NCBI RefSeq assembly: GCF_003096695.1
Contig: NZ_QEKY01000004.1
Span: 72,047 to 136,046, forward strand
Source of the DNA: Porphyromonas loveana
GTDB lineage: Bacteria; Bacteroidota; Bacteroidia; Bacteroidales; Porphyromonadaceae
Direction of reading: 5' to 3'
Length of the DNA stretch: 64,000 nucleotides
Under the pieces are notes generated by a model. That model ran no database searches. It was not told the DNA's origin and worked only from the letters and a program-made list of their open reading frames with translations. Shown here piece by piece: positions 1 through 64,000 of the stretch. The translations under genes and the position numbers were made by a program. Every line of letters begins with the position of its first letter. Within the stretch, counting starts at the first letter, position 1.

Positions 1-59
1 AGCATATGAGGAGGAAACCGTAAAAAACAACATTAGAAGAAAAAAGATCTTCGAATATT

Positions 60-761
60 TCATTCGTCGCATGGCGTTTCTATTTTTGATTGATTTGTTA
101 CTGTTGCATTTAAAAACTCTTCGGGATTACAATTTTTCCCATTTTTCCGCATGTTTAGATGAAGATGTGGATTCGGTACATTATATGCATTCCCTGTACG
201 TCCCGTATAACCTATTATATCTCCCTTTCTCACTTTATCTCCAACCACATATTGCTTTCCTGTGCTTGGATTAATGCCAATCGCATTGCCCGCCTGTAAA
301 TGCCAATAAGAATGTAACAAGATATCCCCGTCAAGTTCTGATTTAATCGTAATTCTATTCCCAGCATCATCTGTGTCGTTATTTGTGTTGGAAAGGTAAG
401 CGGGGGGTAATTTTTTCTTATTTGGATATTTCCCATCTCTATCAGGTTGAGAACTGACAACCCGAGTTACAATTCCATCCATCCTTTATTCTTAGCAGGG
501 CTGTAGCCTTGCACAGCAAATTCCCACTTCGGAGATAGACCTTCAAAGTACAAAGTCGTATCGACATCCGAGAGAGAGCGTACTTTTGTTTCGTGATAGT
601 CACGCTCGAAAGACTTCTGCCAAAGCGGAAGAAAAGGGTTTTGTACCTAACATTGGCTCCTCAACTGATTGAGGATCATTTTTTACGCAACTGATACTAA
701 TTAGTACAGTTGCGAGAAAGACCGACAAAGCCCAGCGGGCTTTGAATCTAACTTTTCTCAT
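60..761 (-). pseudogene. Broken M23-family peptidase lipoprotein gene
   Basis: Three reading-frame pieces lie in order on the minus strand. Positions 761-600 encode a lipoprotein-type N-terminus (basic residues, hydrophobic stretch, then SISC at the lipobox). Positions 646-467 carry a second frame starting VQNPFLPLW and ending GWMEL. Positions 482-60 encode 140 residues that look like the C-terminal half of an M23/LytM endopeptidase, with GYTGRTGNAYNVPNPHLHL near the end supplying the HxH zinc-site histidine pair. The first zinc ligand region (HxxxD), which should lie just before DGIVTRVV, is missing. I infer one ancestral secreted peptidoglycan hydrolase gene broken by at least two frameshifts and a small deletion. 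It could instead be remnants of two adjacent genes. It is probably not functional, because no single frame carries both halves of the active site. Confidence 0.55.
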
Positions 762-1265
762 AAGTTTTAGTTTGTTTTTAATTTGTAAAATTACCTTATC
801 GGCGACAAAGGTATCTTTTTTCGGAAAACAGCAGTCAAAAGTATTACTCTGATTTCCTTGGTGCACACTCTACCTATTCCGAGATCAAGCAGAATTGTGT
901 GGATAGATTTTTGCCTCTGCGTATCTGTTCGCAAGCGAGAAAACAATCGATTTGACTCTTCTTATGCGATCGAAGAGCTGAAAAATGCTGATGGAGCATT
1001 TCGATCTGGGGCGAAGAGCGGAAAAAAACTTTTGGAGTGCATCGTCAGCCTGCGAGCGGGGGAAAAATGGTAATCAGAGAGGCTGTGCATGTACGATGAC
1101 TGGAAGAATGGTTGTTTGGACAATATTGTGGGCTTGATGCTTTGAAAAAACGTTGAGGCCCGATTCTTTGTCGCAGGATGATCAGAAAAACGTAAGTTTG
1201 AGCGATACTCAGGAAAATATAGCTCTACAAAGGATAATTTGCCTGTTTGCATCAGTAGGATGCTT
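762..1265. other. Gene-free stretch upstream of the 43-bp repeats
   Basis: The short open frames here on both strands lack family features, signal peptides or sensible composition. I see no RNA gene. The stretch leads directly into the phased repeat array at 1266. Confidence 0.5.
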
Positions 1266-1580
1266 ATAATTACCTTGTTTTCAGCCTATTATAGCCTGTA
1301 AGAAGTATTAAAGCAACGTACTTAAAGGTGATTTCATGGTATAATGCCTACAAAAGCAGATGATATACTATCCATTACAGGCTGTAATTGCATCAAAAAC
1401 AAATGCTTTTGACCTCATTACAGCCTATAACGCCATCAAAAGCAAGTGATATAGTAGCCATTACAGCATGTAATGCAGTCAAAAGCAAGTGATATAGTAG
1501 CCGTTACAACCTGTAATGCAGTCAAAAGCAAGTGATATAGTAGGCGTTACAGCATATCATGACCTCAAAAGCAGAGTGAT
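1266..1580. repeat. 43-bp tandem repeat array with phased palindromes
   Basis: Well-conserved units begin at 1352, 1395, 1438, 1481 and 1524, with a partial unit at 1567, so the period is exactly 43 bp. Two diverged copies keep the same phase upstream (about 1266 and 1309). Each unit has a conserved aaaagcaagtgatatag block and a palindromic core. The core is perfect at 1374-1388 (ATTACAGGCTGTAAT) and recurs in degenerate form at 1288, 1331, 1417, 1460, 1503 and 1546. No gene overlaps it. It is not a CRISPR array, because the whole 43-bp unit is conserved with no unique spacers. Regularly phased palindromes suggest a multi-site protein-binding region, but no binding protein is identifiable. 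Confidence 0.85.
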
Positions 1581-1823
1581 TAGAATCTTTGTTCGCGAAT
1601 GATCCCTTAGAAAACTGTTTTTGAGGCTATTATGACCTTGATGATGATCGAAAAAACAGAAATTCTACCGAAGTGTATGGCGATACACGCTTGGTTTGCA
1701 GCTTTTCTGACAAATGTTTAGATGCTCTCCCACGGCTTGAGCTTTCGTTGACTAAGGCGATTGAGGCGCATCGTGCCCTGTTGAAGACCTGCCACAACAT
1801 GCGCCGGACTAATAGTATAAAAC
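1581..1823. other. Gene-free stretch between the repeat array and the HMA operon terminator
   Basis: Short open frames on both strands (1673-1897 plus, 1630-1848 minus) have no recognisable family and run into the hairpin at 1824-1868. Nothing else is visible. Confidence 0.5.
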
Positions 1824-1868
1824 GAAGTGAACCCCAAAAGTCGGGCAAAAACTTTTGGGGTTCACTTC
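1824..1868 (-). terminator. Hairpin terminator of the metal operon
   Basis: A perfect 18-bp inverted repeat (GAAGTGAACCCCAAAAGT at 1824-1841 against 1851-1868) has a 9-base loop. It lies 25 bp past the stop of the HMA gene. On the minus strand it is followed by a T-rich GTTTTATAC, consistent with an intrinsic terminator. Confidence 0.7.
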
Positions 1869-1893
1869 ATTTGGACACAGCCCACAGGCGGGC

Positions 1894-2214
1894 TTAGTTC
1901 TTTTCTTTCTTGGGAAGAGGACGACCCGATTCGTCGGTCACTTCTATTTCATAACCGATCTTCTCGAGTTTGGTTGCCAACTTCTCAAGAGAGGTTTTCG
2001 CGGGATCGAATACGATGAGGATGGTATTCTTCTCCAAATCAAATTGGATATCTTTCATCCCTTTCTCGAATTGGAGGACACGACGGATTTTCTTTTCGCA
2101 GGACTCGCAATGCATGCGTGGAGTAGGCGAGATGAAGTGTCGGACTACATCTTTGGCCGACGCGGCTGCCATGCACAGTAGGGAGAGGAGGATGGAGAGG
2201 AGATAGGGTCTCAT
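1894..2214 (-). CDS. Secreted heavy-metal-associated (HMA) domain protein
   Basis: A 106-residue protein with a signal peptide (MRPYLL...AAASA, residues 1-20) followed by a single HMA/MerP-like fold. The metal-binding motif MHCESC puts the cysteines at residues 36 and 39. I start at 2214 because that ATG opens the signal peptide; an ATG at 2232 would add six non-signal residues. It is the last gene of a minus-strand operon, 46 bp after the TonB receptor. HMA domains of this type bind soft metals such as Cu(I) or Hg(II). The periplasmic location and operon suggest a metallochaperone or scavenger serving the receptor or an exporter. The metal cannot be read from sequence. The C-terminal tail is lysine-rich. 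Confidence 0.85.
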   Translation of the reverse strand: MRPYLLSILLSLLCMAAASAKDVVRHFISPTPRMHCESCEKKIRRVLQFEKGMKDIQFDLEKNTILIVFDPAKTSLEKLATKLEKIGYEIEVTDESGRPLPKKEKN

Positions 2215-2260
2215 TTTTGATGTGATAAGCATAGGGTTGAATATTTGTTATGAGGTTAGA

Positions 2261-4501
2261 TTAGTCGAATAGGTTGAATCGTATGCCGGCATAGACCATA
2301 ATGCCGTCGGTGGGGCCCCACACCATGGTGGAGTCGAATGCCTTGCTCCATGGGTCTTGGGCATTGACGATGGGGTTGGGCTGGCGGTAGTTGGTCAGAT
2401 TCTCTCCACCCACATAGGCTGACCATTGGGGGAAGAAGCGCGTGATCTGTGCGCTGACGAGCGGGTAGGTGCCGTAGCTGCTATCCCAGGAGGAAGCGCC
2501 GTTGGTCAGGGTGTAAGGATCGGGCATGCGTCCCGAGCCGTTGAGGGAGAACGTGACATCTCCCTGCCACAGCCTGAGAGGTGTCTTGTAGGAGGCCGTA
2601 AGGAGAGCCTTGTATCGTGAGGTTAGCGGTTCGCTTCTGAGTCTGCCCCCGATCGTGTTGCGCACGTCTGAGAGTCTGAAGGCTGCCATCAGATCCAGTC
2701 CACGCAGGAGCGTGTAGGAAGCGTCTATCTGAAAGGTGTGGGAATAGGAACTGCCTGCCATGCCATAGAAGTGCAGCTCATGCGGGTGGCTGTCCATGTC
2801 GATGACCACGCGCTTGTCGAAGTCCGTATAGTAATACTCGGCGTTTAGCTCCACTTTCTTGCTCCCACCGACGGGGATGTCCAGACCGACGCTGATGCCG
2901 TAGTTCCACGACGCTTCCTGTAGCTTGTCTGCTCCCTCATGGATGACGATCTCTCTTCCGGATGCCAAGAGGTGGTTGTTCTCCACCAAAATGCCGTGTG
3001 TGCGGTATCCTTTGCCGGCAGAGAGGCGCAGCGAGACAGCTGATGAGGGATTGTAGCGAATGTGGAAACGAGGAGTGACAAAGGTGCCATGCAGATTGCT
3101 GTGGTCGGCTCTGATGCCACCCAAGACAGCGAGTTGCGGCACGGGTGTGTAGGTGTACTGGAAGTAGGCTCCCGGGACGGACTCGTTGTAGCGGTTCGTC
3201 GTCAGCGGTCCGAGAGCCGTCTGCTCCAGTCGGTGCTGTCCGTCGTAGTGGTCGTACTGCCAGCTCAGCCCCGTAGAGAGTGCGTGCTGTTCGTTGGGCT
3301 GGGTTTCGAAGAGTAACGATGTGTAGAGATTGTCCTGTCCCATCTCAAATACTTTGTGTCCGTAGCCGGCATCCAATTGTTGCTTACTACCATCGACGAT
3401 GAGTGCAATGCTGCTGCCCCGATCGGGATCGAGTATGTGAGCTGCTTTGACGAAGGCTTCTCCGCGGTGTGTCTTGATCCCTATCAGATAGGGCGTGGCG
3501 AGAGCTTCCGTATGATGCCCGTACTGTCCGGCGCGTCTGTTCTCATAGAGGTAGAGGAATCCGCTCTGGATGATATTCCGTGCTGAGCGATAGGTCCAGC
3601 GGTTCATCACATTGTACTGGCGCATCATGGGCATGTCCACGAATGTGTCGTGATTGGCATCGTGAGCCATGGAACGATCCTCCACATGGGCGAGGAGGGC
3701 CGTGCTCCATCGGTCGCCGAACTGATAGTTGCCTGCGAGATTGAGCTCTGCACGCAGTCCCTGATCCAGATAGGCATTGCCCTCGAAGTATCTGTCCACG
3801 TTAGGCTTTTTATATTCCACGTTGATCTGTCCTGTCATAGACTCAAAGCCGTTCTTGACCGAGGCAGCCCCTTTGGACACTTGTATGCTCTGGATCCATG
3901 CGCCAGGGATGTAGCCTAATGAGTAGGGAGCTGATATGCCACGAAATCCGGGGATGTTTTCAGTCTGCATTTGTACGTACTTGCCGCTGAGACCCAAAAG
4001 TTTGATCTGTTTGGTGCCGGTGGCGGCATCGGTGGTGCTGACATCTACGGAAGGATTGGTCGTGAAGCTTTCACCCAGATTGCAGCAAGCAGCACGGATG
4101 AGTTCGCCCTCGCTGATCTGCTCCCTGTTCTCGATACTGAGGCGGAGTTTGGAACGTCCTTTGCGGAAGCCGATAACCTCCACATGGTCCATGACGATGG
4201 ACTGTAGCATGATGCGTCGTTGCTTGGTGTCGTGCGAAATGTCGATGGTGTCAGCGACAAATCCTGCACAGCTGACGACGAGGCGATGATGTGCACCGAG
4301 GTGTTCGATGGCAAACTCTCCTTTCTCTCCGGAGGAGGTGTGGATATTGGTACCCAGCCAATAGACATTGGCTGCTACGATGGGTTCGGCAGTGTCATCT
4401 ACGACCTGTCCGATGAGTTGTCCTCCATCCTGAGCGGCCAATCCGGTGGCGGATAGGAGTAGGAGGCTCAGGAGGAAGGATATTTGGTGTTTCTTTTTCA
4501 T
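2261..4501 (-). CDS. TonB-dependent outer-membrane receptor, probably metal-linked
   Basis: 746 residues. It has a signal peptide (residues 1-23), then a carboxypeptidase-regulatory-like beta-sandwich domain (about 25-100), a plug domain (about 105-230, with GLSGKYVQMQTENIPGFRG and QIQVSKG-like plug features), and a C-terminal beta-barrel ending in GIRFNLFD with a terminal aromatic-acid signature. This layout is standard for Bacteroidetes TonB receptors. It is flanked in the same operon by a Cys/His-rich secreted protein and an HMA protein, which points to transport of a metal ion or metal chelate rather than glycans; no SusD partner is present. Haem is possible but I see no HmuY-like neighbour. 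The true substrate is unknown. Confidence 0.85.
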   Translation of the reverse strand: MKKKHQISFLLSLLLLSATGLAAQDGGQLIGQVVDDTAEPIVAANVYWLGTNIHTSSGEKGEFAIEHLGAHHRLVVSCAGFVADTIDISHDTKQRRIMLQSIVMDHVEVIGFRKGRSKLRLSIENREQISEGELIRAACCNLGESFTTNPSVDVSTTDAATGTKQIKLLGLSGKYVQMQTENIPGFRGISAPYSLGYIPGAWIQSIQVSKGAASVKNGFESMTGQINVEYKKPNVDRYFEGNAYLDQGLRAELNLAGNYQFGDRWSTALLAHVEDRSMAHDANHDTFVDMPMMRQYNVMNRWTYRSARNIIQSGFLYLYENRRAGQYGHHTEALATPYLIGIKTHRGEAFVKAAHILDPDRGSSIALIVDGSKQQLDAGYGHKVFEMGQDNLYTSLLFETQPNEQHALSTGLSWQYDHYDGQHRLEQTALGPLTTNRYNESVPGAYFQYTYTPVPQLAVLGGIRADHSNLHGTFVTPRFHIRYNPSSAVSLRLSAGKGYRTHGILVENNHLLASGREIVIHEGADKLQEASWNYGISVGLDIPVGGSKKVELNAEYYYTDFDKRVVIDMDSHPHELHFYGMAGSSYSHTFQIDASYTLLRGLDLMAAFRLSDVRNTIGGRLRSEPLTSRYKALLTASYKTPLRLWQGDVTFSLNGSGRMPDPYTLTNGASSWDSSYGTYPLVSAQITRFFPQWSAYVGGENLTNYRQPNPIVNAQDPWSKAFDSTMVWGPTDGIMVYAGIRFNLFD

Positions 4502-4665
4502 TATTGTATCCTTATAATAATTGACAGCGGTAGTCTCTGAGGTATCTGTGTGCAGCGTTATTCATTGGCTTTTGCGCACGGGAATACAGCGACTACTGTC
4601 GCCCGGAGGACAGGCGACATGGCGTGATCTCACTCTCTGTCTGCAAGAATGCAGCAGGGAGCGAA

Positions 4666-5112
4666 TCAAATAATAAGGATACAGGAGCGTAGCAGCGTGT
4701 CGCGTCCTTCCAAAGGAGGCGGTGGCTGTGAATAGGTGCCGACCGAGACGCGCAGTGCCGTCGAAAATAGGCCGATGGGTGATGGAGTGGGAGAGAAAAT
4801 GGGGCTGGTGCTCTCTAATATCGGAGGAGCCGATAGATGATGGACCGGCGTAAAGTCATCCAAACTACAGTGAATGAGCGTGGGGATGCATCCTTCGTCC
4901 TCAGTCTCCGACTCATCAGTCGCAGAACAGCAACCGCCCTCATCGCCGCAACAGTCCGTGGAGGATGTAGTGAGGGGATCGGTCTCGACTACATATGCCT
5001 GCATGATAGTATGTGCCGTTGCATTCTGGTAGAATGATCGGCAACAGGCCTTAACCGTTTCAAAGCCTGCCCCGAAGAGGACTATAAGAAGCGACAGGAA
5101 GAATGCCGTCAT
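4666..5112 (-). CDS. HYC_CC_PP-family Cys/His-rich secreted protein
   Basis: 148 residues from the chosen start. It begins MTAFFLSLLIVLFGAGFE, a good signal peptide, followed by ACC, a DCCGDEGGCC cluster, an acidic stretch, and a C-terminal QPPPPLEGRDTLLRS motif. This pattern matches a Bacteroidetes family named for its HYC, CC and PP motifs, usually found beside HMA proteins and TonB receptors. ATGs at 5172 and 5160 are alternatives. I prefer 5112 because a TATCTTTG -7-like element (minus strand, 5177-5170) overlaps the far-upstream start, and because 5112 opens the signal peptide. It probably binds metal in the periplasm. It is the first gene of the operon leading to the TonB receptor (164 bp gap). 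Confidence 0.65.
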   Translation of the reverse strand: MTAFFLSLLIVLFGAGFETVKACCRSFYQNATAHTIMQAYVVETDPLTTSSTDCCGDEGGCCSATDESETEDEGCIPTLIHCSLDDFTPVHHLSAPPILESTSPIFSPTPSPIGLFSTALRVSVGTYSQPPPPLEGRDTLLRSCILII

Positions 5113-5243
5113 TCTCTTGCCGACTCTTTCTCGCAGTATGTGACTGGTGCGTGATATCATTTCAATAGACAAAGATATGTAAAGAATGGATAATCCGTCT
5201 CACTTTACAGGTTACAGAGTACCGGTATACCTACAAATAGGGA

Positions 5244-5274
5244 TTGTTAATTGTCGTGATTCACAATACCTTTG
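5244..5274 (+). promoter_or_regulatory. Bacteroidetes-type promoter with a CRP/FNR-like operator
   Basis: TTG at 5244-5246 is separated by 20 bp from TACCTTTG at 5267-5274, a close match to the Bacteroidetes -33/-7 consensus. The gene starts 25 bp downstream. Between the elements, TTGTCG-N4-TCACAA (5251-5266) resembles a CRP/FNR-family 16-bp operator with one perfect half-site. I infer control by such a regulator. Confidence 0.5.
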
Positions 5275-5298
5275 TAAGTAATTTACAAAATTCCAACT

Positions 5299-6009
5299 AT
5301 GACATCCCATCCCATACACAACCACTATTCGTCGAATACCAAATTGAGCGACCTGATCTGCGAGAATTACGACTTGCTGCTCGTGATCACGCGCTTCGGT
5401 ATCTCGCTCGGATTTGGCGACAAGAGCATCCGTGAGGTTTGCGAGGAAAACAACGTCAATACCAATACGCTCATGGCCGTGATCAATACGCTGATCAATC
5501 GTCATGAACGCCCCTCCGATGCGCTTTTGGCCACGCTTTCGGCCCCTTCATTGATCAGCTACCTGCGTCAGTCGCACGATTATTTCCTGCAATTCCGACT
5601 CCCTGCCCTCAGACAGAAGTTGCTATCGGCCCTTTCGGAATGCCCCAGCGAAGTGGTATTTGTCATCCGACAGTTCTATGACGAGTACGCCGAGGAGGTG
5701 CACAAGCATATGAGCTATGAGGAGAAGACGGTCTTCCCTTACGTGGAGCGCTTGTTGGCGGGCAAGCTGGACGGACGCTCGAACTATAGAATAGACATTT
5801 TCAGCAAGCGACACGATCAGATAGAAATGAAGATCACCGAGCTGAAAAACCTCCTCATCAAGTACTACCCCGTGCGCAGCGGATACGAACTCAACAGCGT
5901 ATTGCACGATATATTCTCTGCCGAGGATGATCTCTCGGCGCACAACTTTGTCGAAGACTATCTCTTTGTGCCGCTCATTCGTAGGATAGAAAAGGAAAAT
6001 GGCTTATGA
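5299..6009 (+). CDS. Hemerythrin-like / ScdA-type di-iron protein
   Basis: 236 residues. The N-terminal part (about 15-65, [16 protein letters not shown] ... [12 protein letters not shown]) resembles the ScdA_N (DUF542) domain. The rest is a four-helix hemerythrin-like bundle with candidate iron ligands H93, H137, E141 ([12 protein letters not shown]), H172, H215 and E219. That order matches the RIC family (YtfE/ScdA), which repairs iron-sulfur clusters after nitric-oxide or oxidative damage. The usual N-terminal cysteine of ScdA proteins may be C21 or C48. Its stop overlaps the start of a LuxR-type regulator in an ATGA junction, so the two are probably translationally coupled. The protein may instead act as an oxygen or NO sensor for that regulator. 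Confidence 0.75.
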
Positions 6010-6608
6010 ATATCATCATGCTCAAGGTCGCAATCGTAGAGCCTTTGCCTCTCATCAGAGCCGGTCTGGAGGCTATGCTCAGGAAGATTTCCGGTTATAA
6101 AATCCAGTTTTTCGATATTCCTGCCGATAACGACTGGCAGGAAATCGTGTCGCATTATTTGCCTGATATCATTTTTGTCAATCCTCTCCTTGCCGGTCTT
6201 GTCCGAGACGACTCCGGCAGGATCGGGGTGCGAGACTACTATTGTGTGGCACTGCTGACCTCTCCGATGGATCATTCGCTCCTGCATGGTTACGACGAAC
6301 ATCTGTCCATCCAGACGTCGATCGACGGACTGCGCAATATGCTCGAACGCCTCTACCAGAAGAAGCAAGAGCCGGAAGAAAACGAAGAGGAACATCAGGC
6401 GCTCACCAACCGTGAAAAGGAAATCGTGGTGGGAGTAGTAAAGGGGATGACCAATAAGGAAATCGCGGAGGAGCTATTCCTCTCTACGCACACAGTCATC
6501 ACGCACAGAAGGAACATCGCCAAGAAGCTACAAATCCACAGCCCCAGCGGGTTGACGATATATGCGATCATGAACAAACTCGTCAATCTCGACGAGATCG
6601 CCCACTAA
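6006..6608 (+). CDS. LuxR/NarL-family DNA-binding regulator with degenerate receiver
   Basis: 200 residues. The C-terminal region (about 133-180, [20 protein letters not shown] then [17 protein letters not shown]) is a clear LuxR helix-turn-helix. The N-terminal 120 residues keep the spacing of a receiver ([18 protein letters not shown] at the start), but the phospho-acceptor position reads FVNP (N59), so the usual aspartate is absent. It therefore probably does not respond to a histidine kinase by phosphorylation. It overlaps the hemerythrin-like gene by four bases, suggesting that protein provides the signal. An internal ATG at 6018 is a possible alternative start. Its targets are unknown. 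Confidence 0.8.
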
Positions 6609-6626
6609 GAAAAACACTGCCGCGCG

Positions 6627-7313
6627 CTACTTCTCGCTTACCGCAGAGATGAGTATCGGCCAGAGCTTATCGCCCTTTGGTAGTGGTGCCGTTATGTCTA
6701 TGAGCTGGCCGCTGACAGGATGTGTAAACCGAATCCTGTGAGCCACAAGACTGATCCCGCCATCGGGATTGCTCCTTCCGAAACCATATTTTAGATCACC
6801 CTTGATGGGGCAGCCTATCGCTGCGAGCTGACATCTTATTTGGTGATGTCGGCCCGTATGCAACGCTATTTCCAGAAGATGATAGGTGTCGGAGGAGGCT
6901 ATCAGCCGATAGGACAATGATGCTTTCTTGCTGTTGGGTACTTCGTGCAGGGATGCAAAGCTTTTGTTTAGCTTCTCGTTGCGTCGGATATAATGCACGA
7001 GTGTATCCGCCTCTTGGGGCGGTCTTTGTCGGACGATGGCACGGTACACTTTCTGTACTTCCCCGTCCCGAAACATATTGTTGAGGCGGCTCAGCGCCTT
7101 ACCGGTCTTGGCAAAGACGACCAATCCCGCCACGGGGCGATCCAGACGATGTGTCACTCCGAGGAATACATTCCCGGGCTTGGCATATTTCTCCTTGATC
7201 CACTGCTTGACGGTATCGGAAAGAGGGCTGTCGCCGGTCTTGTCGCCTTGGACTATTTCCCCCACAGCCTTATTGACTATGATGAGGTGATTGTCCTCGT
7301 AAACGACTTCCAT
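6627..7313 (-). CDS. RluA-family 23S rRNA/tRNA pseudouridine synthase
   Basis: 228 residues covering one catalytic pseudouridine synthase domain without an S4 domain. The RluA signature THRLDRPVAGLVVFAKT is at residues 54-70 with catalytic Asp58, and the downstream HTGRHHQIRCQLAAIG motif is intact. It converts a uridine in structured RNA to pseudouridine. Which site it modifies cannot be read from sequence; short RluA-like proteins without S4 occur for both rRNA and tRNA targets. It lies 58 bp after fabG on the same strand and may share its transcript. The start at 7313 is the only good candidate, as MEVVYEDNHLIIVNK is the usual beginning. Confidence 0.9.
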   Translation of the reverse strand: MEVVYEDNHLIIVNKAVGEIVQGDKTGDSPLSDTVKQWIKEKYAKPGNVFLGVTHRLDRPVAGLVVFAKTGKALSRLNNMFRDGEVQKVYRAIVRQRPPQEADTLVHYIRRNEKLNKSFASLHEVPNSKKASLSYRLIASSDTYHLLEIALHTGRHHQIRCQLAAIGCPIKGDLKYGFGRSNPDGGISLVAHRIRFTHPVSGQLIDITAPLPKGDKLWPILISAVSEK

Positions 7314-7371
7314 GCGTCAGCCCTCTCTACTTTATTATATAAGTGGGTATGATGCAGATCTGATCTCTACA

Positions 7372-8118
7372 TTACATATTCATACCACCACATACGTGCA
7401 GCACCTGTCCCGTCACATAGGAAGAGAGGTCGCTGCCGAGGAATGTAGCCACGTTGGCCACATCTTCGGGCGTACCGCCACGGCGCAGCGGTATCTGAGC
7501 CGCCCATTGCTTCTTCACTTCTTCGCTCAGCACGGCAGTCATGTCCGTGATGATGAAGCCCGGTGCAATCGCATTGGCGCGCACACCACGAGAACCCAAT
7601 TCCTTCGCCACACTCTTGGCGAGACCGATCATACCTGCTTTAGAGGCTGAGTAGTTGGACTGTCCGGCATTGCCTGATACACCTACCACAGAAGCCATGT
7701 TGATGATGCTGCCACCGCGTTGCGACATCATGATGGGCGTCAGGGCGTGGATCATATTGAAGGCCGACTTCAGGTTTACGTTGATCACGGCATCCCATTG
7801 ATCCTCTGTCATACGCATCATGAGGCCGTCGCGTGTGATACCGGCATTGTTTACCAGAATGTCGATGCGACCGAAGTCCGCTTTGATCTTTTCTACTACA
7901 TCATGTGCCGCTTGGAAGTCGGCAGCGTTGGAGGCATAGGCAGCTGCGCGTACGCCCATCGCCTTGAGTTCTGCTACAAAAGCTTCTACGTTTTCGTCGA
8001 TTTTCAAGTCTGTGATGGCCACATCGGCACCTTCCGTTGCATACTTATAAGCAATAGCGCGACCGATGCCGCGACCGGCTCCCGTGATGAGAGCTACCTT
8101 GTTTTCTAATAGTTTCAT
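7372..8118 (-). CDS. fabG: 3-oxoacyl-ACP reductase FabG
   Basis: 248 residues, the usual length for this short-chain dehydrogenase. The NADP-binding GAGRGIG motif is at 14-20, NNAG at about 90-93, and the catalytic Ser143, Tyr156 and Lys160 lie in SVVGVSGNAGQSNYSASK. GITRDGLMMRM, typical of FabG rather than generic SDRs, follows NNAG. It reduces 3-oxoacyl-ACP in cytoplasmic fatty-acid elongation. It sits between a TetR regulator (82 bp upstream) and the RluA enzyme, away from other fab genes. The TetR protein may regulate it. Confidence 0.92.
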   Translation of the reverse strand: MKLLENKVALITGAGRGIGRAIAYKYATEGADVAITDLKIDENVEAFVAELKAMGVRAAAYASNAADFQAAHDVVEKIKADFGRIDILVNNAGITRDGLMMRMTEDQWDAVINVNLKSAFNMIHALTPIMMSQRGGSIINMASVVGVSGNAGQSNYSASKAGMIGLAKSVAKELGSRGVRANAIAPGFIITDMTAVLSEEVKKQWAAQIPLRRGGTPEDVANVATFLGSDLSSYVTGQVLHVCGGMNM

Positions 8119-8200
8119 ACTTGGATGCTAATTTGTCGCCGGACAGCTCTTGCTCTAAGGCTGAGCCAATGTCCTGCGGGTTGAATTATCTATTGGTTTC

Positions 8201-8839
8201 TTATTGTTCTTTTTGTTCTCCTTTGGCTATGGCTACTGCATCCGCCATGTCCGCACGGCAGATGCCGTGGAAGATGAGGTGCTCCACATTCTCGCTTATC
8301 CGCTCGAAGGCTATCGTACCCGCATGACGCAGGTGGCCACTGATGTAAGGCACCTCCAGACCTTTGATGGAGTGGAGGAGTATCTTGGCCGTGATCTGCG
8401 CATCGGGCATGGCAAATACATGGGCCTCGATGCCTTCTTCCAATATGTTGCAGATGAGATGTTCTTCTCGGAGGTCGAACTCCTTGCGGGCGTTCTCCAC
8501 CTTCCAGATGTCGCGGAAGAAATCGGCACGGAGCGTGCCATTGCGGATGACTATCTCCTTGATAGCCTCCAGATGCGTATAGATGAAGTGCATCAGCTTC
8601 TTCGTCGGTGTCATCATCACTTGCGAAGCCGCCTCCAGTGAGCTGTGCAATTCGTCCAGTTCTTTGTGTACTACGGCAACGTAGATGTCGTTCTTGCTCT
8701 TAAAGTAGGTGTAGAGTGTTCGTCTTCCCTTGTTTGCTGCATCGGCGATGTCGTTCATCGTAGTCTTTTCTACTCCGATTTTAGCAAAGAGCTGACGTGC
8801 CACGTCGATCATCAGTTCTCTTGTTTTCGCCACACTCAT
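8201..8839 (-). CDS. TetR/AcrR-family transcriptional regulator
   Basis: 212 residues. The N-terminal TetR helix-turn-helix is clear: RELMIDVARQLFAKIGVEKT followed by TMNDIADAANKGRRTLYTYF (about 6-47). The C-terminal ligand-binding half is all-helical and not assignable. It is the first gene of the tetR-fabG-rluA minus-strand group. Its neighbour suggests an acyl-CoA or fatty-acid effector, as in FabR/FadR-like TetR proteins, but that is inference. It is divergent from the cobalamin operon. Confidence 0.88.
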   Translation of the reverse strand: MSVAKTRELMIDVARQLFAKIGVEKTTMNDIADAANKGRRTLYTYFKSKNDIYVAVVHKELDELHSSLEAASQVMMTPTKKLMHFIYTHLEAIKEIVIRNGTLRADFFRDIWKVENARKEFDLREEHLICNILEEGIEAHVFAMPDAQITAKILLHSIKGLEVPYISGHLRHAGTIAFERISENVEHLIFHGICRADMADAVAIAKGEQKEQ

Positions 8840-9115
8840 TTGTTTTCGATTACCAATTATCGTGGTATTCAGTTTGTTATTGAGGCAAATGTAAGGTTTT
8901 TAGCGGTGATTTTGCACGTTTATGAGATTGTTGAGCATAAAAATGGTTGGTTCTATGCTCGACAAGGGGCAAAAGTTGTTCAATTGACTCTCCTTTTTAC
9001 TGCCAAAAACGACGACAGCTGGTGCGATATGAGGGAGAATTGGTGTACCTTTCGGCTCCGTTGGAGTCATCTCTTACTGTGCTCCTCATGTACAACGATC
9101 TTAACTATTGCGGCA

Positions 9116-10414
9116 ATGGCTCATTCGCACTTCCTCATCAGTGCTACGTCTTCCGATGGTGGCAAGACAACATTTACACTCGGTTTGCTCCGTCTGCTCA
9201 AGCGACGGGGAATGCGTGTCCAACCCTTCAAATGCGGACCTGACTACATCGACCCCAAGTATCATGCCCTGGCGTGTGGCGAAGTGTCGGTCAATCTGGA
9301 CGGCTATATGATGAGTCCTGAGCATATTCGGGACTTATACGAACGGTATTCGCATGGGGCCGATGTCTCTATTACGGAGGGCGTGATGGGGTTCTTTGAC
9401 GGGTACGATCGTATGGCAGGCAGTAGTGCCGCCTTGTCCGAACTGATGGGGCTTCCCGTCTTGCTGCTGGTCAATGCCGGCAGTACGGCCTATTCCGTAG
9501 CCCCGATACTCTATGGCTTCAAACACTTCCGACCCGCTGTGGCTCCTGTGGGTGTGGTCTTCAATCGTGTGGCCTCTCCCTCCCATTACGAATATCTGCG
9601 AGCTGCTGCCGAGGATGCCGGCATCGTAAGTCTGGGCTACCTGCCCAAGATGGAGAACGTATCTGTGCCGTCGCGCCACCTCGGATTATCGACGGAGAAC
9701 ATGGCGCAGTATCGGGAGCTTCCCGACCGTGTGGCCGATGCCATAGAGCAGTACGTGCAGGTCGATAAGCTGTTGGAACTGACCGAGCGCGTGAGCACTC
9801 CCCGTTTGAACGTGAAGACCGATGAGCCTTCGTCGTCCTCGACGATAATAGCAGTGGCGGAGGATGAAGCTTTCAACTTCACTTACCGGGAAAATCTGCG
9901 TCGCCTCAGCGAATGGGGGCAAATCGTCCGCTACAGCCCCATCCGCGACAAGCATTTGCCCGAGGGGTGCGACTTCTTATACCTGCCGGGGGGGTATCCT
10001 GAGTTTTTCTTGCATGAGTTGAGTGCAAACGAAAGTATGCGGCGATCCGTCCGCGATTACATAGAGTCGGGAGGACGCACGCTGGCCGAATGTGGCGGCA
10101 TGATGTATCTTTGCTCGGAGATAAACGGGATGGACGGCTTGAGCTACCCGATGTGTGGCGTTCTTGAGGAGCGGTGCACGATGGAAGGGATGAGGCTGCA
10201 TCTGGGCTATCGGCGGCTGCTCTACGGCGGGCGTGAGCTGCGCGGGCATGAGTTCCATTACTCTACGACGGAGGGCACGACGCCTTCAGCAGGAGAGCAA
10301 TACGACGTTCGTGGCAGGCGGGTGGATACGCCGCTGTACCGTTACAAGAACCTTTTGGCCGGTTATACCCATCTGTATTGGGGTGAAGAAGACCTGAGGA
10401 GTTGGTTTGACTAA
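9116..10414 (+). CDS. cbiA: Cobyrinic acid a,c-diamide synthase
   Basis: 432 residues (also named cobB). The N-terminal ATP-binding domain has the P-loop-like SATSSDGGKTT near residues 9-19, followed by KCGPDYIDPKYH. The C-terminal class I glutaminase domain has GGRTLAECGGMMYLC with the nucleophilic cysteine at about residue 323. It amidates the a and c side chains of cobyrinic acid using glutamine and ATP. I start at 9116 because this ATG gives the family N-terminus; 157 in-frame upstream codons are antisense to tetR and not protein-like. It is the first gene of the cobalamin operon. Confidence 0.93.
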   Translation: MAHSHFLISATSSDGGKTTFTLGLLRLLKRRGMRVQPFKCGPDYIDPKYHALACGEVSVNLDGYMMSPEHIRDLYERYSHGADVSITEGVMGFFDGYDRMAGSSAALSELMGLPVLLLVNAGSTAYSVAPILYGFKHFRPAVAPVGVVFNRVASPSHYEYLRAAAEDAGIVSLGYLPKMENVSVPSRHLGLSTENMAQYRELPDRVADAIEQYVQVDKLLELTERVSTPRLNVKTDEPSSSSTIIAVAEDEAFNFTYRENLRRLSEWGQIVRYSPIRDKHLPEGCDFLYLPGGYPEFFLHELSANESMRRSVRDYIESGGRTLAECGGMMYLCSEINGMDGLSYPMCGVLEERCTMEGMRLHLGYRRLLYGGRELRGHEFHYSTTEGTTPSAGEQYDVRGRRVDTPLYRYKNLLAGYTHLYWGEEDLRSWFD

Positions 10415-10440
10415 GGAGAGGAAAAAAGAATCTGCATAAA

Positions 10441-11007
10441 ATGATCTATACAAAGACGGGTGACAAGGGCACTACCGGCATATTCGGAGGCGAACGCGTA
10501 CCCAAGGACGATATTCGTGTAGAGGCATACGGCACGATGGATGAGCTGAATGCAGCGATAGGAGCCGTCCGCGCTTTCATGTCTGAAGACGATGCTAGAC
10601 AGCAAGTGCTGCACGAGATACAATATAATATGATGATGGCGATGAGTCTGGTGGCTACACCATCGGGCAAAAGATCGGACAATCCCAATGTGTTTTCTGC
10701 AGATGCGTCTGCCAAGTGTGAACATCTCATGGACGAGATCCTGCGTCAGACAGAGGATAACGGTTACTTCATTCTCCCGGGAGGGACTCTCATTTCCTCG
10801 CATTTGCAGCTTGCACGTACGGTGGCTCGTCGTGCCGAACGGCGATTGTGGACGCTACACCAAACAGACGAAGTGCCGGCTGAAATACTGCGGTGGATGA
10901 ATCGGCTGTCCGATCTCTTCTTCGTGATGGCACGCCAAGAGATGCAGATGCAGGGATGGACGGAAGAGAAATGGCAGAAATTTGCCTACAAAAGAAAGCA
11001 GAAATGA
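10441..11007 (+). CDS. pduO: PduO-type cob(I)alamin adenosyltransferase
   Basis: 188 residues. The N-terminal IYTKTGDKGTTGIFGGERV and the EAYGTMDELNAAIG motif are diagnostic of the PduO/MMAB family, and a C-terminal RTVARRAERRLW segment supplies the conserved arginine-rich ATP site. It transfers the 5'-deoxyadenosyl group from ATP to reduced corrinoid, forming adenosylcobalamin or adenosylcobyrinate. It lies 26 bp after cbiA, and its stop overlaps the cobQ start by four bases (ATGA), indicating coupled translation. It is unrelated in fold to CobA/BtuR. Confidence 0.92.
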   Translation: MIYTKTGDKGTTGIFGGERVPKDDIRVEAYGTMDELNAAIGAVRAFMSEDDARQQVLHEIQYNMMMAMSLVATPSGKRSDNPNVFSADASAKCEHLMDEILRQTEDNGYFILPGGTLISSHLQLARTVARRAERRLWTLHQTDEVPAEILRWMNRLSDLFFVMARQEMQMQGWTEEKWQKFAYKRKQK

Positions 11008-12503
11008 AGGAACAACGGAGACTCAAGCCCCTCATGCTCGTGGGCACCGGCAGCGATGTGGGGAAGAGTGTGTTGGCTACAGGCCTGTGTCGCGTGCTAC
11101 TGCAAGACGGATACGCTCCCGCTCCCTTCAAGGCGCAGAACATGGCTCTCAATTCTTATGTGACGCCGGAGGGGCTGGAGATAGGACGGGCACAGGCTAC
11201 ACAGGCCGAAGCGGCAGGCATACCCTGTCACACGGATATGAATCCTGTCCTGCTGAAGCCCAGCTCTGACCACTCTTCTCAGGTCGTGCTCAACGGTCGT
11301 GTCATCGGCAACAGAGATGCATACGAATACTTCCGTCGCGAGGGGCGCGAAGAGCTGCGCACCGAGGTGCACAAGGCATTCGACCGTCTCTCGTCCCGCT
11401 ATCATCCTATCGTTCTGGAAGGGGCGGGGAGCGTGTCGGAGCTGAATCTGAAAGACTCTGACATTGTGAATATGCCCATGGCCATGTATGCCGATGCGCG
11501 TGTGATTCTCGTGGGTGATATTGATCGGGGCGGGGTGTTTGCTTCGGTCTATGGCTCAATCATGCTCATGTCCCCCGAAGAAAGAAAGCATGTGTGTGGT
11601 ATCATTATCAATAAGTTCAGAGGCGATCTGCGACTCTTCGACGAAGGTCGGCGCATACTGGAAGAGCTGTGCAGTGTCCCCGTCCTCGGGGTGGTGCCCT
11701 ACTATCGGGACATCCATATCGAGGGTGAGGACTCGGTGGCGCTGGCTGCCAAGAATGAGGCTTCGGCCAAGGGGAAGGTAAACGTGGCAGTGGTCATGCT
11801 GCGCTATCTCTCCAACTACACGGACTTCGACGTGCTGGAGCGCGATGAGCGCGTGCATCTCTACTATACCAACGACTCAGAGGAATTGCAACATGCCGAT
11901 ATTATCATTGTACCCGGTAGCAAGAGCACGCTTGCGGATCTGCGGGAACTCCGTCGCAATGGGGCTGCACAAGCCATCATTCGGGCACATACGACCGGAA
12001 CCACAGTATTCGGTATATGCGGTGGCTTCCAGATCATGGGAGGCGAGATCAGTGATCCGCAGCATATCGAGGGTGATATTGAGCGACTGCCTGGATTGGG
12101 ATTGCTGCCGGTGACAACTGTCTTGACCGAGGCAAAAGTGACGAGGCGTACAGCTTTCTGCTTCCTTGATCGTGAGGAAGAATGCACGGGCTACGAGATT
12201 CACATGGGACGAACGCTCCCTGTCGAGGGAGCGGTGGCATCTCCGCTGAACAGACTGACGGACGGGACTACAGATGGTTACTTTGCCGATCGCTCTTGCA
12301 TGGGCACTTATCTGCATGGCATACTGGATAATGCTACAGTCGTGGATTATCTCTTGGCTCCTTTTGTCGATAAATCGCCCTGTCAAGGCTCTTTCGACTA
12401 TGCTCGTTACCGCGAAGAACAATACAATAAATTGGCAGATCATCTGCGCAAACACATCGACATAGGACGCATCTACAAACTGATGGAGGATACGGAGGCA
12501 TGA
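11004..12503 (+). CDS. cobQ: Cobyric acid synthase
   Basis: 499 residues (also cbiP). The N-terminal domain begins KPLMLVGTGSDVGKS (P-loop-like, about 9-23) and continues KAQNMALNSYVTPEGLEIGR. The C-terminal glutaminase has TTVFGICGGFQIMGG with the nucleophile cysteine near 335. It amidates the b, d, e and g carboxylates of adenosylcobyrinic acid diamide to give cobyric acid. I place the start at 11004 (MKEQRRLKPLML), overlapping the adenosyltransferase stop. An upstream in-frame ATG at 10893 would add 37 residues that only duplicate the previous gene's DNA. It overlaps cobD by four bases. Confidence 0.94.
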   Translation: MKEQRRLKPLMLVGTGSDVGKSVLATGLCRVLLQDGYAPAPFKAQNMALNSYVTPEGLEIGRAQATQAEAAGIPCHTDMNPVLLKPSSDHSSQVVLNGRVIGNRDAYEYFRREGREELRTEVHKAFDRLSSRYHPIVLEGAGSVSELNLKDSDIVNMPMAMYADARVILVGDIDRGGVFASVYGSIMLMSPEERKHVCGIIINKFRGDLRLFDEGRRILEELCSVPVLGVVPYYRDIHIEGEDSVALAAKNEASAKGKVNVAVVMLRYLSNYTDFDVLERDERVHLYYTNDSEELQHADIIIVPGSKSTLADLRELRRNGAAQAIIRAHTTGTTVFGICGGFQIMGGEISDPQHIEGDIERLPGLGLLPVTTVLTEAKVTRRTAFCFLDREEECTGYEIHMGRTLPVEGAVASPLNRLTDGTTDGYFADRSCMGTYLHGILDNATVVDYLLAPFVDKSPCQGSFDYARYREEQYNKLADHLRKHIDIGRIYKLMEDTEA

Positions 12504-13537
12504 TAAAAGGACACGGCGACGACTTGTATTGTCATGGCAGTATTCGGGCAAACTTCAGTTCTAATGTGTATTCAGCTACTGACCGTGGTGGTTTGTTGGC
12601 ACATCTGCGCGATGTGCTGGATGGTATCGGCTCGTATCCGGAACCTGAGCCGTACAGTCTGGAGCGGGATTTGTCGCGTTTGTACGGTTTTGATGCGGCA
12701 TGCGTGAGTGTGACCAATGGTGCCACGGAGGCCATTTATCTGATAGCACAGGCTTTTGCAGGCAGTGCTTCGGCTGTTCTTTGTCCCACTTTCAGCGAGT
12801 ATGCGGACGCCTGTCATCTGCATGGACATCGTGTTTGCTCCATTATGCAGCCCGAGGATTTGCCTGCCGATGCCCGTATGCTGTGGCTATGCAACCCGAA
12901 CAATCCCACAGGGCGGGCATGGGATGCAGATATGCTGCACAGGATGATCTGTGAGCATAGGGAGGTTCTCTTCGTCATCGACCAGTCCTATGCTTATTTC
13001 TCCACTGCAGAAGTCTTGGACATCGCCTCGATGGTGTCTCAACCGAATGTGATACTCCTGCATTCGCTCACCAAACGATTTGCCATACCCGGCCTGCGTC
13101 TGGGATATCTCACGGCTACGCCTTCGCTGGTGTCGAAGTTGCGAGCGCATAGGATGCCTTGGTCGGTGAATGCCCTTGCGATAGCTGCCGGTTCTTATCT
13201 GGTGCAGGCCGGTATGCCTGCATCCATTTCGCTCGAAGCATTGCATGCAGAGGCGGAGCGTCTCCGAGTTGCCATTGCCTCGATGGACGAGTACGAAGTG
13301 GAACGAACAGATACGCATTTCATGCTGATTCGCTCCCGTAAACGCCGAGCAACGGACCTCAAGCAGATTCTTGCCGAGCAGTACGGCTTACTGATTCGTG
13401 ACGCTTCCAATTTCGAAGGGCTGGATGCACATTTTTTTCGGATCGCTACGCAGACTCCGCAAGAGAACGATTGGCTCATTGAGGCATTGCGTGAGTTGGC
13501 GCACTCTGAACCGACAGCACAAGAATCCCAATCATAA
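12500..13537 (+). CDS. cobD: L-threonine-O-3-phosphate decarboxylase-like aminotransferase
   Basis: 345 residues of a class I/II PLP enzyme closest to CobD/HisC. It begins GHGDDLYCHGSIRANFSSNV, the N-terminal pattern typical of CobD. The PLP lysine is in LHSLTKRFAIPGLRLGY at about residue 191, and the WLCNPNNPTGR motif is present. In cobalamin synthesis this enzyme makes (R)-1-amino-2-propanol phosphate, the linker joining cobyric acid to the lower ligand. Placement between cobQ and cbiB, with four-base overlap to cobQ, supports CobD over histidinol-phosphate aminotransferase. Confidence 0.88.
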   Translation: MIKGHGDDLYCHGSIRANFSSNVYSATDRGGLLAHLRDVLDGIGSYPEPEPYSLERDLSRLYGFDAACVSVTNGATEAIYLIAQAFAGSASAVLCPTFSEYADACHLHGHRVCSIMQPEDLPADARMLWLCNPNNPTGRAWDADMLHRMICEHREVLFVIDQSYAYFSTAEVLDIASMVSQPNVILLHSLTKRFAIPGLRLGYLTATPSLVSKLRAHRMPWSVNALAIAAGSYLVQAGMPASISLEALHAEAERLRVAIASMDEYEVERTDTHFMLIRSRKRRATDLKQILAEQYGLLIRDASNFEGLDAHFFRIATQTPQENDWLIEALRELAHSEPTAQESQS

Positions 13538-13551
13538 ACTTTTTCATACCG

Positions 13552-14580
13552 ATGATCTTAATTGACTTTCTGCTTATTTTTTTCCCTTTCTTCCCTTCTC
13601 TCTGTTTATTCTTTGCTTGGCTGCTTGATCGTCGTTGGGGTGATCCCGCAGGATTTCTCCACCCGATAGTCGCTTTCGGTCGGATGATTGCTTTCGGCGA
13701 GCGACTCTTGAATAGAGGGAGAGGTCGCTTGCTAAAGGGCGGAATGCTCGCGGTGGGCTATATGGCTATAGTCTTCTTTTCTACAGCCTTGGCCATCTTA
13801 AGTTTGCTATTCTTCTTCTACTATCTCTTTGTTGTCGGAGATTTGTTTGGGATTGTGTTTTTTTTCCTGCTTACCATAACTTTATATTCGATTGTTCTCT
13901 TCTATTGCTTGGCAGGCACTACGCTTATACGGGAAGTCAAGATGGTCTTCGCAGCGGTGGATCGTTCGCTCGAAGAAGGTCGGCAACAGGTGTCGCGGAT
14001 AGTCGGTAGAGACACGGCTGCCCTTTCTGCTCAGGAGGTGCGGACAGCCGCTCTCGAAACATTGTCAGAGAACTTGAGCGATGGGGTAGTCGCTCCGATG
14101 TTTTGGTTCGGATGGCTTGGCCTGCCCGGTATGATAACCTATAAGATGATCAACACGCTGGACTCCATGATCGGCTACAAAACGGAGCGTTATATCCGAT
14201 TCGGGCGTGTTGCTGCCAAGATTGATGATGTTGCTAATTTCCTGCCCGCTCGCATTACAGCTCTGATGATGTTGCTCGTCAGTGGCCGACTCGATCTGCT
14301 GCCTTTCGTCCTTCGCTATGGCAAAAAGCATACAAGTCCTAACTCCGGCTATCCCGAAGCTGCGCTGGCCGGCATTTTGAATTGTCGCTTCGGTGGCACG
14401 CATGATTACTTCGGCGAGGCTATCTCCAAGCCTTACATTGGCGAAACAGACCGCGTGCTTACTTACGAAGATATGCAGCGAGCTATTCGCATCAATCGAA
14501 GAGTGGAAGTGCTGATGCTCCTCCTGACGATGCTTTTCCATGCAGTGCTTTTGTCTTTTGTATTGTCGCCATACCTATAA
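13552..14580 (+). CDS. cbiB: Adenosylcobinamide-phosphate synthase
   Basis: 342 residues of an inner-membrane protein with four or five hydrophobic segments (residues 1-25, about 65-85, 85-125, 180-200, 320-342). Family motifs are LLDRRWGDPAGFLHPIVAFG near the N-terminus, TLSENLSDGVVAPMFW in the middle, and KKHTSPNSGYPEAALAG near 265. It joins aminopropanol phosphate, from CobD, to adenosylcobyric acid. It is 14 bp after cobD and ends the operon. The nucleotide-loop genes (cobU/S/T/C) are not in this window. Confidence 0.92.
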   Translation: MILIDFLLIFFPFFPSLCLFFAWLLDRRWGDPAGFLHPIVAFGRMIAFGERLLNRGRGRLLKGGMLAVGYMAIVFFSTALAILSLLFFFYYLFVVGDLFGIVFFFLLTITLYSIVLFYCLAGTTLIREVKMVFAAVDRSLEEGRQQVSRIVGRDTAALSAQEVRTAALETLSENLSDGVVAPMFWFGWLGLPGMITYKMINTLDSMIGYKTERYIRFGRVAAKIDDVANFLPARITALMMLLVSGRLDLLPFVLRYGKKHTSPNSGYPEAALAGILNCRFGGTHDYFGEAISKPYIGETDRVLTYEDMQRAIRINRRVEVLMLLLTMLFHAVLLSFVLSPYL

Positions 14581-14797
14581 TTCCCCGAAGCAGCAAGATG
14601 CTGCGACGATATGTCGTTCTGGATAATATCGAGACCGATGCGAATCGTGGAACGTCTGTTCGCATGAAGTGGCCGGATAATTTACCCCCTTTTCCTTAGG
14701 ACAAAGAAATCAAATGCGCGTGTCGGTTGTCAATACCTTCCTGCACGGCTGTTTTGACCTTTCGTCGCCTGACAATCCTCTTGTAATTCTTGTTTGA

Positions 14798-14825
14798 GGG
14801 AGCAGTGTCACTTGACAATGCTCCC
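14798..14825 (+). terminator. Hairpin downstream of the cobalamin operon
   Basis: GGGAGCAgTGTC pairs with GACAaTGCTCCC around a 4-base loop, with one mismatch. No T-run follows, so it may be a processing structure rather than an intrinsic terminator. Confidence 0.4.
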
Positions 14826-14975
14826 GATAACACAATAACAATCAATCAAATACACGCCAAAAACGATAATGAAAGAGAACAGAGAAATTTTATCTGCGAC
14901 GCTTCCGAATTTTGGATGTGAGAGTATTCTGTTCTATCGCTCTGTCCGAATCTCCGTTTGCGAATGGGAAAAAAG

Positions 14976-15017
14976 AAAGACGCAGGCTCCGATCGTGTCG
15001 GGAGTCGCTGCGTCTTT
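14976..15017 (-). terminator. Intrinsic terminator of the S4/GT9 operon
   Basis: AAAGACGCAG (14976-14985) pairs with 15008-15017, with an inner stem GCTCCGA/TCGGGAGT. On the minus strand it is followed by TTTCTTTTTT. It lies 36 bp past the S4 gene stop. Confidence 0.75.
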
Positions 15018-15052
15018 GTGTTTCTTTCGGCTCTGTCGAAGAGTGGAGGAGC

Positions 15053-15502
15053 TTAGTGGCGGAATTTTTTCACCGGATTGTCATTCTTCCTATTCCCTTT
15101 CCGAAAGCCTCGCCCCGTGCTGTAGCCGAAGTCTTCTTCCTCGTCCATATCCCATCCGGAGCGCGATTTATTCCCCGTGCGCGACCTACCTGCATCGCGT
15201 TGTGGCGCGAGCTCTTTATGCTGCTTGTGGCGCGGGGTGTTTTTTCTCTCGTTCTGCCTGCTCTTGTTGGCCGCATGGACGATCTGCTCGTCGTGATTGC
15301 GCAGAGAGATGCCTTCGCGAATCAGGTCTTTGACCGGCAGATCTACGTCATCGAAAAGCACTACGTCCGTTTCGCCGACTGAGTCCGATAGGCGCGCGAT
15401 GCGTCCGTTGATCTTGATTCTCCCCTCGGTGATGTACTTTTCTGCCTCGCGACGTGAACCCATTCCGGCATCGCTGATCAGCTTGTTAATTCTCAGTTTC
15501 AT
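15053..15502 (-). CDS. S4-domain RNA-binding protein with basic tail
   Basis: 149 residues. Residues 1-60 form an S4 domain (LRINKLISDAGMGSRREAEK, then TEGRIKINGRIARL), the RNA-binding module found at the start of RsuA/RluB pseudouridine synthases. There is no catalytic domain. The remainder is a hydrophilic, Arg/Lys/Asn-rich tail with little predicted structure. Stand-alone S4 proteins of this type occur in Bacteroidetes and are thought to bind rRNA or tRNA, but the function is unproven. Its start overlaps the end of the GT9 gene by 17 bp, so the two are co-translated. Confidence 0.8.
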   Translation of the reverse strand: MKLRINKLISDAGMGSRREAEKYITEGRIKINGRIARLSDSVGETDVVLFDDVDLPVKDLIREGISLRNHDEQIVHAANKSRQNERKNTPRHKQHKELAPQRDAGRSRTGNKSRSGWDMDEEEDFGYSTGRGFRKGNRKNDNPVKKFRH

Positions 15503-16538
15503 CTGAAATTGAATCGGTAAGTGTGAAAACTATTTTGTCTATTATCGTTTGTGGTTCGATGTTGTGGCAGGCATAGTCCTTGCGGTAGCAGGGCTTCTTG
15601 CCGAAGACAGAGCATGGACGACAGTCCAATTCTACTCCCATACAGTCGTCCGGTCGCTGTCCATAGCCGAGAAATCCGGCAGCAGGGTGAGTGGCACACC
15701 AGACGGATATGACTCGCGTGCCCACCAACGAAGCAAAGTGCATATTGGCGCTGTCCATCGACACCATGCAGCGCAGCGAGCGGATGAGTGAAAGCTCCTG
15801 AGGCAGCGACAGCATCCCCGCCACTGAGACAACGCGTGGCAGTTCTTCGGCCCATTGCTCCAGTATCTTGCGTTCCTTCCCTTTTCCACCGAAAAGAAAA
15901 ATCTGGATGTCTTCTCTCTCGGAAAGGCCGCGTACCACCTCGCGCATCTTCTCGATGGGATAGGTTTTGGGGGCGTGGCCAGCAAAGGGAGCAATCCCGA
16001 CGAGATGATGTCCGGAACCGATCTCCACTATCGATAGTTCGGCGTTGGTATTATCGGTGCCGTCGAAAATAATGGGATAGGGCGGACGAATGTCCAGACC
16101 CGCCTGAGCAAAAACTTGTGCATAGCGGTCGATGACCGAGGTTAGCGGACGAAGCTGCTTCGGCGGTCGAGCCGTAAGCCGACGAAGTTGTCTGCGCGGC
16201 TTTTTCAGATGGAAGCTCTTGACACCGAAGAAGCGGAGATAGGTGCGGATAATGCGGGAGCGAAGGACGTTGTGAAGGTCGATGACGTAGTCGAAACGTT
16301 CCTCTTTGAGTCTCCCTATGTAGGTGAGCAGGCCCGGGAGGGACGACTCCTCGTGCTTGATGTCTATCCCCATCCCTTCCAAATTGCTCGGCGGATCGAT
16401 GAGCAATGAGGTCAGAAAAGGCTGGGTCAGCAGCGTAAAACTATGCTGCGGGTATGCCTTTGCTACGGCATACAATACGGGTATCGTCATGGCTACATCG
16501 CCTATCGCCGACAAGCGGACTACCAAGTAATGAGCCAT
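15486..16538 (-). CDS. GT9-family (heptosyltransferase-like) glycosyltransferase
   Basis: 350 residues. The N-terminal RLSAIGDVAMTIPVLYAVAK and the C-terminal domain with GIAPFAGHAPKTYPIEKM and SMDSANMHFASLVGTRVISV are characteristic of glycosyltransferase family 9. The family adds heptose or a related sugar to LPS core from a nucleotide-activated donor in the cytoplasm. Porphyromonas LPS core lacks classic heptose as far as I recall, so the sugar here is uncertain. It lies 63 bp after the DUF4254 gene, a pairing often seen in Bacteroidetes, and overlaps the S4 gene. Confidence 0.88.
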   Translation of the reverse strand: MAHYLVVRLSAIGDVAMTIPVLYAVAKAYPQHSFTLLTQPFLTSLLIDPPSNLEGMGIDIKHEESSLPGLLTYIGRLKEERFDYVIDLHNVLRSRIIRTYLRFFGVKSFHLKKPRRQLRRLTARPPKQLRPLTSVIDRYAQVFAQAGLDIRPPYPIIFDGTDNTNAELSIVEIGSGHHLVGIAPFAGHAPKTYPIEKMREVVRGLSEREDIQIFLFGGKGKERKILEQWAEELPRVVSVAGMLSLPQELSLIRSLRCMVSMDSANMHFASLVGTRVISVWCATHPAAGFLGYGQRPDDCMGVELDCRPCSVFGKKPCYRKDYACHNIEPQTIIDKIVFTLTDSISDETEN

Positions 16539-16601
16539 GAGGATATGCTTTTATGAAATGCGGGGAAGCTGTGATGTTCCGGAGGAGCGGGGAAGACTGT
16601 G

Positions 16602-17207
16602 TTATTTCTTCCCCAGCAATATCGGATTGAGGGTGGGGTCATTGTACATTTTCATCTGTTTATAGACTTTCATGTACTTGCGACCGGCAGCGATGTCGTC
16701 CACCAGCTGGTCGATAGCCGTGCAGAGATCACCATCCTGTTCGATGAGGATGCGGAGCTTCTCGTTGCAACGGGTACGATGATCTGCGTTCGCATCGGGA
16801 CGTGTGGCAGCCAGTTGCATATTGTAGATCTTGAGCTTGAGGATGGAGAGGCGGTCGATCGCCCATGCGGGGCTCTCCGTATTGATCGTGGCTTCGGGGA
16901 GCGGCTTGACCTCTTTGTAAGTGTCAAGGAAATAACTGTCGATCAGCTCTACCAAGTCAGTTCTGTCTTGATTGGACTTGTCGATGCGGCGTTTGATCAC
17001 CAAGGCATCAGCGGGAGCAATATTCGGATCCCGGATGATGTCCTCCAGATGCCACTGGGCATTGTCTATCCAGTTCTTCAGGAAGAGGTAGTGCTCAATG
17101 GTCTGTAGCGGATAGGGATTGTTGCAGGCTGCGTCCACACTATCCGTAACGTTATAGGCCTTGATAGCCTCATCGAAAATCCGATTGCACAACTTACTTA
17201 TACTCAT
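16602..17207 (-). CDS. DUF4254 family protein
   Basis: 201 residues, mostly helical, with no signal peptide or membrane segment. Features that suggest DUF4254 are NPYPLQTIEHYLFLKNWIDN near residue 30, the WHLEDIIRDPN segment, and NTESPAWAIDRLSILKLKIY near 110. I chose the ATG at 17207 (MSISKLCNRIFDEAI); one at 17222 adds five residues. The biochemical role is unknown. Its position just upstream of a GT9 enzyme suggests a function in LPS core or envelope assembly, which is guilt by association only. Confidence 0.75.
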   Translation of the reverse strand: MSISKLCNRIFDEAIKAYNVTDSVDAACNNPYPLQTIEHYLFLKNWIDNAQWHLEDIIRDPNIAPADALVIKRRIDKSNQDRTDLVELIDSYFLDTYKEVKPLPEATINTESPAWAIDRLSILKLKIYNMQLAATRPDANADHRTRCNEKLRILIEQDGDLCTAIDQLVDDIAAGRKYMKVYKQMKMYNDPTLNPILLGKK

Positions 17208-17263
17208 AATGATTATTGCCACTAATTATCGTTTGTAATACTATGCAGGCAAAGGTACGAAAA

Positions 17264-17304
17264 AACCGATTGGAAGACTCAGAAAAAAGTACTCCCAATC
17301 GGTT
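17264..17304 (-). terminator. Terminator of the Lys/Cys-rich protein gene
   Basis: AACCGATTGG (17264-17273) pairs with CCAATCGGTT (17295-17304). On the minus strand a run of T follows. It lies 30 bp past the stop at 17335. Confidence 0.75.
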
Positions 17305-17334
17305 CTTTTTAATCGTTCTAAAAGCGATTTTTAT

Positions 17335-17742
17335 TTAGTTCGCCTTCTTTACATCAGTCTTAGCAGAAGTGGTTTGGCCCTTGGCATCCTTAGACTTGGA
17401 GCAGCATCCGTCTTTGCCTTTGTCCTTGCTGTCGCAAGCCTTCTTGCCATCCTTGGTTTGGGTGCACTCACCCTTCTTGGCGTCTTTGCACTCGCCCTTG
17501 CCGGCCTTGCTGCATTCGCCCTTTTTGCCGTGTTTGGTCTTGTCAGAACAGCATCCTTTGCCGTCTTTGGTTTTGGCTTCTTTGCCCTTCTCAGAGCAGC
17601 ATGACTTACTCTTGTCGCATTCTTGCTTCTTGACGGCCTGCTCTGTCTTGGCAGCTTCTACGGTTTTCTTTGCTTGTGCATTGGCAGTCGTTCCTACCAA
17701 AAGACCGATACCCATAAGGGCCGAAATTACAATCTTTCTCAT
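17335..17742 (-). CDS. Secreted lysine- and cysteine-rich low-complexity protein
   Basis: 135 residues. A clean signal peptide (MRKIVISALMGIGLLVGTTANAQA) precedes about 110 residues made largely of Lys, Cys, Asp, Glu, Gly and Ser. Eleven cysteines occur as CC pairs (SCC, GCC, GCC) and in repeated KGEC or KGC units. There is no aromatic core, so no globular fold is expected. The composition recalls metallothionein-like or metal-buffering periplasmic proteins, but I know no named family. A TATTTTTG -7-like element lies on the minus strand at 17809-17802. A single-gene unit with its own terminator is likely. Confidence 0.8.
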   Translation of the reverse strand: MRKIVISALMGIGLLVGTTANAQAKKTVEAAKTEQAVKKQECDKSKSCCSEKGKEAKTKDGKGCCSDKTKHGKKGECSKAGKGECKDAKKGECTQTKDGKKACDSKDKGKDGCCSKSKDAKGQTTSAKTDVKKAN

Positions 17743-17970
17743 TTTGTTTTTGTTTGTTTTTTATTAAATGTTGCCGGCTTTTTCCATCAGACAGCATGCC
17801 ACAAAAATAGGAAAACTATTTATCTGTCATATTGCTGTTGGGTGGAGTCCCTCGTCTTTGTTGCCAATGCTCGATTGGACTGAGGAGAGGAGATACTCCG
17901 TCCGGCCACCGTTCTCTAACTGTTTGATGTACCTTTTTGTTCTCGGTTTAATCCTCGAATCATACAAATT

Positions 17971-19119
17971 TCACTGACAAGCCTCCAGAATGCGACGAGC
18001 CATGGGGCCGTCCACGTCCAGTGCTTCGCCATAGGCTACCCCTCTCTCAACGAATCGACGCTCTACCTCGTCTGTTACATTCGTACCGATGTGCATCTCT
18101 TCCAGTCGGGTCTTGAGACCGATCTCGCGGAAGAATTCCTCTGTCCTGCGTATCGCCTCATCAATGCGCTCCTCTTCAGAACCCGCTGTGATGTGCCACA
18201 CGCGCTCGGCATACTGCAGCATCTTGTCGCGCTTGTGGTCATGTCCCTGCACGCGCAGAGTGCCGGGCAGGATGATGGCCAGCGTGTGGCCGTGCGTGAG
18301 ACCCGTGAGAGCGGTGATCTCGTGCCCGATCATGTGCGTAGCCCAGTCCTGTGTGACGCCCAAAGCTATGAAGCCGTTGAGCGCCATCGTGGCGGAGAGC
18401 ATGAAGTCGGCCATGAGGTCGTAGTCGTGAGGCTTCTGACGAATGAGCGGAGCTATCTCGATAATCGTGAGCAGGACGCTCTCTGCCCAACGATCCATCA
18501 GTCGGCTTTGGCCCGGAGTGGTCATATACTGCTCCATGACGTGGACGAAGCTGTCCGCCAAACCACACGCAATCTGATACGGAGGCAGGCTGAAAGTGAC
18601 TTCGGGGTCGAGGACGGAGAAGACGGGGAAGTTGCCGCGGAAGACGAGCTTCTCCTTGGTCTCTTCGCGAGAGATAACGGCACCACTGTTCATTTCCGAG
18701 CCGGTAGCAGGGATGGTTAGCACGGTGCCCAGCGGCAGGATGGTGTCGCGACTGTAGCCTTTGAGCACGAGATCCCAGGGATCACCGTCGTAGGGGATGG
18801 CTGCGGCGATGAGTTTGCTACCGTCGATGACGGAGCCTCCTCCGACGGCAAGGACGAACTGACAGTTGTGTTCCTTGCCGAGTGCCACTGCACGGCGCAG
18901 GGTTTCGATCTTGGGATTAGATTCGATGCCCCAGAATTCTACCATATTGTAGCCGGAGAGAGCCTCCTTAACTGCTTCATACACTCCGTTGTGGCGCACG
19001 CTGCCTCCGCCGAAAGTGACTAATACGGGCACTCCTGCGGGTACGCGCTTGGGGAGTTCCTTGATCATCCCCTGTCCGAATATCAGTTCGGTAGGGTTCT
19101 TAAACTTGAAGTTGTTCAT
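17971..19119 (-). CDS. Iron-containing alcohol dehydrogenase (butanol dehydrogenase / YqhD type)
   Basis: 382 residues from the chosen start. It begins MNNFKFKNPTELIFGQGMIK, the standard N-terminus of the NADPH-dependent BdhA/YqhD branch. The nucleotide site GGGS occurs twice (TFGGGSVRHNG, AVGGGSVIDGSK). Metal ligands fit D and H in GLADSFVHVMEQYMT and two histidines in GLTHGHTLAIILPG. It reduces aldehydes to alcohols in the cytoplasm. A longer frame to 19233 adds 38 residues without family similarity. It seems to be transcribed alone, between the Lys/Cys-rich gene and the O-antigen cluster. Confidence 0.9.
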   Translation of the reverse strand: MNNFKFKNPTELIFGQGMIKELPKRVPAGVPVLVTFGGGSVRHNGVYEAVKEALSGYNMVEFWGIESNPKIETLRRAVALGKEHNCQFVLAVGGGSVIDGSKLIAAAIPYDGDPWDLVLKGYSRDTILPLGTVLTIPATGSEMNSGAVISREETKEKLVFRGNFPVFSVLDPEVTFSLPPYQIACGLADSFVHVMEQYMTTPGQSRLMDRWAESVLLTIIEIAPLIRQKPHDYDLMADFMLSATMALNGFIALGVTQDWATHMIGHEITALTGLTHGHTLAIILPGTLRVQGHDHKRDKMLQYAERVWHITAGSEEERIDEAIRRTEEFFREIGLKTRLEEMHIGTNVTDEVERRFVERGVAYGEALDVDGPMARRILEACQ

Positions 19120-19461
19120 GTGTGATATGCTTTTTCTATCGATGGTTCGGCATCCCATATCAGGGAGCAGAACAGCTATAAAGATACGAAATTCTCCCGT
19201 ATTCCACGTACGGCGCTGTCGAAAAATGGGCAAGGGATGAAAAGGGGAGGCGAGGAGAGTTCCGATTTATGCGCCATCTGATGGCTAAATGTGGCACCAA
19301 ATTCTGTGGAAATACGCGCCAAAATTTTTTCGATTTGGCGCGTAATCTTTTTTGAAATGGTGCCATTTCTCTGAAAATTATGCGCGATGTTTTTAGGTGC
19401 GATACGCAGCTTCTTTTTGGTGTGTGATCGTTTTGGAATGAGCGGAAGAGGGGCGAGTGGA
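19120..19461. other. Intergenic region with GCGCCA-type palindromes
   Basis: The stretch between wbpS-like and alcohol dehydrogenase genes holds several inverted GCGCCA/TGGCGC and GGCACCA/TGGTGCC motifs and no supported gene. Its most conserved part recurs near 45.8 kb. Confidence 0.6.
19313..19341. repeat. Dispersed palindromic repeat, copy A
   Basis: TACGCGCCA, an A/T core, TTTTTCGAT and TTGGCGC form a 29-bp partial palindrome. It matches 45810-45838 with three mismatches. Confidence 0.7.
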
Positions 19462-21087
19462 TCAGAGAGGGAGTCGCTTGCCGAGGCGTTGCTCCACTTG
19501 GAGCAGATACCAGCAGAACGAAAGACCGTTGATAGAAGTGGGGTGGAAGCGACCATCCTGTGTCACTTCGCGGAACACCGGTTGCATGATGCGCTCGAAG
19601 CCGATGAGGTCGCCTTTCCAGATAGAGTGGCGGGGCAGGAAAGGACGGACGAAGGGCTTGATCAATTGCTTGACCCGATAGGCTGGGGAGGTGATGATGC
19701 CGTGGAGATCGAGGTCGTCGGCAAAGGCGATACCGCTCTCGGTATAGAGCTCTCGGCAAACGTCGTCGTATATGCGCTTCCCATAGCGGTATTCGAATGG
19801 GAGAGAATAAGCGAAATCCAACAGCTCTTTGTCGAGGAGCATACAGGCCGTGTCGAGGCCGAAGTAACGCCACGACTGTTGGCTGTTGAGCATATACTTG
19901 GGAATGTTCTCCCACTGCATATACTGCTCGAAGGTGCGGTAGGCGGATTGGCTACCGACGTAGGTAGTGAAGAGATGTGCTTGCAAGGAGAGTAGTCGCT
20001 CCCGTTCTTTGGGGTCGAAGGTTTGATTTTGCTGTTTGTGTCGGTACAGAATGCGAGATAATTGATCGGGTGAGAGGTGCTTGCGGCCGAGCATTCGTGT
20101 CATGAGTTGCGATCCTCCGAGGTCGTCACCTTGGTGTCCGGGCAACACTACTGCATCGGAGGGGAAAGCAGTGCTGCCATTGTGTGCTGTGCCGGAGGCC
20201 AATTTCTTGGCAGCCTGGAACTCTTGATAGTAATAACAGGACGAGAGGCCGGTCATGTGACGCATATAGGACAAGAACACTTCGTCGTGTGTATAGTCGA
20301 GGCAGTCCGCGCTGACACTGTTGATATAGAGGAAAGGGAAACCGAGTCGGGCAGCTATTTGGGCGGCTTTTCGACTGTCGGGATTGTTTTCCTTACCATA
20401 AGAGATGCAATAGACGTGTGGGTATTGCAGTCTGTGGAGCGTATAGGCAATCATGCGCGAGTCGTATCCGCCCGAGAGAGGGAGTACGGCAGGGCGGCCG
20501 TCGAGGTGTGCGACGAGTCGTTCGCCGGTACGCAGGAGCCGGCGTTTGAGTTCTTCCTTGGCCTCTTGATATGAGAGTTGGTGGCTGTCGAAAGGAGCAT
20601 AACGAGCAGTGGTGTCGTACACTTCGAGGGTGATGCCGCCTTCGGGACGGAAGCGCAGGGCATGTCCGGCAGGTAGTTTTGAGATGGAACTGATGAGTGT
20701 GCGCTCGCCCTGCGTATAGCCCCAGCGCAAAAAGAAAAGAACGGCCTCGTCATCCCAATTGTCTCCTTCGTCCAGTAAGGCGAATCCATTCTCGGCAAAA
20801 CGGATACCACCCTTGCACGGGCGGTAATAGAGTCGCTGCGAAGAGCGGTGGTCGGTCGCAGCCCATATCTCTCCATCGGAACGACGGAGCACGACTGCCC
20901 ACTCGCCCGTAATGTTGCGGGCGCGAGAGAGAAAATCATCCCAACCCGATGCTGCTTGAAAAAAGGCCGGCAGCTTATCGGTCGTTAGGTGATCGTTGTG
21001 ATCGAAAAGGTATCCGGCGGAATAATCTGTGGTAACGTCAATCTCCTTGACGGGGATGGGAGGGACGAAGTCTGAGGCCGTTTTCAT
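19462..21087 (-). CDS. wbpS: Asparagine-synthase-like amidotransferase of LPS synthesis (WbpS-like)
   Basis: 541 residues. The C-terminal half is an AsnB-type ATP pyrophosphatase domain with the PP-loop VLPLSGGYDSRMIAY at about 205-219. The N-terminal region keeps the shape of a class II glutaminase (EWAVVLRRSDGEIWAATDHR) but lacks the Cys2 nucleophile, because the protein starts MKTASDF. In O-antigen clusters such proteins amidate uronic acids to uronamides. The P. gingivalis Wbp/Vim pathway, as I recall it, needs one for the glucuronamide linking sugar on secreted cargo and A-LPS. It overlaps wzx by 50 bp and is the last gene of the porR-wzx-wbpS group. The gene name is inferred from context. 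Confidence 0.72.
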   Translation of the reverse strand: MKTASDFVPPIPVKEIDVTTDYSAGYLFDHNDHLTTDKLPAFFQAASGWDDFLSRARNITGEWAVVLRRSDGEIWAATDHRSSQRLYYRPCKGGIRFAENGFALLDEGDNWDDEAVLFFLRWGYTQGERTLISSISKLPAGHALRFRPEGGITLEVYDTTARYAPFDSHQLSYQEAKEELKRRLLRTGERLVAHLDGRPAVLPLSGGYDSRMIAYTLHRLQYPHVYCISYGKENNPDSRKAAQIAARLGFPFLYINSVSADCLDYTHDEVFLSYMRHMTGLSSCYYYQEFQAAKKLASGTAHNGSTAFPSDAVVLPGHQGDDLGGSQLMTRMLGRKHLSPDQLSRILYRHKQQNQTFDPKERERLLSLQAHLFTTYVGSQSAYRTFEQYMQWENIPKYMLNSQQSWRYFGLDTACMLLDKELLDFAYSLPFEYRYGKRIYDDVCRELYTESGIAFADDLDLHGIITSPAYRVKQLIKPFVRPFLPRHSIWKGDLIGFERIMQPVFREVTQDGRFHPTSINGLSFCWYLLQVEQRLGKRLPL

Positions 21088-22357
21088 AAGTGCGGATGAT
21101 AGTGAGGAACCATACTAACTGTATCAAGGAATCGAGTGCTCGCTCGCCGAAGTGCAGCCACATATAGTCCTCGAATGCAAGCATACGGGTGCCCACGAGA
21201 ATAACTACGAGCTGTAAGAGTAGGAGCAGAGCTTGCATCCTCATAAACTTGCGCTGCAGCCCGAAGAGGTCGGGGAGGAAGTTGAAAACGGAGGACAGCA
21301 TATTGAAGATGAAATACGGCAGCATGGCCATGATAACCAGTGAACAAAGCCTCCATTTCTCACCCAAAACGAAACTCACAATGGGTTCTAATATGAATAA
21401 GAGAACGGCTGAACCAACGATCGAGAGCAACAGCCAAATGATGGTGAAGCGTCTGACGGGGCGGTAGAAGGATTGGTCGGCGTTTTTATGCTCGGCGACA
21501 CGTCTGAACCATACACGGCTGAGGGAGTCGCTGATCAGCTGCATGGGGCGACCTGCGAGCATATAAGCCATTCCATAGAGCCCTACGACTGCATCATGGT
21601 ACTGGAGTGGGAGGAGTATGGATACCAAACTACCGGAGAGAATATCAATGACTGCTTGCGGGAGCGAGTAGCGGGGGAAATTGGCATAAGTGCCGGCTGC
21701 AACGCGCAGACGACGGGGGGTGATGTGACGTTTGTATTGGGCATACAGGGAACGACGATAGGCCAATGGTATGATGCTCATCAGTCCTCCCAGCAGAGCA
21801 GAAAGCTGTAGTCCCCAGAATCCCATGCCGAGCAGACCGAATCCGATCCGTAATCCGCTATTGGTCACACCCTGACTGATCTGCGACAGGCTCATCCGTC
21901 CGTATTGGTTGTGCGAATTGGCCCAGGAAAACAGGGCAACCATGCCCGCAGCAAAGAAAACAAAGAGGGGGAGTAGGTAGAGATGGTACTGCTGTGCGCT
22001 GTATCGCGAGCCTGCCAGTAAAGGATTGATGATGAGGACTGCAGGGACGAGTATGGAGCAGACGATCAGATTGAATCGCAGGGACGAGAATAGCAAGAGG
22101 AGTGACCGCTCCTTAGATCGAGCCAATACGGTGGCTTGGTCGTATCGGCCTGTCGCAATGATACTCAATACGCCGACGAGGGAGAGGAAAACGGTAATCT
22201 GACCGATCTCGGACTGGCTGTAGATGCGACCGATAACGGGAAGGAGCAGGAAGGACAATCCTTGTACTATCGCGCCGGCAGCAATCAGCTTCATGCTGCT
22301 CACGGCCATGGCGTGTCGTCCGCGTTGGGCAGACGGTTGTTCTGCCGTATGGGTCAT
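21038..22357 (-). CDS. wzx: Wzx-type O-antigen flippase
   Basis: 439 residues with about 12 hydrophobic segments and the MATE-like polysaccharide-flippase pattern near the N-terminus (MKLIAAGAIVQGLSFLLLP then GRIYSQSEIGQITVFLSL). It flips undecaprenyl-linked O-units across the inner membrane. Its start overlaps the porR stop in an ATGA-like junction (22354-22357), and its end overlaps the WbpS-like gene by 50 bp, so the three are a tight translational unit. The overall family is clear. The O-unit specificity is not. Confidence 0.85.
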   Translation of the reverse strand: MTHTAEQPSAQRGRHAMAVSSMKLIAAGAIVQGLSFLLLPVIGRIYSQSEIGQITVFLSLVGVLSIIATGRYDQATVLARSKERSLLLLFSSLRFNLIVCSILVPAVLIINPLLAGSRYSAQQYHLYLLPLFVFFAAGMVALFSWANSHNQYGRMSLSQISQGVTNSGLRIGFGLLGMGFWGLQLSALLGGLMSIIPLAYRRSLYAQYKRHITPRRLRVAAGTYANFPRYSLPQAVIDILSGSLVSILLPLQYHDAVVGLYGMAYMLAGRPMQLISDSLSRVWFRRVAEHKNADQSFYRPVRRFTIIWLLLSIVGSAVLLFILEPIVSFVLGEKWRLCSLVIMAMLPYFIFNMLSSVFNFLPDLFGLQRKFMRMQALLLLLQLVVILVGTRMLAFEDYMWLHFGERALDSLIQLVWFLTIIRTYENGLRLRPSHPRQGD

Positions 22358-23508
22358 CGTTGGGCGGGATCGAATGATTTGATTGTATTGATGACTGCAT
22401 CCGTCAGTGCAACCTCCATCTCAGGATAGATGGGGAGGGATAAGACAGTGCGAGAAAGGCTGTCGGACTTCGCCAATGTCCCCACGGGGTGGGCAATGCG
22501 TTCGAATGCCGGTTGCCGATGAAGCGGGATGGGGTAGTAGATCATGGAAGCGATACCATGATGTGACAGGTGACGGCTGAGAGCGTCACGCATCCCCTCT
22601 TCGGTTACTCGGATCGTGTATTGGTGATAAACATGGGTTGAAGCCTCGATATGGGTCGGAGTTTTGAGCCATGCCACATCGGCCAGATATTTCGTGTAGT
22701 GGCCGGCAACTTCGCGACGGAGGGCATTGAACCTGTCCAAATGCTGTAGCTTCACACGCAAGACGGCAGCTTGGATAGAGTCGAGTCGGGAGTTACAACC
22801 GATGATTTCGTGTTTGTACTTAATGCGCTGTCCGTGGTTCGCGATCATACGTGCCCGTTCGGCTAAGGCATCATTGTTAGTCGTGATGGCACCACCGTCT
22901 CCGTAGCAACCTAAATTCTTGGACGGGAAGAACGAGGTGCAACCCAGATGCCCCATTGTGCCGGTCTTGTGCGTGCTGCCATCTGTAAAGGTGTATTCGC
23001 ATCCGATAGCTTGCGCATTGTCTTCGATCATGTAGAGTCCGTTGTCTTGGGCAAACCTCCGCAGAGGCTCCATATCACAGGACTGACCAAAAAGATGTAC
23101 GGGGATGATGGCTTTTGTCTTGTCCGAAAGTGCTTTCTCGCATTCGATAAGGGAAATGTTGAAAGTAGCGGGATCTACATCAACAGGAACGGGCGTTAGA
23201 CCCAACAGGCCGATGGCTTCGGCACTTGCTGCATAGGTGAAGTCGGGAACAATAATCTCATCACTTTCTGACAACCCTAAAGCCATCAGACTGATCTGGA
23301 GTGCGTCTGTTCCGTTTGCGCAGGGTATTACGTGCTTGACCTTGAGATAATCTGCCAATTCCTCAGCGAAGGAGCGAACCTCGTCTCCATTGATAAAAGC
23401 CGTGCTGTCTATGACCCTTTGGATAGCCGCATCAATCTCTTCCTTCATCTGTAGGTATTGCTTCTTGAGATCGACCATCTCGATCGAAAGAGATTGGTGG
23501 GTGGACAT
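22354..23508 (-). CDS. porR: DegT/DnrJ/EryC1-family sugar aminotransferase PorR
   Basis: 384 residues. Sugar aminotransferase motifs include HVIPCANGTDALQISLMALG, FTYAASAEAIGLLGLTPVPV, EDNAQAIGCEY and FFPSKNLGCYGDGGA, the last with the PLP-binding lysine near residue 195. It resembles WbpE, which transaminates UDP-3-keto-GlcNAcA to UDP-GlcNAc(3NH2)A. In P. gingivalis PorR is known from pigmentation mutants that lack A-LPS. I start at 23508 (MSTHQSLSIEMVDLKKQY); a frame to 23556 adds 16 residues overlapping the upstream terminator region. The name rests on this family and its O-antigen context. Confidence 0.82.
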   Translation of the reverse strand: MSTHQSLSIEMVDLKKQYLQMKEEIDAAIQRVIDSTAFINGDEVRSFAEELADYLKVKHVIPCANGTDALQISLMALGLSESDEIIVPDFTYAASAEAIGLLGLTPVPVDVDPATFNISLIECEKALSDKTKAIIPVHLFGQSCDMEPLRRFAQDNGLYMIEDNAQAIGCEYTFTDGSTHKTGTMGHLGCTSFFPSKNLGCYGDGGAITTNNDALAERARMIANHGQRIKYKHEIIGCNSRLDSIQAAVLRVKLQHLDRFNALRREVAGHYTKYLADVAWLKTPTHIEASTHVYHQYTIRVTEEGMRDALSRHLSHHGIASMIYYPIPLHRQPAFERIAHPVGTLAKSDSLSRTVLSLPIYPEMEVALTDAVINTIKSFDPAQR

Positions 23509-23560
23509 GATTTTATCGGATTGTGAGAGTGTGCGGAGAGGATACGTTATAAGCAAAAAA

Positions 23561-23591
23561 GCTGCGTCGAGGTTCGATACCTTGACACAGC
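23561..23591 (-). terminator. Intrinsic terminator after the phosphoglycosyl transferase gene
   Basis: GCTGTGTCAAGGT (minus strand) pairs with ACCTCGACGCAGC around a 5-base loop, with a mismatch and a wobble, then TTTTTT. It divides the cluster into an upstream ugd-to-transferase unit and a downstream porR-wzx-wbpS unit. Confidence 0.65.
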
Positions 23592-23607
23592 CTTTTGTAA
23601 GGAGTTG

Positions 23608-24219
23608 CTACGTCTTACGATGTTTCTTCCGAGGGCATGAGTGGAATGTGTGGAATATGAGTTTCATATCCAGCCAAAAACTTCGATTTTCCACATAATG
23701 CGTGTTCAATCTGATCTTCTCCGGCATCAGCACTTCTGCGAAGTATTTTTCCGGATCATCGGCCTTGGCGAGTAGTTCATCCTCGTCGGAATAGATGATG
23801 GATGCTTCACAGGTGATGCCGGGACGAACCGTCAATAGCTTGGCATATAGTTCGGGATATAGCTCCACTTGCTGCCGTACCAATGGCCTCGGCCCGACAA
23901 TACTCATATCTCCTTTGAGGACATTGAAGAGTTGAGGGAGTTCGTCGATTTTATATTTGCGGATGAAGTAACCGACCTTAGTGACACGGGGATCGTGATT
24001 ACCAATCGTTATCAATTGCTCACCGCCCCAATTTTGATTGGTCATTGAGCGGAACTTGTAGAGCAGAAAGTCTTGATTGTATCGTCCGACACGCTTTTGC
24101 TTGAAAATGACCGGGCCTTTGGAATCGATCTTGACCCACAAGGCTACAATCAATAGCAATGGGGATACAATGATCAAGCCTAAAGCACTTGCTATAATAT
24201 CGAATAGCCTTTTCATCAA
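23608..24219 (-). CDS. Monotopic phosphoglycosyl transferase (initiating sugar transferase)
   Basis: 203 residues, the short bacterial sugar-transferase form. It has one N-terminal membrane segment (LFDIIASALGLIIVSPLLLI), then KQKRVGRYNQDFLLYKFRSM, and the catalytic region RKYKIDELPQLFNVLKGDMS followed by VGPRP. It transfers a phospho-sugar from UDP-sugar to undecaprenyl phosphate, starting an oligosaccharide. P. gingivalis has another such enzyme (WbaP) elsewhere as I recall, so this may act on a different substrate or may be the strain's O-unit initiator. It lies 74 bp after the TlpA-like gene and is followed by a terminator. Confidence 0.88.
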   Translation of the reverse strand: MMKRLFDIIASALGLIIVSPLLLIVALWVKIDSKGPVIFKQKRVGRYNQDFLLYKFRSMTNQNWGGEQLITIGNHDPRVTKVGYFIRKYKIDELPQLFNVLKGDMSIVGPRPLVRQQVELYPELYAKLLTVRPGITCEASIIYSDEDELLAKADDPEKYFAEVLMPEKIRLNTHYVENRSFWLDMKLIFHTFHSCPRKKHRKT

Positions 24220-24293
24220 TCAGTGTCAGTTTTCTTTCCTCAGATTAAGAATCGCGGCGACAAAGGTAATTATTCTTTGTTGCTATTTTCTAT

Positions 24294-25427
24294 TTATAGC
24301 TTACTAATGCTATGCAAACGCTTCAATTCTCCGTCTTGGAAGATGAAAAAAGAGGGTAGAGAGCTGATATTGAAGAGGGCAGGAGCCATGCCGTCACGAT
24401 CGATAACCGTAATCCAAGGAAGTGTTCTTGCCGCATTTTGCCAGAAGTATGTATTCTTGTCCACAGAAATCTCGTATATCTCGAATCCTGTGCCATGATA
24501 TTTTTTGTACAAGGAGCGTAGATCTTTCACCAATTCCGGAGACCATTCAGCCTCATAGGATGTAAATGAAATCAGCACCTTGCTGTTCTCCTTGACCACC
24601 TCCGATAGTGGGCGGGGAGTGCCGTTCCGATCGATCAACGTTAGATCCGGTATGGTTCTTTCTTCTGCTTTAGAAGAGATGTCTCGTGCTTTTTTCTCTC
24701 TGCGGATGGCTGCCAGTCCCAGTAGAGAGATATCTCGAATGCCTTTAGTGTAAGGAGATGAGGGGTAGTAGGTCTCATAGGCAGTAGCAACGGCAGCAAA
24801 AGCCTTGACATCTGTGGGATCATAGACATTAAAGTACAGCAACCCATCTTTTTGTTGGAATAAGGCAAAGAAAGATGCCGGTGATTTGGGATCACGAAAG
24901 ATGTAATCGTTGCGTAAAGTTGTCTTGAAAGTCTCAATGACAGTCCTCACCGTGTCTTGAAATTGTACTGCACTTATTTTTTTTTCTTGGAGAGAACGGC
25001 TGATTTGATCAATGGTTTGGTCGGTTTGATATTTCAACAATGCAATCTTTTGGATGTCTTCATTGCGCTCCTCCCCTTTCTCCTCAATCGAGTATGCTGT
25101 CCCGAAGTTCTTCGCGTCGGCTTGAATACCGATTTCTGAACCGATCTGAGCAGCGAAGTTGATGATTTGTTTCCCGAATCTTAGTTGGTAAAAGCTGAGC
25201 GTCGAGTCGCCTTCGATCTGGATACTGAAAGCCCCATTCTTGTCCGGCGTCACAGAATCCAAGACAGAAAGGTCATTGCCAAGGATCTTCAGTATATATA
25301 CTTGAGTTGTGTCAGACCAATTCGATATATGGCCATTGAGGGCAAATGAGTTTTTGTTGCGACAGCTGCTCAGCGAAAAAAGGCAGATGATCGCTAAATA
25401 TAGCCAGAAGTTGTTCTTAATCCTCAT
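24294..25427 (-). CDS. TlpA/AhpC-like thioredoxin-fold lipoprotein lacking CXXC
   Basis: 377 residues. An N-terminal lipoprotein signal ends in SLSSC (about residue 22). A DUF4369-like beta domain follows (ALNGHISNWSDTTQVYILKI), then a helical linker, then a C-terminal thioredoxin-like domain from about residue 260 (TIPDLTLIDRNGTPRPLSEV). At the usual WCxxC site the sequence reads SFTSYEAEWSPELVKDLR, so both redox cysteines are missing. It is therefore probably not a disulfide reductase. It sits inside the O-antigen cluster, where such a protein is unexpected. It may be structural or a peroxiredoxin-fold scaffold. Confidence 0.8.
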   Translation of the reverse strand: MRIKNNFWLYLAIICLFSLSSCRNKNSFALNGHISNWSDTTQVYILKILGNDLSVLDSVTPDKNGAFSIQIEGDSTLSFYQLRFGKQIINFAAQIGSEIGIQADAKNFGTAYSIEEKGEERNEDIQKIALLKYQTDQTIDQISRSLQEKKISAVQFQDTVRTVIETFKTTLRNDYIFRDPKSPASFFALFQQKDGLLYFNVYDPTDVKAFAAVATAYETYYPSSPYTKGIRDISLLGLAAIRREKKARDISSKAEERTIPDLTLIDRNGTPRPLSEVVKENSKVLISFTSYEAEWSPELVKDLRSLYKKYHGTGFEIYEISVDKNTYFWQNAARTLPWITVIDRDGMAPALFNISSLPSFFIFQDGELKRLHSISKL

Positions 25428-25535
25428 GGATAAGGGGGTAGTGTTGTTTTGCGGTGCAAAGGTATATGATGTAAATCAATTTGGAGCCGATTGTAAACGC
25501 TAACTAACCTTTTTGTTTACATAGTTATTGTTTTT

Positions 25536-26405
25536 TTATGTCCTATTTGACGATTGCTGATGCCCTTTGGGGTTCGACGGTGCTAGGTTAGCTATGCAGG
25601 TTTTGTTGATGCGATCGCGTTCGGCATCGAATATCCACCCCCACTTGGTAAAATATAGGAAGAGAGATGTCATATGATGTTTCAGCAGTCGTGCATCGTG
25701 ATAGGAAGCTCGTGCATAGGCGTGGGTGATGGAGGCAGACGGGAAGAAGACCGTGCGGGAAATTTGTCCGATGCGTCGGCACAAGTCCAAGTCTTCAGCG
25801 TACATAAAGAAGCGTTCGTCGAAACCTCCCACTTGGTTATATATATCTGTTCGGACTAGCATGAAACAACCCGATAGTGAGGGTATGTCTTCAATGGTCT
25901 CATACGACCAAAAGCGTAACTCGTAGCGTTCGTTTGTTCTTGTGATGCAGGGCTTGACGGGGAAGAACCGACGCAAGAATACATCCCAAGGACGAGGGAG
26001 GAGTTTACACAGGTGCTGACGCTTCCCGTCGGGATAATAGACTTGAGGCACCATTAGGCCGATGTCGCGATGTTGCTCCATGTATTTTACCATCGAAGGG
26101 ATCACCTCAGGGCCAAATACAACATCCGGATTCAAAATGAGATGAAAGTCCGGATTAAAACGTTGTGCTTCGCGTTCGCCTATGTTGTGGGCAGTGCCGA
26201 AGCCAACGTTCTTATTATTGAAGATATAGATAATATCCTCCGGTCTTTCTTCTTGAAGGAATCGTAACTCATCAGTCGGAGAGTTGTCAATGAGCAGAAG
26301 TTTTTTGTTCAGAATTCTATCAGAGAAGAAAGAACGGATCACATCTCGGATTGTGTCAGAGTTGCTCTTATATAGTACCAATGAAGCGGTAATAACCGAA
26401 ATCAT
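25536..26405 (-). CDS. GT2 glycosyltransferase (rhamnosyltransferase-like)
   Basis: 289 residues. GT-A fold motifs are ITASLVLYKSNSDTIRDVI at the start, LLLIDNSPTD, NKNVGFGTAHNIG, LILNPDVVF as the metal-binding position, and GGFDERFFMYAEDLDLCRRI, typical of WbbL-like rhamnosyltransferases. It adds one sugar to the lipid-linked O-unit at the cytoplasmic face. It may correspond to one of the gtf genes named in P. gingivalis LPS work (gtfG by my recollection of order), which needs checking. It is 24 bp from the next gene. It ends in a hydrophilic tail (SNPKGHQQSSNRT) of unknown role. Confidence 0.87.
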   Translation of the reverse strand: MISVITASLVLYKSNSDTIRDVIRSFFSDRILNKKLLLIDNSPTDELRFLQEERPEDIIYIFNNKNVGFGTAHNIGEREAQRFNPDFHLILNPDVVFGPEVIPSMVKYMEQHRDIGLMVPQVYYPDGKRQHLCKLLPRPWDVFLRRFFPVKPCITRTNERYELRFWSYETIEDIPSLSGCFMLVRTDIYNQVGGFDERFFMYAEDLDLCRRIGQISRTVFFPSASITHAYARASYHDARLLKHHMTSLFLYFTKWGWIFDAERDRINKTCIANLAPSNPKGHQQSSNRT

Positions 26406-26429
26406 AGTGATATTAAATTATTGTTTCTA

Positions 26430-27566
26430 TCAAAGTAGTTCTTCGTAGAGTTCTTGATATCTCTTTGACATTGTTTCGGAAGAGAAACGATGTCTGATGG
26501 CTGTAACCCTTTCTTGAGGCAACGTATAAGTAAGACTTTTTATTATGCAATCCTCAAGTTCTTTTTGGTTCCCTTTAGGGAAGAACAGATCTTTTTCTCT
26601 TGCGTTTGTACCACTGATTTCTCTGAATGGGGGTAAATCGCTGGCAATAACGGGATTACCGCAAACGATAGCCTCTAAATAATTTAATCCGAAACCTTCC
26701 GAATGCGATGCAGTGATGCTATAGTCGGCAGCCCTAATCCATTCATGGACATTCTGTTGAAACCCTAACAGCTTGATGTTGTCGCTTTCTGTCCCAATAG
26801 CTTTCTGACACATTGTTTTTAGAGGACCATCTCCTACAAAAAAAAGAAAACAATCTCTCGGTATTCTGCAACTTTTAAGAAGTGAGACAAATGCTCGAAT
26901 AATGATCAATGGGTCTTTTCGTGAAAAGAGTCTTCCTACGACTACGTATATTTTGCCCGATTCAGGAAGGTTCATCCTTTTTCGTAGGAGTTGCTTCTCT
27001 CCTTTGTCAGGTATTTGGAATCGAGACAGATCTACCCCGTTGTATATCGTGCGTATTTGTTTCGATCCTTTGACATAAGAAGTATAATAGTCAGCCACGA
27101 TGTTGCTTATTGCAGCGTAATTCCCTATTCTAGGAAAGTTGAGCAGGTAACGCATATTCATGTAATTTCCGACAACTGATCCTTTCAAGAAGGTAAAATC
27201 ATCCTTGGATATGTTGTGTAGAGTACTTATGCACATTATATCCTTAGAGAGTATGGCCGCAATCAGGTCTGGATGATAACAATGACTATGTAGGATGTCG
27301 GCTTTTTCTTTCTGAAGTATGGACAAAACTTTGTCAGCAACCTTCTTTGTGAAAAACTCTAAGAACCATAGACTATAGTTGAGATATATACACTTGACCT
27401 CTAATGAGTTCATTTCTTCTATTATCGGATTGTTTGCGCTTTCATGTCGTAAACAGATAATAATAGGACGTATTTTGCTCCTGTCAATATATCGAATTAT
27501 ATCTCGCAGGACGATTATCGGTCCTGTTTGAATGAGACTGTTGACTATATAGGCTATAGTTTTCAT
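26430..27566 (-). CDS. GT4 glycosyltransferase
   Basis: 378 residues with the GT-B fold. The N-terminal domain begins KTIAYIVNSLIQTGPIIVLR. The C-terminal domain has IYVVVGRLFSRKDPLIIIRA and the EX7E-type donor site ASHSEGFGLNYLEAIVCGNP. It is a retaining transferase using a nucleotide sugar in the cytoplasm. The gene is visibly more A/T-rich than housekeeping genes nearby, as is usual for O-antigen genes exchanged between strains. By gene order it may be the gtfE of P. gingivalis literature (uncertain). Confidence 0.87.
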   Translation of the reverse strand: MKTIAYIVNSLIQTGPIIVLRDIIRYIDRSKIRPIIICLRHESANNPIIEEMNSLEVKCIYLNYSLWFLEFFTKKVADKVLSILQKEKADILHSHCYHPDLIAAILSKDIMCISTLHNISKDDFTFLKGSVVGNYMNMRYLLNFPRIGNYAAISNIVADYYTSYVKGSKQIRTIYNGVDLSRFQIPDKGEKQLLRKRMNLPESGKIYVVVGRLFSRKDPLIIIRAFVSLLKSCRIPRDCFLFFVGDGPLKTMCQKAIGTESDNIKLLGFQQNVHEWIRAADYSITASHSEGFGLNYLEAIVCGNPVIASDLPPFREISGTNAREKDLFFPKGNQKELEDCIIKSLTYTLPQERVTAIRHRFSSETMSKRYQELYEELL

Positions 27567-27604
27567 TTATCCTGTTTGTTTTGTGAATGTCCGGATGTGT
27601 AGCG

Positions 27605-28609
27605 TTAATTTCGCAGCGCCCTTTTTATGCTCCGCTCCATTCTGCATAAGAGATAACCCACATAACTAACGATAGGCGAGTTTGACAGCTGACATCTAAA
27701 TCTGTACCGGATGAGCGGATGGTAGTGCATTGATGCTATCTGTTCAACTCTCAAATGTCTATGACCCTTTATCAATCTGTATTGACTATATGGTGCTTTG
27801 TCATAGAGCATTTTTGCGGCATTCAGGTATGCTATCTCAAAGTCTTGTTTGAACTCATCAGGTCCCAAAAGATCGGTCGCATATTCTTTGCAGTCATCTA
27901 TTGCAGAAAACAATTGCTTGATACTGTCAATTTTGATGGAGTAGATGTATGAGTTCTCATTCCCCTGTTCGTAATGGATTGATGGACTTGGTAGGTAATC
28001 AATACGGTCAGTGTGCAAGAACAGTGGGAAAATAGAGCGCAAGTCCTCCAGCATGTTTTGTCCTTGTTTGTGTTCGAGGGCATTGCGTTTGTAGTTTTCG
28101 CTCTCAAAACACTTATTGTGCAGAAAGCCCTGTAGTTCTCCTCTGAGAAGTGCATGTGCACAGAGTTTACCAGAGTTTGAGGCTGGTTGTTGGGAATGGT
28201 ATACTTGTTTCTTGGGATAATCAACAATATAGTCTGCAATTAATACCTGTCCATTGCATTCTGTGAGCTTTTCCACGCACTGTTGTATGTAATTGCTACT
28301 ATGCCAATAGTCATCGCTGTCAAGGAAGAAAAGGTACTTCCCTGTGGATTTCTGTATGGCCGTTTTTCTGGCTTCGGCAAGTCCCATGTTTTGTGGATGC
28401 GATATTACAATGCAGATGTCTTCTTTCTTGTTTGACTTGATTGTGGCTTCCGTGATTGCGAGGCTGTTGTCGCGAGAGGCATCATTTACAATGATTACTT
28501 CGAGAGCTGAATATGTTTGCGAAAAAACAGAGTTCAAACAGCGTTCAACAAATCTTTCCACATTGTATAATGGAATCAGTACGCTAACTAATGGTGCTTG
28601 AGTAGTCAT
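27605..28609 (-). CDS. GT2 glycosyltransferase
   Basis: 334 residues. The N-terminal GT2 domain has VSVLIPLYNVERFVERCLNS, VIIVNDASRDNS, MGLAEARKTA, and the DXD-type LFFLDSDDYW at about 95-104. The C-terminal 120 residues are variable and helical, probably the acceptor-binding part. It adds a sugar to the O-unit precursor. It lies 38 bp upstream of the GT4 gene and 21 bp downstream of wzy, within one transcript. The donor sugar cannot be read from the sequence. Confidence 0.87.
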   Translation of the reverse strand: MTTQAPLVSVLIPLYNVERFVERCLNSVFSQTYSALEVIIVNDASRDNSLAITEATIKSNKKEDICIVISHPQNMGLAEARKTAIQKSTGKYLFFLDSDDYWHSSNYIQQCVEKLTECNGQVLIADYIVDYPKKQVYHSQQPASNSGKLCAHALLRGELQGFLHNKCFESENYKRNALEHKQGQNMLEDLRSIFPLFLHTDRIDYLPSPSIHYEQGNENSYIYSIKIDSIKQLFSAIDDCKEYATDLLGPDEFKQDFEIAYLNAAKMLYDKAPYSQYRLIKGHRHLRVEQIASMHYHPLIRYRFRCQLSNSPIVSYVGYLLCRMERSIKRALRN

Positions 28610-28630
28610 AACAGTGATGCAATTGTTTTT

Positions 28631-29674
28631 TTAGAAAAGTATTGATTTATATGTAATGTAGGGTTCCATCGGATTGCTGAGATCTTTGAACATGAAGAGT
28701 GAGAACATAATCAAAATTGCTGAAATTGCAACTTTCTGCCATTTTTTGTCTGACAGTGTGTAGATGTTTGGGATCAGGATGAATATGAAGATAAAAGGAT
28801 AGAACATAAGTCTCATTCCCACTTCGAAGCAAATTGTCATATTGTATATGCAGATGGAGGCTACATAGAGGAGGATGAACTGAGCGATTTTCTTGTCTTT
28901 CTTCTCTACTGTGGGTTGAATGATTGCAAAAAATATGGCTGTGATGTTTAGAAATAGTTGGTAGATACCCGAAGAAGAGCCTGCTGCTGTAAATTGTTCT
29001 TCTATATAGAAGCCATATCTCTCCGGTAATGCCGAGACAGCATACTCCGTGATAGAGTTTAGGATCAGTGCCCCGAATATCAATGTCGCAATCAGGAGTC
29101 CTACCATTGTAGATGTGTTTAATTTTTTGGCCGTTAATGGCACTAATACTAACATATACAAAGCACTGGTATGAAAAAGAGCCGCTATGCCTATAAGGGA
29201 AAAAAAGTAGATGTGTTTTTGGGAAAGGAATAGCGGGAACGAGGCAAATATTATAGACATGGCAACATATTGCCTGATCAGATTCATTGTTTCAAAATAG
29301 CCACGATATATCAAAACAAATGCAATGATCGACACGATGATGTTGTGAGACATCTTCTTCATGCCGTAAAACATCAATAGGATAGTTATGGCTGCTGTGA
29401 ATAGAAGCCAAAAGTGGAAGTCGAGATTGAGTAAATGAAACCCTTTGTTAATCCATTGCCAAGTCAATTCGAAAAAAAGTGCAGTTCGCCCTTCGGGATA
29501 TTGGAATGCTTCCTCGTAGAGGGCATAATCCCTTCCCATCCCGATTCGACTTCCTGAAAATACGATTAGGGCTATTGCGGCTACGGAAAGGACGAACGGT
29601 CTGAAGCGTTTATCGTAGTAGTCTGCAATAAAGAGCACTGCAAGTAAAAGAAACAAGACGAAGTATGGCAGCAT
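28631..29674 (-). CDS. wzy: Wzy-type O-antigen polymerase (EpsG-like)
   Basis: 347 residues, almost entirely hydrophobic, with about ten membrane segments. The pattern SGSRIGMGRDYALYEEAF near residue 40 and the GYFETMNLIRQYVAMSIIFA segment near 125 are typical of EpsG/Wzy polymerases. It joins O-units in the periplasm before ligation to lipid A-core. It is placed between ugd (23 bp) and a GT2 gene (21 bp). It is one of the most A/T-rich genes in the window, consistent with transfer or serotype-specific variation. Confidence 0.85.
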   Translation of the reverse strand: MLPYFVLFLLLAVLFIADYYDKRFRPFVLSVAAIALIVFSGSRIGMGRDYALYEEAFQYPEGRTALFFELTWQWINKGFHLLNLDFHFWLLFTAAITILLMFYGMKKMSHNIIVSIIAFVLIYRGYFETMNLIRQYVAMSIIFASFPLFLSQKHIYFFSLIGIAALFHTSALYMLVLVPLTAKKLNTSTMVGLLIATLIFGALILNSITEYAVSALPERYGFYIEEQFTAAGSSSGIYQLFLNITAIFFAIIQPTVEKKDKKIAQFILLYVASICIYNMTICFEVGMRLMFYPFIFIFILIPNIYTLSDKKWQKVAISAILIMFSLFMFKDLSNPMEPYITYKSILF

Positions 29675-29697
29675 CTTCCAACGGGATTTAAGTCTTA

Positions 29698-31014
29698 TTA
29701 TATGGAGGACGAGCCTATATTGAGTAGGACAAAACCTCTTTCTGAGGGAACCTCGTACACATTGCGGCCATCGATGATCAGGGGAGTAGCCATGGCTTTG
29801 TGGATGGCAGTCCAGTCCGGCATTCTAAACTCTTTCCACTCTGTCACATGGAAGAGCGCGTCAGCTCCCTTTACGGCATCGTACATATCGGTCGCATACT
29901 CCACTCTGTCGCCCAATCTCGCGCCCGCCTCTTGCATGGCTACAGGGTCATAGACTCTGACCCTACATCCCGCCTCCAGCAGTCGCTCAATGAGCACTAA
30001 CGAAGGAGCTTCGCGCATATCGTCGGTCCCGGGTTTGAACGACAGCCCCCAGATGGCAGCCTGTTTGCCTTGGATGTCTTGGTTATAGTAGGCTGAGAAT
30101 TTGTCGAATAGGACGTTTTTCTGCTTCTCGTTCACGCTCTCCACAGCCTCCAGTACTTCCATTCTGTATCCGTTGTCGGCTGCTGTTTTGATGAGTGCCT
30201 TCACATCCTTGGGGAAGCAGGAACCACCATAACCACAGCCCGGATAGAGGAATTTGCTGCCGATACGGGAGTCCGAACCGATACCCAGCCGCACCATCGA
30301 CACGTCCGCACCTACGCGTTCGCATAGATTGGCCACATCGTTCATGAAACTGATACGAGTAGCCAGCATGGCATTAGCCGCATACTTGGTCATCTCAGCC
30401 GAAGGGATGTCCATGAATAGGACGCGGAAGTTGTTCAGAAGCATCGGTTTGTATAAGCTCGTGATCAGTTCGCGAGCCTTGTCCGAGTCCACTCCCACGA
30501 CTACGCGGTCCGGCTTCATAAAGTCGTCTATGGCATTGCCCTCTTTCAGAAATTCCGGATTGGAAGCCACGTCAAAGTCGATGTCTAAGCGGCGTCGGGT
30601 CAATTCTTCCCGTACCGCCTTCCTCACCATCTCAGATGAGCCTACCGGAACGGTACTTTTCGTAACGACCAAGGTGTATCGGGTCATTGAGCGACCGATG
30701 CTGCGCGCAGCCTCTATTACATAGCTCAGGTCTGCACTGCCGTCTTCGTCTGACGGTGTGCCGACGGCGATGAATACGATTTCGGCCTTGGGCATGGCCT
30801 TGCTGATCTCCGTCCCGAAGCGCAGCCTGCCGGCTGTCACATTGCGGGCGATCATCTTTTCGAGCCCGGGCTCGTATATAGGGATAACCCCTTGGTTCAG
30901 TTGCTCGATCTTGCGTGCATCTACGTCCACGCAATGCACATGCGCCCCCAGCTCTGCAAAGCAGGTGGCACTGACTAAACCCACATAACCGACACCGACA
31001 ACGGCAATATCCAT
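29698..31014 (-). CDS. ugd: UDP-glucose 6-dehydrogenase
   Basis: 438 residues. NAD-binding VVGVGYVGLVSATCFAELGA opens the protein, followed by EPGLEKMI, FIAVGTPSDEDGSADLSYV, SNPEFLKEGNAI, and the catalytic cysteine in YPGCGYGGSCFPKDVKAL at about residue 265. These match UDP-glucose dehydrogenase better than the WbpA-type UDP-GlcNAc dehydrogenases. It makes UDP-glucuronate for the surface glycans. It appears to be the first gene of the cluster: a TAACTTTG -7-like element lies on the minus strand at 31048-31041. Confidence 0.9.
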   Translation of the reverse strand: MDIAVVGVGYVGLVSATCFAELGAHVHCVDVDARKIEQLNQGVIPIYEPGLEKMIARNVTAGRLRFGTEISKAMPKAEIVFIAVGTPSDEDGSADLSYVIEAARSIGRSMTRYTLVVTKSTVPVGSSEMVRKAVREELTRRRLDIDFDVASNPEFLKEGNAIDDFMKPDRVVVGVDSDKARELITSLYKPMLLNNFRVLFMDIPSAEMTKYAANAMLATRISFMNDVANLCERVGADVSMVRLGIGSDSRIGSKFLYPGCGYGGSCFPKDVKALIKTAADNGYRMEVLEAVESVNEKQKNVLFDKFSAYYNQDIQGKQAAIWGLSFKPGTDDMREAPSLVLIERLLEAGCRVRVYDPVAMQEAGARLGDRVEYATDMYDAVKGADALFHVTEWKEFRMPDWTAIHKAMATPLIIDGRNVYEVPSERGFVLLNIGSSSI

Positions 31015-31088
31015 CTTTCCCTGATTAAATGGCTTGATTACAAAGTTAACCCCTTTTTTACCTTCTCGTTTCTGAGATCAAGTATTGC

Positions 31089-32205
31089 TTAGGATTCGCT
31101 TTCGGCAAACTCCATCAGATAGGCCTTGATGAATTCGTCTATGTCGCCATCCATCACAGCGTTGACGTTGCTCGTCTGGTAGTTGGTGCGATGATCCTTT
31201 ACACGACGGTCGTCGAATACATAGCTGCGGATCTGCGAACCCCATTCGATTTTCTTCTTGCCCGCCTCCACTTTGGCTTCTGCCGCTCGTCTGCGTTGCA
31301 ACTCCATTTCGTAGAGTTGCGAGCGTAGCAGGCGCATGGCGTTCTCGCGGTTGTCATATTGGGTACGGCTTTCCGTATTCTCGATGACGATCTCTTTCTC
31401 TTCTCCCGTTTCGGGGTCCTTATATTTATAGTGTAGGCGCACGCCCGTCTCTACCTTATTGACGTTCTGTCCTCCTGCACCTCCCGAACGGAATGTGTCC
31501 CAGCTGATGCCGGCTGCTTGGATTTCTATCTCGATGGAGTCGTCCACCAAGGGTACGACGAATACCGAGGCGAATGAGGTCATGCGCTTGCCCTGTGCGT
31601 TGTACGGAGACACGCGTACCAGGCGATGCACACCGTTCTCGCTCTTGAGGAATCCGTATGCCAGATTGCCTTCTATCTGCAGCGTTACGGTCTTGATGCC
31701 TGCTTCGTCACCATCCTGCCAGTTGGTTATCGTCACCTGATAACCCTGTTTGTCGGCCCAGCGTTGGTACATGCGCACCAGCATGGAAGCCCAGTCTTGG
31801 CTCTCGGTGCCGCCCGCGCCGGCATTCACTTTAAGGACAGCACCGAAGTGATCTTCTTCGGATCGGAGCATATTCTTCAGCTCCACTTCCTCTATCAGAC
31901 GGATGGCGTGCGCATAGGCTTCGTCCACCTCTTCTTCGGTGGAGATGCCTTCTTTGCAGTATTCAAAAGCCAGCTTCACCTCTTCGGCAGCCGTGTCGAT
32001 GGCATCGTAGTAACCGATCCAGCTCTTGAGGTCTTTCACCTTGCGCATCTGAGCCTCGGCGCGTTTGTTGTCTTCCCAGAAGGTAGGATCCTGTGTCCTT
32101 AGTTCTTCTTCTTCGAGTTGTATGCGTCGGTTATCGACGTCAAAGATACCCCCTCAGCGCATCGCGGCGCTCCAACAGAGAGCTCAGTTGGTCTGTAGTG
32201 ATCAT
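31089..32205 (-). CDS. prfB: Peptide chain release factor 2, with programmed +1 frameshift
   Basis: Full product about 371 residues. The ATG at 32205 opens MITTDQLSSLLERRDALRGY, then the in-frame TGA at 32142-32140 stops that frame. The slippery context AGGGGGTATCTTTGAC (minus strand, 32154-32139), identical to the classic RF2 site, shifts ribosomes +1 into the main frame, which continues DVDNRRIQLEEEELRTQD to the stop. The catalytic GGQ is in SGGAGGQNVNKVETG, and the stop-codon recognition region precedes it. RF2 releases peptides at UGA and UAA. The frameshift autoregulates it: high RF2 terminates at the internal UGA. Counting only the downstream frame would truncate the protein to 319 residues. 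Confidence 0.95.
32139..32154 (-). promoter_or_regulatory. prfB programmed frameshift site
   Basis: AGGGGGTATCTTTGAC on the minus strand has a Shine-Dalgarno-like AGGGGG, then CTT TGA. The Leu tRNA on CUU slips forward one base at the UGA. Confidence 0.95.
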
Positions 32206-32293
32206 TATTGTCTATTGCGTTATATGCTTGTTTTTTCTTCGTCGGGTCAGTGCTTGGTTTGGTGTGTGTCGCCTGCCCGTTCGTTACGAAGTT

Positions 32294-34117
32294 TCAAAGG
32301 TACATTTTTTCGATGGCTTCGGCATAACGTTCGTTGATGACGCGCCTTTTGAGCTTGAGCGTTTCCGTCAGTTCTCCTTTCTCCATTGAGAATGGTTCGG
32401 TCAGGAGTGTGATCCTCTTCACCTTTTCGAAAGCCGCCAATGTATCCTGTGCAGCCTCCACCTTGGCCATCATCAGCCGATTGATCTCGGGATCGTTGGC
32501 CATGTCTTCTATGGACATCGTTGCGGCTTGGGCAAATCCTCGCTTCACGGCTGCCTGACGCACGAGTTCCCAGTTCGGATAGATCAAAGCACTTACGTAC
32601 TTGAAGCGGTCGCCTATCACCGCCACCTGATCGACGAAGGGGTTCTTCGTCAGCATCCCTTCTATCATTTGTGGCGCTATATACTTGCCGTTGGCTGTCT
32701 TGTACAAGTCCTTGATTCGCTCGAGGAAGTAGAGTGTGCCATCCTCATCCATGCGTCCCGCATCGCCCGTGCGGAAGTATCCGTCTGCCGTGAAAGCTGC
32801 TGCCGTCTCCTCCGGGAGTTTGTAGTAGCCAGGGGTAATGGATTTGCCTTTTACCAAGATCTCGTTGGTCTCCGGCTCTATTTTCACATCTAAACCTGAC
32901 ATGACTTTGCCTATGGAGCCAATCTTGAAGCCCCGTTGCGGATAGAAAGACACGGTGGCAGTAGTCTCCGATAGTCCGTAACCAATGATGATGGGGATGT
33001 TCACTGACTGTAAGAATATGTTGATCTCATCCGAAAGCGGAGCACCGGCTGTCGGGAAATACTTTCCTCGTCCGAGGCCGAGCACTCGCTTGAGCACGTT
33101 GAAGATGGTCTTATCGTAGAAGGCGTACTGCAAACTCAGCAGGAGCGGAGCACGCTTGCCCTCGTTCCAGTATTCGAGCCGATAACGCCGGCCTACAGCT
33201 ATGGCTCGTCGGTAGATGCCTTGGAGCAGGCGAGGCGATGAGGCTATTTTTTCGTTTACCCCCTGATACACTTTCTCCCAAAACCGCGGCACATTGCACA
33301 TGGCCGTGGGGCGCACTTGCGGTAGCGCTTCGAGTATCTTCTTGGGATCGCTCAGGATGGCAATTCTCGTCCCCGTCGTCAGACAGAAGAGTGTCCATGT
33401 ATTCTCGAAGACGTGGCTCAGCGGCAGAAAAGAGATGGAGGTTTCCGAAGGGCCGTACACGGGAATGGCATTGGCATGAGCCTGCATTTGGTGCATCAGA
33501 TTGCTGTGCATGATTTGCACCCCCTTGCTCCTGCCCGACGTGCCGGACGTATAGATGATCAGAGCCAAATCCGAAGGAACTGCTTCGCGGGTGCAAACTT
33601 TTGCTTTTGTTTCGTTGGGCATGGAGTCGCCGAGACGGACAAATTCGGAAAAGAACTTCGAGGTCCTATCATCAGGATTGAGCACCACATGTTCGTCGAA
33701 TATGATGATTCGCTTCAGCGCCTTACACTCCTTCTGCACGTGGTAGGCATTGTTGTATTGGAATTGTTCACCCACGAAGAGGGTTTCCACTGCGGCGTCT
33801 TCTATAATGAAGCGTAGCTGTTCGGGCGAGCTTGTAGCATATAGCGGCACCACCACTCCGCGCATGGCAAAGGCCCCTAATTCGGCATAGAGGTATTTCA
33901 CCATATTCTGCGAATAGATGCCCACTCGATCGCCTGCTTCCAGCCCGATCTCGGCAAGGGCTTTGGCTACGTTCATTACGTCGGTGGCAAACTTCGACCA
34001 GGTGATGTGCTTCCACTGCTTACTGGTTCGGTCATGGTATTTGAGTATTGTTTTGTTCGGGTATTTTTCAGCTTGACGCTGGGGTAACTCTGCCGGATGA
34101 TAGATGGGGATCGCCAT
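32294..34117 (-). CDS. Long-chain fatty acid-CoA ligase (AMP-forming)
   Basis: 607 residues of the ANL adenylating superfamily. The AMP-binding P-loop is LIIYTSGTSGRSKGVQIMHS near 190-209, with ISFLPLSHVFENTW, IIGYGLSETTATVSFYP (A5 motif), YFRTGDAGRMDEDGTLYFLE (A7/A8) and KTANGKYIAPQMIEGML near 475, which leads to the catalytic lysine region. The pattern is that of bacterial long-chain acyl-CoA synthetases in the FadD15-like group. It activates fatty acids in the cytoplasm. The upstream 900 bp are gene-free and divergent from serB. Confidence 0.9.
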   Translation of the reverse strand: MAIPIYHPAELPQRQAEKYPNKTILKYHDRTSKQWKHITWSKFATDVMNVAKALAEIGLEAGDRVGIYSQNMVKYLYAELGAFAMRGVVVPLYATSSPEQLRFIIEDAAVETLFVGEQFQYNNAYHVQKECKALKRIIIFDEHVVLNPDDRTSKFFSEFVRLGDSMPNETKAKVCTREAVPSDLALIIYTSGTSGRSKGVQIMHSNLMHQMQAHANAIPVYGPSETSISFLPLSHVFENTWTLFCLTTGTRIAILSDPKKILEALPQVRPTAMCNVPRFWEKVYQGVNEKIASSPRLLQGIYRRAIAVGRRYRLEYWNEGKRAPLLLSLQYAFYDKTIFNVLKRVLGLGRGKYFPTAGAPLSDEINIFLQSVNIPIIIGYGLSETTATVSFYPQRGFKIGSIGKVMSGLDVKIEPETNEILVKGKSITPGYYKLPEETAAAFTADGYFRTGDAGRMDEDGTLYFLERIKDLYKTANGKYIAPQMIEGMLTKNPFVDQVAVIGDRFKYVSALIYPNWELVRQAAVKRGFAQAATMSIEDMANDPEINRLMMAKVEAAQDTLAAFEKVKRITLLTEPFSMEKGELTETLKLKRRVINERYAEAIEKMYL

Positions 34118-35013
34118 AATGTTTTATCGATGTTCGTTAGATGTCTTATTGCAGAATGTTTACAAAGATAGTATAATGAGCAATGTCCCGTTGGTGTTGG
34201 GCTGTTTTGCCTTCTCAAGCTTGTTCTCTCTTCTTGGACGTTTGGCAGACTTCTTTTTGGGTAAATATTGATTTGAGGCAGTTGGCAATAGGCTGCGATA
34301 TTGATACCATATTTTTCTTCTCCAGTGGTCGATTTGTGTTAATAGGTGTTGTTTGTTCCTGCTTTGTTTATGTGCCAAAAAACTTATCAACACCAACAGA
34401 GTGTTTAGATTCATTCTAAATAAGAGGTCTTTTGACAGGTGGAGGAAGCGAAAAAAGAGAAGGGGAATGCTCCTTTGGTACTTGCAAATCTGTTTTTGCC
34501 GAAACGAGCAATCAAGTTTATAAATCATAAATTCGATCTTTATAAAGAATGCTTTCGATAATTATAATCATTGCATCTGAAGTTTATAAAGCTTAGAAGT
34601 CATATTTATAATGTTTACCTCCACCAAAAGGCTGTTTGAGATCGCCAAAAACGGGAAGTCCCCATTGTGTTCGCAATTGAGCACAATGGGGACTTCCCGT
34701 TTTTAGCGATGCCAATCAGCCCTTATTCCATCCTATCTGCCATCGGATGATAAACGATTGTTTACAAATCGGTCCGTTGTACAGCCACGACTGTGCATGT
34801 GCATTAGGGAAAAAGGGAAGAGAGTGGGGTAGATCCCACGGACTATGTTACTACGGTTATCTCTCATCATTGCAGTCATTAATAGCGATCATTTACTGTT
34901 GTGGGCAGAAACATTCTGATATTTATCTGTTTATCTTTCGGCTAACCTCCAGTCGCGATGCAAATGTAGCAAAAAGGATGGCTCCTTCCATTCGCTACTG
35001 ATTGTTTCCTCTC
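34118..35013. other. Long A/T-rich gene-free region with a large hairpin
   Basis: About 900 bp lie between the divergent ligase and serB genes. The open frames inside (for example 34160-34528 minus, 34747-35001 plus) have no family features. The region is A/T-rich, with repeated TTTATAA motifs at 34510-34610 and the 29-bp hairpin at 34641-34710. Confidence 0.6.
34641..34710. repeat. Large inverted repeat (29-bp arms, 12-base loop)
   Basis: The arms are 34641-34669 and 34682-34710, with one mismatch. The core is AAAAACGGGAAGTCCCC and its complement, ending in TTTTT on the plus strand. It lies between divergent genes, so it does not terminate either of them. It could terminate an unannotated small RNA or be a short mobile palindrome. 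Confidence 0.8.
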
Positions 35014-35045
35014 TTGTTCGACATCGGGAGCATGGCTTATCTTTG
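35014..35045 (+). promoter_or_regulatory. Bacteroidetes-type promoter of serB
   Basis: TTG at 35014-35016, a 21-bp spacer and TATCTTTG at 35038-35045 match the -33/-7 consensus. Transcription would begin near 35052, which argues against coding starts at 35002 or 35032. Confidence 0.45.
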
Positions 35046-35052
35046 TGCGGAA

Positions 35053-35931
35053 ATGAACGAACGCTATCGGATATATATCATGGCGGCCAAGCCGTCTCTG
35101 CTTCATGTGGCTGCTGTCTGTAGAGCAGTGGAGTCCCTCGGGGCGTGTGTCGTGAGTTGCCGTCGTGTGCAGGGAGCCTCGGATCCCTGTGTGATGCTGA
35201 CGGTATGCTTCGCCGGAGCAAAATCAATGCTTTTGAAGACTCTGCTACCGTTGGCTCGTCAGTATCCGCTTTTGTTGCGGGTGTGCCGAAATGAAGAGCG
35301 AGTGAAGTCGATCGGCCTTGTGGCTTTCGATCTGGATTCGGTGCTCGTGCGCACGGAAATGATGAATGAGTTGGCTGCCCGATGCGGTTGTTCTCACGAA
35401 ATGACTTATTTGACCGAGTTAGCCATGTCAGGTCAGGAGGAGTTTGCGGACAATTTCCGCCGCCGCGTATCTATGTTGCGCGGACTGCCACTTGCTGAAG
35501 TGAAAGCGATGGCGCAAGCGCTCCCGATAGCGGAAGGAGTGTCAGCTCTTAAGCATAGCCTGTCGGTTCGTGGTGTGCGTACAGCGATCATCACAGGGGG
35601 CTTCCGGCAGTTCTCTCAGTCGGTACAAGATCAGTATGGCTTCGATTATATCTGTACATCAGAAGCGGAGGTCGTGGATGGAGTGTTGACCGGTGCCTTG
35701 TCCGGTGCGATCGTGGATGCAGAGACCAAGGCCGCTTGTCTTCGACAGCTCTCGATCGCTCTTTCCTTGTCGCCTGATCGGGTGGCAGCAGTGGGGGATG
35801 GGGCCAATGATCTGTCTATGCTCGACTATGCGGGCGAGAGCATCATCTTCAATACCTCGACTCATGGAGCTACCGTGCCGCAGCTGCGGATAGATGCTGT
35901 CAGTACTATTCTGTCCATTGGTGACAATTAG
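35053..35931 (+). CDS. serB: Phosphoserine phosphatase SerB
   Basis: 292 residues from the chosen start. An ACT-like N-terminal domain (MNERYRIYIMAAKPSLLHVA) is followed by a HAD domain: motif I FDLDSVLVRTE near 92 (first and second Asp), motif II AIITGGF, and motif IV GDGANDLSML near 248. It hydrolyses O-phosphoserine to serine. Alternative starts are TTG at 35002 and ATG at 35032; I prefer 35053 because the ACT strand begins there and a promoter overlaps the others, although this leaves almost no leader. A secreted SerB of P. gingivalis affects host cells in the literature; whether this is that gene is unverified. Confidence 0.87.
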   Translation: MNERYRIYIMAAKPSLLHVAAVCRAVESLGACVVSCRRVQGASDPCVMLTVCFAGAKSMLLKTLLPLARQYPLLLRVCRNEERVKSIGLVAFDLDSVLVRTEMMNELAARCGCSHEMTYLTELAMSGQEEFADNFRRRVSMLRGLPLAEVKAMAQALPIAEGVSALKHSLSVRGVRTAIITGGFRQFSQSVQDQYGFDYICTSEAEVVDGVLTGALSGAIVDAETKAACLRQLSIALSLSPDRVAAVGDGANDLSMLDYAGESIIFNTSTHGATVPQLRIDAVSTILSIGDN

Positions 35932-36155
35932 TCTGTCAAAACATCTTATTTCCCCCTTTTTTCTTATTTTTCTGCTTACTTAAAGTCGATTTGTCGGGAT
36001 TTATTCTTACTTTTGAGGAGAAGAGTTCCGAATAGAGATAGGCTTTTGTCGGTTGCATCGTAATGCCGATCCTTTATGTAATAATGTGTCAAGTGTTGGC
36101 AAGAAGAAGTGGCGATGGGGTATTCCGGAACAATAACAATTATCGATTTGTCACA

Positions 36156-36896
36156 ATGAAAGTAGGACTATTCATCCCCTGTTATGTCAATGCCGTGTAC
36201 CCCGAGGTGGGTATCGCTGCATACAAATTACTGAAGAGTTTGGGTGTAGATATTGACTATCCCATGGATCAGACGTGTTGTGGTCAGCCGATGGCCAATG
36301 CCGGATTCGAGCATAAGGCCAGTCAGTTGGCTTTGCGCTTCGAAGATCTCTTCCACTCCTATGATGTGGTGGTAGGCCCGTCGGCCAGTTGTGTTGCCTT
36401 TGTCAAGGAGAACTACGACCACATCCTTCGTCCCACGGGACATACGTGTAAAACGGCCGAAAAAGTCCGAGACATTTGTGAGTTTTTGCATGACGACCTG
36501 AAGATCACGAGTCTGCCCTCACACTTCCCGCACAAGGTGAGCCTGCACAATAGTTGCCACGGCGTACGTGAGCTACGCCTATCCAGGGCCAGCGAGCTCC
36601 GATTGCCTTACTATAATAAGGTGCGCAGCCTGCTGGAAATGGTGTCAGGTATCGAAGTCTTCGAGCCTAAACGTATCGATGAGTGCTGTGGCTTCGGCGG
36701 AATGTACTCAATAGAGGAGCCGGAGGTATCCACCTGTATGGGGCATGACAAGGTGCTGGATCATATGTCCACAGGGGCAGCCTATATTACGGCACCGGAC
36801 AGTTCATGCCTTATGCATATGCAAGGGGTGATCGATCGAGAAAAATTGCCCATCAAAACGATTCACGCAGTAGAAATTTTAGCAGCAAACTTATGA
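36156..36896 (+). CDS. lutA: Lactate utilization protein LutA
   Basis: 246 residues with two cysteine-rich CCG domains: DQTCCGQPMANAG near 40-52 and RIDECCGFGGMYS near 175. HNSCHGVREL lies between them. The domains bind an iron-sulfur cluster, as in heterodisulfide reductase subunits and glycolate oxidase GlcF. With LutB and LutC it oxidises L-lactate to pyruvate in the cytoplasm. I start at 36156 (MKVGLFIPCYVNAVYPEVG); an upstream ATG at 36063 adds 31 unrelated residues. It overlaps lutB by four bases. Confidence 0.92.
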   Translation: MKVGLFIPCYVNAVYPEVGIAAYKLLKSLGVDIDYPMDQTCCGQPMANAGFEHKASQLALRFEDLFHSYDVVVGPSASCVAFVKENYDHILRPTGHTCKTAEKVRDICEFLHDDLKITSLPSHFPHKVSLHNSCHGVRELRLSRASELRLPYYNKVRSLLEMVSGIEVFEPKRIDECCGFGGMYSIEEPEVSTCMGHDKVLDHMSTGAAYITAPDSSCLMHMQGVIDREKLPIKTIHAVEILAANL

Positions 36897-38260
36897 GTAC
36901 GAAGCATAGCGAAGCGGCTGCCCGCTTTCTGAAGAATAAGGCCGGAGCCAAGTGGCATGATGAGACGCTCTGGATGGTGCGGCACAAACGTGATGTCCAA
37001 CGCGATACGGTGCCTGAGTGGGAAGACCTGCGACAACTGGCATACGAAATCAAACGATACAATGTGACTCATCTGGACGAGCTGTTGTTGCGCTTCGAGG
37101 AAAATGCCAGACGCAACGGCGTGATAGTCCATTGGGCCAAGGATGCCCGTGAACATAATGAAATCCTATATGGCATACTACGAGATCACAGTGTCAAGAA
37201 GTTTGTCAAGAGCAAATCGATGCTGACGGAGGAATGCCACCTGAATGACTACCTGATCGAAAAGGGTATAGATGTGATAGAGACCGACCTCGGCGAACGC
37301 ATTCTACAGCTATTAGGTGAACCACCCAGCCATATCGTGATGCCGGCTATCCACCTGAAACGGGAAGCGGTGAGCGACCTCTTCCACAATAAATTGGGGA
37401 CGGAGAAAGGCAATAACGATCCTACTTATCTGACGCGTGCTGCTCGTAAGAGCTTGCGCGAGGACTTCATCACAGCCGATGCTGCGATGACGGGTGGCAA
37501 CTTTGCCGTGGCTTCTACGGGTGAAGTGGTAGTATGTACCAATGAAGGTAATGCCGATATGGGAATGGCCTGCCAGAAGCTGAACATCTGCTCTTTCGGT
37601 TTAGAGAAATTGGTGCCCGACTTGGATGCCGTGGGCGTATTCACTCGTTTATTGGCACGTTCCGGTACGGGACAGCCTTCTACCACTTATACGGCACACT
37701 ATCGCAAGCCGCATGAGGGTGGTGAGTTACACTATATCATAGTGGACAACGGCAGGACGGATATTATGGGAGATGCTCAGCATGAGAAAACGCTCAACTG
37801 TATTCGCTGTGGCGCCTGCATGAATACGTGTCCGGTTTATCGTCGCTCGGGAGGTTACTCCTATACATATTTTATCCCCGGACCTATCGGAATCAATCTG
37901 GGTATGCTCAAGGATCCGAAGCAATATTGTGACAATGTGTCCGCTTGCTCGCTCTGTCTCTCCTGCTCGTATGTTTGTCCGGTGAAGATAGACCTGGGCG
38001 AACAAATCTATCGTTGGCGTCAGGATTTGGATGGTCTGGGACGAGCAAGTTCGGAGAAGAAGTTGATATCGTCGGGTATGAAGTTTGTGATGGATAGTCC
38101 CGTGCGCTTCAATGCTGCGCTGAAAATGGCTCCCATTGCCAATCATATGCCCCGATTCATGCTCTACAACGGATTGAACGCATGGGGTAAAGGACGCGAA
38201 CTGCCTCGCTTTGCCTCTACATCGTTTAATAGCTGGTGGAAGAAAAACATAAAGAAGTAA
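36893..38260 (+). CDS. lutB: Lactate utilization iron-sulfur protein LutB
   Basis: 455 residues. An N-terminal LUD-type domain has VVCTNEGNADMGMACQKLNI near 210-230. Two 4Fe-4S motifs follow: CIRCGACMNTCPVYRRSGG near 302 and CSLCLSCSYVCPVKIDLGE near 351. A C-terminal LutB extension completes the protein. It passes electrons from lactate oxidation within the LutABC complex. The start at 36893 forms ATGA with the lutA stop. Upstream in-frame codons at 36806 merely duplicate lutA DNA. lutC begins 8 bp after the stop. Confidence 0.93.
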   Translation: MSTKHSEAAARFLKNKAGAKWHDETLWMVRHKRDVQRDTVPEWEDLRQLAYEIKRYNVTHLDELLLRFEENARRNGVIVHWAKDAREHNEILYGILRDHSVKKFVKSKSMLTEECHLNDYLIEKGIDVIETDLGERILQLLGEPPSHIVMPAIHLKREAVSDLFHNKLGTEKGNNDPTYLTRAARKSLREDFITADAAMTGGNFAVASTGEVVVCTNEGNADMGMACQKLNICSFGLEKLVPDLDAVGVFTRLLARSGTGQPSTTYTAHYRKPHEGGELHYIIVDNGRTDIMGDAQHEKTLNCIRCGACMNTCPVYRRSGGYSYTYFIPGPIGINLGMLKDPKQYCDNVSACSLCLSCSYVCPVKIDLGEQIYRWRQDLDGLGRASSEKKLISSGMKFVMDSPVRFNAALKMAPIANHMPRFMLYNGLNAWGKGRELPRFASTSFNSWWKKNIKK

Positions 38261-38268
38261 ACAGAATT

Positions 38269-38853
38269 ATGGATAGCAGACAGATCATCTTAGACAAGAT
38301 CAAACAACATACCACATCTCGTGCTCCAAAGCCGGAGATGGCATTCCAACCTATAACTTATCCCGACAAGATGGCTCGATTCATAGAAATCTCCAAAGCT
38401 GTGGGAGGTGATGCCGTGGAGTTACAGCCGGGACAGGATGTGAATGAAGTGATCAGAGCCGCCTACCCCGAAGCGCAGCGCATCGTCTCGGATCTTCCCT
38501 ACATCAACATAGCGACCTACCGGCCGGATGATGTGGAGAAGCCCGGCGATATGAATGGTACAGACCTCGCTATCGTGGAGGGAGAGATAGGTGTGTGTGA
38601 GAACGGATGCGTATGGGTGGATCAGACGATGGAGCAGCGTGCGATGTATTTCATTTCGGAATATCTGGTCATTATCTTAGACAAGTCCAAGTTGGTACAC
38701 AATATGCATGAAGCCTACAAGCGCGTGGAGGAAATAGGTCCTACGTCTCGTTACTCGTGCTTCATCAGCGGCCCTTCCAAGACGGCAGACATCGAACAGG
38801 CGCTCGTTATCGGTGCACATGGTGCTCGTGGAGCTCTTGTCATACTGAAATAA
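38269..38853 (+). CDS. lutC: Lactate utilization protein LutC
   Basis: 194 residues of one LUD domain. The motif DLAIVEGEIGVCENGCVWV near 97-115 and the C-terminal SCFISGPSKTADIEQALVIG then GAHGARGALVIL are diagnostic. It completes the LutABC lactate oxidase. I start at 38269 (MDSRQIILDKIKQHT). An ATG at 38236 would overlap lutB and add 11 residues. The operon ends at a hairpin 43 bp downstream. Confidence 0.92.
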   Translation: MDSRQIILDKIKQHTTSRAPKPEMAFQPITYPDKMARFIEISKAVGGDAVELQPGQDVNEVIRAAYPEAQRIVSDLPYINIATYRPDDVEKPGDMNGTDLAIVEGEIGVCENGCVWVDQTMEQRAMYFISEYLVIILDKSKLVHNMHEAYKRVEEIGPTSRYSCFISGPSKTADIEQALVIGAHGARGALVILK

Positions 38854-38896
38854 AACTTATCTGAATAGTTTAATACGCTATTTCGGACCTACTAAT

Positions 38897-38946
38897 ACGG
38901 AGACTTCTTCCTCTTGCCTATGGACATCTGAGGGAGAAGTCTCCGT
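38897..38946 (+). terminator. Terminator of the lutABC operon
   Basis: ACGGAGACTTCTTCCTC (38897-38913) pairs with GAGGGAGAAGTCTCCGT (38930-38946), with one mismatch, and is followed by TATTTTCC. Confidence 0.75.
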
Positions 38947-39069
38947 TATTTTCCGGTATCGGAGTGTATTCTTTTCATTTCGATGTCCCCTATACGCTCC
39001 TTGGCTTCGATAATGGGCAGGCGATCGAGAATACTTTTGCGCCCCTTTATCCCTTATAAAGGATAGATT

Positions 39070-39109
39070 TGTCCTCGACTGAGGACAGAACTGTCCTTAC
39101 CTAAGGACA
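39070..39109. repeat. Two tandem short GTCCT hairpins
   Basis: TGTCCTC/GAGGACA (39070-39087) and TGTCCTTA/TAAGGACA (39092-39109) are consecutive, similarly built small inverted repeats at the 3' edge of the IS30 remnant. They may be part of an element end or of its target. Confidence 0.6.
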
Positions 39110-39120
39110 AAACTGCTTTT

Positions 39121-39549
39121 CTATATAATCGGCATTGGTGTCGCCAACGAACGCTTACGATAGCATAGGCAATGACGACAATAGGTATAGAGCTTGCCGC
39201 CCTGCCATTTGTCCTCGTGAAGCCATTTGTAGAGTGTTGTCTTTCCGATCATCGGGCGGCCGGAACGGCATAAACGACCCGAAATCTGTTCTGGCCACCG
39301 GCGCTGCTCTACCAATAAAACCTCTGCCTCGCGATGCATCGAGGGCGTGAACTTACGCGAAACCTTACGCCCGCTTTTGCGCTCAATGATGAGCGTAAAC
39401 TTTATCCGACGAGTTACGCCTAACCCCTCCCTACTAATCGTACTCGCAGATACCTCTATAGTGCGGGCTATCGAACGAAAACTCTGACCCTCTTTGGGCA
39501 GAGTTATCGCATACCTTTGCTCTCGGGTTAAGTGATGATATTTGACCAT
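39121..39549 (-). pseudogene. Truncated IS30-family transposase
   Basis: 142 residues. The start YHHLTREQRYAITLPKEGQS then RSIARTIEVSASTISRE is the N-terminal helix-turn-helix of IS30-family transposases, and RRWPEQISGRL then TTLYKWLHEDKWQGGKLY is the following conserved block. The middle (GLGVTRRIKFTLIIERKS) deviates from the family and may be frameshifted. The DDE catalytic domain, normally another 170-190 residues, is missing: the frame stops just before the hairpin pair at 39070-39109. It is an inactive remnant, upstream of and divergent from galM. Confidence 0.8.
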
Positions 39550-39691
39550 ATCACTCCTATCGAACTTGACCTTATCAGCCGGCGGGCCACTACTTCTTTT
39601 ACTAATCTCTATCGCTCTATAACAACTGTGTTGCTATTGAGGGGGGAATGTGCACTCTGTCGGGCAGGAGTGACTTATCGGGATAAAAACT

Positions 39692-39699
39692 TATATTTG
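39692..39699 (+). promoter_or_regulatory. Possible -7 element upstream of galM
   Basis: TATATTTG fits TAnnTTTG, 30 bp before the galM ATG. No convincing -33 TTG is at the right distance. Confidence 0.35.
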
Positions 39700-39728
39700 G
39701 ACAACTCTAAACAAAAGATTATTTCCCA

Positions 39729-40796
39729 ATGAATAAGAAGAATATTCTCCAACGCACCTCTTTTCTCTCCCTGGTGGAGGGGCAAGAGGTGGACCTCTAT
39801 CGTCTGGCTCGTGACAAGGGCTTGGAGGTATATGTGACCAACTACGGAGCGAAGATCGTCTCCCTCTTCGTGCCGGATCGCAACGGACAGCCCGTGGATG
39901 TGGTGCTGGGACATGATTCGATGGCTGACTACTTGGCCTCGGAGGAGCAGTACTTCGGCGGTATCTGTGGAAGGTATGCCAATCGGATAGCCGGAGGCCG
40001 ATTCTCAATAGACGGTCGCAACTACACGCTCCCGCTCAATGCCGGTGCCGCGTCCCTCCACGGCGGAGTGAAGGGATTCAATGCCAAAGTGTGGACCGTC
40101 AAAGCGCTCAGCCCGACATCTATTACGATGGAGTACATTTCTCCGGATGGTGAGGAGGGTTACCCGGGCGAACTGAAGGTGGAGATGACTTATAGCATCG
40201 CAGCAGAAGACACATTGCACATCGATTACCGAGCCACAACGAACGCACCTACAGTGCTGAACCTGACCAATCACTCCTATTTCAATCTGTCGGGAGCAGG
40301 CGATCCCTCGGTGCATGATCATCTGCTCACCATCCCTGCCTCCACTTACCTGCCCACCGATGAGAACGCCATCCCGTACGGAGCTGCCGAACGGGTGGAG
40401 GGTACGCCATTCGACTTCACGACAGCGCACACCATAGGCGAACGCATTGACACGCCCATCGACCAACTCGTTCGTGCCAAGGGTTACGACCACTCCTATA
40501 TAATAGACAAACCGATCGGAGCCTTCGGTCTCTGCTGCAGCTGCTCATCGCCCAAGACGGGAATCGTCTTGGAAGTGGCTTCCTCCGAACCGGCTATGCA
40601 AGTGTATACGGGCAACTGGATGACCGGACAGCTGCGCGGCAAATGGGATCAGCGCTATCCTGCACGCGCTGCCGTCTGCTTCGAAACGCAGCACTTCCCC
40701 GACTCGCCCAACAGACCGGATTACCCGTCCACGCTCTTGCGTCCGGGCGAAGAGTTCCACTCCGAGACCACATTCCGTCTCTATGCCAAGGCATAA
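39729..40796 (+). CDS. galM: Aldose 1-epimerase (galactose mutarotase)
   Basis: 355 residues. Family motifs are YVTNYGAKIVSLFVPDRNG near the N-terminus, GGICGRYANRIAGGRFSIDG, NLTNHSYFNLSG with a catalytic histidine near 178, and the catalytic glutamate region near the end (CFETQHFPDSPN, Glu of ETQ). It converts beta- to alpha-D-galactose, the substrate of GalK. galK starts 50 bp downstream, so they are probably one operon. A lipobox or signal peptide is absent, so it is cytoplasmic. Confidence 0.93.
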   Translation: MNKKNILQRTSFLSLVEGQEVDLYRLARDKGLEVYVTNYGAKIVSLFVPDRNGQPVDVVLGHDSMADYLASEEQYFGGICGRYANRIAGGRFSIDGRNYTLPLNAGAASLHGGVKGFNAKVWTVKALSPTSITMEYISPDGEEGYPGELKVEMTYSIAAEDTLHIDYRATTNAPTVLNLTNHSYFNLSGAGDPSVHDHLLTIPASTYLPTDENAIPYGAAERVEGTPFDFTTAHTIGERIDTPIDQLVRAKGYDHSYIIDKPIGAFGLCCSCSSPKTGIVLEVASSEPAMQVYTGNWMTGQLRGKWDQRYPARAAVCFETQHFPDSPNRPDYPSTLLRPGEEFHSETTFRLYAKA

Positions 40797-40845
40797 AAAC
40801 AGGATCACTGCACAGATTACTCATCTTGATAAACAAGCACTGATT

Positions 40846-42000
40846 ATGGAATTAGATTTTGTAAGAAGTAGATTCATCAAACATTTCGATGGTTCTACCG
40901 GCCGTCTTTTCGCATCGCCCGGTCGCATCAATCTCATAGGCGAACACACCGATTATAACGGAGGCTTCGTATTTCCCGGAGCCATAGACAAGGGGATGCT
41001 TGCCGAGCTCAAACCCAACGGCACTGACAAGGTGCGGGCATACTCCATTGACCTGAAGGACTACGTCGAATTTGGTCTCGGGCCGGATGATATTCCGCGA
41101 GCAACGTGGGCCAAGTATATATATGGTGTCTGTCGGGAGATGATAGAACGTGGTGTGGAGGTGCAGGGCTTCAATACAGCCTTTGCGGGCGATGTGCCTC
41201 TCGGGGCTGGCATGTCTTCCTCTGCAGCACTGGAGAGTACCTATGCCTATGCGCTCAATGAGCTATTCGGCGGTAGTCGCATTGATCCCTTCGAACTCGC
41301 TAAGGTGGGACAGGCCACCGAACATAAATATGTGGGAGTGAAGTGTGGCATCATGGATCAATTCGCCAGCATATTCGGCAAGAAGGATCATCTGATACGC
41401 TTGGACTGCAAGACGTTGGAGCATAAGTATTATCATTTCCGCCCGCAAGGTTACAGGCTTGTGCTCTTAGACACGACTGTCAAGCACGAACTGGCATCCT
41501 CTGCTTACAACAAGCGTCGAGAGTCCTGCGAGACGGTAGCTGCCTGCATCCGTGAGCGCCATCCCGAGGTCGAATTCCTCAGAGATGCCTCAATGGATAT
41601 GCTACTGGAGGTGAAGGATCAGGTTTCTGCCGAAGATTATATGCGAGCCCAATACGTCATCGAGGAAGTGCAGCGTGTACTTGATGTGTGCGAAGCTCTG
41701 GAGCGTGACGACTACGAGACCGTGGGGCGGAAGATGTACGAGACGCACGACGGGATGAGCCGCCTGTATGAGGTCAGTTGCGAAGAGTTGGATTTTCTCA
41801 ATGCTATTGCACAAGACTGTGGTGTGACGGGTTCACGCGTGATGGGTGGCGGATTCGGCGGCTGTACGATCAACCTCGTCAAGAACGAACTCTACGACCT
41901 TTTCATCGAACATGCCAAACAGCGTTATTGTGAGAAGTATGGTCGCGAACCCAAGGTGTATAACGTAATCATCAGTGATGGCGCACGTTGCATAGACTGA
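40846..42000 (+). CDS. galK: Galactokinase
   Basis: 384 residues of the GHMP kinase family. SPGRINLIGEHTDYNGG at about 26-42 is the galactokinase signature. The ATP-binding GDVPLGAGMSSSAALE lies near 120-136, CGIMDQFASIFGKKDH near 170, and GSRVMGGGFGGCTINLV near 330. It phosphorylates galactose at C1. I start at 40846 (MELDFVRSRFIKHF); a longer frame from 40783 overlaps galM. No galT or galE is in the window, so product use cannot be judged here. It is convergent with the thioredoxin gene across a shared terminator. Confidence 0.94.
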   Translation: MELDFVRSRFIKHFDGSTGRLFASPGRINLIGEHTDYNGGFVFPGAIDKGMLAELKPNGTDKVRAYSIDLKDYVEFGLGPDDIPRATWAKYIYGVCREMIERGVEVQGFNTAFAGDVPLGAGMSSSAALESTYAYALNELFGGSRIDPFELAKVGQATEHKYVGVKCGIMDQFASIFGKKDHLIRLDCKTLEHKYYHFRPQGYRLVLLDTTVKHELASSAYNKRRESCETVAACIRERHPEVEFLRDASMDMLLEVKDQVSAEDYMRAQYVIEEVQRVLDVCEALERDDYETVGRKMYETHDGMSRLYEVSCEELDFLNAIAQDCGVTGSRVMGGGFGGCTINLVKNELYDLFIEHAKQRYCEKYGREPKVYNVIISDGARCID

Positions 42001-42058
42001 TGTCCATCGCTGTGGCTGCTCTTACCTCATGTGGGTAGGGCACCTGGTCGGATGCAAT

Positions 42059-42099
42059 AAGGGCAGTGTCGTGAGAGATAATCTCCTGACACAGCCCTT
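42059..42099. terminator. Bidirectional terminator between galK and the thioredoxin gene
   Basis: AAGGGCAGTGTC (42059-42070) pairs with GACACAGCCCTT (42088-42099) with one mismatch, around an inner GAGAT/ATCTC stem. It belongs to a GGGCTGTGTC-type hairpin seen elsewhere in the window. Confidence 0.65.
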
Positions 42100-42135
42100 G
42101 CTCGTATGCTGTCGCGATGGCTTGCGCCCTTGACC

Positions 42136-42636
42136 TTATTTCATGATCTTGGCAATAGTCTCCTCAATGCTTTCCATCGGTAGATTGCCCATCGTTTGTG
42201 TAGGTATACCCTTTACAGGCACGAAGAGTACCATCGGGATGCTGCGGACCCCGAAGAGGCTTGCTAGTTCCTTCTCATTATCCACATTCACCTTGTAAAC
42301 GGTGAGCTTACCGGCATATTTCTTGGCCACCTGTTCCAGTTTGGGAGAGAGGCTGCGGCATGGTCCGCACCAGTCAGCATAAAAATCGATGATCGCCGGT
42401 TTGTCGCCCTTGTAGACCCATTCCTGTGGATTGGCCGTGTAGTCGTATATATGCTCTCGCATATACTCGGCTGTGATATGGATGATCTTGCCGTCCTCTC
42501 CTTCATTGGCTTGGGAGGGAGTGGCTTGCTCTTGGCGAGAATCGTTCTTTGTCGTGCAGGAAGCAGTGAGGGTTCCCACAGATAAGAGTAGCGTGGTGCT
42601 CAGCATGAGCACTTTTGCGCAGATGTTCTTTTTCAT
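42136..42636 (-). CDS. Thioredoxin-domain lipoprotein
   Basis: 166 residues. The N-terminus (MKKNICAKVLMLSTTLLLSV) ends in a lipobox LTASC, so it is probably membrane-anchored facing the periplasm. A short linker leads to a thioredoxin domain with the active site IDFYADWCGPCRSLSPKLEQ near 82-101 and the cis-proline in VRSIPMVLF. It probably reduces or shuffles disulfides in the envelope. An ATG at 42663 would precede the signal by nine residues. It is a single gene with a terminator at its 3' end. Confidence 0.88.
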   Translation of the reverse strand: MKKNICAKVLMLSTTLLLSVGTLTASCTTKNDSRQEQATPSQANEGEDGKIIHITAEYMREHIYDYTANPQEWVYKGDKPAIIDFYADWCGPCRSLSPKLEQVAKKYAGKLTVYKVNVDNEKELASLFGVRSIPMVLFVPVKGIPTQTMGNLPMESIEETIAKIMK

Positions 42637-42744
42637 TGTACGCTGTGTTTTGATTGTTTGCACGTCAATATAAACGACAAAGCGGTCAAAAGGTTCATTT
42701 CTCTCTCCTCAGACCGCTCTGTTGTTCTGTCGTTGTGGTGTGAC

Positions 42745-43872
42745 TTAGAGTCGTTTGATGTATGCTCGGCGGGTCTTGTGATGCTTGCGTTCGAAGTAGT
42801 TCCACTGCATCTGCACGGCCATATTGGTCTCCAACTCGGGATTGCTCTCGGCATATTCCACCCCGTTCTTCTGGAAGATCGGTATCATGTCGTCAAAGAT
42901 GAGCGCGTTCACGCCCTTGTTTTGATACTCCGGCAATACTCCGATGAGATAGAGATCCACTACGCGGGGACGGCTCTTGAGGGCTTTGAGCAGGTGCACA
43001 AAACCGAATGGCCACAGACTACCCTTAGCTTTCTTGAGCGCGCGGCTCAGACTGGGCATGGTGATGGCGAAGGCTACGACTTCGTCATCCTCTTCGCGGA
43101 GGATAACTGTTACGAAGTCGAGACGTACCATGGGAATGTAGATATTCACATAGTAATCTATCTGTGCTTCGGACAGCTCTGAGAAGCCGTATAGCTGACT
43201 GAAAGCCTTGTTGAGCGTGCGGAAGATGCGATGCGCATAAGGCATTACCTCCTTGCGGGTGCGGAATTTGAGCGTCTTAAGACCGTATTTCTGCCGAACA
43301 ATCTCCGATATACGCTGATGCTTCTCCGGAATCTCGGCAGGGACGAAGATCTTGTATTCTTTCCAGTCTTGGTCTTTGATGAATCCGATTCGCTCCAGTT
43401 GCTTTGGGTAGTAGGCGTAGTTGTATATAGTAGCCATCGTGCCCAATTGGTCGAAACCCTCAACGAGCATCCCCTCATGGTCCAAATCGGTGAAGCCCAT
43501 CGGCCCCTGCAGCATATCCATGCCTTTGGCGCGAGCCCAATCCGATACGGCATTGATGAGCGCATCTACCACTTCGTTGTCGTTGATGAAGTCGATGAAG
43601 CCAAAGCGCGCATTGCTTTGATTCCAAGTGTTGTTTGCACGGTGATTGATCATGCCGGCAATACGCCCCACGATCTTCCCATCACGGTAAGCCAGGAAGT
43701 ATATGGCTTCACAAAATTCGAATGCCGGATTACGATCTTTGTCCAGGGTCATGATCTCGTCATCTACCAGTCCGGGGACGTGATAAGGATTGTTTCTATA
43801 CAGATCGATATTGAACTGAACGAATTTCTTCAATTCGGCTTTGTCCCGTACTTCTCTTATTTCTACAGCCAT
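42745..43872 (-). CDS. GNAT-fold N-acetyltransferase-like protein of Bacteroidetes
   Basis: 375 residues. The protein opens AVEIREVRDKAELKKFVQFN and has two GNAT-like halves. The second contains YLIGVLPEYQNKGVNALIFD near 310, the acetyl-CoA-binding Q/RxxGx pattern in part (QNKGVN). MLQGPMGFTDLDHEGMLVEG near 125 is a conserved feature of this family. No substrate is known; relatives are annotated simply as N-acetyltransferases. It is divergent from the nucleoside kinase gene. No signal peptide is present. Confidence 0.75.
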   Translation of the reverse strand: MAVEIREVRDKAELKKFVQFNIDLYRNNPYHVPGLVDDEIMTLDKDRNPAFEFCEAIYFLAYRDGKIVGRIAGMINHRANNTWNQSNARFGFIDFINDNEVVDALINAVSDWARAKGMDMLQGPMGFTDLDHEGMLVEGFDQLGTMATIYNYAYYPKQLERIGFIKDQDWKEYKIFVPAEIPEKHQRISEIVRQKYGLKTLKFRTRKEVMPYAHRIFRTLNKAFSQLYGFSELSEAQIDYYVNIYIPMVRLDFVTVILREEDDEVVAFAITMPSLSRALKKAKGSLWPFGFVHLLKALKSRPRVVDLYLIGVLPEYQNKGVNALIFDDMIPIFQKNGVEYAESNPELETNMAVQMQWNYFERKHHKTRRAYIKRL

Positions 43873-43960
43873 AACTAATGTATTTGGTTCGCTTTGCGAT
43901 AAAGATTACGTCTTATTTTGTACCTTTCACGCACAAATATAATTGAAATAGTTAATCATT

Positions 43961-45625
43961 ATGGATACAATACGCATCTACTGTAACAATCTTAAGCGCT
44001 ACGAAGAGTTCCCTCATGGTGTCTCTTTGCAGCAAGTAGCACAACATTTTCGTGACGAACTGGGCTTCCGCCCGCTCAATGCACAGGTCAATCACCTCAC
44101 CCGCGATCTCAACTTCCGTCTCTATGAACCATCTGATATCATCTTCGCCTCCTATGAGGACGAGTCCGGTATGCGTACCTACGTGCGAACGCTCAGCTTT
44201 ATCCTAAGCAAGGCTGTTGCGGACGTGCTGCCGGGGAGCAAGCTCTTTATAGAACATTCTCTTTCCAAGGGCTACTATTGCCAGATAAAGAACGCACACG
44301 TGGTTACGCCCGTGGAGATCGAGCGCGTGAAGGTGCGGATGCAAGAAATCATAGCTGCCGATATACCTTTCTGTCCTCGTTGCGAACGCACTGAAGAGGT
44401 GGCTACCATGTTCCGCGAACGGGGCTATGAGGACAAGGCCGACCTGCTTGAAACGACGGGTATGCCCTATTCACGCTACTTCGAGCTGGAGGGTTATCCT
44501 GACTACTACTATGGCAGTTTGGCTCCGTCCACGGGTTATATAGACCTCTTCGGGCTGGAGCCTTATCTGGAGGGAGCACTCCTGCGTGTGCCGCGTAGGG
44601 ACAAACCCGATGAGCTGGCTCCCCTTATCCCACAGCCTATGATGCGCAAGGTCTTTGCCGATCATGACCGACTACTGGATCTGCTGCAGGTGACCCATGT
44701 GGGCAGCCTGAACAAAGCCATCGACCGTAATGAGGTGGCTTCCATGATTCAGGTGTCCGAAGCCATGCAGGAGAAGCAGATAGCTGCCATCGCCGATGAT
44801 ATAGCCGAACGTTATAAGCAAGGCGTACGCGTGGTACTTATATCCGGACCTTCATCATCGGGTAAGACAACTTTTTGCAAGAGACTACAGACACAGCTCC
44901 TGACCAATTATATACGCCCCTACGGACTCTCCCTCGACGATTACTTCCTCAATCGGGAGGATTCGCCTCGCGACGAGTCGGGAGACTATGACTACGAGTC
45001 GCTCTATGCCTTGGATTTGTCCCTCTTCAATAGGGATCTGAACGAAATGATCGCCGGAAACGAGGTGAAACTCCCTACCTATGACTTTACTACCGGCAAG
45101 CGTGTCTATAAGGGGAATAGCATCCACCTCCGTGAGGGTGATATTCTTGTGATAGAAGGCATTCACGGATTGAACCCCGAACTCATTCCCAATGTGCCCG
45201 AATCAAGTACTTATAAGGTGTACGTGAGCGCCTTGACGGCTATCGGATTGGATGCACACAACCGTATTCCGAGCACGGACAACCGCCTCATTCGCCGTAT
45301 GGTGCGGGACTATCGCTATCGTAATCATACCGGTTTGCAGACGCTCCGTCGTTGGCCCAGCGTAAGGAGGGGAGAGGAGAAATGGGTATTCCCCTATCAG
45401 GAGAATGCGCATGTCATGTTCAACAGCGCCATGCTCTACGAGCTTGCCGTCATGCGTGCCTATGCCGAGCCTATCTTGCAATCTGTCCCGCGTAACGAGC
45501 CTGAGTATGCCGAGGCGCATAGGTTGCTACGTTTTCTCAGCAGCTTCCGCATGATACCGGCACGACTGCTGCCCAATAACTCTCTGATGCGCGAGTTCCT
45601 CGGCGGGAGTACTTTCCAGTATTAA
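43961..45625 (+). CDS. Nucleoside (uridine) kinase with N-terminal TGS domain
   Basis: 554 residues. Residues 1-60 look like a TGS domain (IRIYCNNLKRYEEFPHGVSL), followed by a threonyl-tRNA-synthetase editing-like region (about 70-230, FIEHSLSKGYYCQIKNAHVV). The C-terminal half is a uridine-kinase/PRK domain with the P-loop LISGPSSSGKTTFCKRL near 293-309 and LSLDDYFLNREDSPRDESGD. The kinase part phosphorylates uridine or cytidine, and the fused RNA-synthetase-like domains are typical of this Bacteroidetes/Firmicutes form. Why a kinase carries TGS and tRNA-synthetase-like domains is unknown. A hairpin terminator follows. Confidence 0.88.
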   Translation: MDTIRIYCNNLKRYEEFPHGVSLQQVAQHFRDELGFRPLNAQVNHLTRDLNFRLYEPSDIIFASYEDESGMRTYVRTLSFILSKAVADVLPGSKLFIEHSLSKGYYCQIKNAHVVTPVEIERVKVRMQEIIAADIPFCPRCERTEEVATMFRERGYEDKADLLETTGMPYSRYFELEGYPDYYYGSLAPSTGYIDLFGLEPYLEGALLRVPRRDKPDELAPLIPQPMMRKVFADHDRLLDLLQVTHVGSLNKAIDRNEVASMIQVSEAMQEKQIAAIADDIAERYKQGVRVVLISGPSSSGKTTFCKRLQTQLLTNYIRPYGLSLDDYFLNREDSPRDESGDYDYESLYALDLSLFNRDLNEMIAGNEVKLPTYDFTTGKRVYKGNSIHLREGDILVIEGIHGLNPELIPNVPESSTYKVYVSALTAIGLDAHNRIPSTDNRLIRRMVRDYRYRNHTGLQTLRRWPSVRRGEEKWVFPYQENAHVMFNSAMLYELAVMRAYAEPILQSVPRNEPEYAEAHRLLRFLSSFRMIPARLLPNNSLMREFLGGSTFQY

Positions 45626-45670
45626 GACCCGAGGGGCTGCATTCGAACCCGACAGACTCCTTGAATACGG

Positions 45671-45705
45671 GGGCTGTGTCGTCATGTGATATGATGGCTC
45701 AGCCC
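45671..45705 (+). terminator. Terminator of the nucleoside kinase gene
   Basis: GGGCTGTGTCGTCAT pairs imperfectly with ATGATGGCTCAGCCC around a 5-base loop, then TTTTCTTTTTTT follows. Confidence 0.75.
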
Positions 45706-45809
45706 TTTTCTTTTTTTAACTCTCAGCGACGCGATGAGAGGAATGAAGCATCCTTTTTGGAATTATGGACTGAAAACCTCCGGAATATGGCGCCGAAAGC
45801 GTTGAGAAG

Positions 45810-45838
45810 TACGCGCCAGAAATTTTTCGATCTGGCGC
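45810..45838. repeat. Dispersed palindromic repeat, copy B
   Basis: It matches 19313-19341 with three mismatches in 29 bp and lies in a similar cluster of GCGCCA inverted motifs. Confidence 0.7.
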
Positions 45839-46040
45839 CAAAATTTTTCCGAAATTGCACCAAAATCGTTTCTTTTTGGCGCGAGTTTTCTCTCTGATCT
45901 GTGCATGATGGAGACTATAACACCTCTGTACACTTTTTTACGCGGAGGTACCTGTATCTTTTCCCAGAGTAGAAAATTGTTGCATTTCTCCGTAGTAATC
46001 TCTGGCAGAAGCTCGACTTCTTAAATAGAGATACTTCTTG

Positions 46041-46073
46041 TTGATAATTATTTACAGATTGTGATTATCTTTG
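46041..46073 (+). promoter_or_regulatory. Probable promoter of the polysaccharide export operon
   Basis: TATCTTTG at 46066-46073 fits the -7 element, with TTG at 46041-46043 at a slightly long 22-bp spacing. Transcription would begin near 46080, so the coding start at 46135 fits with a leader. Confidence 0.4.
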
Positions 46074-46134
46074 CAGAGTAGTATAAATGGACCTGTATGA
46101 AGCCATTTTTACCCATCAAAATAATAGATCAATT

Positions 46135-46941
46135 ATGCGCATTATTAGTCGTTTTTTGTTCGTTTCTCTTGCACTCGTACTTTTTGCCGCTTGTCGTTCG
46201 CAGCGGGAGAAAGTTGTCTATCTGCAGGATGTGGCTACTTTCGATCGGGAAGTTATTACCAAACCCTATGATGTGAGGATAGAGAAAGATGATATTCTGA
46301 ACATCCTTGTGAGCAGCACAGACCCCGAGCTTTCTGCTCCATACAACCAAGTCTTGATCACCCGTGCCCAGGCGCGTGCAGGCTATGCTGCCAATGCGGG
46401 TGAAGGTTACCTCGTGGATTCCAGAGGTTATATCAATTATCCCATCCTCGGACAAATCTATGTGGAGGGCATGACGCGTACCGAACTGGAGAAAGAGATA
46501 CAGACCAGAATTATCTCCAGCGGGTACATCAAGGACCCCACGGTGACCGTGCAGCTACAGAACTTCAAGGTGTCGGTGTTGGGTGAGGTGAATAAGCCCG
46601 GATCTTTGGACATCAAGGGTGAGCGTATCACCTTGCTTGAGGCATTGGGTATGGCCGGCGATCTCACCATCTACGGTCGTCGCGACCGTGTCTTTGTCAT
46701 CCGTGAGACCAATGGTAATCGAGAGGTGCTCCAAGCTGACTTGCGAAAGGCTGATCTGCTTACCAGCCCCGTCTATTATCTGCACCAAAATGATGTCATA
46801 TACGTGGAGCCGAACGAGAAAAAGACGCAGATGAGCGAGATCAACCAAAACAACAATGTAAATGTGTGGCTCAGTGTGACTTCTACTCTCGTCTCCATCA
46901 CCACGCTTACTATAACGATCATCGACAAAGTCAATAAATGA
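46135..46941 (+). CDS. Wza-type polysaccharide export lipoprotein
   Basis: 268 residues. The signal MRIISRFLFVSLALVLFAAC ends in a lipobox. A polysaccharide-export domain follows (YDVRIEKDDILNILVSSTDP), then a SLBB domain (VSVLGEVNKPGSLDIKGERI, about 155-215). The C-terminus is hydrophobic (STLVSITTLTITIIDKV), as in Wza helices that cross the outer membrane. It forms the export channel for a capsular or exopolysaccharide. An ATG at 46087 would put 16 hydrophilic residues before the signal. ptk1 begins 7 bp downstream. Confidence 0.9.
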   Translation: MRIISRFLFVSLALVLFAACRSQREKVVYLQDVATFDREVITKPYDVRIEKDDILNILVSSTDPELSAPYNQVLITRAQARAGYAANAGEGYLVDSRGYINYPILGQIYVEGMTRTELEKEIQTRIISSGYIKDPTVTVQLQNFKVSVLGEVNKPGSLDIKGERITLLEALGMAGDLTIYGRRDRVFVIRETNGNREVLQADLRKADLLTSPVYYLHQNDVIYVEPNEKKTQMSEINQNNNVNVWLSVTSTLVSITTLTITIIDKVNK

Positions 46942-46948
46942 TAATCCC

Positions 46949-49429
46949 ATGATGCCTACCGAAGAAAAGAGGATCACACCCTACGGCGGAGCTTCCCGCT
47001 CGGAGAGTGGAGAGGACATTTCGTTCTTCTCCGTAGAGGAATTTTTATTTAGTCTCCTTTCGTCTTGGAAGTGGATTGTGGGCAGCGTCGTTGCCTGCGC
47101 CCTTATTGCCTATATATATGTACAGAACCAGTCACCTGTGTACCATGCGCAGGCTACTGTGCTCATCAAGAGTGCTGAGAAGAATGGTGTCTCCGGAGGA
47201 CTGAGTCAGTTCCAAGACTTAGGCTTGCTGATGGGCAATTCGGAGGTCGAGAATGAACTCCTTGTCTTCAAAGCCAAGCGCCTGACCGCCATCGTGGTGG
47301 ACAAGCTGAACCTCGACCTAACCCTTTCCAAGGACGGCTTCTGGCGCAAGGAGTCGCTCTATGCCAATAGTCCGCTGAGCATCAAAATTACGAACAGAGA
47401 TTCGACGGAGGGATATTCTTTCCGGATACAGATCAAGGACGAAAAGACTTTCCGACTCACCCACTTCAAGCGGCATGCCGGCAGAGGATTGAGCGGCATG
47501 GAGGTGGATGGTACTTTCGGCCAACCTGTGGCTACGCCTGTGGGAGAGCTGCAAATAGATCAGACTCCCTTCTTTGTCGCTGCATGGAAGGGGCAAGTCG
47601 TATATGTGGTGAAAGAAGATATGCGTAAGGTAGTGGAGCGCTACAACCAAGAGCTTCAAGTAGCATTGGCCGACAAGAAGTCGACCATTGTGCGTCTCTC
47701 ACTCAACAATACCGATCTGGATCGTGCCAAGGACTTTATCAATACTCTCATTAGCTCCTATAACGATGACGTGATGAACGACAAGAAGAGTGTGGCAGTG
47801 AGCACGGCTACCTTCATCGACGAACGTCTGGCTATGATAGGGGGAGAACTCGGATCGGTGGATACCGAGATCGAAACTTTCAAGAAGCAAAATAATATCA
47901 CCGATATTACCACCGATGTGGGTACTTATCTGAAGAACAGTTCGGACTTGCAGAAAGATCAGCTCATTGTGGAGCGGAATCTATCTTTGGCTAAGTATAT
48001 CCAAGCTTTCCTGAGACAGACCAATTCGGACAACGAACTCATGCCGGCTAATCTGGGCCTAACCGAACAGGGTATCGATAACAGTATCGCACAATACAAC
48101 GAACTCAAACTGAGGTATGATCGTCTGAAGCAGAGCTCCAGCGAGAACAGTCCTGCTGTGCAAGAGGCTGCGATGCAGCTTGTGTCCATGCGCAAGTCGA
48201 TCAATGTGGCTGTGGACAACTACATCAAGACGCTTAGCTTGCAGTTGCGAGACGTAAACAAAGAGATGTCGCGGACCCGTGAGCAAATCAGTGCCGTGCC
48301 CACACGGGAGAAGATCATGTCCACGATCCTTCGCCAACAGAAGATCAAGGAGGAACTCTATCTCTATCTTCTCAATAAGCGTGAAGAAAACGCCCTCCGC
48401 CTCGCTATTACAGAGAGCAATGCCAAGGTGGTGGATGCTGCTGACGGTTCGTCGGTTCCGGTAGCACCGCGCAAGATGGTTATTTTCATGGCTGCATTGT
48501 TGCTGGGCGTTGCTATCCCTACCCTCTACATCTATCTGCGTATGCAGTTCAATAAGACCGTGCGAGGCCGCAAAGATTTGGAAGATATGGCCATTCCGTT
48601 CTTGGGAGAAATTCCGGCTTACGAGGGTCAGAGGAATGAAGAGGACGTGGACGTTGTGGTCAATGCTGGCAGTCGCGACTCGGCCAGTGAGGCATTCCGC
48701 ATCCTGCGCTCCAATATGGAGTTTATGCGTGTGAAGTCACCGGATATGAAGGTGGTGATGTTTACATCGGCCAATCCTGGGTCTGGCAAATCTTTCGTGA
48801 CGATGAACTTGGCTATCTCCATCGCCCTCACCGGTAAAAAGGTTGTGGTCGTGGATTTGGATATCCGCAAGGGCTCTCTCTCCGGTCGCCTGGCAGAGAA
48901 TAATGTGGGAGTCACCGACTATCTCTACAAGGATACCCTTACTGTAGATAATCTCATTACGCACTCTCCTTACAGTGAGAATCTGGATGTAATCCTTGCC
49001 GGTCCCATACCGCCCAACCCTGCCGAGTTGTTGCTGTCCGATCGTTTGACTCAGTTGATTGGCGAACTTCGCAATCGTTATGACTACGTATTCATGGACT
49101 CTGTGCCAGCTATGTCGGTGGCGGATGCCATGATCACGAACCGCGTGGCGGACCTCACTGTGTACGTCATACGTCAAGGGCTTCTCGATCGTCGCTATCT
49201 GCCCGAAGTGGAACGCCTGCATACCGAGAATAAGTTCGTCAATATGTGCATGATCCTTAATGGCGTCACCTATACAAGCTCCAGTAGCAGATATACCTAT
49301 GGTTACAACTATGGTTATGGATACCATGCTCATGACAAGCATGACAGGAAGAACAGCGGCAGTCGTTACGCTTCACAGGCTAAGAAGAAGTTCAGAATGA
49401 AACACCTGAAAAGAACTAATCACGGCTAA
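46949..49429 (+). CDS. ptk1: Wzc-type bacterial tyrosine kinase / chain-length regulator (Ptk1-like)
   Basis: 826 residues. It has an N-terminal Wzz domain with a membrane segment (WIVGSVVACALIAYIYV, about 45-61), coiled periplasmic helices and a GNVR-like region ending in PVAPRKMVIFMAALLLGV. The cytoplasmic BY-kinase domain has Walker A TSANPGSGKSFVTMNLA near 607 and Walker A' VVVVDLDIRKG near 634. A C-terminal tyrosine cluster (YTYGYNYGYGYHAHD, about 785-800) is the autophosphorylation site. It controls polysaccharide assembly with the exporter upstream and the phosphatase downstream. P. gingivalis Ptk1 is known for extracellular polysaccharide and community formation. A second ATG at 46952 is equally possible. 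Confidence 0.9.
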   Translation: MMPTEEKRITPYGGASRSESGEDISFFSVEEFLFSLLSSWKWIVGSVVACALIAYIYVQNQSPVYHAQATVLIKSAEKNGVSGGLSQFQDLGLLMGNSEVENELLVFKAKRLTAIVVDKLNLDLTLSKDGFWRKESLYANSPLSIKITNRDSTEGYSFRIQIKDEKTFRLTHFKRHAGRGLSGMEVDGTFGQPVATPVGELQIDQTPFFVAAWKGQVVYVVKEDMRKVVERYNQELQVALADKKSTIVRLSLNNTDLDRAKDFINTLISSYNDDVMNDKKSVAVSTATFIDERLAMIGGELGSVDTEIETFKKQNNITDITTDVGTYLKNSSDLQKDQLIVERNLSLAKYIQAFLRQTNSDNELMPANLGLTEQGIDNSIAQYNELKLRYDRLKQSSSENSPAVQEAAMQLVSMRKSINVAVDNYIKTLSLQLRDVNKEMSRTREQISAVPTREKIMSTILRQQKIKEELYLYLLNKREENALRLAITESNAKVVDAADGSSVPVAPRKMVIFMAALLLGVAIPTLYIYLRMQFNKTVRGRKDLEDMAIPFLGEIPAYEGQRNEEDVDVVVNAGSRDSASEAFRILRSNMEFMRVKSPDMKVVMFTSANPGSGKSFVTMNLAISIALTGKKVVVVDLDIRKGSLSGRLAENNVGVTDYLYKDTLTVDNLITHSPYSENLDVILAGPIPPNPAELLLSDRLTQLIGELRNRYDYVFMDSVPAMSVADAMITNRVADLTVYVIRQGLLDRRYLPEVERLHTENKFVNMCMILNGVTYTSSSSRYTYGYNYGYGYHAHDKHDRKNSGSRYASQAKKKFRMKHLKRTNHG

Positions 49430-49434
49430 AGGCC

Positions 49435-50181
49435 ATGTTCTCATTTTTCAGAAGAAAGGAAAAGCGACACAATCCGTTCGAGCAGGGATGGCTGAACGGA
49501 TTGGTCGATATCCATTGTCACTTGTTGCCCGCTGTGGACGACGGCTCCAAATCCATTGAGGAGACCTTCTCCTTGATGGATTTTCTGCATAGTCTGGGCG
49601 TCACGCGGCATATCCTTACGCCTCATATCATGGAGGACTATCCCACCAATAATGCTGTATTCTTACGAGCTCGCTTCAAGGAACTCACGGCATCGCTCCC
49701 TGCCGACCGGGCTTCATCGCTTCGCTTGGGCGCAGAGTATATGTTGGATAGTACTTTCGGTCGCCGCTTGGTAGAGCCGTTGCTTACGCTAAGTGACAGG
49801 CATATGCTGGTGGAAACTTCCTATATGGCTCCGCCTATGGGGTTGATGGGACTCTTGGCCGATCTCCAGCTCAAAGGCATTACACCGGTCTTGGCTCATC
49901 CCGAACGTTATGTGTATATGGAGGAGAAGGACTACGTGGCTGTGAAGAAACAAGGGGTGCTCTTCCAGCTTAATCTTTTCTCCCTTTTCGGTGCCTATAG
50001 TTCGAGCACCACCGAGAAAGCGCATGGCTTGCTTGAAGCGGGTTATTACGATCTGTTGGCTACAGATGCACACCATCTGAACCCGCTGACCAATCTCGTC
50101 TCCGGTGCTACTCTGCCCATAAGTATGGAAGGAGATGTCCGCACGCTGGTGGAAAACAACGCCCGACTATTTTCTTTCTGA
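49435..50181 (+). CDS. php1: PHP-domain tyrosine phosphatase (CpsB/YwqE type, Php1-like)
   Basis: 248 residues of a PHP-fold phosphatase. Metal-binding motifs are DIHCHLLPAVDDGSKSIEET near 23-42, HILTPHIMEDYPTNN, GAEYMLDSTF, HPERYVYMEEKDYV and ATDAHHLNPLTN near the end. It dephosphorylates the BY-kinase encoded 5 bp upstream. In P. gingivalis Php1 is the partner of Ptk1 by my recollection. It is the last gene of the export operon, before a bidirectional terminator. Cytoplasmic; no signal peptide. Confidence 0.9.
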   Translation: MFSFFRRKEKRHNPFEQGWLNGLVDIHCHLLPAVDDGSKSIEETFSLMDFLHSLGVTRHILTPHIMEDYPTNNAVFLRARFKELTASLPADRASSLRLGAEYMLDSTFGRRLVEPLLTLSDRHMLVETSYMAPPMGLMGLLADLQLKGITPVLAHPERYVYMEEKDYVAVKKQGVLFQLNLFSLFGAYSSSTTEKAHGLLEAGYYDLLATDAHHLNPLTNLVSGATLPISMEGDVRTLVENNARLFSF

Positions 50182-50196
50182 TTCCCAATACAAACA

Positions 50197-50245
50197 AAAA
50201 AGAGGTTGAGCCTAAAGGAATCTGTCCTTTGCTCAACCTCTTTTT
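50197..50245. terminator. Bidirectional terminator between php1 and sufD
   Basis: AAAAAGAGGTTGAGC (50197-50211) pairs perfectly with 50231-50245 and has T-runs on both sides. It serves the convergent php1 and suf operons. Confidence 0.9.
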
Positions 50246-50266
50246 GGTTTCTTGTCTGACCGGCTC

Positions 50267-51616
50267 TTAGTAGCAGATATTGCAAGAGCCGCAGCGCATA
50301 CAGCCTCCTCTGAACCGATGTTCGATAATATCGCGGAGCCTGTCGCGCAATTGTTCGATATGTACGAGTTTGACTACGTCGTCTGTGAAGGCTACGCTAA
50401 GCATTGTCTTGGCTTCAGCCATGGGAATGCCGCGTTGACGCATGTAGAAGAGTGCTTCGTCATCAAGCTGTCCGGTAGTCATCCCGTGCGAACACTTCAC
50501 GTCATCGGCATAGATCTCCAGCTGTGGCTTGGAGTACATGCGTGCAGTATCATCGAGCAGGAGATTCCTGTTGTTCTGGTAAGCAGCAGTTTTCTGTGCG
50601 CCTTTGGCTACGTAAATTCGACCTGAAAATGCTCCCTGTGCCTGCTTGCTGAGGACGTATTTGAATAGTTCGTTGCTCTGGCAGTTAGGGACGAGGTGCT
50701 CTATCCTGCTGTAGTTATCTACGTGCTGTTTGCTTTCGGCTATGGCCATACCGCCCAGGGTCAGATCGGCATTCTCGCCTTCGAGGTGACAATAGTAGTT
50801 GTTGCGGGTGAGACCGTTGTGTATCGTCATGCTGTTGATGATCACATTGGAATTGGCTGCCTGACGCACGTGGACTGAGGCGATGCGGTGAGTTGTCTTG
50901 CTGCTCTCCTCCAGATCATAGAGAGCGAAGCGACTATCCGCAGCAGCGAAGATCTCAACAACCTCCGTTGTCAGGAACGAATGGGCATCCAGCGTGTGCT
51001 CGCATATCAACAATGAGGCCTCAGCTCCCTTGCCCAAGATAATGAGCATACGGCGAGTCGCAAGGATTTCCATATCTGCACGAAGGAGCTGGACGAGCTG
51101 GATGGGGTTGGGCAACACCACTCCGTCCGGTAGATAAATGACGAAGCCGTCTTGTGCAAACATTGTATTGAATGCTACGATCCCATCATGATCCGGCGTA
51201 GCTGCTTGTGCATAGTACTGTGCAGCAACATCAGGGTAGTTCAGTGCGAAGTCGGAGAGACTGCCGACAAATGTTCCCGCAGGCAGCTCTGAAACTTGGC
51301 TCCACTCGCTGTCGTATGCGTCATTGACGATGTAACATAGGTCTGTGTCTAAGTCAGGCAGGGTGCAGCGGAAGGCTTCTTTCTGCTTGATGGGGAAGTT
51401 GACACGGTTGAGATTCACACCATAATCACGGCTGAAGAGCTCGGACAGGTCCGTGCGCTGATAGTTCTCACTCCCGTAGGGTGGCAAACCCTTTGACTCG
51501 AAAGCGGCAAAGGCAGCCTCCCGTTTTGCGTTGAGTACGCGAGGAGAGTGGCTGTCAATGGCTTCGCGATTCTCGCGGAAGAGTTGGAGATATTGTTCTT
51601 CTGTCTTGATCATCAT
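50267..51616 (-). CDS. sufD: Fe-S cluster assembly protein SufD
   Basis: 449 residues of the SufB/SufD beta-helix family. The C-terminal block MYSKPQLEIYADDVKCSHGM, then TGQLDDEALFYMRQRGIP, is diagnostic. A cysteine-rich end (RGGCMRCGSCNICY) is unusual for SufD and might bind metal. It works with SufB and SufC as the scaffold complex that builds Fe-S clusters. It is last in the operon, 4 bp after sufC. The ATG at 51613 (MIKTEEQ) is an equal alternative start. Confidence 0.92.
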   Translation of the reverse strand: MMIKTEEQYLQLFRENREAIDSHSPRVLNAKREAAFAAFESKGLPPYGSENYQRTDLSELFSRDYGVNLNRVNFPIKQKEAFRCTLPDLDTDLCYIVNDAYDSEWSQVSELPAGTFVGSLSDFALNYPDVAAQYYAQAATPDHDGIVAFNTMFAQDGFVIYLPDGVVLPNPIQLVQLLRADMEILATRRMLIILGKGAEASLLICEHTLDAHSFLTTEVVEIFAAADSRFALYDLEESSKTTHRIASVHVRQAANSNVIINSMTIHNGLTRNNYYCHLEGENADLTLGGMAIAESKQHVDNYSRIEHLVPNCQSNELFKYVLSKQAQGAFSGRIYVAKGAQKTAAYQNNRNLLLDDTARMYSKPQLEIYADDVKCSHGMTTGQLDDEALFYMRQRGIPMAEAKTMLSVAFTDDVVKLVHIEQLRDRLRDIIEHRFRGGCMRCGSCNICY

Positions 51617-51620
51617 GCAA

Positions 51621-52373
51621 TTATTCTCCTATCTCGTCTTTGATCCAATCATATCCCTTTTCTTCCAGCATGAGAGCCAGATCGGCACCACCAGAGCGTA
51701 CGATGCGTCCCTTGTAAAGCACGTGGACGAAGTCAGGCTTGATATAGTCGAGCAGGCGTTGGTAGTGTGTGATCACGATGGCTGCATTTTCCGGCGAACG
51801 TAGTTGATTCACGCCGTTAGCTACTATTCGAAGAGCGTCGATGTCGAGACCACTGTCGGTCTCATCCAAGATGGCAAGTTTGGGTTCCAACATCGCCATC
51901 TGGAAGATTTCGTTCCGCTTCTTTTCACCCCCTGAGAAACCTTCGTTCACAGAACGGCTGGCCAGTTTGTTGTCAAGCTCTACGATGGCACGCTTTTCAC
52001 GCATCATCTTGAGGAAGTCGCTAGCCGAAACGGGATCGGCACCGATGGCTTTGCGGTGCTCATTGACAGCCGCACGCATGAAGTTCACCATGCTCACTCC
52101 GGGGATCTCGACCGGATATTGGAAACTGAGGAAGAGTCCGAGGTGAGCGCGCTCCTCGGGAGCCAATTCAAGAATATCAATACCGTTGAAGGAAACCTCT
52201 CCCTCCGTCACCTCGAAAGACGGGTGTCCCACGAGGACGGATGAGAGCGTGCTCTTACCAGAGCCGTTGGGGCCCATGATAGCATGTATCTCTCCGGCCT
52301 TGATTTCCAGATCGATTCCTTTTAATATCTCTTTGCCTTGAACGTTGGCATGGAGGTTCTTTATCTTAAGCAT
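51621..52373 (-). CDS. sufC: Fe-S assembly ATPase SufC
   Basis: 250 residues of an ABC-type ATPase. Walker A is IMGPNGSGKSTLSSVLVG near 32-49, the signature is GFSGGEKKRNEIFQMAML, and Walker B is LAILDETDSGLD with an Asp-Glu pair as in SufC. It drives SufBCD. It lies between sufB (50 bp) and sufD (4 bp). No membrane partner is expected. Confidence 0.95.
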   Translation of the reverse strand: MLKIKNLHANVQGKEILKGIDLEIKAGEIHAIMGPNGSGKSTLSSVLVGHPSFEVTEGEVSFNGIDILELAPEERAHLGLFLSFQYPVEIPGVSMVNFMRAAVNEHRKAIGADPVSASDFLKMMREKRAIVELDNKLASRSVNEGFSGGEKKRNEIFQMAMLEPKLAILDETDSGLDIDALRIVANGVNQLRSPENAAIVITHYQRLLDYIKPDFVHVLYKGRIVRSGGADLALMLEEKGYDWIKDEIGE

Positions 52374-52423
52374 ACTTGGATTGTATTTTTATGACTTTGA
52401 TTGCACGAATGTATGTGTGATGA

Positions 52424-53869
52424 TTATCCTACTGATCCTTCGAGAGAGATGCTCAGGAGCTTCTGTGCCTCTACGGCAAACTCCATCGGCAGCTTGTTCA
52501 TGACCTCCTTGGCATAACCATTGACGATCAGTCCTACAGCTTCTTCGGTACCGATACCTCTCTGATTGCAGTAGAAGATCTGGTCTTCGCTGATCTTGGA
52601 GGTCGTGGCCTCATGCTCGATGATGGCCGTGTCGTTTTGAACGTCGGCATAGGGGTATGTATGTGCTCCGCAGTGGTCGCTCAGCAACAGACTGTCGCAT
52701 TGAGAGTGATTGCGTGCATTGGTTGCACTCTTGGATATCTTGACGAGACCGCGGTAGCTGTTCTGACTGGAACCGGCAGAGATACCTTTCGATACAATGC
52801 GGCTGCGCGTGTTTTTCCCAAGGTGGATCATCTTGGTCCCAGTGTCTGCCTGTTGGAAGTTGTTGGTCACTGCTACCGAATAGAATTCGGCTATGGAATT
52901 GTCACCACGGAGGACACAACTGGGATATTTCCATGTAATGGCCGATCCGGTTTCTACCTGTGTCCACGATATTTTGGAGTTATCGCCTTTGCAGATACCT
53001 CGTTTCGTGACGAAATTGTAAATACCGCCTTTGCCATCTTTGTCGCCCGGATACCAATTTTGTACGGTTGAGTATTTGACTTCGGCATTAGTCTCGGCGA
53101 TGATCTCCACAATCGCTGCATGAAGCTGATTCTCATCACGCTGAGGAGCGGTGCAACCTTCCAAATAGCTCACGTACGAATCTTCATCAGCTACGATGAG
53201 CGTTCGCTCGAACTGTCCGGTATTGGCTGCATTGATGCGGAAATAGGTGGAAAGCTCCATCGGACAACGCACGCCCTTGGGGATGTAAACGAAAGAGCCG
53301 TCACTGAAAACAGCGGAGTTGAGAGCCGCGAAGAAATTGTCTTTGCTCGTTACTACCGTACCCAAATACTTTCGTACCAAATCGGGAAAGTCCTTCACAG
53401 CCTCGCTGAATGAGCAAAAGATGATCCCTTTCTCGGCTAATTTCTCTTTGAAAGTAGTCTTCACAGATACGCTATCCATCACAGCGTCCACAGCCATTCC
53501 GCTTAGAATCTTCTGTTCTTCGAGGGGGATGCCGAGCTTGTCGAAAGTCTTGAGCAACTCGGGATCGACCTCATCCAAGCTTTTGGGCCCTTCTTTCTTC
53601 TTCGGGGCAGCGTAGTAGATGATGTCTTGGTAGTCTATTGGGGGGATGTTTAGATGAGCCCAATTGGGTTCCGTCATGGTTAGCCAGTGACGGTATGCAT
53701 TCAGTCGATACTCAAGTAGCCATTCCGGCTCTCCTTTTTTAGAAGAAATGAGACGGACGGTATCTTCCGAGAGTCCTCGTCCGATGGTTTCCGTTTCGAT
53801 GTCGGTTACAAAGCCGTATTTGTATTCGCTGCCTGTAACCTCATCCAGTATATTGTTGTCGTCTTGCAT
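52424..53869 (-). CDS. sufB: Fe-S cluster assembly protein SufB
   Basis: 481 residues. The central beta-helix has [20 protein letters not shown] and [20 protein letters not shown], and the C-terminal [20 protein letters not shown] then [20 protein letters not shown] is typical of SufB. It is the scaffold on which clusters form. It starts 33 bp after cvpA and probably shares the rimP-nusA-infB transcript. SufS, SufE and SufU are not in the window. Confidence 0.95.
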
Positions 53870-53902
53870 ATTATGAAGTCGTGGTGAACTATATGATTAT
53901 TA

Positions 53903-54391
53903 CTATTGTGTAAACAGCCGATGGGGGGCAAAAGTTGGGACGATGTTCTTGACCCGATCATACAAAGCAGAACTACTTCGCAAGGATGTCATATCTTCCT
54001 CTTGGTTTCTGGTGAAAATGCCGTCGTTGATTAGGAATAAGTAGCTCATCAGGATGCCCGCAATAGCTATTCCTGCAATCCCTCCGGCCACATGATTGAG
54101 GATTCCTATCGGACTCATCTTCACAAGACCAGTTACCACTTTGCCTGCAATAGGAATGATAATAAGAATAGCCAGAAAGCCGATGATAAGCCCAAAGGTG
54201 TGGGCTACTCCTTGTGATAGCCCGAATGCTGGAGCTATCCATGATTCAATCGGTATTGCGAGTAGAGCGCAGCCATAGGTCGCTAGCACGATGGCTATAA
54301 GCGAAACTGCCTGTTTGATGATTCCATCAAACAGGCCTTTCACTAATCCTATTGCAAGGACGATCAAGATGAACAAATCAATCGCGTTCAT
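53903..54391 (-). CDS. CvpA-family membrane protein
   Basis: 162 residues with four membrane segments (NAIDLFILIVLAIGLVKGLF, then QAVSLIAIVLATYGCALLAI, FGLIIGFLAILIIIPIAGKV, VAGGIAGIAIAGILMSYLFL). The topology and the start (LxLxxGxxxGLxxGI pattern) fit the CvpA/colicin V production family, whose molecular role is unclear. It lies between infB (27 bp) and sufB (33 bp) in one operon. Confidence 0.82.
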   Translation of the reverse strand: MNAIDLFILIVLAIGLVKGLFDGIIKQAVSLIAIVLATYGCALLAIPIESWIAPAFGLSQGVAHTFGLIIGFLAILIIIPIAGKVVTGLVKMSPIGILNHVAGGIAGIAIAGILMSYLFLINDGIFTRNQEEDMTSLRSSSALYDRVKNIVPTFAPHRLFTQ

Positions 54392-54418
54392 GTGTTTGAC
54401 CCCCTCGTCGTTCTTGTC

Positions 54419-57340
54419 TTACAATGTCTTCTTGATTTCGATCTCGTCGAATGCTTCGATTATATCGCCTTCTTGAATGTCATTGGAGTGAGCCAGATTA
54501 AGACCACACTCAAGTCCGGCAACCACTTCTTTGGCATCGTCTTTGAAGCGCTTGAGCGAACCCAACTCTCCCGTATGCACAACGATACCATCGCGGATGA
54601 GACGCACTTTGCTTGTTCTGCGTACCTTACCTTCTTTGACCATGCAGCCAGCGATGGTGCCGACTTTGGTGATCTTGAATGCCTGCAGAACTTCCAGCGT
54701 ACCGGTCACCTCTTCGCGAATCTCGGGCGAGAGCATACCTTCCATTGCCGACTTGATGTCTTCTATCGTGTCGTAGATGATAGAGTAGGTACGTATCTCT
54801 ACACCGTCAGCCTCAGCCTGCTTGCGGGCGGCAGTGCTGGGACGCACTTGGAAGCCGATAATGATGGCCGATGAAGCTGCTGCCAGTACTACGTCCGATT
54901 CGGAAATTTGACCTACTGCCTTGTGGATCACGTTCACTTGGATCTCTTCCGTAGAGAGGCGGATGAGTGAGTCGGATAGAGCTTCTACCGATCCGTCCAC
55001 GTCGCCCTTGATGATCAAGTTCAGCTCTTGGAAGTTGCCGATGGCACGACGACGGCTGATGTCTTCCAGCGTGAGTATCTTGTGCATACGCAAGCCCTGT
55101 TCGCGCTGTAGCTGTTCTCTGCGCGTTGCTATTTCGCGAGCTTCCTGTTCTGTTTCCAGTACATTGAAGGTGTCACCGGCTGCTGGTGCTCCATTCAGAC
55201 CGAGGATCAGCACCGGTTCAGAGGGACCGGCCTTGGTCACGCGCTGGTTGCGCTCGTTGAACATTGCTTTGATACGACCGTGGCAGGTTCCTGCCAGTAC
55301 GATGTCTCCCATATTGAGCGTGCCGTTTTGTACCATGACAGTAGAGACGTAGCCTCTTCCCTTATCAAGGGAGGATTCCACGATCGATCCGATGGCACGG
55401 CGGTTGGGGTTAGCCTTCAATTCCAATAAATCGGCTTCGAGGAGTACCTTTTCCAGAAGTTCGGTAATGTTCATACCCTTCTTGGCCGAGATTTCTTGGC
55501 TTTGGTATTTACCACCCCAGTCTTCCACCAGATAGTTCATATTGGCCAGCTGCTCCTTGATCTTTTCCGGATTAGCTGCCGGCTTGTCGATTTTGTTGAT
55601 AGCGAAGACCATGGGTACACCGGCTGCAGAGGCGTGGTTGATGGCCTCAACTGTCTGGGGCATGACGTCGTCGTCAGCGGCAACGATGATGATAGCGATG
55701 TCCGTCATCTTCGCACCACGAGCACGCATAGCCGTGAAGGCTTCGTGACCCGGTGTGTCCAAAAAAGTGATGCGGCGACCGCTTGGGAGTTTCAGCCCGT
55801 ATGCGCCAATGTGCTGTGTAATACCTCCGGCTTCTCCTTCGATGACATTGGTATTGCGGATGCGGTCCAAGAGCGAAGTCTTACCATGGTCAACGTGTCC
55901 CATCACCGTTACGATGGGAGGACGGGATACTAGATCTTCTTCGTTGTCCTCTTCAGGTGCGATTGCTTCTACCAGATCCGCACTCACAAACTCTGTCTGG
56001 AAACCAAACTCCTCTGCTACGATATTGATCGTCTCGGCATCGAGTCGTTGGTTGATACCCACCATCATACCGATGCTCATACAAGTAGCGATTACCTCGT
56101 TTACAGGTACGTCCATCATGTTGGAGAGGTCGCTCACCGTTACAAATTCGGTCAGCTTCAGTGTGCGTTGCTCTTCGCGGTTCTGCTCCATGGCATCCTG
56201 AGCAGCACGGGAAGCTGCGTCGCGCTTGTCCTTTCTGTACTTGGCACCACGTCCGAGCGACGTGTTGGCTTTTTTCGATGTCAGACGGGCCAGTGTTTCC
56301 TTTACCTGCTTTTGTACATCCTCGTCGGATATTTCTGCCTTGGGAGCAAGGGCTTGTCGCTTATTGTTCTTGCGTCCACCGGCAGCGTGGTTTTGCTGCT
56401 GGGCAGGACGATTGTTATTCTTGTTACCGCTATGCCCCGATTGACCTGCACCACCGGCATTATGTTTGTTAGGATCACTACCCACCTTGGCAGCTTCCTT
56501 CTTGACGTCCACCTTGGCTGCATTTATGCGTTTACGCTTCTTCTTGTCAGCTTCGGCGTGTTCGCGTTGGCGGTCTTCCTTTGTTTTCTTTTTGGGACGG
56601 GTCGATGCATTGATCGAGTCGAGGTCGATCTTGCCTACCACCTTCACCTGAGGCTCTTGTGGTGTTGCATTCAGACGGAATAACTCTTCAGTTTCCGGCT
56701 TCTCTGTCTCCTCTGCGGGACGTGCTACCGGTTCTTGCGGCTTTTGTTTAGTCTCGACCACTTGGGGTTGTTCCTCCTTGGGGGTCGGTTTTTCTTCCTT
56801 CACTGGAGCCGGTGCAGGAGTCGGAGCGGGAGCAGCCTTAGCCGGCTTTTCTTGTTTGGGAGGAGTAGCAGGTTGCGGTTGCTCTTGCTTGGGTTTCTCT
56901 GTTGCAGCAGGAGCTTTCCGCGGAGCAGCTTCCTTCTCTTCTTTCTTTTGAGGAGCGGCAGGAGGAGTCTTTTCCTTATGCGGTGCAGCGGTCGGTTGTT
57001 GCTCAGTCTCTACCTTTCCTTTTATGGTCAAGTGCGGACGCATCTCTTCGGGCACCTTCGTTGTGATCTCTTGGGTGTCCTTGGGCGTCTCTTTCTCTTC
57101 TGCCTTGGATGCGGTGGCTGCAGGAGCTGTCGGCTTCTGTTTGATGAATTTCTTGCGTATGCGTTCTGTCTCGTCTTTGGTTTTGCCAAATTCGGTCAGA
57201 AGCAATTCGAACTCTTCATTCTCAATACGCACGTTGGGGTTGTTTTCCTCCACGTTGAAGCCTTTTTTCCGAAGAAAGCTGGCGAGGGAGCCTACTCCTA
57301 CATTAAACTCTTTAGCTAAGCTGAATAATTTTATTGACAT
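54419..57340 (-). CDS. infB: Translation initiation factor IF-2
   Basis: 973 residues. The IF2 N-terminal domain ([20 protein letters not shown]) is followed by a long Lys/Glu/Pro/Gln/Ala-rich disordered stretch (about 70-330). The GTPase domain has G1 [17 protein letters not shown] near 477, G3 [10 protein letters not shown]4 INKID, and the C-terminal fMet-tRNA-binding domains follow. I start at 57340; the ATG at 57370 adds ten residues with no similarity. It delivers initiator tRNA to the 30S subunit. The disordered region makes plus-strand open frames that are not genes. Confidence 0.97.
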
Positions 57341-57429
57341 ACTACTTTCTTCTTCTGTTTTTTGCTGCACCTGTGGGGATTACGTTGTGGATTGTGTCGT
57401 GTGAATTGAGAGGGTTATTCGCGCAAGCA

Positions 57430-58779
57430 TTACTCTTGCTCGGGCTCCGCGTCTGTCGGTACAAAGTCGTTATCTATATCGTCCATGTCGGGTGCTTCTT
57501 GCTCTTCCTCGATGGCTTCTGGTCCTTCTTCGGAGAATTCGGCTCTGAGGACACCCAGTACATAGTCGATCGTGGCGTCTTCCAAGTCAGTCTCCTTGAT
57601 CAGCTCTTCACGATTCTTGTTGAGTACGCTCTTGGCTGTGTTGCAACCGATGTTCTTGAGCAGGTCAATGATCCACTGGTCGATTTCGTCGTTGAACTCG
57701 TCCAGATAGATATCTTCTTCATCCATATCATCAATGTCGCGGAATACTTCGATCTGATAGCCTGTCAAACCAGAAGCCAATTTGATGTTAGAGGCATTCT
57801 TGCCGATAGCCAGAGGTACCTCTTCGGGGCGCAGGAATACTTCTGCCTTCCGTTCGGCTTCGAGCAGGCGGATGGAGGAGACGCGTGCGGGACTCAATGC
57901 TCGTTGTACAAAGAGTGCTGCATTGGCCGTGTACTGAGTCACGTCGATATTCTCTCCTCTGAGTTCACGTACAATACCGCGGATGCGCGATCCGTTCATA
58001 CCCACGCAGGCACCTACAGGGTCAATGCGGTCGTCATAAGACTCCACTGCCATCTTGGCTCTCTCGCCCGGGATGCGGGCTACGCAGCGGATCGTGATCA
58101 GACCATCGGCAATTTCGGGAACGTTCAGCTCAAAGAGTCTTTTGAGAAACTCCCCGCTTGTACGCGATACGATGATCTTGGGGTTGTTATTGGCATTCTC
58201 TACGCGTTCGATGACGGCGTGTACGGTCTCTCCTTTGCGGAAGAAGTCGCTCGGTATCTGCTCGCTCTTTGGCATCAGAAGCTCGTTGCCGTCGTCGTCG
58301 ATGAGTAGCGCTTCGCGCTTCCACACTTGGTACACTTCCGCGGAAATCAATTGGCCGATGCGATCGGTAAAGGTGTTGAAGAGATTCTCCTTCTGCAGCT
58401 CCATGATCTTGCTGGACAGGGCTTGTCGCAGATTGAGGATGGCGCGGCGGCCAAAAGATGCGAAGTTTACAGAGTCGGTCACATCTTCACCCACCTCCGT
58501 TTCGGGGTCGATGGTATGCGCTTCGGACAGGGATACTTGGCGGCTGTCGTCTTCTACGGCACCATCTTCCACTACTTGGCGGGTGCGCCAGATCTCGAAG
58601 TCTCCTTTCTCGGGATTGATAATAACGTCGAAGTTGTCATCCGATCCGAAGATCTTTGCCAGTACATTCCGGAAGGAATCCTCCAGCACGTTGATCATCG
58701 TTTCCTTGTCGATATTCTTCAGATCTTTGAATTCTGCCAGCGATTCTATCATGCTGATCGTTTCTTGCTTCTTGGCCAT
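57430..58779 (-). CDS. nusA: Transcription termination/antitermination factor NusA
   Basis: 449 residues. It has an N-terminal RNA-polymerase-binding domain, an S1 domain (about 130-205), and KH domains with DRIDPVGACVGMNGSRIRGI followed by VRELRGENIDV and PLAIGKNASNIKLASGLTG. The acidic C-terminus (EGPEAIEEEQEAPDMDDIDN) replaces the second AR repeat of the E. coli form, as in other Bacteroidetes. It lies between rimP (63 bp) and infB (89 bp), the conserved bacterial order. Confidence 0.96.
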   Translation of the reverse strand: MAKKQETISMIESLAEFKDLKNIDKETMINVLEDSFRNVLAKIFGSDDNFDVIINPEKGDFEIWRTRQVVEDGAVEDDSRQVSLSEAHTIDPETEVGEDVTDSVNFASFGRRAILNLRQALSSKIMELQKENLFNTFTDRIGQLISAEVYQVWKREALLIDDDGNELLMPKSEQIPSDFFRKGETVHAVIERVENANNNPKIIVSRTSGEFLKRLFELNVPEIADGLITIRCVARIPGERAKMAVESYDDRIDPVGACVGMNGSRIRGIVRELRGENIDVTQYTANAALFVQRALSPARVSSIRLLEAERKAEVFLRPEEVPLAIGKNASNIKLASGLTGYQIEVFRDIDDMDEEDIYLDEFNDEIDQWIIDLLKNIGCNTAKSVLNKNREELIKETDLEDATIDYVLGVLRAEFSEEGPEAIEEEQEAPDMDDIDNDFVPTDAEPEQE

Positions 58780-58842
58780 ATTATGACTCTGTATTATGGT
58801 ATGTGCTCTTGTATTCTTTTTCTATTCCTATGTTTCCTCTTC

Positions 58843-59301
58843 TCAAATCACGCGCACGGCTTGTTTGATGTCGGCCATGGCTATCGTCAGCTCTTGCGCT
58901 TCCGGTTTTTTGCGTTTCGCTCCTTCGGGTTTTACCATGCGAATTACTTCCAGACGGATGGCTTCGGGGCTCACCGCTCTGAGGTGCCCCGTCTCTTTGA
59001 TGCCGTTGGTTTGTAGTACGGATAGCTCACAGTCGATGCAGTTCTCCCATTGGCGCATGACTCTGAGCGGCGAAGTCAAACCGGCTGATCCTACCTCCAA
59101 CTCGAAGTCCTCGACATCTCTGTCCAATTTGGATTCGATATGCTTGCTTAGCGCCACACAGTCGTCTATGCACACACCTTCTGCGCTGTCCACTTCTACA
59201 ACGATCCTATTGCCCGGGTGTATGGCTACGTCCACAAGGAAGATAGCACCTGTTCCCAGATAGTCTGTGACGATCTCAGCTACTTGTTCTTTGGCTGTCA
59301 T
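58843..59301 (-). CDS. rimP: Ribosome maturation factor RimP
   Basis: 152 residues from the chosen start MTAKEQVAEIVTDYLGTGAI. The N-terminal domain has HPGNRIVVEVDSAEGVCIDD followed by CVALSKHIESKLD, and DFELEVGSAGLTSPLRVMRQ is the family core. It assists 30S assembly. The longer frame to 59370 adds 23 residues upstream. It heads the rimP-nusA-infB operon. A GGAGG/CCTCC hairpin lies in its leader near 59340-59365. Confidence 0.92.
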   Translation of the reverse strand: MTAKEQVAEIVTDYLGTGAIFLVDVAIHPGNRIVVEVDSAEGVCIDDCVALSKHIESKLDRDVEDFELEVGSAGLTSPLRVMRQWENCIDCELSVLQTNGIKETGHLRAVSPEAIRLEVIRMVKPEGAKRKKPEAQELTIAMADIKQAVRVI

Positions 59302-59460
59302 TTGTCTTGTTTGAATTTGACTTCGGGATAAACAAAAAGGAGGAACCTTTAATAGGGTCGCCTCCTCCATCCATCCATATCAGCTGCAAAGATAATCTTT
59401 TTTCGCTTCTGTACAAATTAGATGCGCCAAAAGAGTTTTGTATATGATTGGTGATAACGG

Positions 59461-59498
59461 GAGTAGGATGTGAGCAATGTCTCACTCACATCCTACTC
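59461..59498 (-). terminator. Hairpin downstream of the broken flavin reductase gene
   Basis: A perfect 14-bp stem (GAGTAGGATGTGAG and its complement) has a 10-base loop, 11 bp past the pseudogene stop. No T-run follows, so its strength is uncertain. Confidence 0.6.
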
Positions 59499-59508
59499 TT
59501 GTGACTCG

Positions 59509-59900
59509 TTATTTGATCCAAGTATTAACTATTTCGCCGATGTACATGGTGTGGATGCCTAATCCCCTTCTCGTATATCTGCTTGACCTCCGGTGTGAGG
59601 AGGGTAGCGTCGAACGGCGATTTATAGATGATGCGACATTCGATGGCGAGAGATTGGCTTCCTCGAATATCGGGTTGCCCAGCTCTGTGAATGAGGGTGT
59701 AAGCCCCGCCTTACTTATCTTGTCTTTGTCGTCTCGTCCCGAATGTGATCCGATATATTGCAAGGCTGAGCATTTCTCCTCGGGAAAGCCGGTTACGGTG
59801 AAATACTCGTTGCGCTCCATGAAGCTGTGGGTGTAGCGACTAGAGGATACATAGACGGTGACCACGGGGTGTCCCCAGAGTTCTCCGAGGCTAATTCTGC
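59509..59900 (-). pseudogene. Flavin reductase-like protein, truncated and frameshifted
   Basis: The segment from GHPVVTVYVSSSRYTHSF to GLTPSFTELGNPIFEEA matches the flavin reductase (DIM6/NTAB) family of Bacteroidetes. The next 30 codons are out of frame: another frame reads SLAIECRIIYKSPFDATLLT then PEVKQIYEKG, the expected family sequence. The original frame returns at GLGIHTMYIGEIVNTWIK. So one single-base deletion near 59655 and one single-base insertion near 59565 compensate. The N-terminal third (FMN-binding start) is missing, replaced by DNA overlapping the livM end. It is not functional unless these indels are sequencing errors, and the missing N-terminus would remain. Confidence 0.8.
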
Positions 59901-60781
59901 TCTTGTTGAGTTGCTTTGCGGGCTGTACCCAGAGAAACAAGGTTTCCTCCCCGGTACACGACCAATATCAAGGCAATACCGTAAAAGATTTGTCGCATAT
60001 TGGCTGCAATGGCGGAGGGCATGCCCACGAAACGGAGTGCTTCGGGGAGTAACACCAAGAATGCTGCGGCATAGAAAATCCCTTTCAGGTGCCGCATGCC
60101 GCCGATAATGACGATACTCATGATAAAAATGGATTCATCGACAGTGAAGCTTGTGGGGTCGATGTAGCTGATGTAGTGGGCATAAAGCACGCCCGCAATG
60201 GAGGCAAGCATACCACTAATGACGAAGGAGACGACTTTGGCTTCTGCCACATTCTTGCCCAAACTCTGGGTGTATATTTCGTCCTCGCTTAATGCTCGTA
60301 GTACTCTGCCAAAAGGAGAGCGGGTGATATTGGATAGCAACCACCATACTGCCCCTGCAAAAAAAGCAGATAGCAATAAGAACGAGAGTTTGCTTTCGAT
60401 CGGCAAACCGAAGATTGAAAAGGCGGGAATCCCGGGAATGCCTAATGGGCCATTCGTTACACTCTGCCAATTGTTCATAATGGAGAACATCACCACCTGT
60501 ATGCCGAGGGTGATGATAATATAGTAGTCGTCAACCGTTTTGACAGCTACCTTCGAGACGATATAGGCGATTATGCCCGATAGCAACAGGGCGGCGAGCA
60601 TATTGAGCAACGGAGGAGTGCCGAAGTGTACCGACAGCAACGCCGTTGTGTAAGCACCTATGCCATAAAAGCCGGCATGTGCCAACGAAACCTGTCCGCT
60701 ATACCCTGCTACCAAGCTGAGCGACTGAGCGAGGATGGTATAAATGCAGATGAGGATGAGGAGGTGAAGGATATATTCCAT
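59891..60781 (-). CDS. livM: LivM-type branched-chain amino acid ABC permease
   Basis: 296 residues with about eight membrane segments. Family motifs are SLVAGYSGQVSLAHAGFYGI near 22-41, the RALSEDEIYTQSLGKNVAEA then KVVSFVISGMLASIAGVLYA loop near 185, and SIVIIGGMRHLKGIFYAAAF near 245. It pairs with a LivH permease. The substrate may be branched-chain amino acids, amides or urea. No LivG/LivF ATPases follow: the next DNA is a broken flavin reductase gene. Confidence 0.88.
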   Translation of the reverse strand: MEYILHLLILICIYTILAQSLSLVAGYSGQVSLAHAGFYGIGAYTTALLSVHFGTPPLLNMLAALLLSGIIAYIVSKVAVKTVDDYYIIITLGIQVVMFSIMNNWQSVTNGPLGIPGIPAFSIFGLPIESKLSFLLLSAFFAGAVWWLLSNITRSPFGRVLRALSEDEIYTQSLGKNVAEAKVVSFVISGMLASIAGVLYAHYISYIDPTSFTVDESIFIMSIVIIGGMRHLKGIFYAAAFLVLLPEALRFVGMPSAIAANMRQIFYGIALILVVYRGGNLVSLGTARKATQQEQN

Positions 60782-60822
60782 AAGGGACGAATTTTGCTAA
60801 TTAGGAGAGTGGGAGCAAGAGG

Positions 60823-60891
60823 ACACGAATTACACGAATTAGCACTAAGGTGAGACAGAGAGCGGACACGAATTGCACGAATTAACACGAA
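60823..60891. repeat. Left arm of the inverted repeat flanking the GxxExxY gene
   Basis: ACACGAATT and GCACGAATTA blocks with GGTGAGACAGAGAGCGG between them. Positions 60841-60893 match 61337-61389 in inverse orientation with 4 mismatches in 53. Confidence 0.85.
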
Positions 60892-60947
60892 AGAGAGGGT
60901 AGCACATAGATGCATTTAAGGACGAATATATGGATTTTGAGGATAAG

Positions 60948-61319
60948 TCATAGGACTATTCTTTGGGATTTGAGGGAGTCCTCTCCGAAATTGACCAATA
61001 GGCCTAAGTGTAGGCCGCTTGCTGCGAGGTAGTTGAACGTTTGCTTGACGTGGCTTTGTGTCAGGCACTCCACGGCCTTAGCTTCCAAAATGATCGTGTC
61101 GAACAATACAAAGTCAGCCACATAGAAATGCGGTAGCTTAACACCTTTATAGAGCACATCATATCTTCTTTCGCGTTCAAAAGGAATCTTGAGTCCATTG
61201 AATTCTATCTCCAATGCATCCTTATAGACCACCTCATTAAAGCCACGTCCCAAATTCCTGTGCACCTCCATACAAGCCCCCACTATCTTGTAAGCCTCTT
61301 TCTCATACCACAATCCCAT
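60948..61319 (-). CDS. GxxExxY family protein
   Basis: 123 residues. LWYEKEAYKIVGACMEVHRN followed by LGRGFNEVVYKDAL contains the naming motif (GFNEVVY). DFVLFDTIILEAKAVECLTQ, QTFNYLAASGLHLGLLVNFG and the C-terminal RIVL are the usual core. The ELxxVK-like segment resembles PD-(D/E)XK nuclease folds, so a nuclease-like activity is possible but unproven. I start at 61319 because residues before it are encoded by the repeat arm. It interrupts the liv operon between livH and livM and is flanked by inverted repeats, which suggests insertion as a unit. Confidence 0.82.
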   Translation of the reverse strand: MGLWYEKEAYKIVGACMEVHRNLGRGFNEVVYKDALEIEFNGLKIPFERERRYDVLYKGVKLPHFYVADFVLFDTIILEAKAVECLTQSHVKQTFNYLAASGLHLGLLVNFGEDSLKSQRIVL

Positions 61320-61336
61320 CTCTCTAATCCCCCTCC

Positions 61337-61440
61337 TTCGTGCTAATTCGTGCAATTCGTGTCCGCTCTCTGCCTCACCTTTGTGCTAATTCGTGTCTGT
61401 TATCTGTCTCACCTTAGTGTTAATTTGTGAAATTAGTGTC
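61337..61440. repeat. Right arm of the inverted repeat, with a second degenerate unit
   Basis: 61337-61397 is the inverse of the left arm. 61398-61440 repeats the pattern again in decayed form (TATCTGTCTCACCTTAGTG, TTAATTTGTGAAATTAGTG). Confidence 0.85.
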
Positions 61441-61445
61441 TGGCT

Positions 61446-62324
61446 TTAGATGTCAGCCTTCTTCACACCCTGCCCACTAAATCCATACGGCCTAAAATAC
61501 AGGAATGCGATCAGAATAATGTATGCAGTGGCATTCATCCACTTACTATCCAAATAGTACGCCGCGAGGTGCTGAGCCGTAGCCAGTAGCAGGCAGCCGA
61601 GCAGCAGGTATCGCATCTTGCCCATCCCCCCGATAATCATCGCCACCACTGCATATAGCAGCCAGTTAAAACCCATCGTCGGCGTCATATCCGTATCGGC
61701 AGCTATAAGAATCCCTGCACATGCCGCCAGCCCCGACCCGATGGCGAAGCTCCATGCCACGGCTTTGTTCTTGGAGATGCCAAAGATTGTACTTAGCTCC
61801 GGATTGGACGACACTGCCTTTATCTGCTGACCAATATTCGTTTTCTCCATGAAAAGCCAACTCCCCAATAATAATACGGCACTCGCCACAATGGTAATAA
61901 TCTGTACATCGGTGATATATGCTCCTAAGAACTCATGCCCTTGTTTTACTTCCCACGTGCGAAAACTGAGCGTGCTATCACCCCATACGATAGAGACGAT
62001 ATTCTGCAATACCACATACAGCCCCAGTGAGGCTATCATCATTTGCCAACTTTCTATCTTACGTTTTTGTAAGGGCTTGTACACAAACTGATTGACTGCA
62101 AGCATTAGTAATACCCCCACCACTACTGACAACGGCACTGCTCCCCATAGCGGAACCCCCATTCCAATCCCCAACCAGTAGGCTATATAAGCTCCTAAGG
62201 CAATTGTGATGGCATGTGTAAGGTGGAAAAAATAAATAGGTCTATACACCAAGATAAAAGATTCAGCAACTGCAAAATTGAGGATTGTTGAAAAAGATAT
62301 ATTGAGGAGGAATTGAGGTGTCAT
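61446..62324 (-). CDS. livH: LivH-type branched-chain amino acid ABC permease
   Basis: 292 residues with about eight membrane segments. YRPIYFFHLTHAITIALGAY near 27-46, MMIASLGLYVVLQNIVSIVW, the ISKNKAVAWSFAIGSGLAAC segment, and YAVVAMIIGGMGKMRYLLLG near 230 are typical of LivH. It lies 7 bp after the binding-protein gene. With LivM it forms the membrane channel. The ATPases are not encoded nearby. Confidence 0.88.
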   Translation of the reverse strand: MTPQFLLNISFSTILNFAVAESFILVYRPIYFFHLTHAITIALGAYIAYWLGIGMGVPLWGAVPLSVVVGVLLMLAVNQFVYKPLQKRKIESWQMMIASLGLYVVLQNIVSIVWGDSTLSFRTWEVKQGHEFLGAYITDVQIITIVASAVLLLGSWLFMEKTNIGQQIKAVSSNPELSTIFGISKNKAVAWSFAIGSGLAACAGILIAADTDMTPTMGFNWLLYAVVAMIIGGMGKMRYLLLGCLLLATAQHLAAYYLDSKWMNATAYIILIAFLYFRPYGFSGQGVKKADI

Positions 62325-62331
62325 TGTTGTG

Positions 62332-63441
62332 TTATATTTTTATAAAATGTCCATTATTTATAGTGTATAAATCAACTTTTTTATTTTGTATAATCCCATT
62401 AGAATCAAAAGAAACAGTGCCTGAAAGTGTTTCGAATTTCTCTGAATATAATGCTTGCTTGACAGCATTTACATCATTGCCGAATTTTTGAATTAGACTA
62501 TGGAGAATAATAGTTGCTTCAAAGCCATTTATGGCGTAAATTGTGGGGCGTTCATGATATTTTTTTTTGTACCTGTTCTCGAAATCAATATACTGTTGAT
62601 TGGTTTCGTCTGTACTTTCACTTGCTATTATCATATTGTTGACCAGTTCTCCTCCATTCTTTATAAAATCATCTGTTTTTAATGAAGATATTCCAATCCA
62701 TATGGGTGTGAAGTTGAGAGACTCAGATTGCTTAATAAAATTGATCGATTGTTCTGTTGGGGTTATTAACAATACGGCTTTAGGGTTTAACTTTTTTAGT
62801 TTGATAAGCTCCGTTCGGAAGTCTTTGCTATTTGGATCAATCAAAGTTTTTGATAAAATTTGTGCGTGATTGTTCTTGTTGGCACTCGAAAAAGCTTCGA
62901 TATATGGCATTCCTGCTTCGTTGTTATGTGCAACGATAGCAATTGATGTTATCCCGAGTTTTTCCAAATTGTTGGAAATGGCTTCAACTTCTTTTATGCC
63001 TAATACTCGATTGCTGAATACAAATTCACTAGTTTCTTTCATGTTCGGTGAAGAGGCTATTGTTGAAAATAGCAGTGTTTTTGTTGAATTAGCTTTGGGA
63101 GATAAAGACATTACACTAGAACTATTGCAGCCACATATCACCATTTTTGTTTTGCTAGTAGAGGTGATTCTTTCGAAGGCATTAATCGCTTTATTGACAT
63201 TGCTTTGTCCATCTTCAAAATGGATTTCAAAATTAGGATCTTTTTCTTTTATCTTCTCAGAGGCAATTGCCACCCCCTTTTGAACCCATTGGCCATATTC
63301 TGCAATGGCTCCAGTTTGATCGCAAATAACATCAATCGTTACTTTTTCTATCTTGTTTGCTTTTGGATAGAAAATCACCATTATTGCAATGAGTAAGATA
63401 AAAGCAGATAGAGCGAGCGATATAAAATTGTTTTTTTTCAT
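62332..63441 (-). CDS. Periplasmic ligand-binding protein of a Liv-type ABC transporter
   Basis: 369 residues. An N-terminal hydrophobic segment (FISLALSAFILLIAIMVIFY) acts as signal or anchor. The Peripla_BP_6 fold follows: IDVICDQTGAIAEYGQWVQK near 35-54, VICGCNSSSVMSLSPKAN, LLITPTEQSINFIKQS, and a long C-terminal part. It probably binds a small ligand, classically a branched-chain amino acid or amide, though the ligand pocket is not readable. Codon use is more A/T-rich than the rest of the window. It lies 13 bp after the SPASM-protein stop, indicating co-transcription. Confidence 0.85.
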   Translation of the reverse strand: MKKNNFISLALSAFILLIAIMVIFYPKANKIEKVTIDVICDQTGAIAEYGQWVQKGVAIASEKIKEKDPNFEIHFEDGQSNVNKAINAFERITSTSKTKMVICGCNSSSVMSLSPKANSTKTLLFSTIASSPNMKETSEFVFSNRVLGIKEVEAISNNLEKLGITSIAIVAHNNEAGMPYIEAFSSANKNNHAQILSKTLIDPNSKDFRTELIKLKKLNPKAVLLITPTEQSINFIKQSESLNFTPIWIGISSLKTDDFIKNGGELVNNMIIASESTDETNQQYIDFENRYKKKYHERPTIYAINGFEATIILHSLIQKFGNDVNAVKQALYSEKFETLSGTVSFDSNGIIQNKKVDLYTINNGHFIKI

Positions 63442-63454
63442 TTGATTTCTACTT

Positions 63455-64000
63455 TTATAGGCATTCGGTTCTGGCTATTTTCTTGTTGAATATTGTATAT
63501 TCATCTTTTCTGTCAATTCCAATGCAGTCAAAGATGTCAAAGACGCCATTTTTTTGATTTATCATGATTTTCTTGTTTTTTATTATTGGAGAATGTTCTT
63601 CAAGGGGGAGGGAGGGGGTTCGTGCAAGAAAGTCTTCAAAGATGAAACGACCTAATATCACAGGGATTGTGCCCTTTGATAGATTATTCCATATGCGAGC
63701 TGTTGCATCTTTAAGTAGAAGGTGCTTCATTTTGCAGAGCCAATTATCTGCAGTATTTAAAGACCCTGTTTGTGTGAGATTTCTCATTAAACATCCTCCA
63801 GAACATAAATATTTGTTTTTACATCCATGGCATGGGCTCATTTGGATAATGGAGTGTTGATTTAATTTGGTTTTATTAGTTGTCCAAATAGATGTTGTAT
63901 TGTTCGTTTTCCAATTTCCAATGATGAATTCTTTGTAAGGGCTGTCAAAGCTTTGTACGCGGTAGCATGTGGTTATTGATCCATCTGGGTTATATACGCA
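63455..64000 (-). CDS. Radical SAM/SPASM-domain maturase, C-terminal part (runs off the window)
   Basis: At least 181 residues; the frame stays open to the window edge, so the N-terminal radical SAM barrel lies outside. The visible part opens CVYNPDGSITTCYRVQSFDS, the first SPASM cysteine block, and continues HGCKNKYLCSGGCLMRNL, the second, with another cysteine at NWLCKM. These are the auxiliary 4Fe-4S cluster ligands of SPASM-domain enzymes, which modify ribosomal peptides (RiPPs) or proteins. The ATG at 63841 is only an internal methionine. The last 100 residues are not assignable. The substrate peptide and the AdoMet-binding CxxxCxxC motif should be looked for just upstream. Confidence 0.85.
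   Translation of the reverse strand, partial: CVYNPDGSITTCYRVQSFDSPYKEFIIGNWKTNNTTSIWTTNKTKLNQHSIIQMSPCHGCKNKYLCSGGCLMRNLTQTGSLNTADNWLCKMKHLLLKDATARIWNNLSKGTIPVILGRFIFEDFLARTPSLPLEEHSPIIKNKKIMINQKNGVFDIFDCIGIDRKDEYTIFNKKIARTECL

Follow-up and report, generated by a model that had tools for sequence, protein, structure and literature searches.

Several described systems resemble parts of the locus considered here. Liv (LivKHMGF/HAAT) amino-acid importers match it in all five transport parts, each of which carries the expected Pfam domain, and radical SAM/SPASM (rSAM/SPASM) peptide maturases such as PapB share the SAM-cluster motif, the SPASM cysteines and the domain order of its enzyme. In the Lsr/AI-2 system, a small-molecule signal made by the cell itself is taken back by a dedicated substrate-binding protein (SBP) and ABC importer, the synthase being encoded outside the operon and not exchanged. 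Type I restriction–modification systems pair an unchanging machine with a specificity part that can be exchanged, lie on mobile DNA and have small genes inserted in their operons. Yet the locus departs from each of these models. Its importer scores far under the NCBIfam Liv cut-offs, and its operon encloses an interchangeable cassette of enzyme, SBP and membrane protein. Unlike peptide maturase loci, it has no precursor, peptidase or exporter gene in the operon, and the sister slots hold unrelated enzymes. The likeness to Lsr is one of principle, namely the re-uptake of a self-made small molecule that we propose below, whereas here synthase-like enzymes are swapped in pairs with their SBPs. 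In contrast to type I restriction–modification, finally, a transporter serves as the machine, and what is exchanged is an enzyme together with an SBP.

The locus lies at the end of the window (the whole 64,000-nt stretch of Porphyromonas loveana DNA analysed here, positions 72047–136046 of contig NZ_QEKY01000004.1) and was completed from L003, a 19-kb region around the window end (L003 position = window position minus 55953). Its features are listed below.

59891–60781, minus strand: livM, permease subunit 2, part of the frame (BPD_transp_2, 140.8 bits; 78% identity to livM of three related loci)
60832–60899, strand not applicable: left arm (68 nt, 93% complementary) of an inverted repeat around the GxxExxY gene
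60948–61355, minus strand: GxxExxY gene, inserted between livH and livM and flanked by the inverted repeats (TIGR04256, 133.8 bits, cut-off 35)
61329–61396, strand not applicable: right arm (68 nt) of the same inverted repeat
61446–62324, minus strand: livH, permease subunit 1, part of the frame (BPD_transp_2, 95.8 bits, cut-off 26.8; 69% identity to three Porphyromonadaceae relatives)
62332–63441, minus strand: Liv-type (HAAT) SBP, part of the cassette (Peripla_BP_6, 133.9 bits, cut-off 31.7)
63455–64000 and running on past the window, minus strand: 3′ part of the rSAM/SPASM gene, part of the cassette (Radical_SAM, 62.6 bits, cut-off 29.5; SPASM, 22.3 bits, cut-off 21.5)
L003 8883–10376, upstream of the rSAM gene: 497-aa membrane protein, part of the cassette
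L003 10378–11094: livF, ABC ATPase, part of the frame
L003 11091–11837: livG, ABC ATPase, part of the frame

An earlier note on this DNA had placed the 3′ end of an rSAM/SPASM protein 13 bp before an SBP and a permease, expected the rest of the locus past 64000 and regarded the coupling of such an enzyme to a Liv-type importer as unusual. All of this stands: 13 bp separate the rSAM stop from the SBP start, the domains score above their Pfam cut-offs, and the remainder of the rSAM gene, the membrane protein gene, livF and livG could be read in L003, forming one operon-like run with a complete importer. The CxxxCxxC motif sought beyond 64000 is there as CNLNCQYC, in a gene that continues to a start at L003 8947 (ATG) or 8962 (TTG), and the two ATPases, LivG and LivF, are encoded upstream. 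Features not brought up in the note are livM, the GxxExxY gene and the exact gene content of the low-GC block.

The complete operon order is livG–livF–(membrane protein, rSAM, SBP)–livH–livM. From livG to livH, consecutive genes overlap or are separated by no more than 13 nt, the rSAM gene overlapping the end of the gene for the 497-aa protein. With two BPD_transp_2 permeases, two ABC ATPases and one Peripla_BP_6 SBP in one operon, the transporter is of the Liv (HAAT) type. Its NCBIfam Liv scores are well under the equivalog or subfamily cut-offs (LivG 170 of 362, LivH 70 of 379, SBP 52 of 477), and none of the matches listed reached the cut-off of a curated Liv or Urt model (the list comprising the best 25 of 190 matches for LivG and the best 25 of 188 for LivF). 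The SBP has an N-terminal hydrophobic anchor, with the hydrophobic segment at residues 6–24. The 497-aa membrane protein has two hydrophobic segments and a middle part that looks TPR-like by eye, and gave no match in Pfam or the PDB. No regulator was recognised by Pfam among the eight window-operon proteins, and no RNA families or tRNAs were found in L003.

The earlier note had gone on to propose an uncharacterised peptide-modification (RiPP) locus, in which the rSAM/SPASM enzyme would mature a peptide moved by the Liv system, and the enzyme itself is of a suitable kind. It combines the SAM-cluster motif CNLNCQYC (CX3CX2C) with a SPASM cluster (CHGCKNKYLCSGGC) and scores 43.5 bits against TIGR04085 (cut-off 27), which makes it an rSAM/SPASM enzyme. 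Its closest named maturase in NCBIfam is PapB (111.1 of 340 bits), and no cut-off of a named maturase family was reached among the matches listed (the best 25 out of 69 matches). Its closest PDB match is 5wgg, a peptide maturase, and CteB/SCIFF-type maturases are comparable as well. Relatives of the enzyme are scarce: the other 37 genomes of the family contain no ortholog (the best match there reaching 41% over 119 aa), no close relative was found among the named genomes, and 9 other genomes in the phylum sample of 394 have matches at E ≤1e-15, the nearest being 31% identical (G799). No LivH, LivM or SBP was found around the relatives in the six of these nine genomes whose surroundings were read, and an ABC ATPase weakly matching LivF is present at three of the six loci. 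A distant relative, L127, adjoins short genes that by eye resemble leader peptides, and the window enzyme may therefore have been recruited from the kind of enzyme found near such peptides.

The remainder of the locus speaks against peptide maturation. No precursor gene lies between livG and livH, nor would one fit, because neighbouring genes overlap or lie no more than 13 nt apart. Upstream of livG, the first 1 kb contains small ORFs only (44–101 aa); a repetitive one at L003 12277–12582 was considered as a precursor and rejected, since it belongs to an intergenic repeat that, counting this copy, matches at 26 places in the genome. Moreover, the permeases are importer-type proteins, the majority of sister loci lack an rSAM, and elsewhere the same slot holds enzymes that are not maturases. 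Together with the unreached maturase cut-offs, this leaves maturation of a peptide a very improbable function, and that part of the earlier proposal is not supported.

Gene-neighbourhood comparison, which the earlier note had recommended, shows the Liv frame kept and the slot contents differing among related loci. In the other 37 family genomes, LivH has relatives in three (69% identity) and the window SBP a single match that is 25% identical. The three Porphyromonadaceae relatives have the same livG–livF–X–livH–livM frame with other contents: by Pfam, an EgtD-like methyltransferase accompanies the SBP and a small membrane protein in the slot of P. crevioricanis, and in G006 and P. canoris the SBP comes with an AlaRS-like protein and a membrane protein of larger size. 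Scanning the named genomes by LivH alignment gave 22 loci, of which 20 were kept as relatives (50–72% identity) and two dropped (L063 and L064, with LivH identities of 33% and 25% and a different context). The hosts of the named-genome loci belong to the Bacteroidota, save two Fibrimonadaceae-type MAGs and one Treponema MAG. The LivH family is widespread but rare: the order sample (393 genomes) contained 4 genomes with it, the phylum sample (395) 12 and the class sample (395) 4, the own genome being counted and the samples overlapping. Relatives of LivM on plasmids, at E 1e-40, amounted to 16 records from Azospirillum and Ochrobactrum, all below 60% identity, and a search of viral contigs gave no match.

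This left 41 distinct loci, mostly from Bacteroidota, in which L046 and L039 are one locus and L047 and L037 another, each counted once. The slot enzyme was recognised by Pfam in 32 and placed by similarity in four, five remaining without assignment; the Pfam search covered a chosen subset of cassette ORFs, with none from L062, L094, L096, L097 or L100. Twelve kinds of enzyme occupy the slot, corresponding to 11 main Pfam families because rSAM and B12-rSAM enzymes share PF04055. By enzyme, the cassettes are as follows.

rSAM: the window, L054, L085 (with a TIR protein), L087, L089, L093, L099
B12-rSAM: L045, L056, L059, L092 (B12 domain under the cut-off in L092)
EgtD-like: L037, L051, L052, L066
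AlaRS-like: L038, L039, L053, L058
Polyprenyl synthetase: L044, L049, L067
Other methyltransferase: L048, L061, L090
RelA/SpoT: L065, L095
Glyoxalase: L050
Glycos_transf_3 (PRTase): L060
Aminotransferase: L086
Class-II core 2b (second class-II synthetase): L088
GGDEF: L091
Placed by similarity to recognised enzymes: L055, L094, L096, L098
Without enzyme assignment: L043, L057, L062, L097, L100 (L097 and L100 being the most distant)

By a script rule, livF and livH bracket a cassette of 1–9 kb in 29 of the 41 loci, and 24 of these 29 cassettes encode at least one further protein with membrane segments predicted by a simple hydropathy rule. The gene order varies in four loci (L094, L096, L097 and L100), where livG follows livM, and the script found no livG/livF in L092 and L093. 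Of the 14 rSAM proteins, 12 retain CX3CX2C (absent from L092 and L098). The respective sequences show the GGDEF motif, the residues of AlaRS motif 2/3 and the lysine motif of the aminotransferase, and the first Asp-rich motif is absent from two of the three polyprenyl synthetases.

The slot also stands out in base composition. Positions 62332–64000 have 34.2% G+C against a mean of 50.1% (sd 3.6, minimum 38.6) for windows of the same size over positions 1–62331, in agreement with the earlier observation that the region is richer in A/T than its surroundings. This low-GC block consists exactly of the genes for the SBP, the rSAM enzyme and the 497-aa membrane protein (33–36% G+C each), with livF/livG at 47–50% and livH/livM at 47–49%; taken together, the cassette has 34.9% and the frame 48.2%. 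The cassette was lower in G+C than the frame in all 29 loci measured, by 7.8 points on average (those with livF and livH on one strand and 1–9 kb apart, among the 41; L059, at 9.2 kb, falls outside), and lower than the flanks in 24 of 27. Likewise, GC3 was below that of livG/F for the SBP in 27 of 28 loci and for the enzyme or partner in 25 of 28. Since cassettes are low in G+C across the loci, the A/T-richness of the window can be read as the footprint of its cassette.

Closely related loci reveal how the slot changes. P. crevioricanis (L037) and P. canoris (L039) match at 93.2% over 4391 nt up to a point 18 nt into the SBP gene, do not match for about 3 kb, where the cassettes differ, and match again at 92.4% over 6257 nt from about 90–130 nt into livH. 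Where two loci hold the same type of cassette, as L038 and L039 do, the match runs for 3640 nt at 92% through livG, livF, the SBP gene and the AlaRS-like gene, and resumes at livH. Across the family, LivH is at least 80% identical in 35 pairs of loci, and 31 of these have SBPs at most 40% identical together with different enzyme labels. The pairs are not independent, and many of the 31 stem from one gut Bacteroidales-type cluster (L053–L061). The remaining four of the 35 share cassette genes, including L059 and L061, which are labelled differently yet have several in common. Judged by these comparisons, the low-GC block behaves as an exchangeable cassette whose parts are swapped together while the frame stays constant. 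No second copy of the rSAM/membrane-protein cassette of the window was found, and the case for its own exchange therefore draws on the family pattern and on G+C.

Within the cassette, the SBP goes with the enzyme. Over 36 loci, SBP identity hardly correlates with LivH identity (r = 0.19), as opposed to the controls for SBP/permease coupling, LivM (0.86), LivF (0.82) and LivG (0.84); over 24 loci the SBP value is 0.13, the controls ranging from 0.82 to 0.90 across both locus sets. In pairs with the same enzyme, SBP identity exceeds the value predicted from LivH by 6.8 points (a difference reached in 0 of 5000 permutations, 36 loci), the link between SBP and enzyme label was equally clear with 24 loci (0 of 20,000 permutations), and the controls for the label link showed no effect (p = 0.97, 0.59 and 0.96; 36 loci). 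The 36 are those of the 38 labelled loci that remain after dropping L088 (short SBP frame) and L095 (short SBP and LivH frames). Labels are coarse, and same-label pairs with distant LivH often have SBPs only about 30–35% alike: EgtD pairs share 29–34%, the window and L054, both rSAM, 21%, and L056 and L059, both B12-rSAM with LivH at 79%, 29%. In these tests the SBP tracks the enzyme and not the permease. The link between the two would be a chemical one, with the product or the substrate of the enzyme as the SBP ligand.

Such a link would also be expected of feeding, where the cassette imports a particular amino-acid-like nutrient and the enzyme starts its breakdown or salvage: a catabolic pair would show the same joint change of SBP and enzyme, which counts against reading the pair specifically as a synthase and an importer. 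The SBPs are ordinary members of the HAAT family whose closest PDB entries are named branched-chain amino-acid binders, and a catabolic role is conceivable for the cassettes with an aminotransferase, a PRTase or a glyoxalase. Nonetheless, no catabolic function is known for RelA/SpoT, GGDEF, TIR, AlaRS-like, EgtD-like or polyprenyl synthetase proteins, and genes for nutrient use would not usually be low in G+C, patchily spread and replaced as cassettes within a mobile element. We regard feeding as unlikely.

The mobile element in question is that of P. crevioricanis and P. canoris, in both of which, by eye, two integrase-like genes precede livG and genes resembling those for a primase and a relaxase follow livM. 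Going by these predicted genes, the two species carry one mobilizable element, 92–93% identical, with different 3-kb cassettes. No integrase was seen among the ORFs of L003. The window locus has on one side what we take to be the rsmD group and on the other presumably rimP–nusA–infB, and it marks a break in synteny: four relatives have the rsmD group without adjoining rimP–nusA–infB or liv genes in the 19 kb read.

The surroundings of these loci raise the further possibility of immunity, with the importer and SBP sensing an outside or infection-made cue and the enzyme and membrane protein serving as the effector arm of a defence. TIR, RelA/SpoT and GGDEF domains occur in cassettes, and the RelA region of the L065 RelA/SpoT protein matches PDC-S33, a PADLOC candidate family, at 32.3 bits. 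The 110 nearest flanking genes of 30 loci include four Fic, four phage integrase domain, two D12 methyltransferase and one AIPR gene, and several match PADLOC candidate families; the sole control for this tally is the Fic background of 56 matches in 18 whole genomes, or about three per genome. Furthermore, RhuM genes and, by eye, toxin–antitoxin-like genes are inserted between livH and livM in related loci. However, seven of ten proteins sent to PADLOC had no match, and among the five from the window none matched specifically: LivG matched many ATPases, and the rSAM enzyme matched pVip (E ~1e-13) across the shared SAM core only, scoring 47.9 of 180 against the viperin model NF038283, under its curated cut-off. 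An SBP and an effector would moreover be expected to vary independently, yet they change together, and the window locus sits beside what look like housekeeping genes (rsmD, rimP, nusA, infB). We regard immunity, too, as unlikely.

The reading that we prefer, and to which we give about even credence, is that of a modular, horizontally mobile small-molecule system in which a synthase comes with its cognate SBP and importer, for private signalling or conflict. LivG, LivF, LivH and LivM form a constant importer frame around a low-GC cassette, which encodes an SBP, an enzyme and in most cases a partner protein anchored in the membrane. The enzyme most likely synthesises or modifies one particular small molecule; the SBP would bind this molecule, or the compound from which it is directly made, on the outer side of the inner membrane so that LivHMGF can take it up again, and the membrane partner may export or sense it. 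For the window, given what SPASM enzymes are and the HAAT family of the SBP, a compound that resembles an amino acid or derives from a short peptide is probable. Private cell-to-cell signalling or conflict would be a likelier purpose than feeding because the cassettes are mobile, low in G+C, hypervariable and sometimes found beside defence-type genes. What fits this synthase-and-importer reading poorly are the RelA/SpoT, GGDEF and TIR cassettes, which do not suit the simple import of an own product since nucleotides are not usual HAAT ligands. More tentatively, and with less than even confidence, we suggest that the loci are previously unrecognised mobile and privately coded systems of chemical communication or alarm, in which each cassette would encode the synthase of one small molecule along with the SBP that fits it, and bacteria or mobile elements would gain synthase–receptor pairs via swaps of 3–5 kb cassettes.

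Within the portion of the open-access literature that was searched, with subscription papers and preprints outside its scope, we found no description of loci of this kind. As far as that literature goes, cassettes of enzyme plus SBP that are exchanged within an importer operon have not been described, the parts themselves belonging to known families. If enzyme and SBP are indeed matched, each locus would be a key to a new small molecule, with the SBP usable as bait for the product, and the 12 enzyme kinds that share one slot would imply a wealth of unknown compounds. It would also mean a new way for bacteria to swap chemical specificities on mobile DNA.

The junction of livH with livM is a hotspot for insertion. 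Across the 38 distinct loci in which both genes were found, the two overlap or lie no more than 12 nt apart in 28, and the other 10 carry inserts of 485–1760 nt (10/38). One of these is the window's own locus; the rest, including L086, are related Liv-type importer loci, designated here by L numbers. The inserts carry a range of genes:

Genes carried in livH–livM inserts
Window, 60822–61440: GxxExxY gene
L057: GxxExxY gene
L055: RhuM (Pfam)
L059 and L062: BRO-like genes (by eye)
L092: MNT/HEPN-like gene (by eye)
L093: four-helix-bundle gene (by eye)
L098: PIN-like gene (by eye)
L089: methyltransferase-like gene (by eye)

A GxxExxY gene also lies 3′ of livH in L067.

In the window, the GxxExxY gene is flanked by 68-nt inverted repeats (60832–60899 and 61329–61396, 93% complementary). 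A repeat of the CACGAATT type recurs upstream of livG (11914–12067 of L003, the 19 kb around the window end), and all four exact AATTCGTGNAATTNGTGT sites in the genome lie at the window's liv locus. Also upstream of livG, an intergenic repeat with 42-nt periodicity (L003 12150–12640), readable as a repetitive 101-aa ORF, matches 26 places in the genome, itself included.

Two further proteins were inspected by eye. L086 encodes a 304-aa membrane protein (8735–9649) with nine hydrophobic segments and UbiA-like Asp-rich motifs, and Pfam returned no match for this protein at E 0.01. The 761-aa protein of L098 (8323–10608) begins, by eye, with a metallophosphoesterase-like domain.

As for the cassettes' membrane partners, those of L038, L039, L050, L053, L058 and L088 have cytosolic parts that look similar by eye, sharing the strand pattern I-SPT ... 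FICL; the cassettes concerned do not all carry one type of enzyme. When aligned to the L039 partner, that of L038 reaches 32% and those of L050, L053, L058 and L088 only 14–16%. These cytosolic parts possibly adopt a single common fold.
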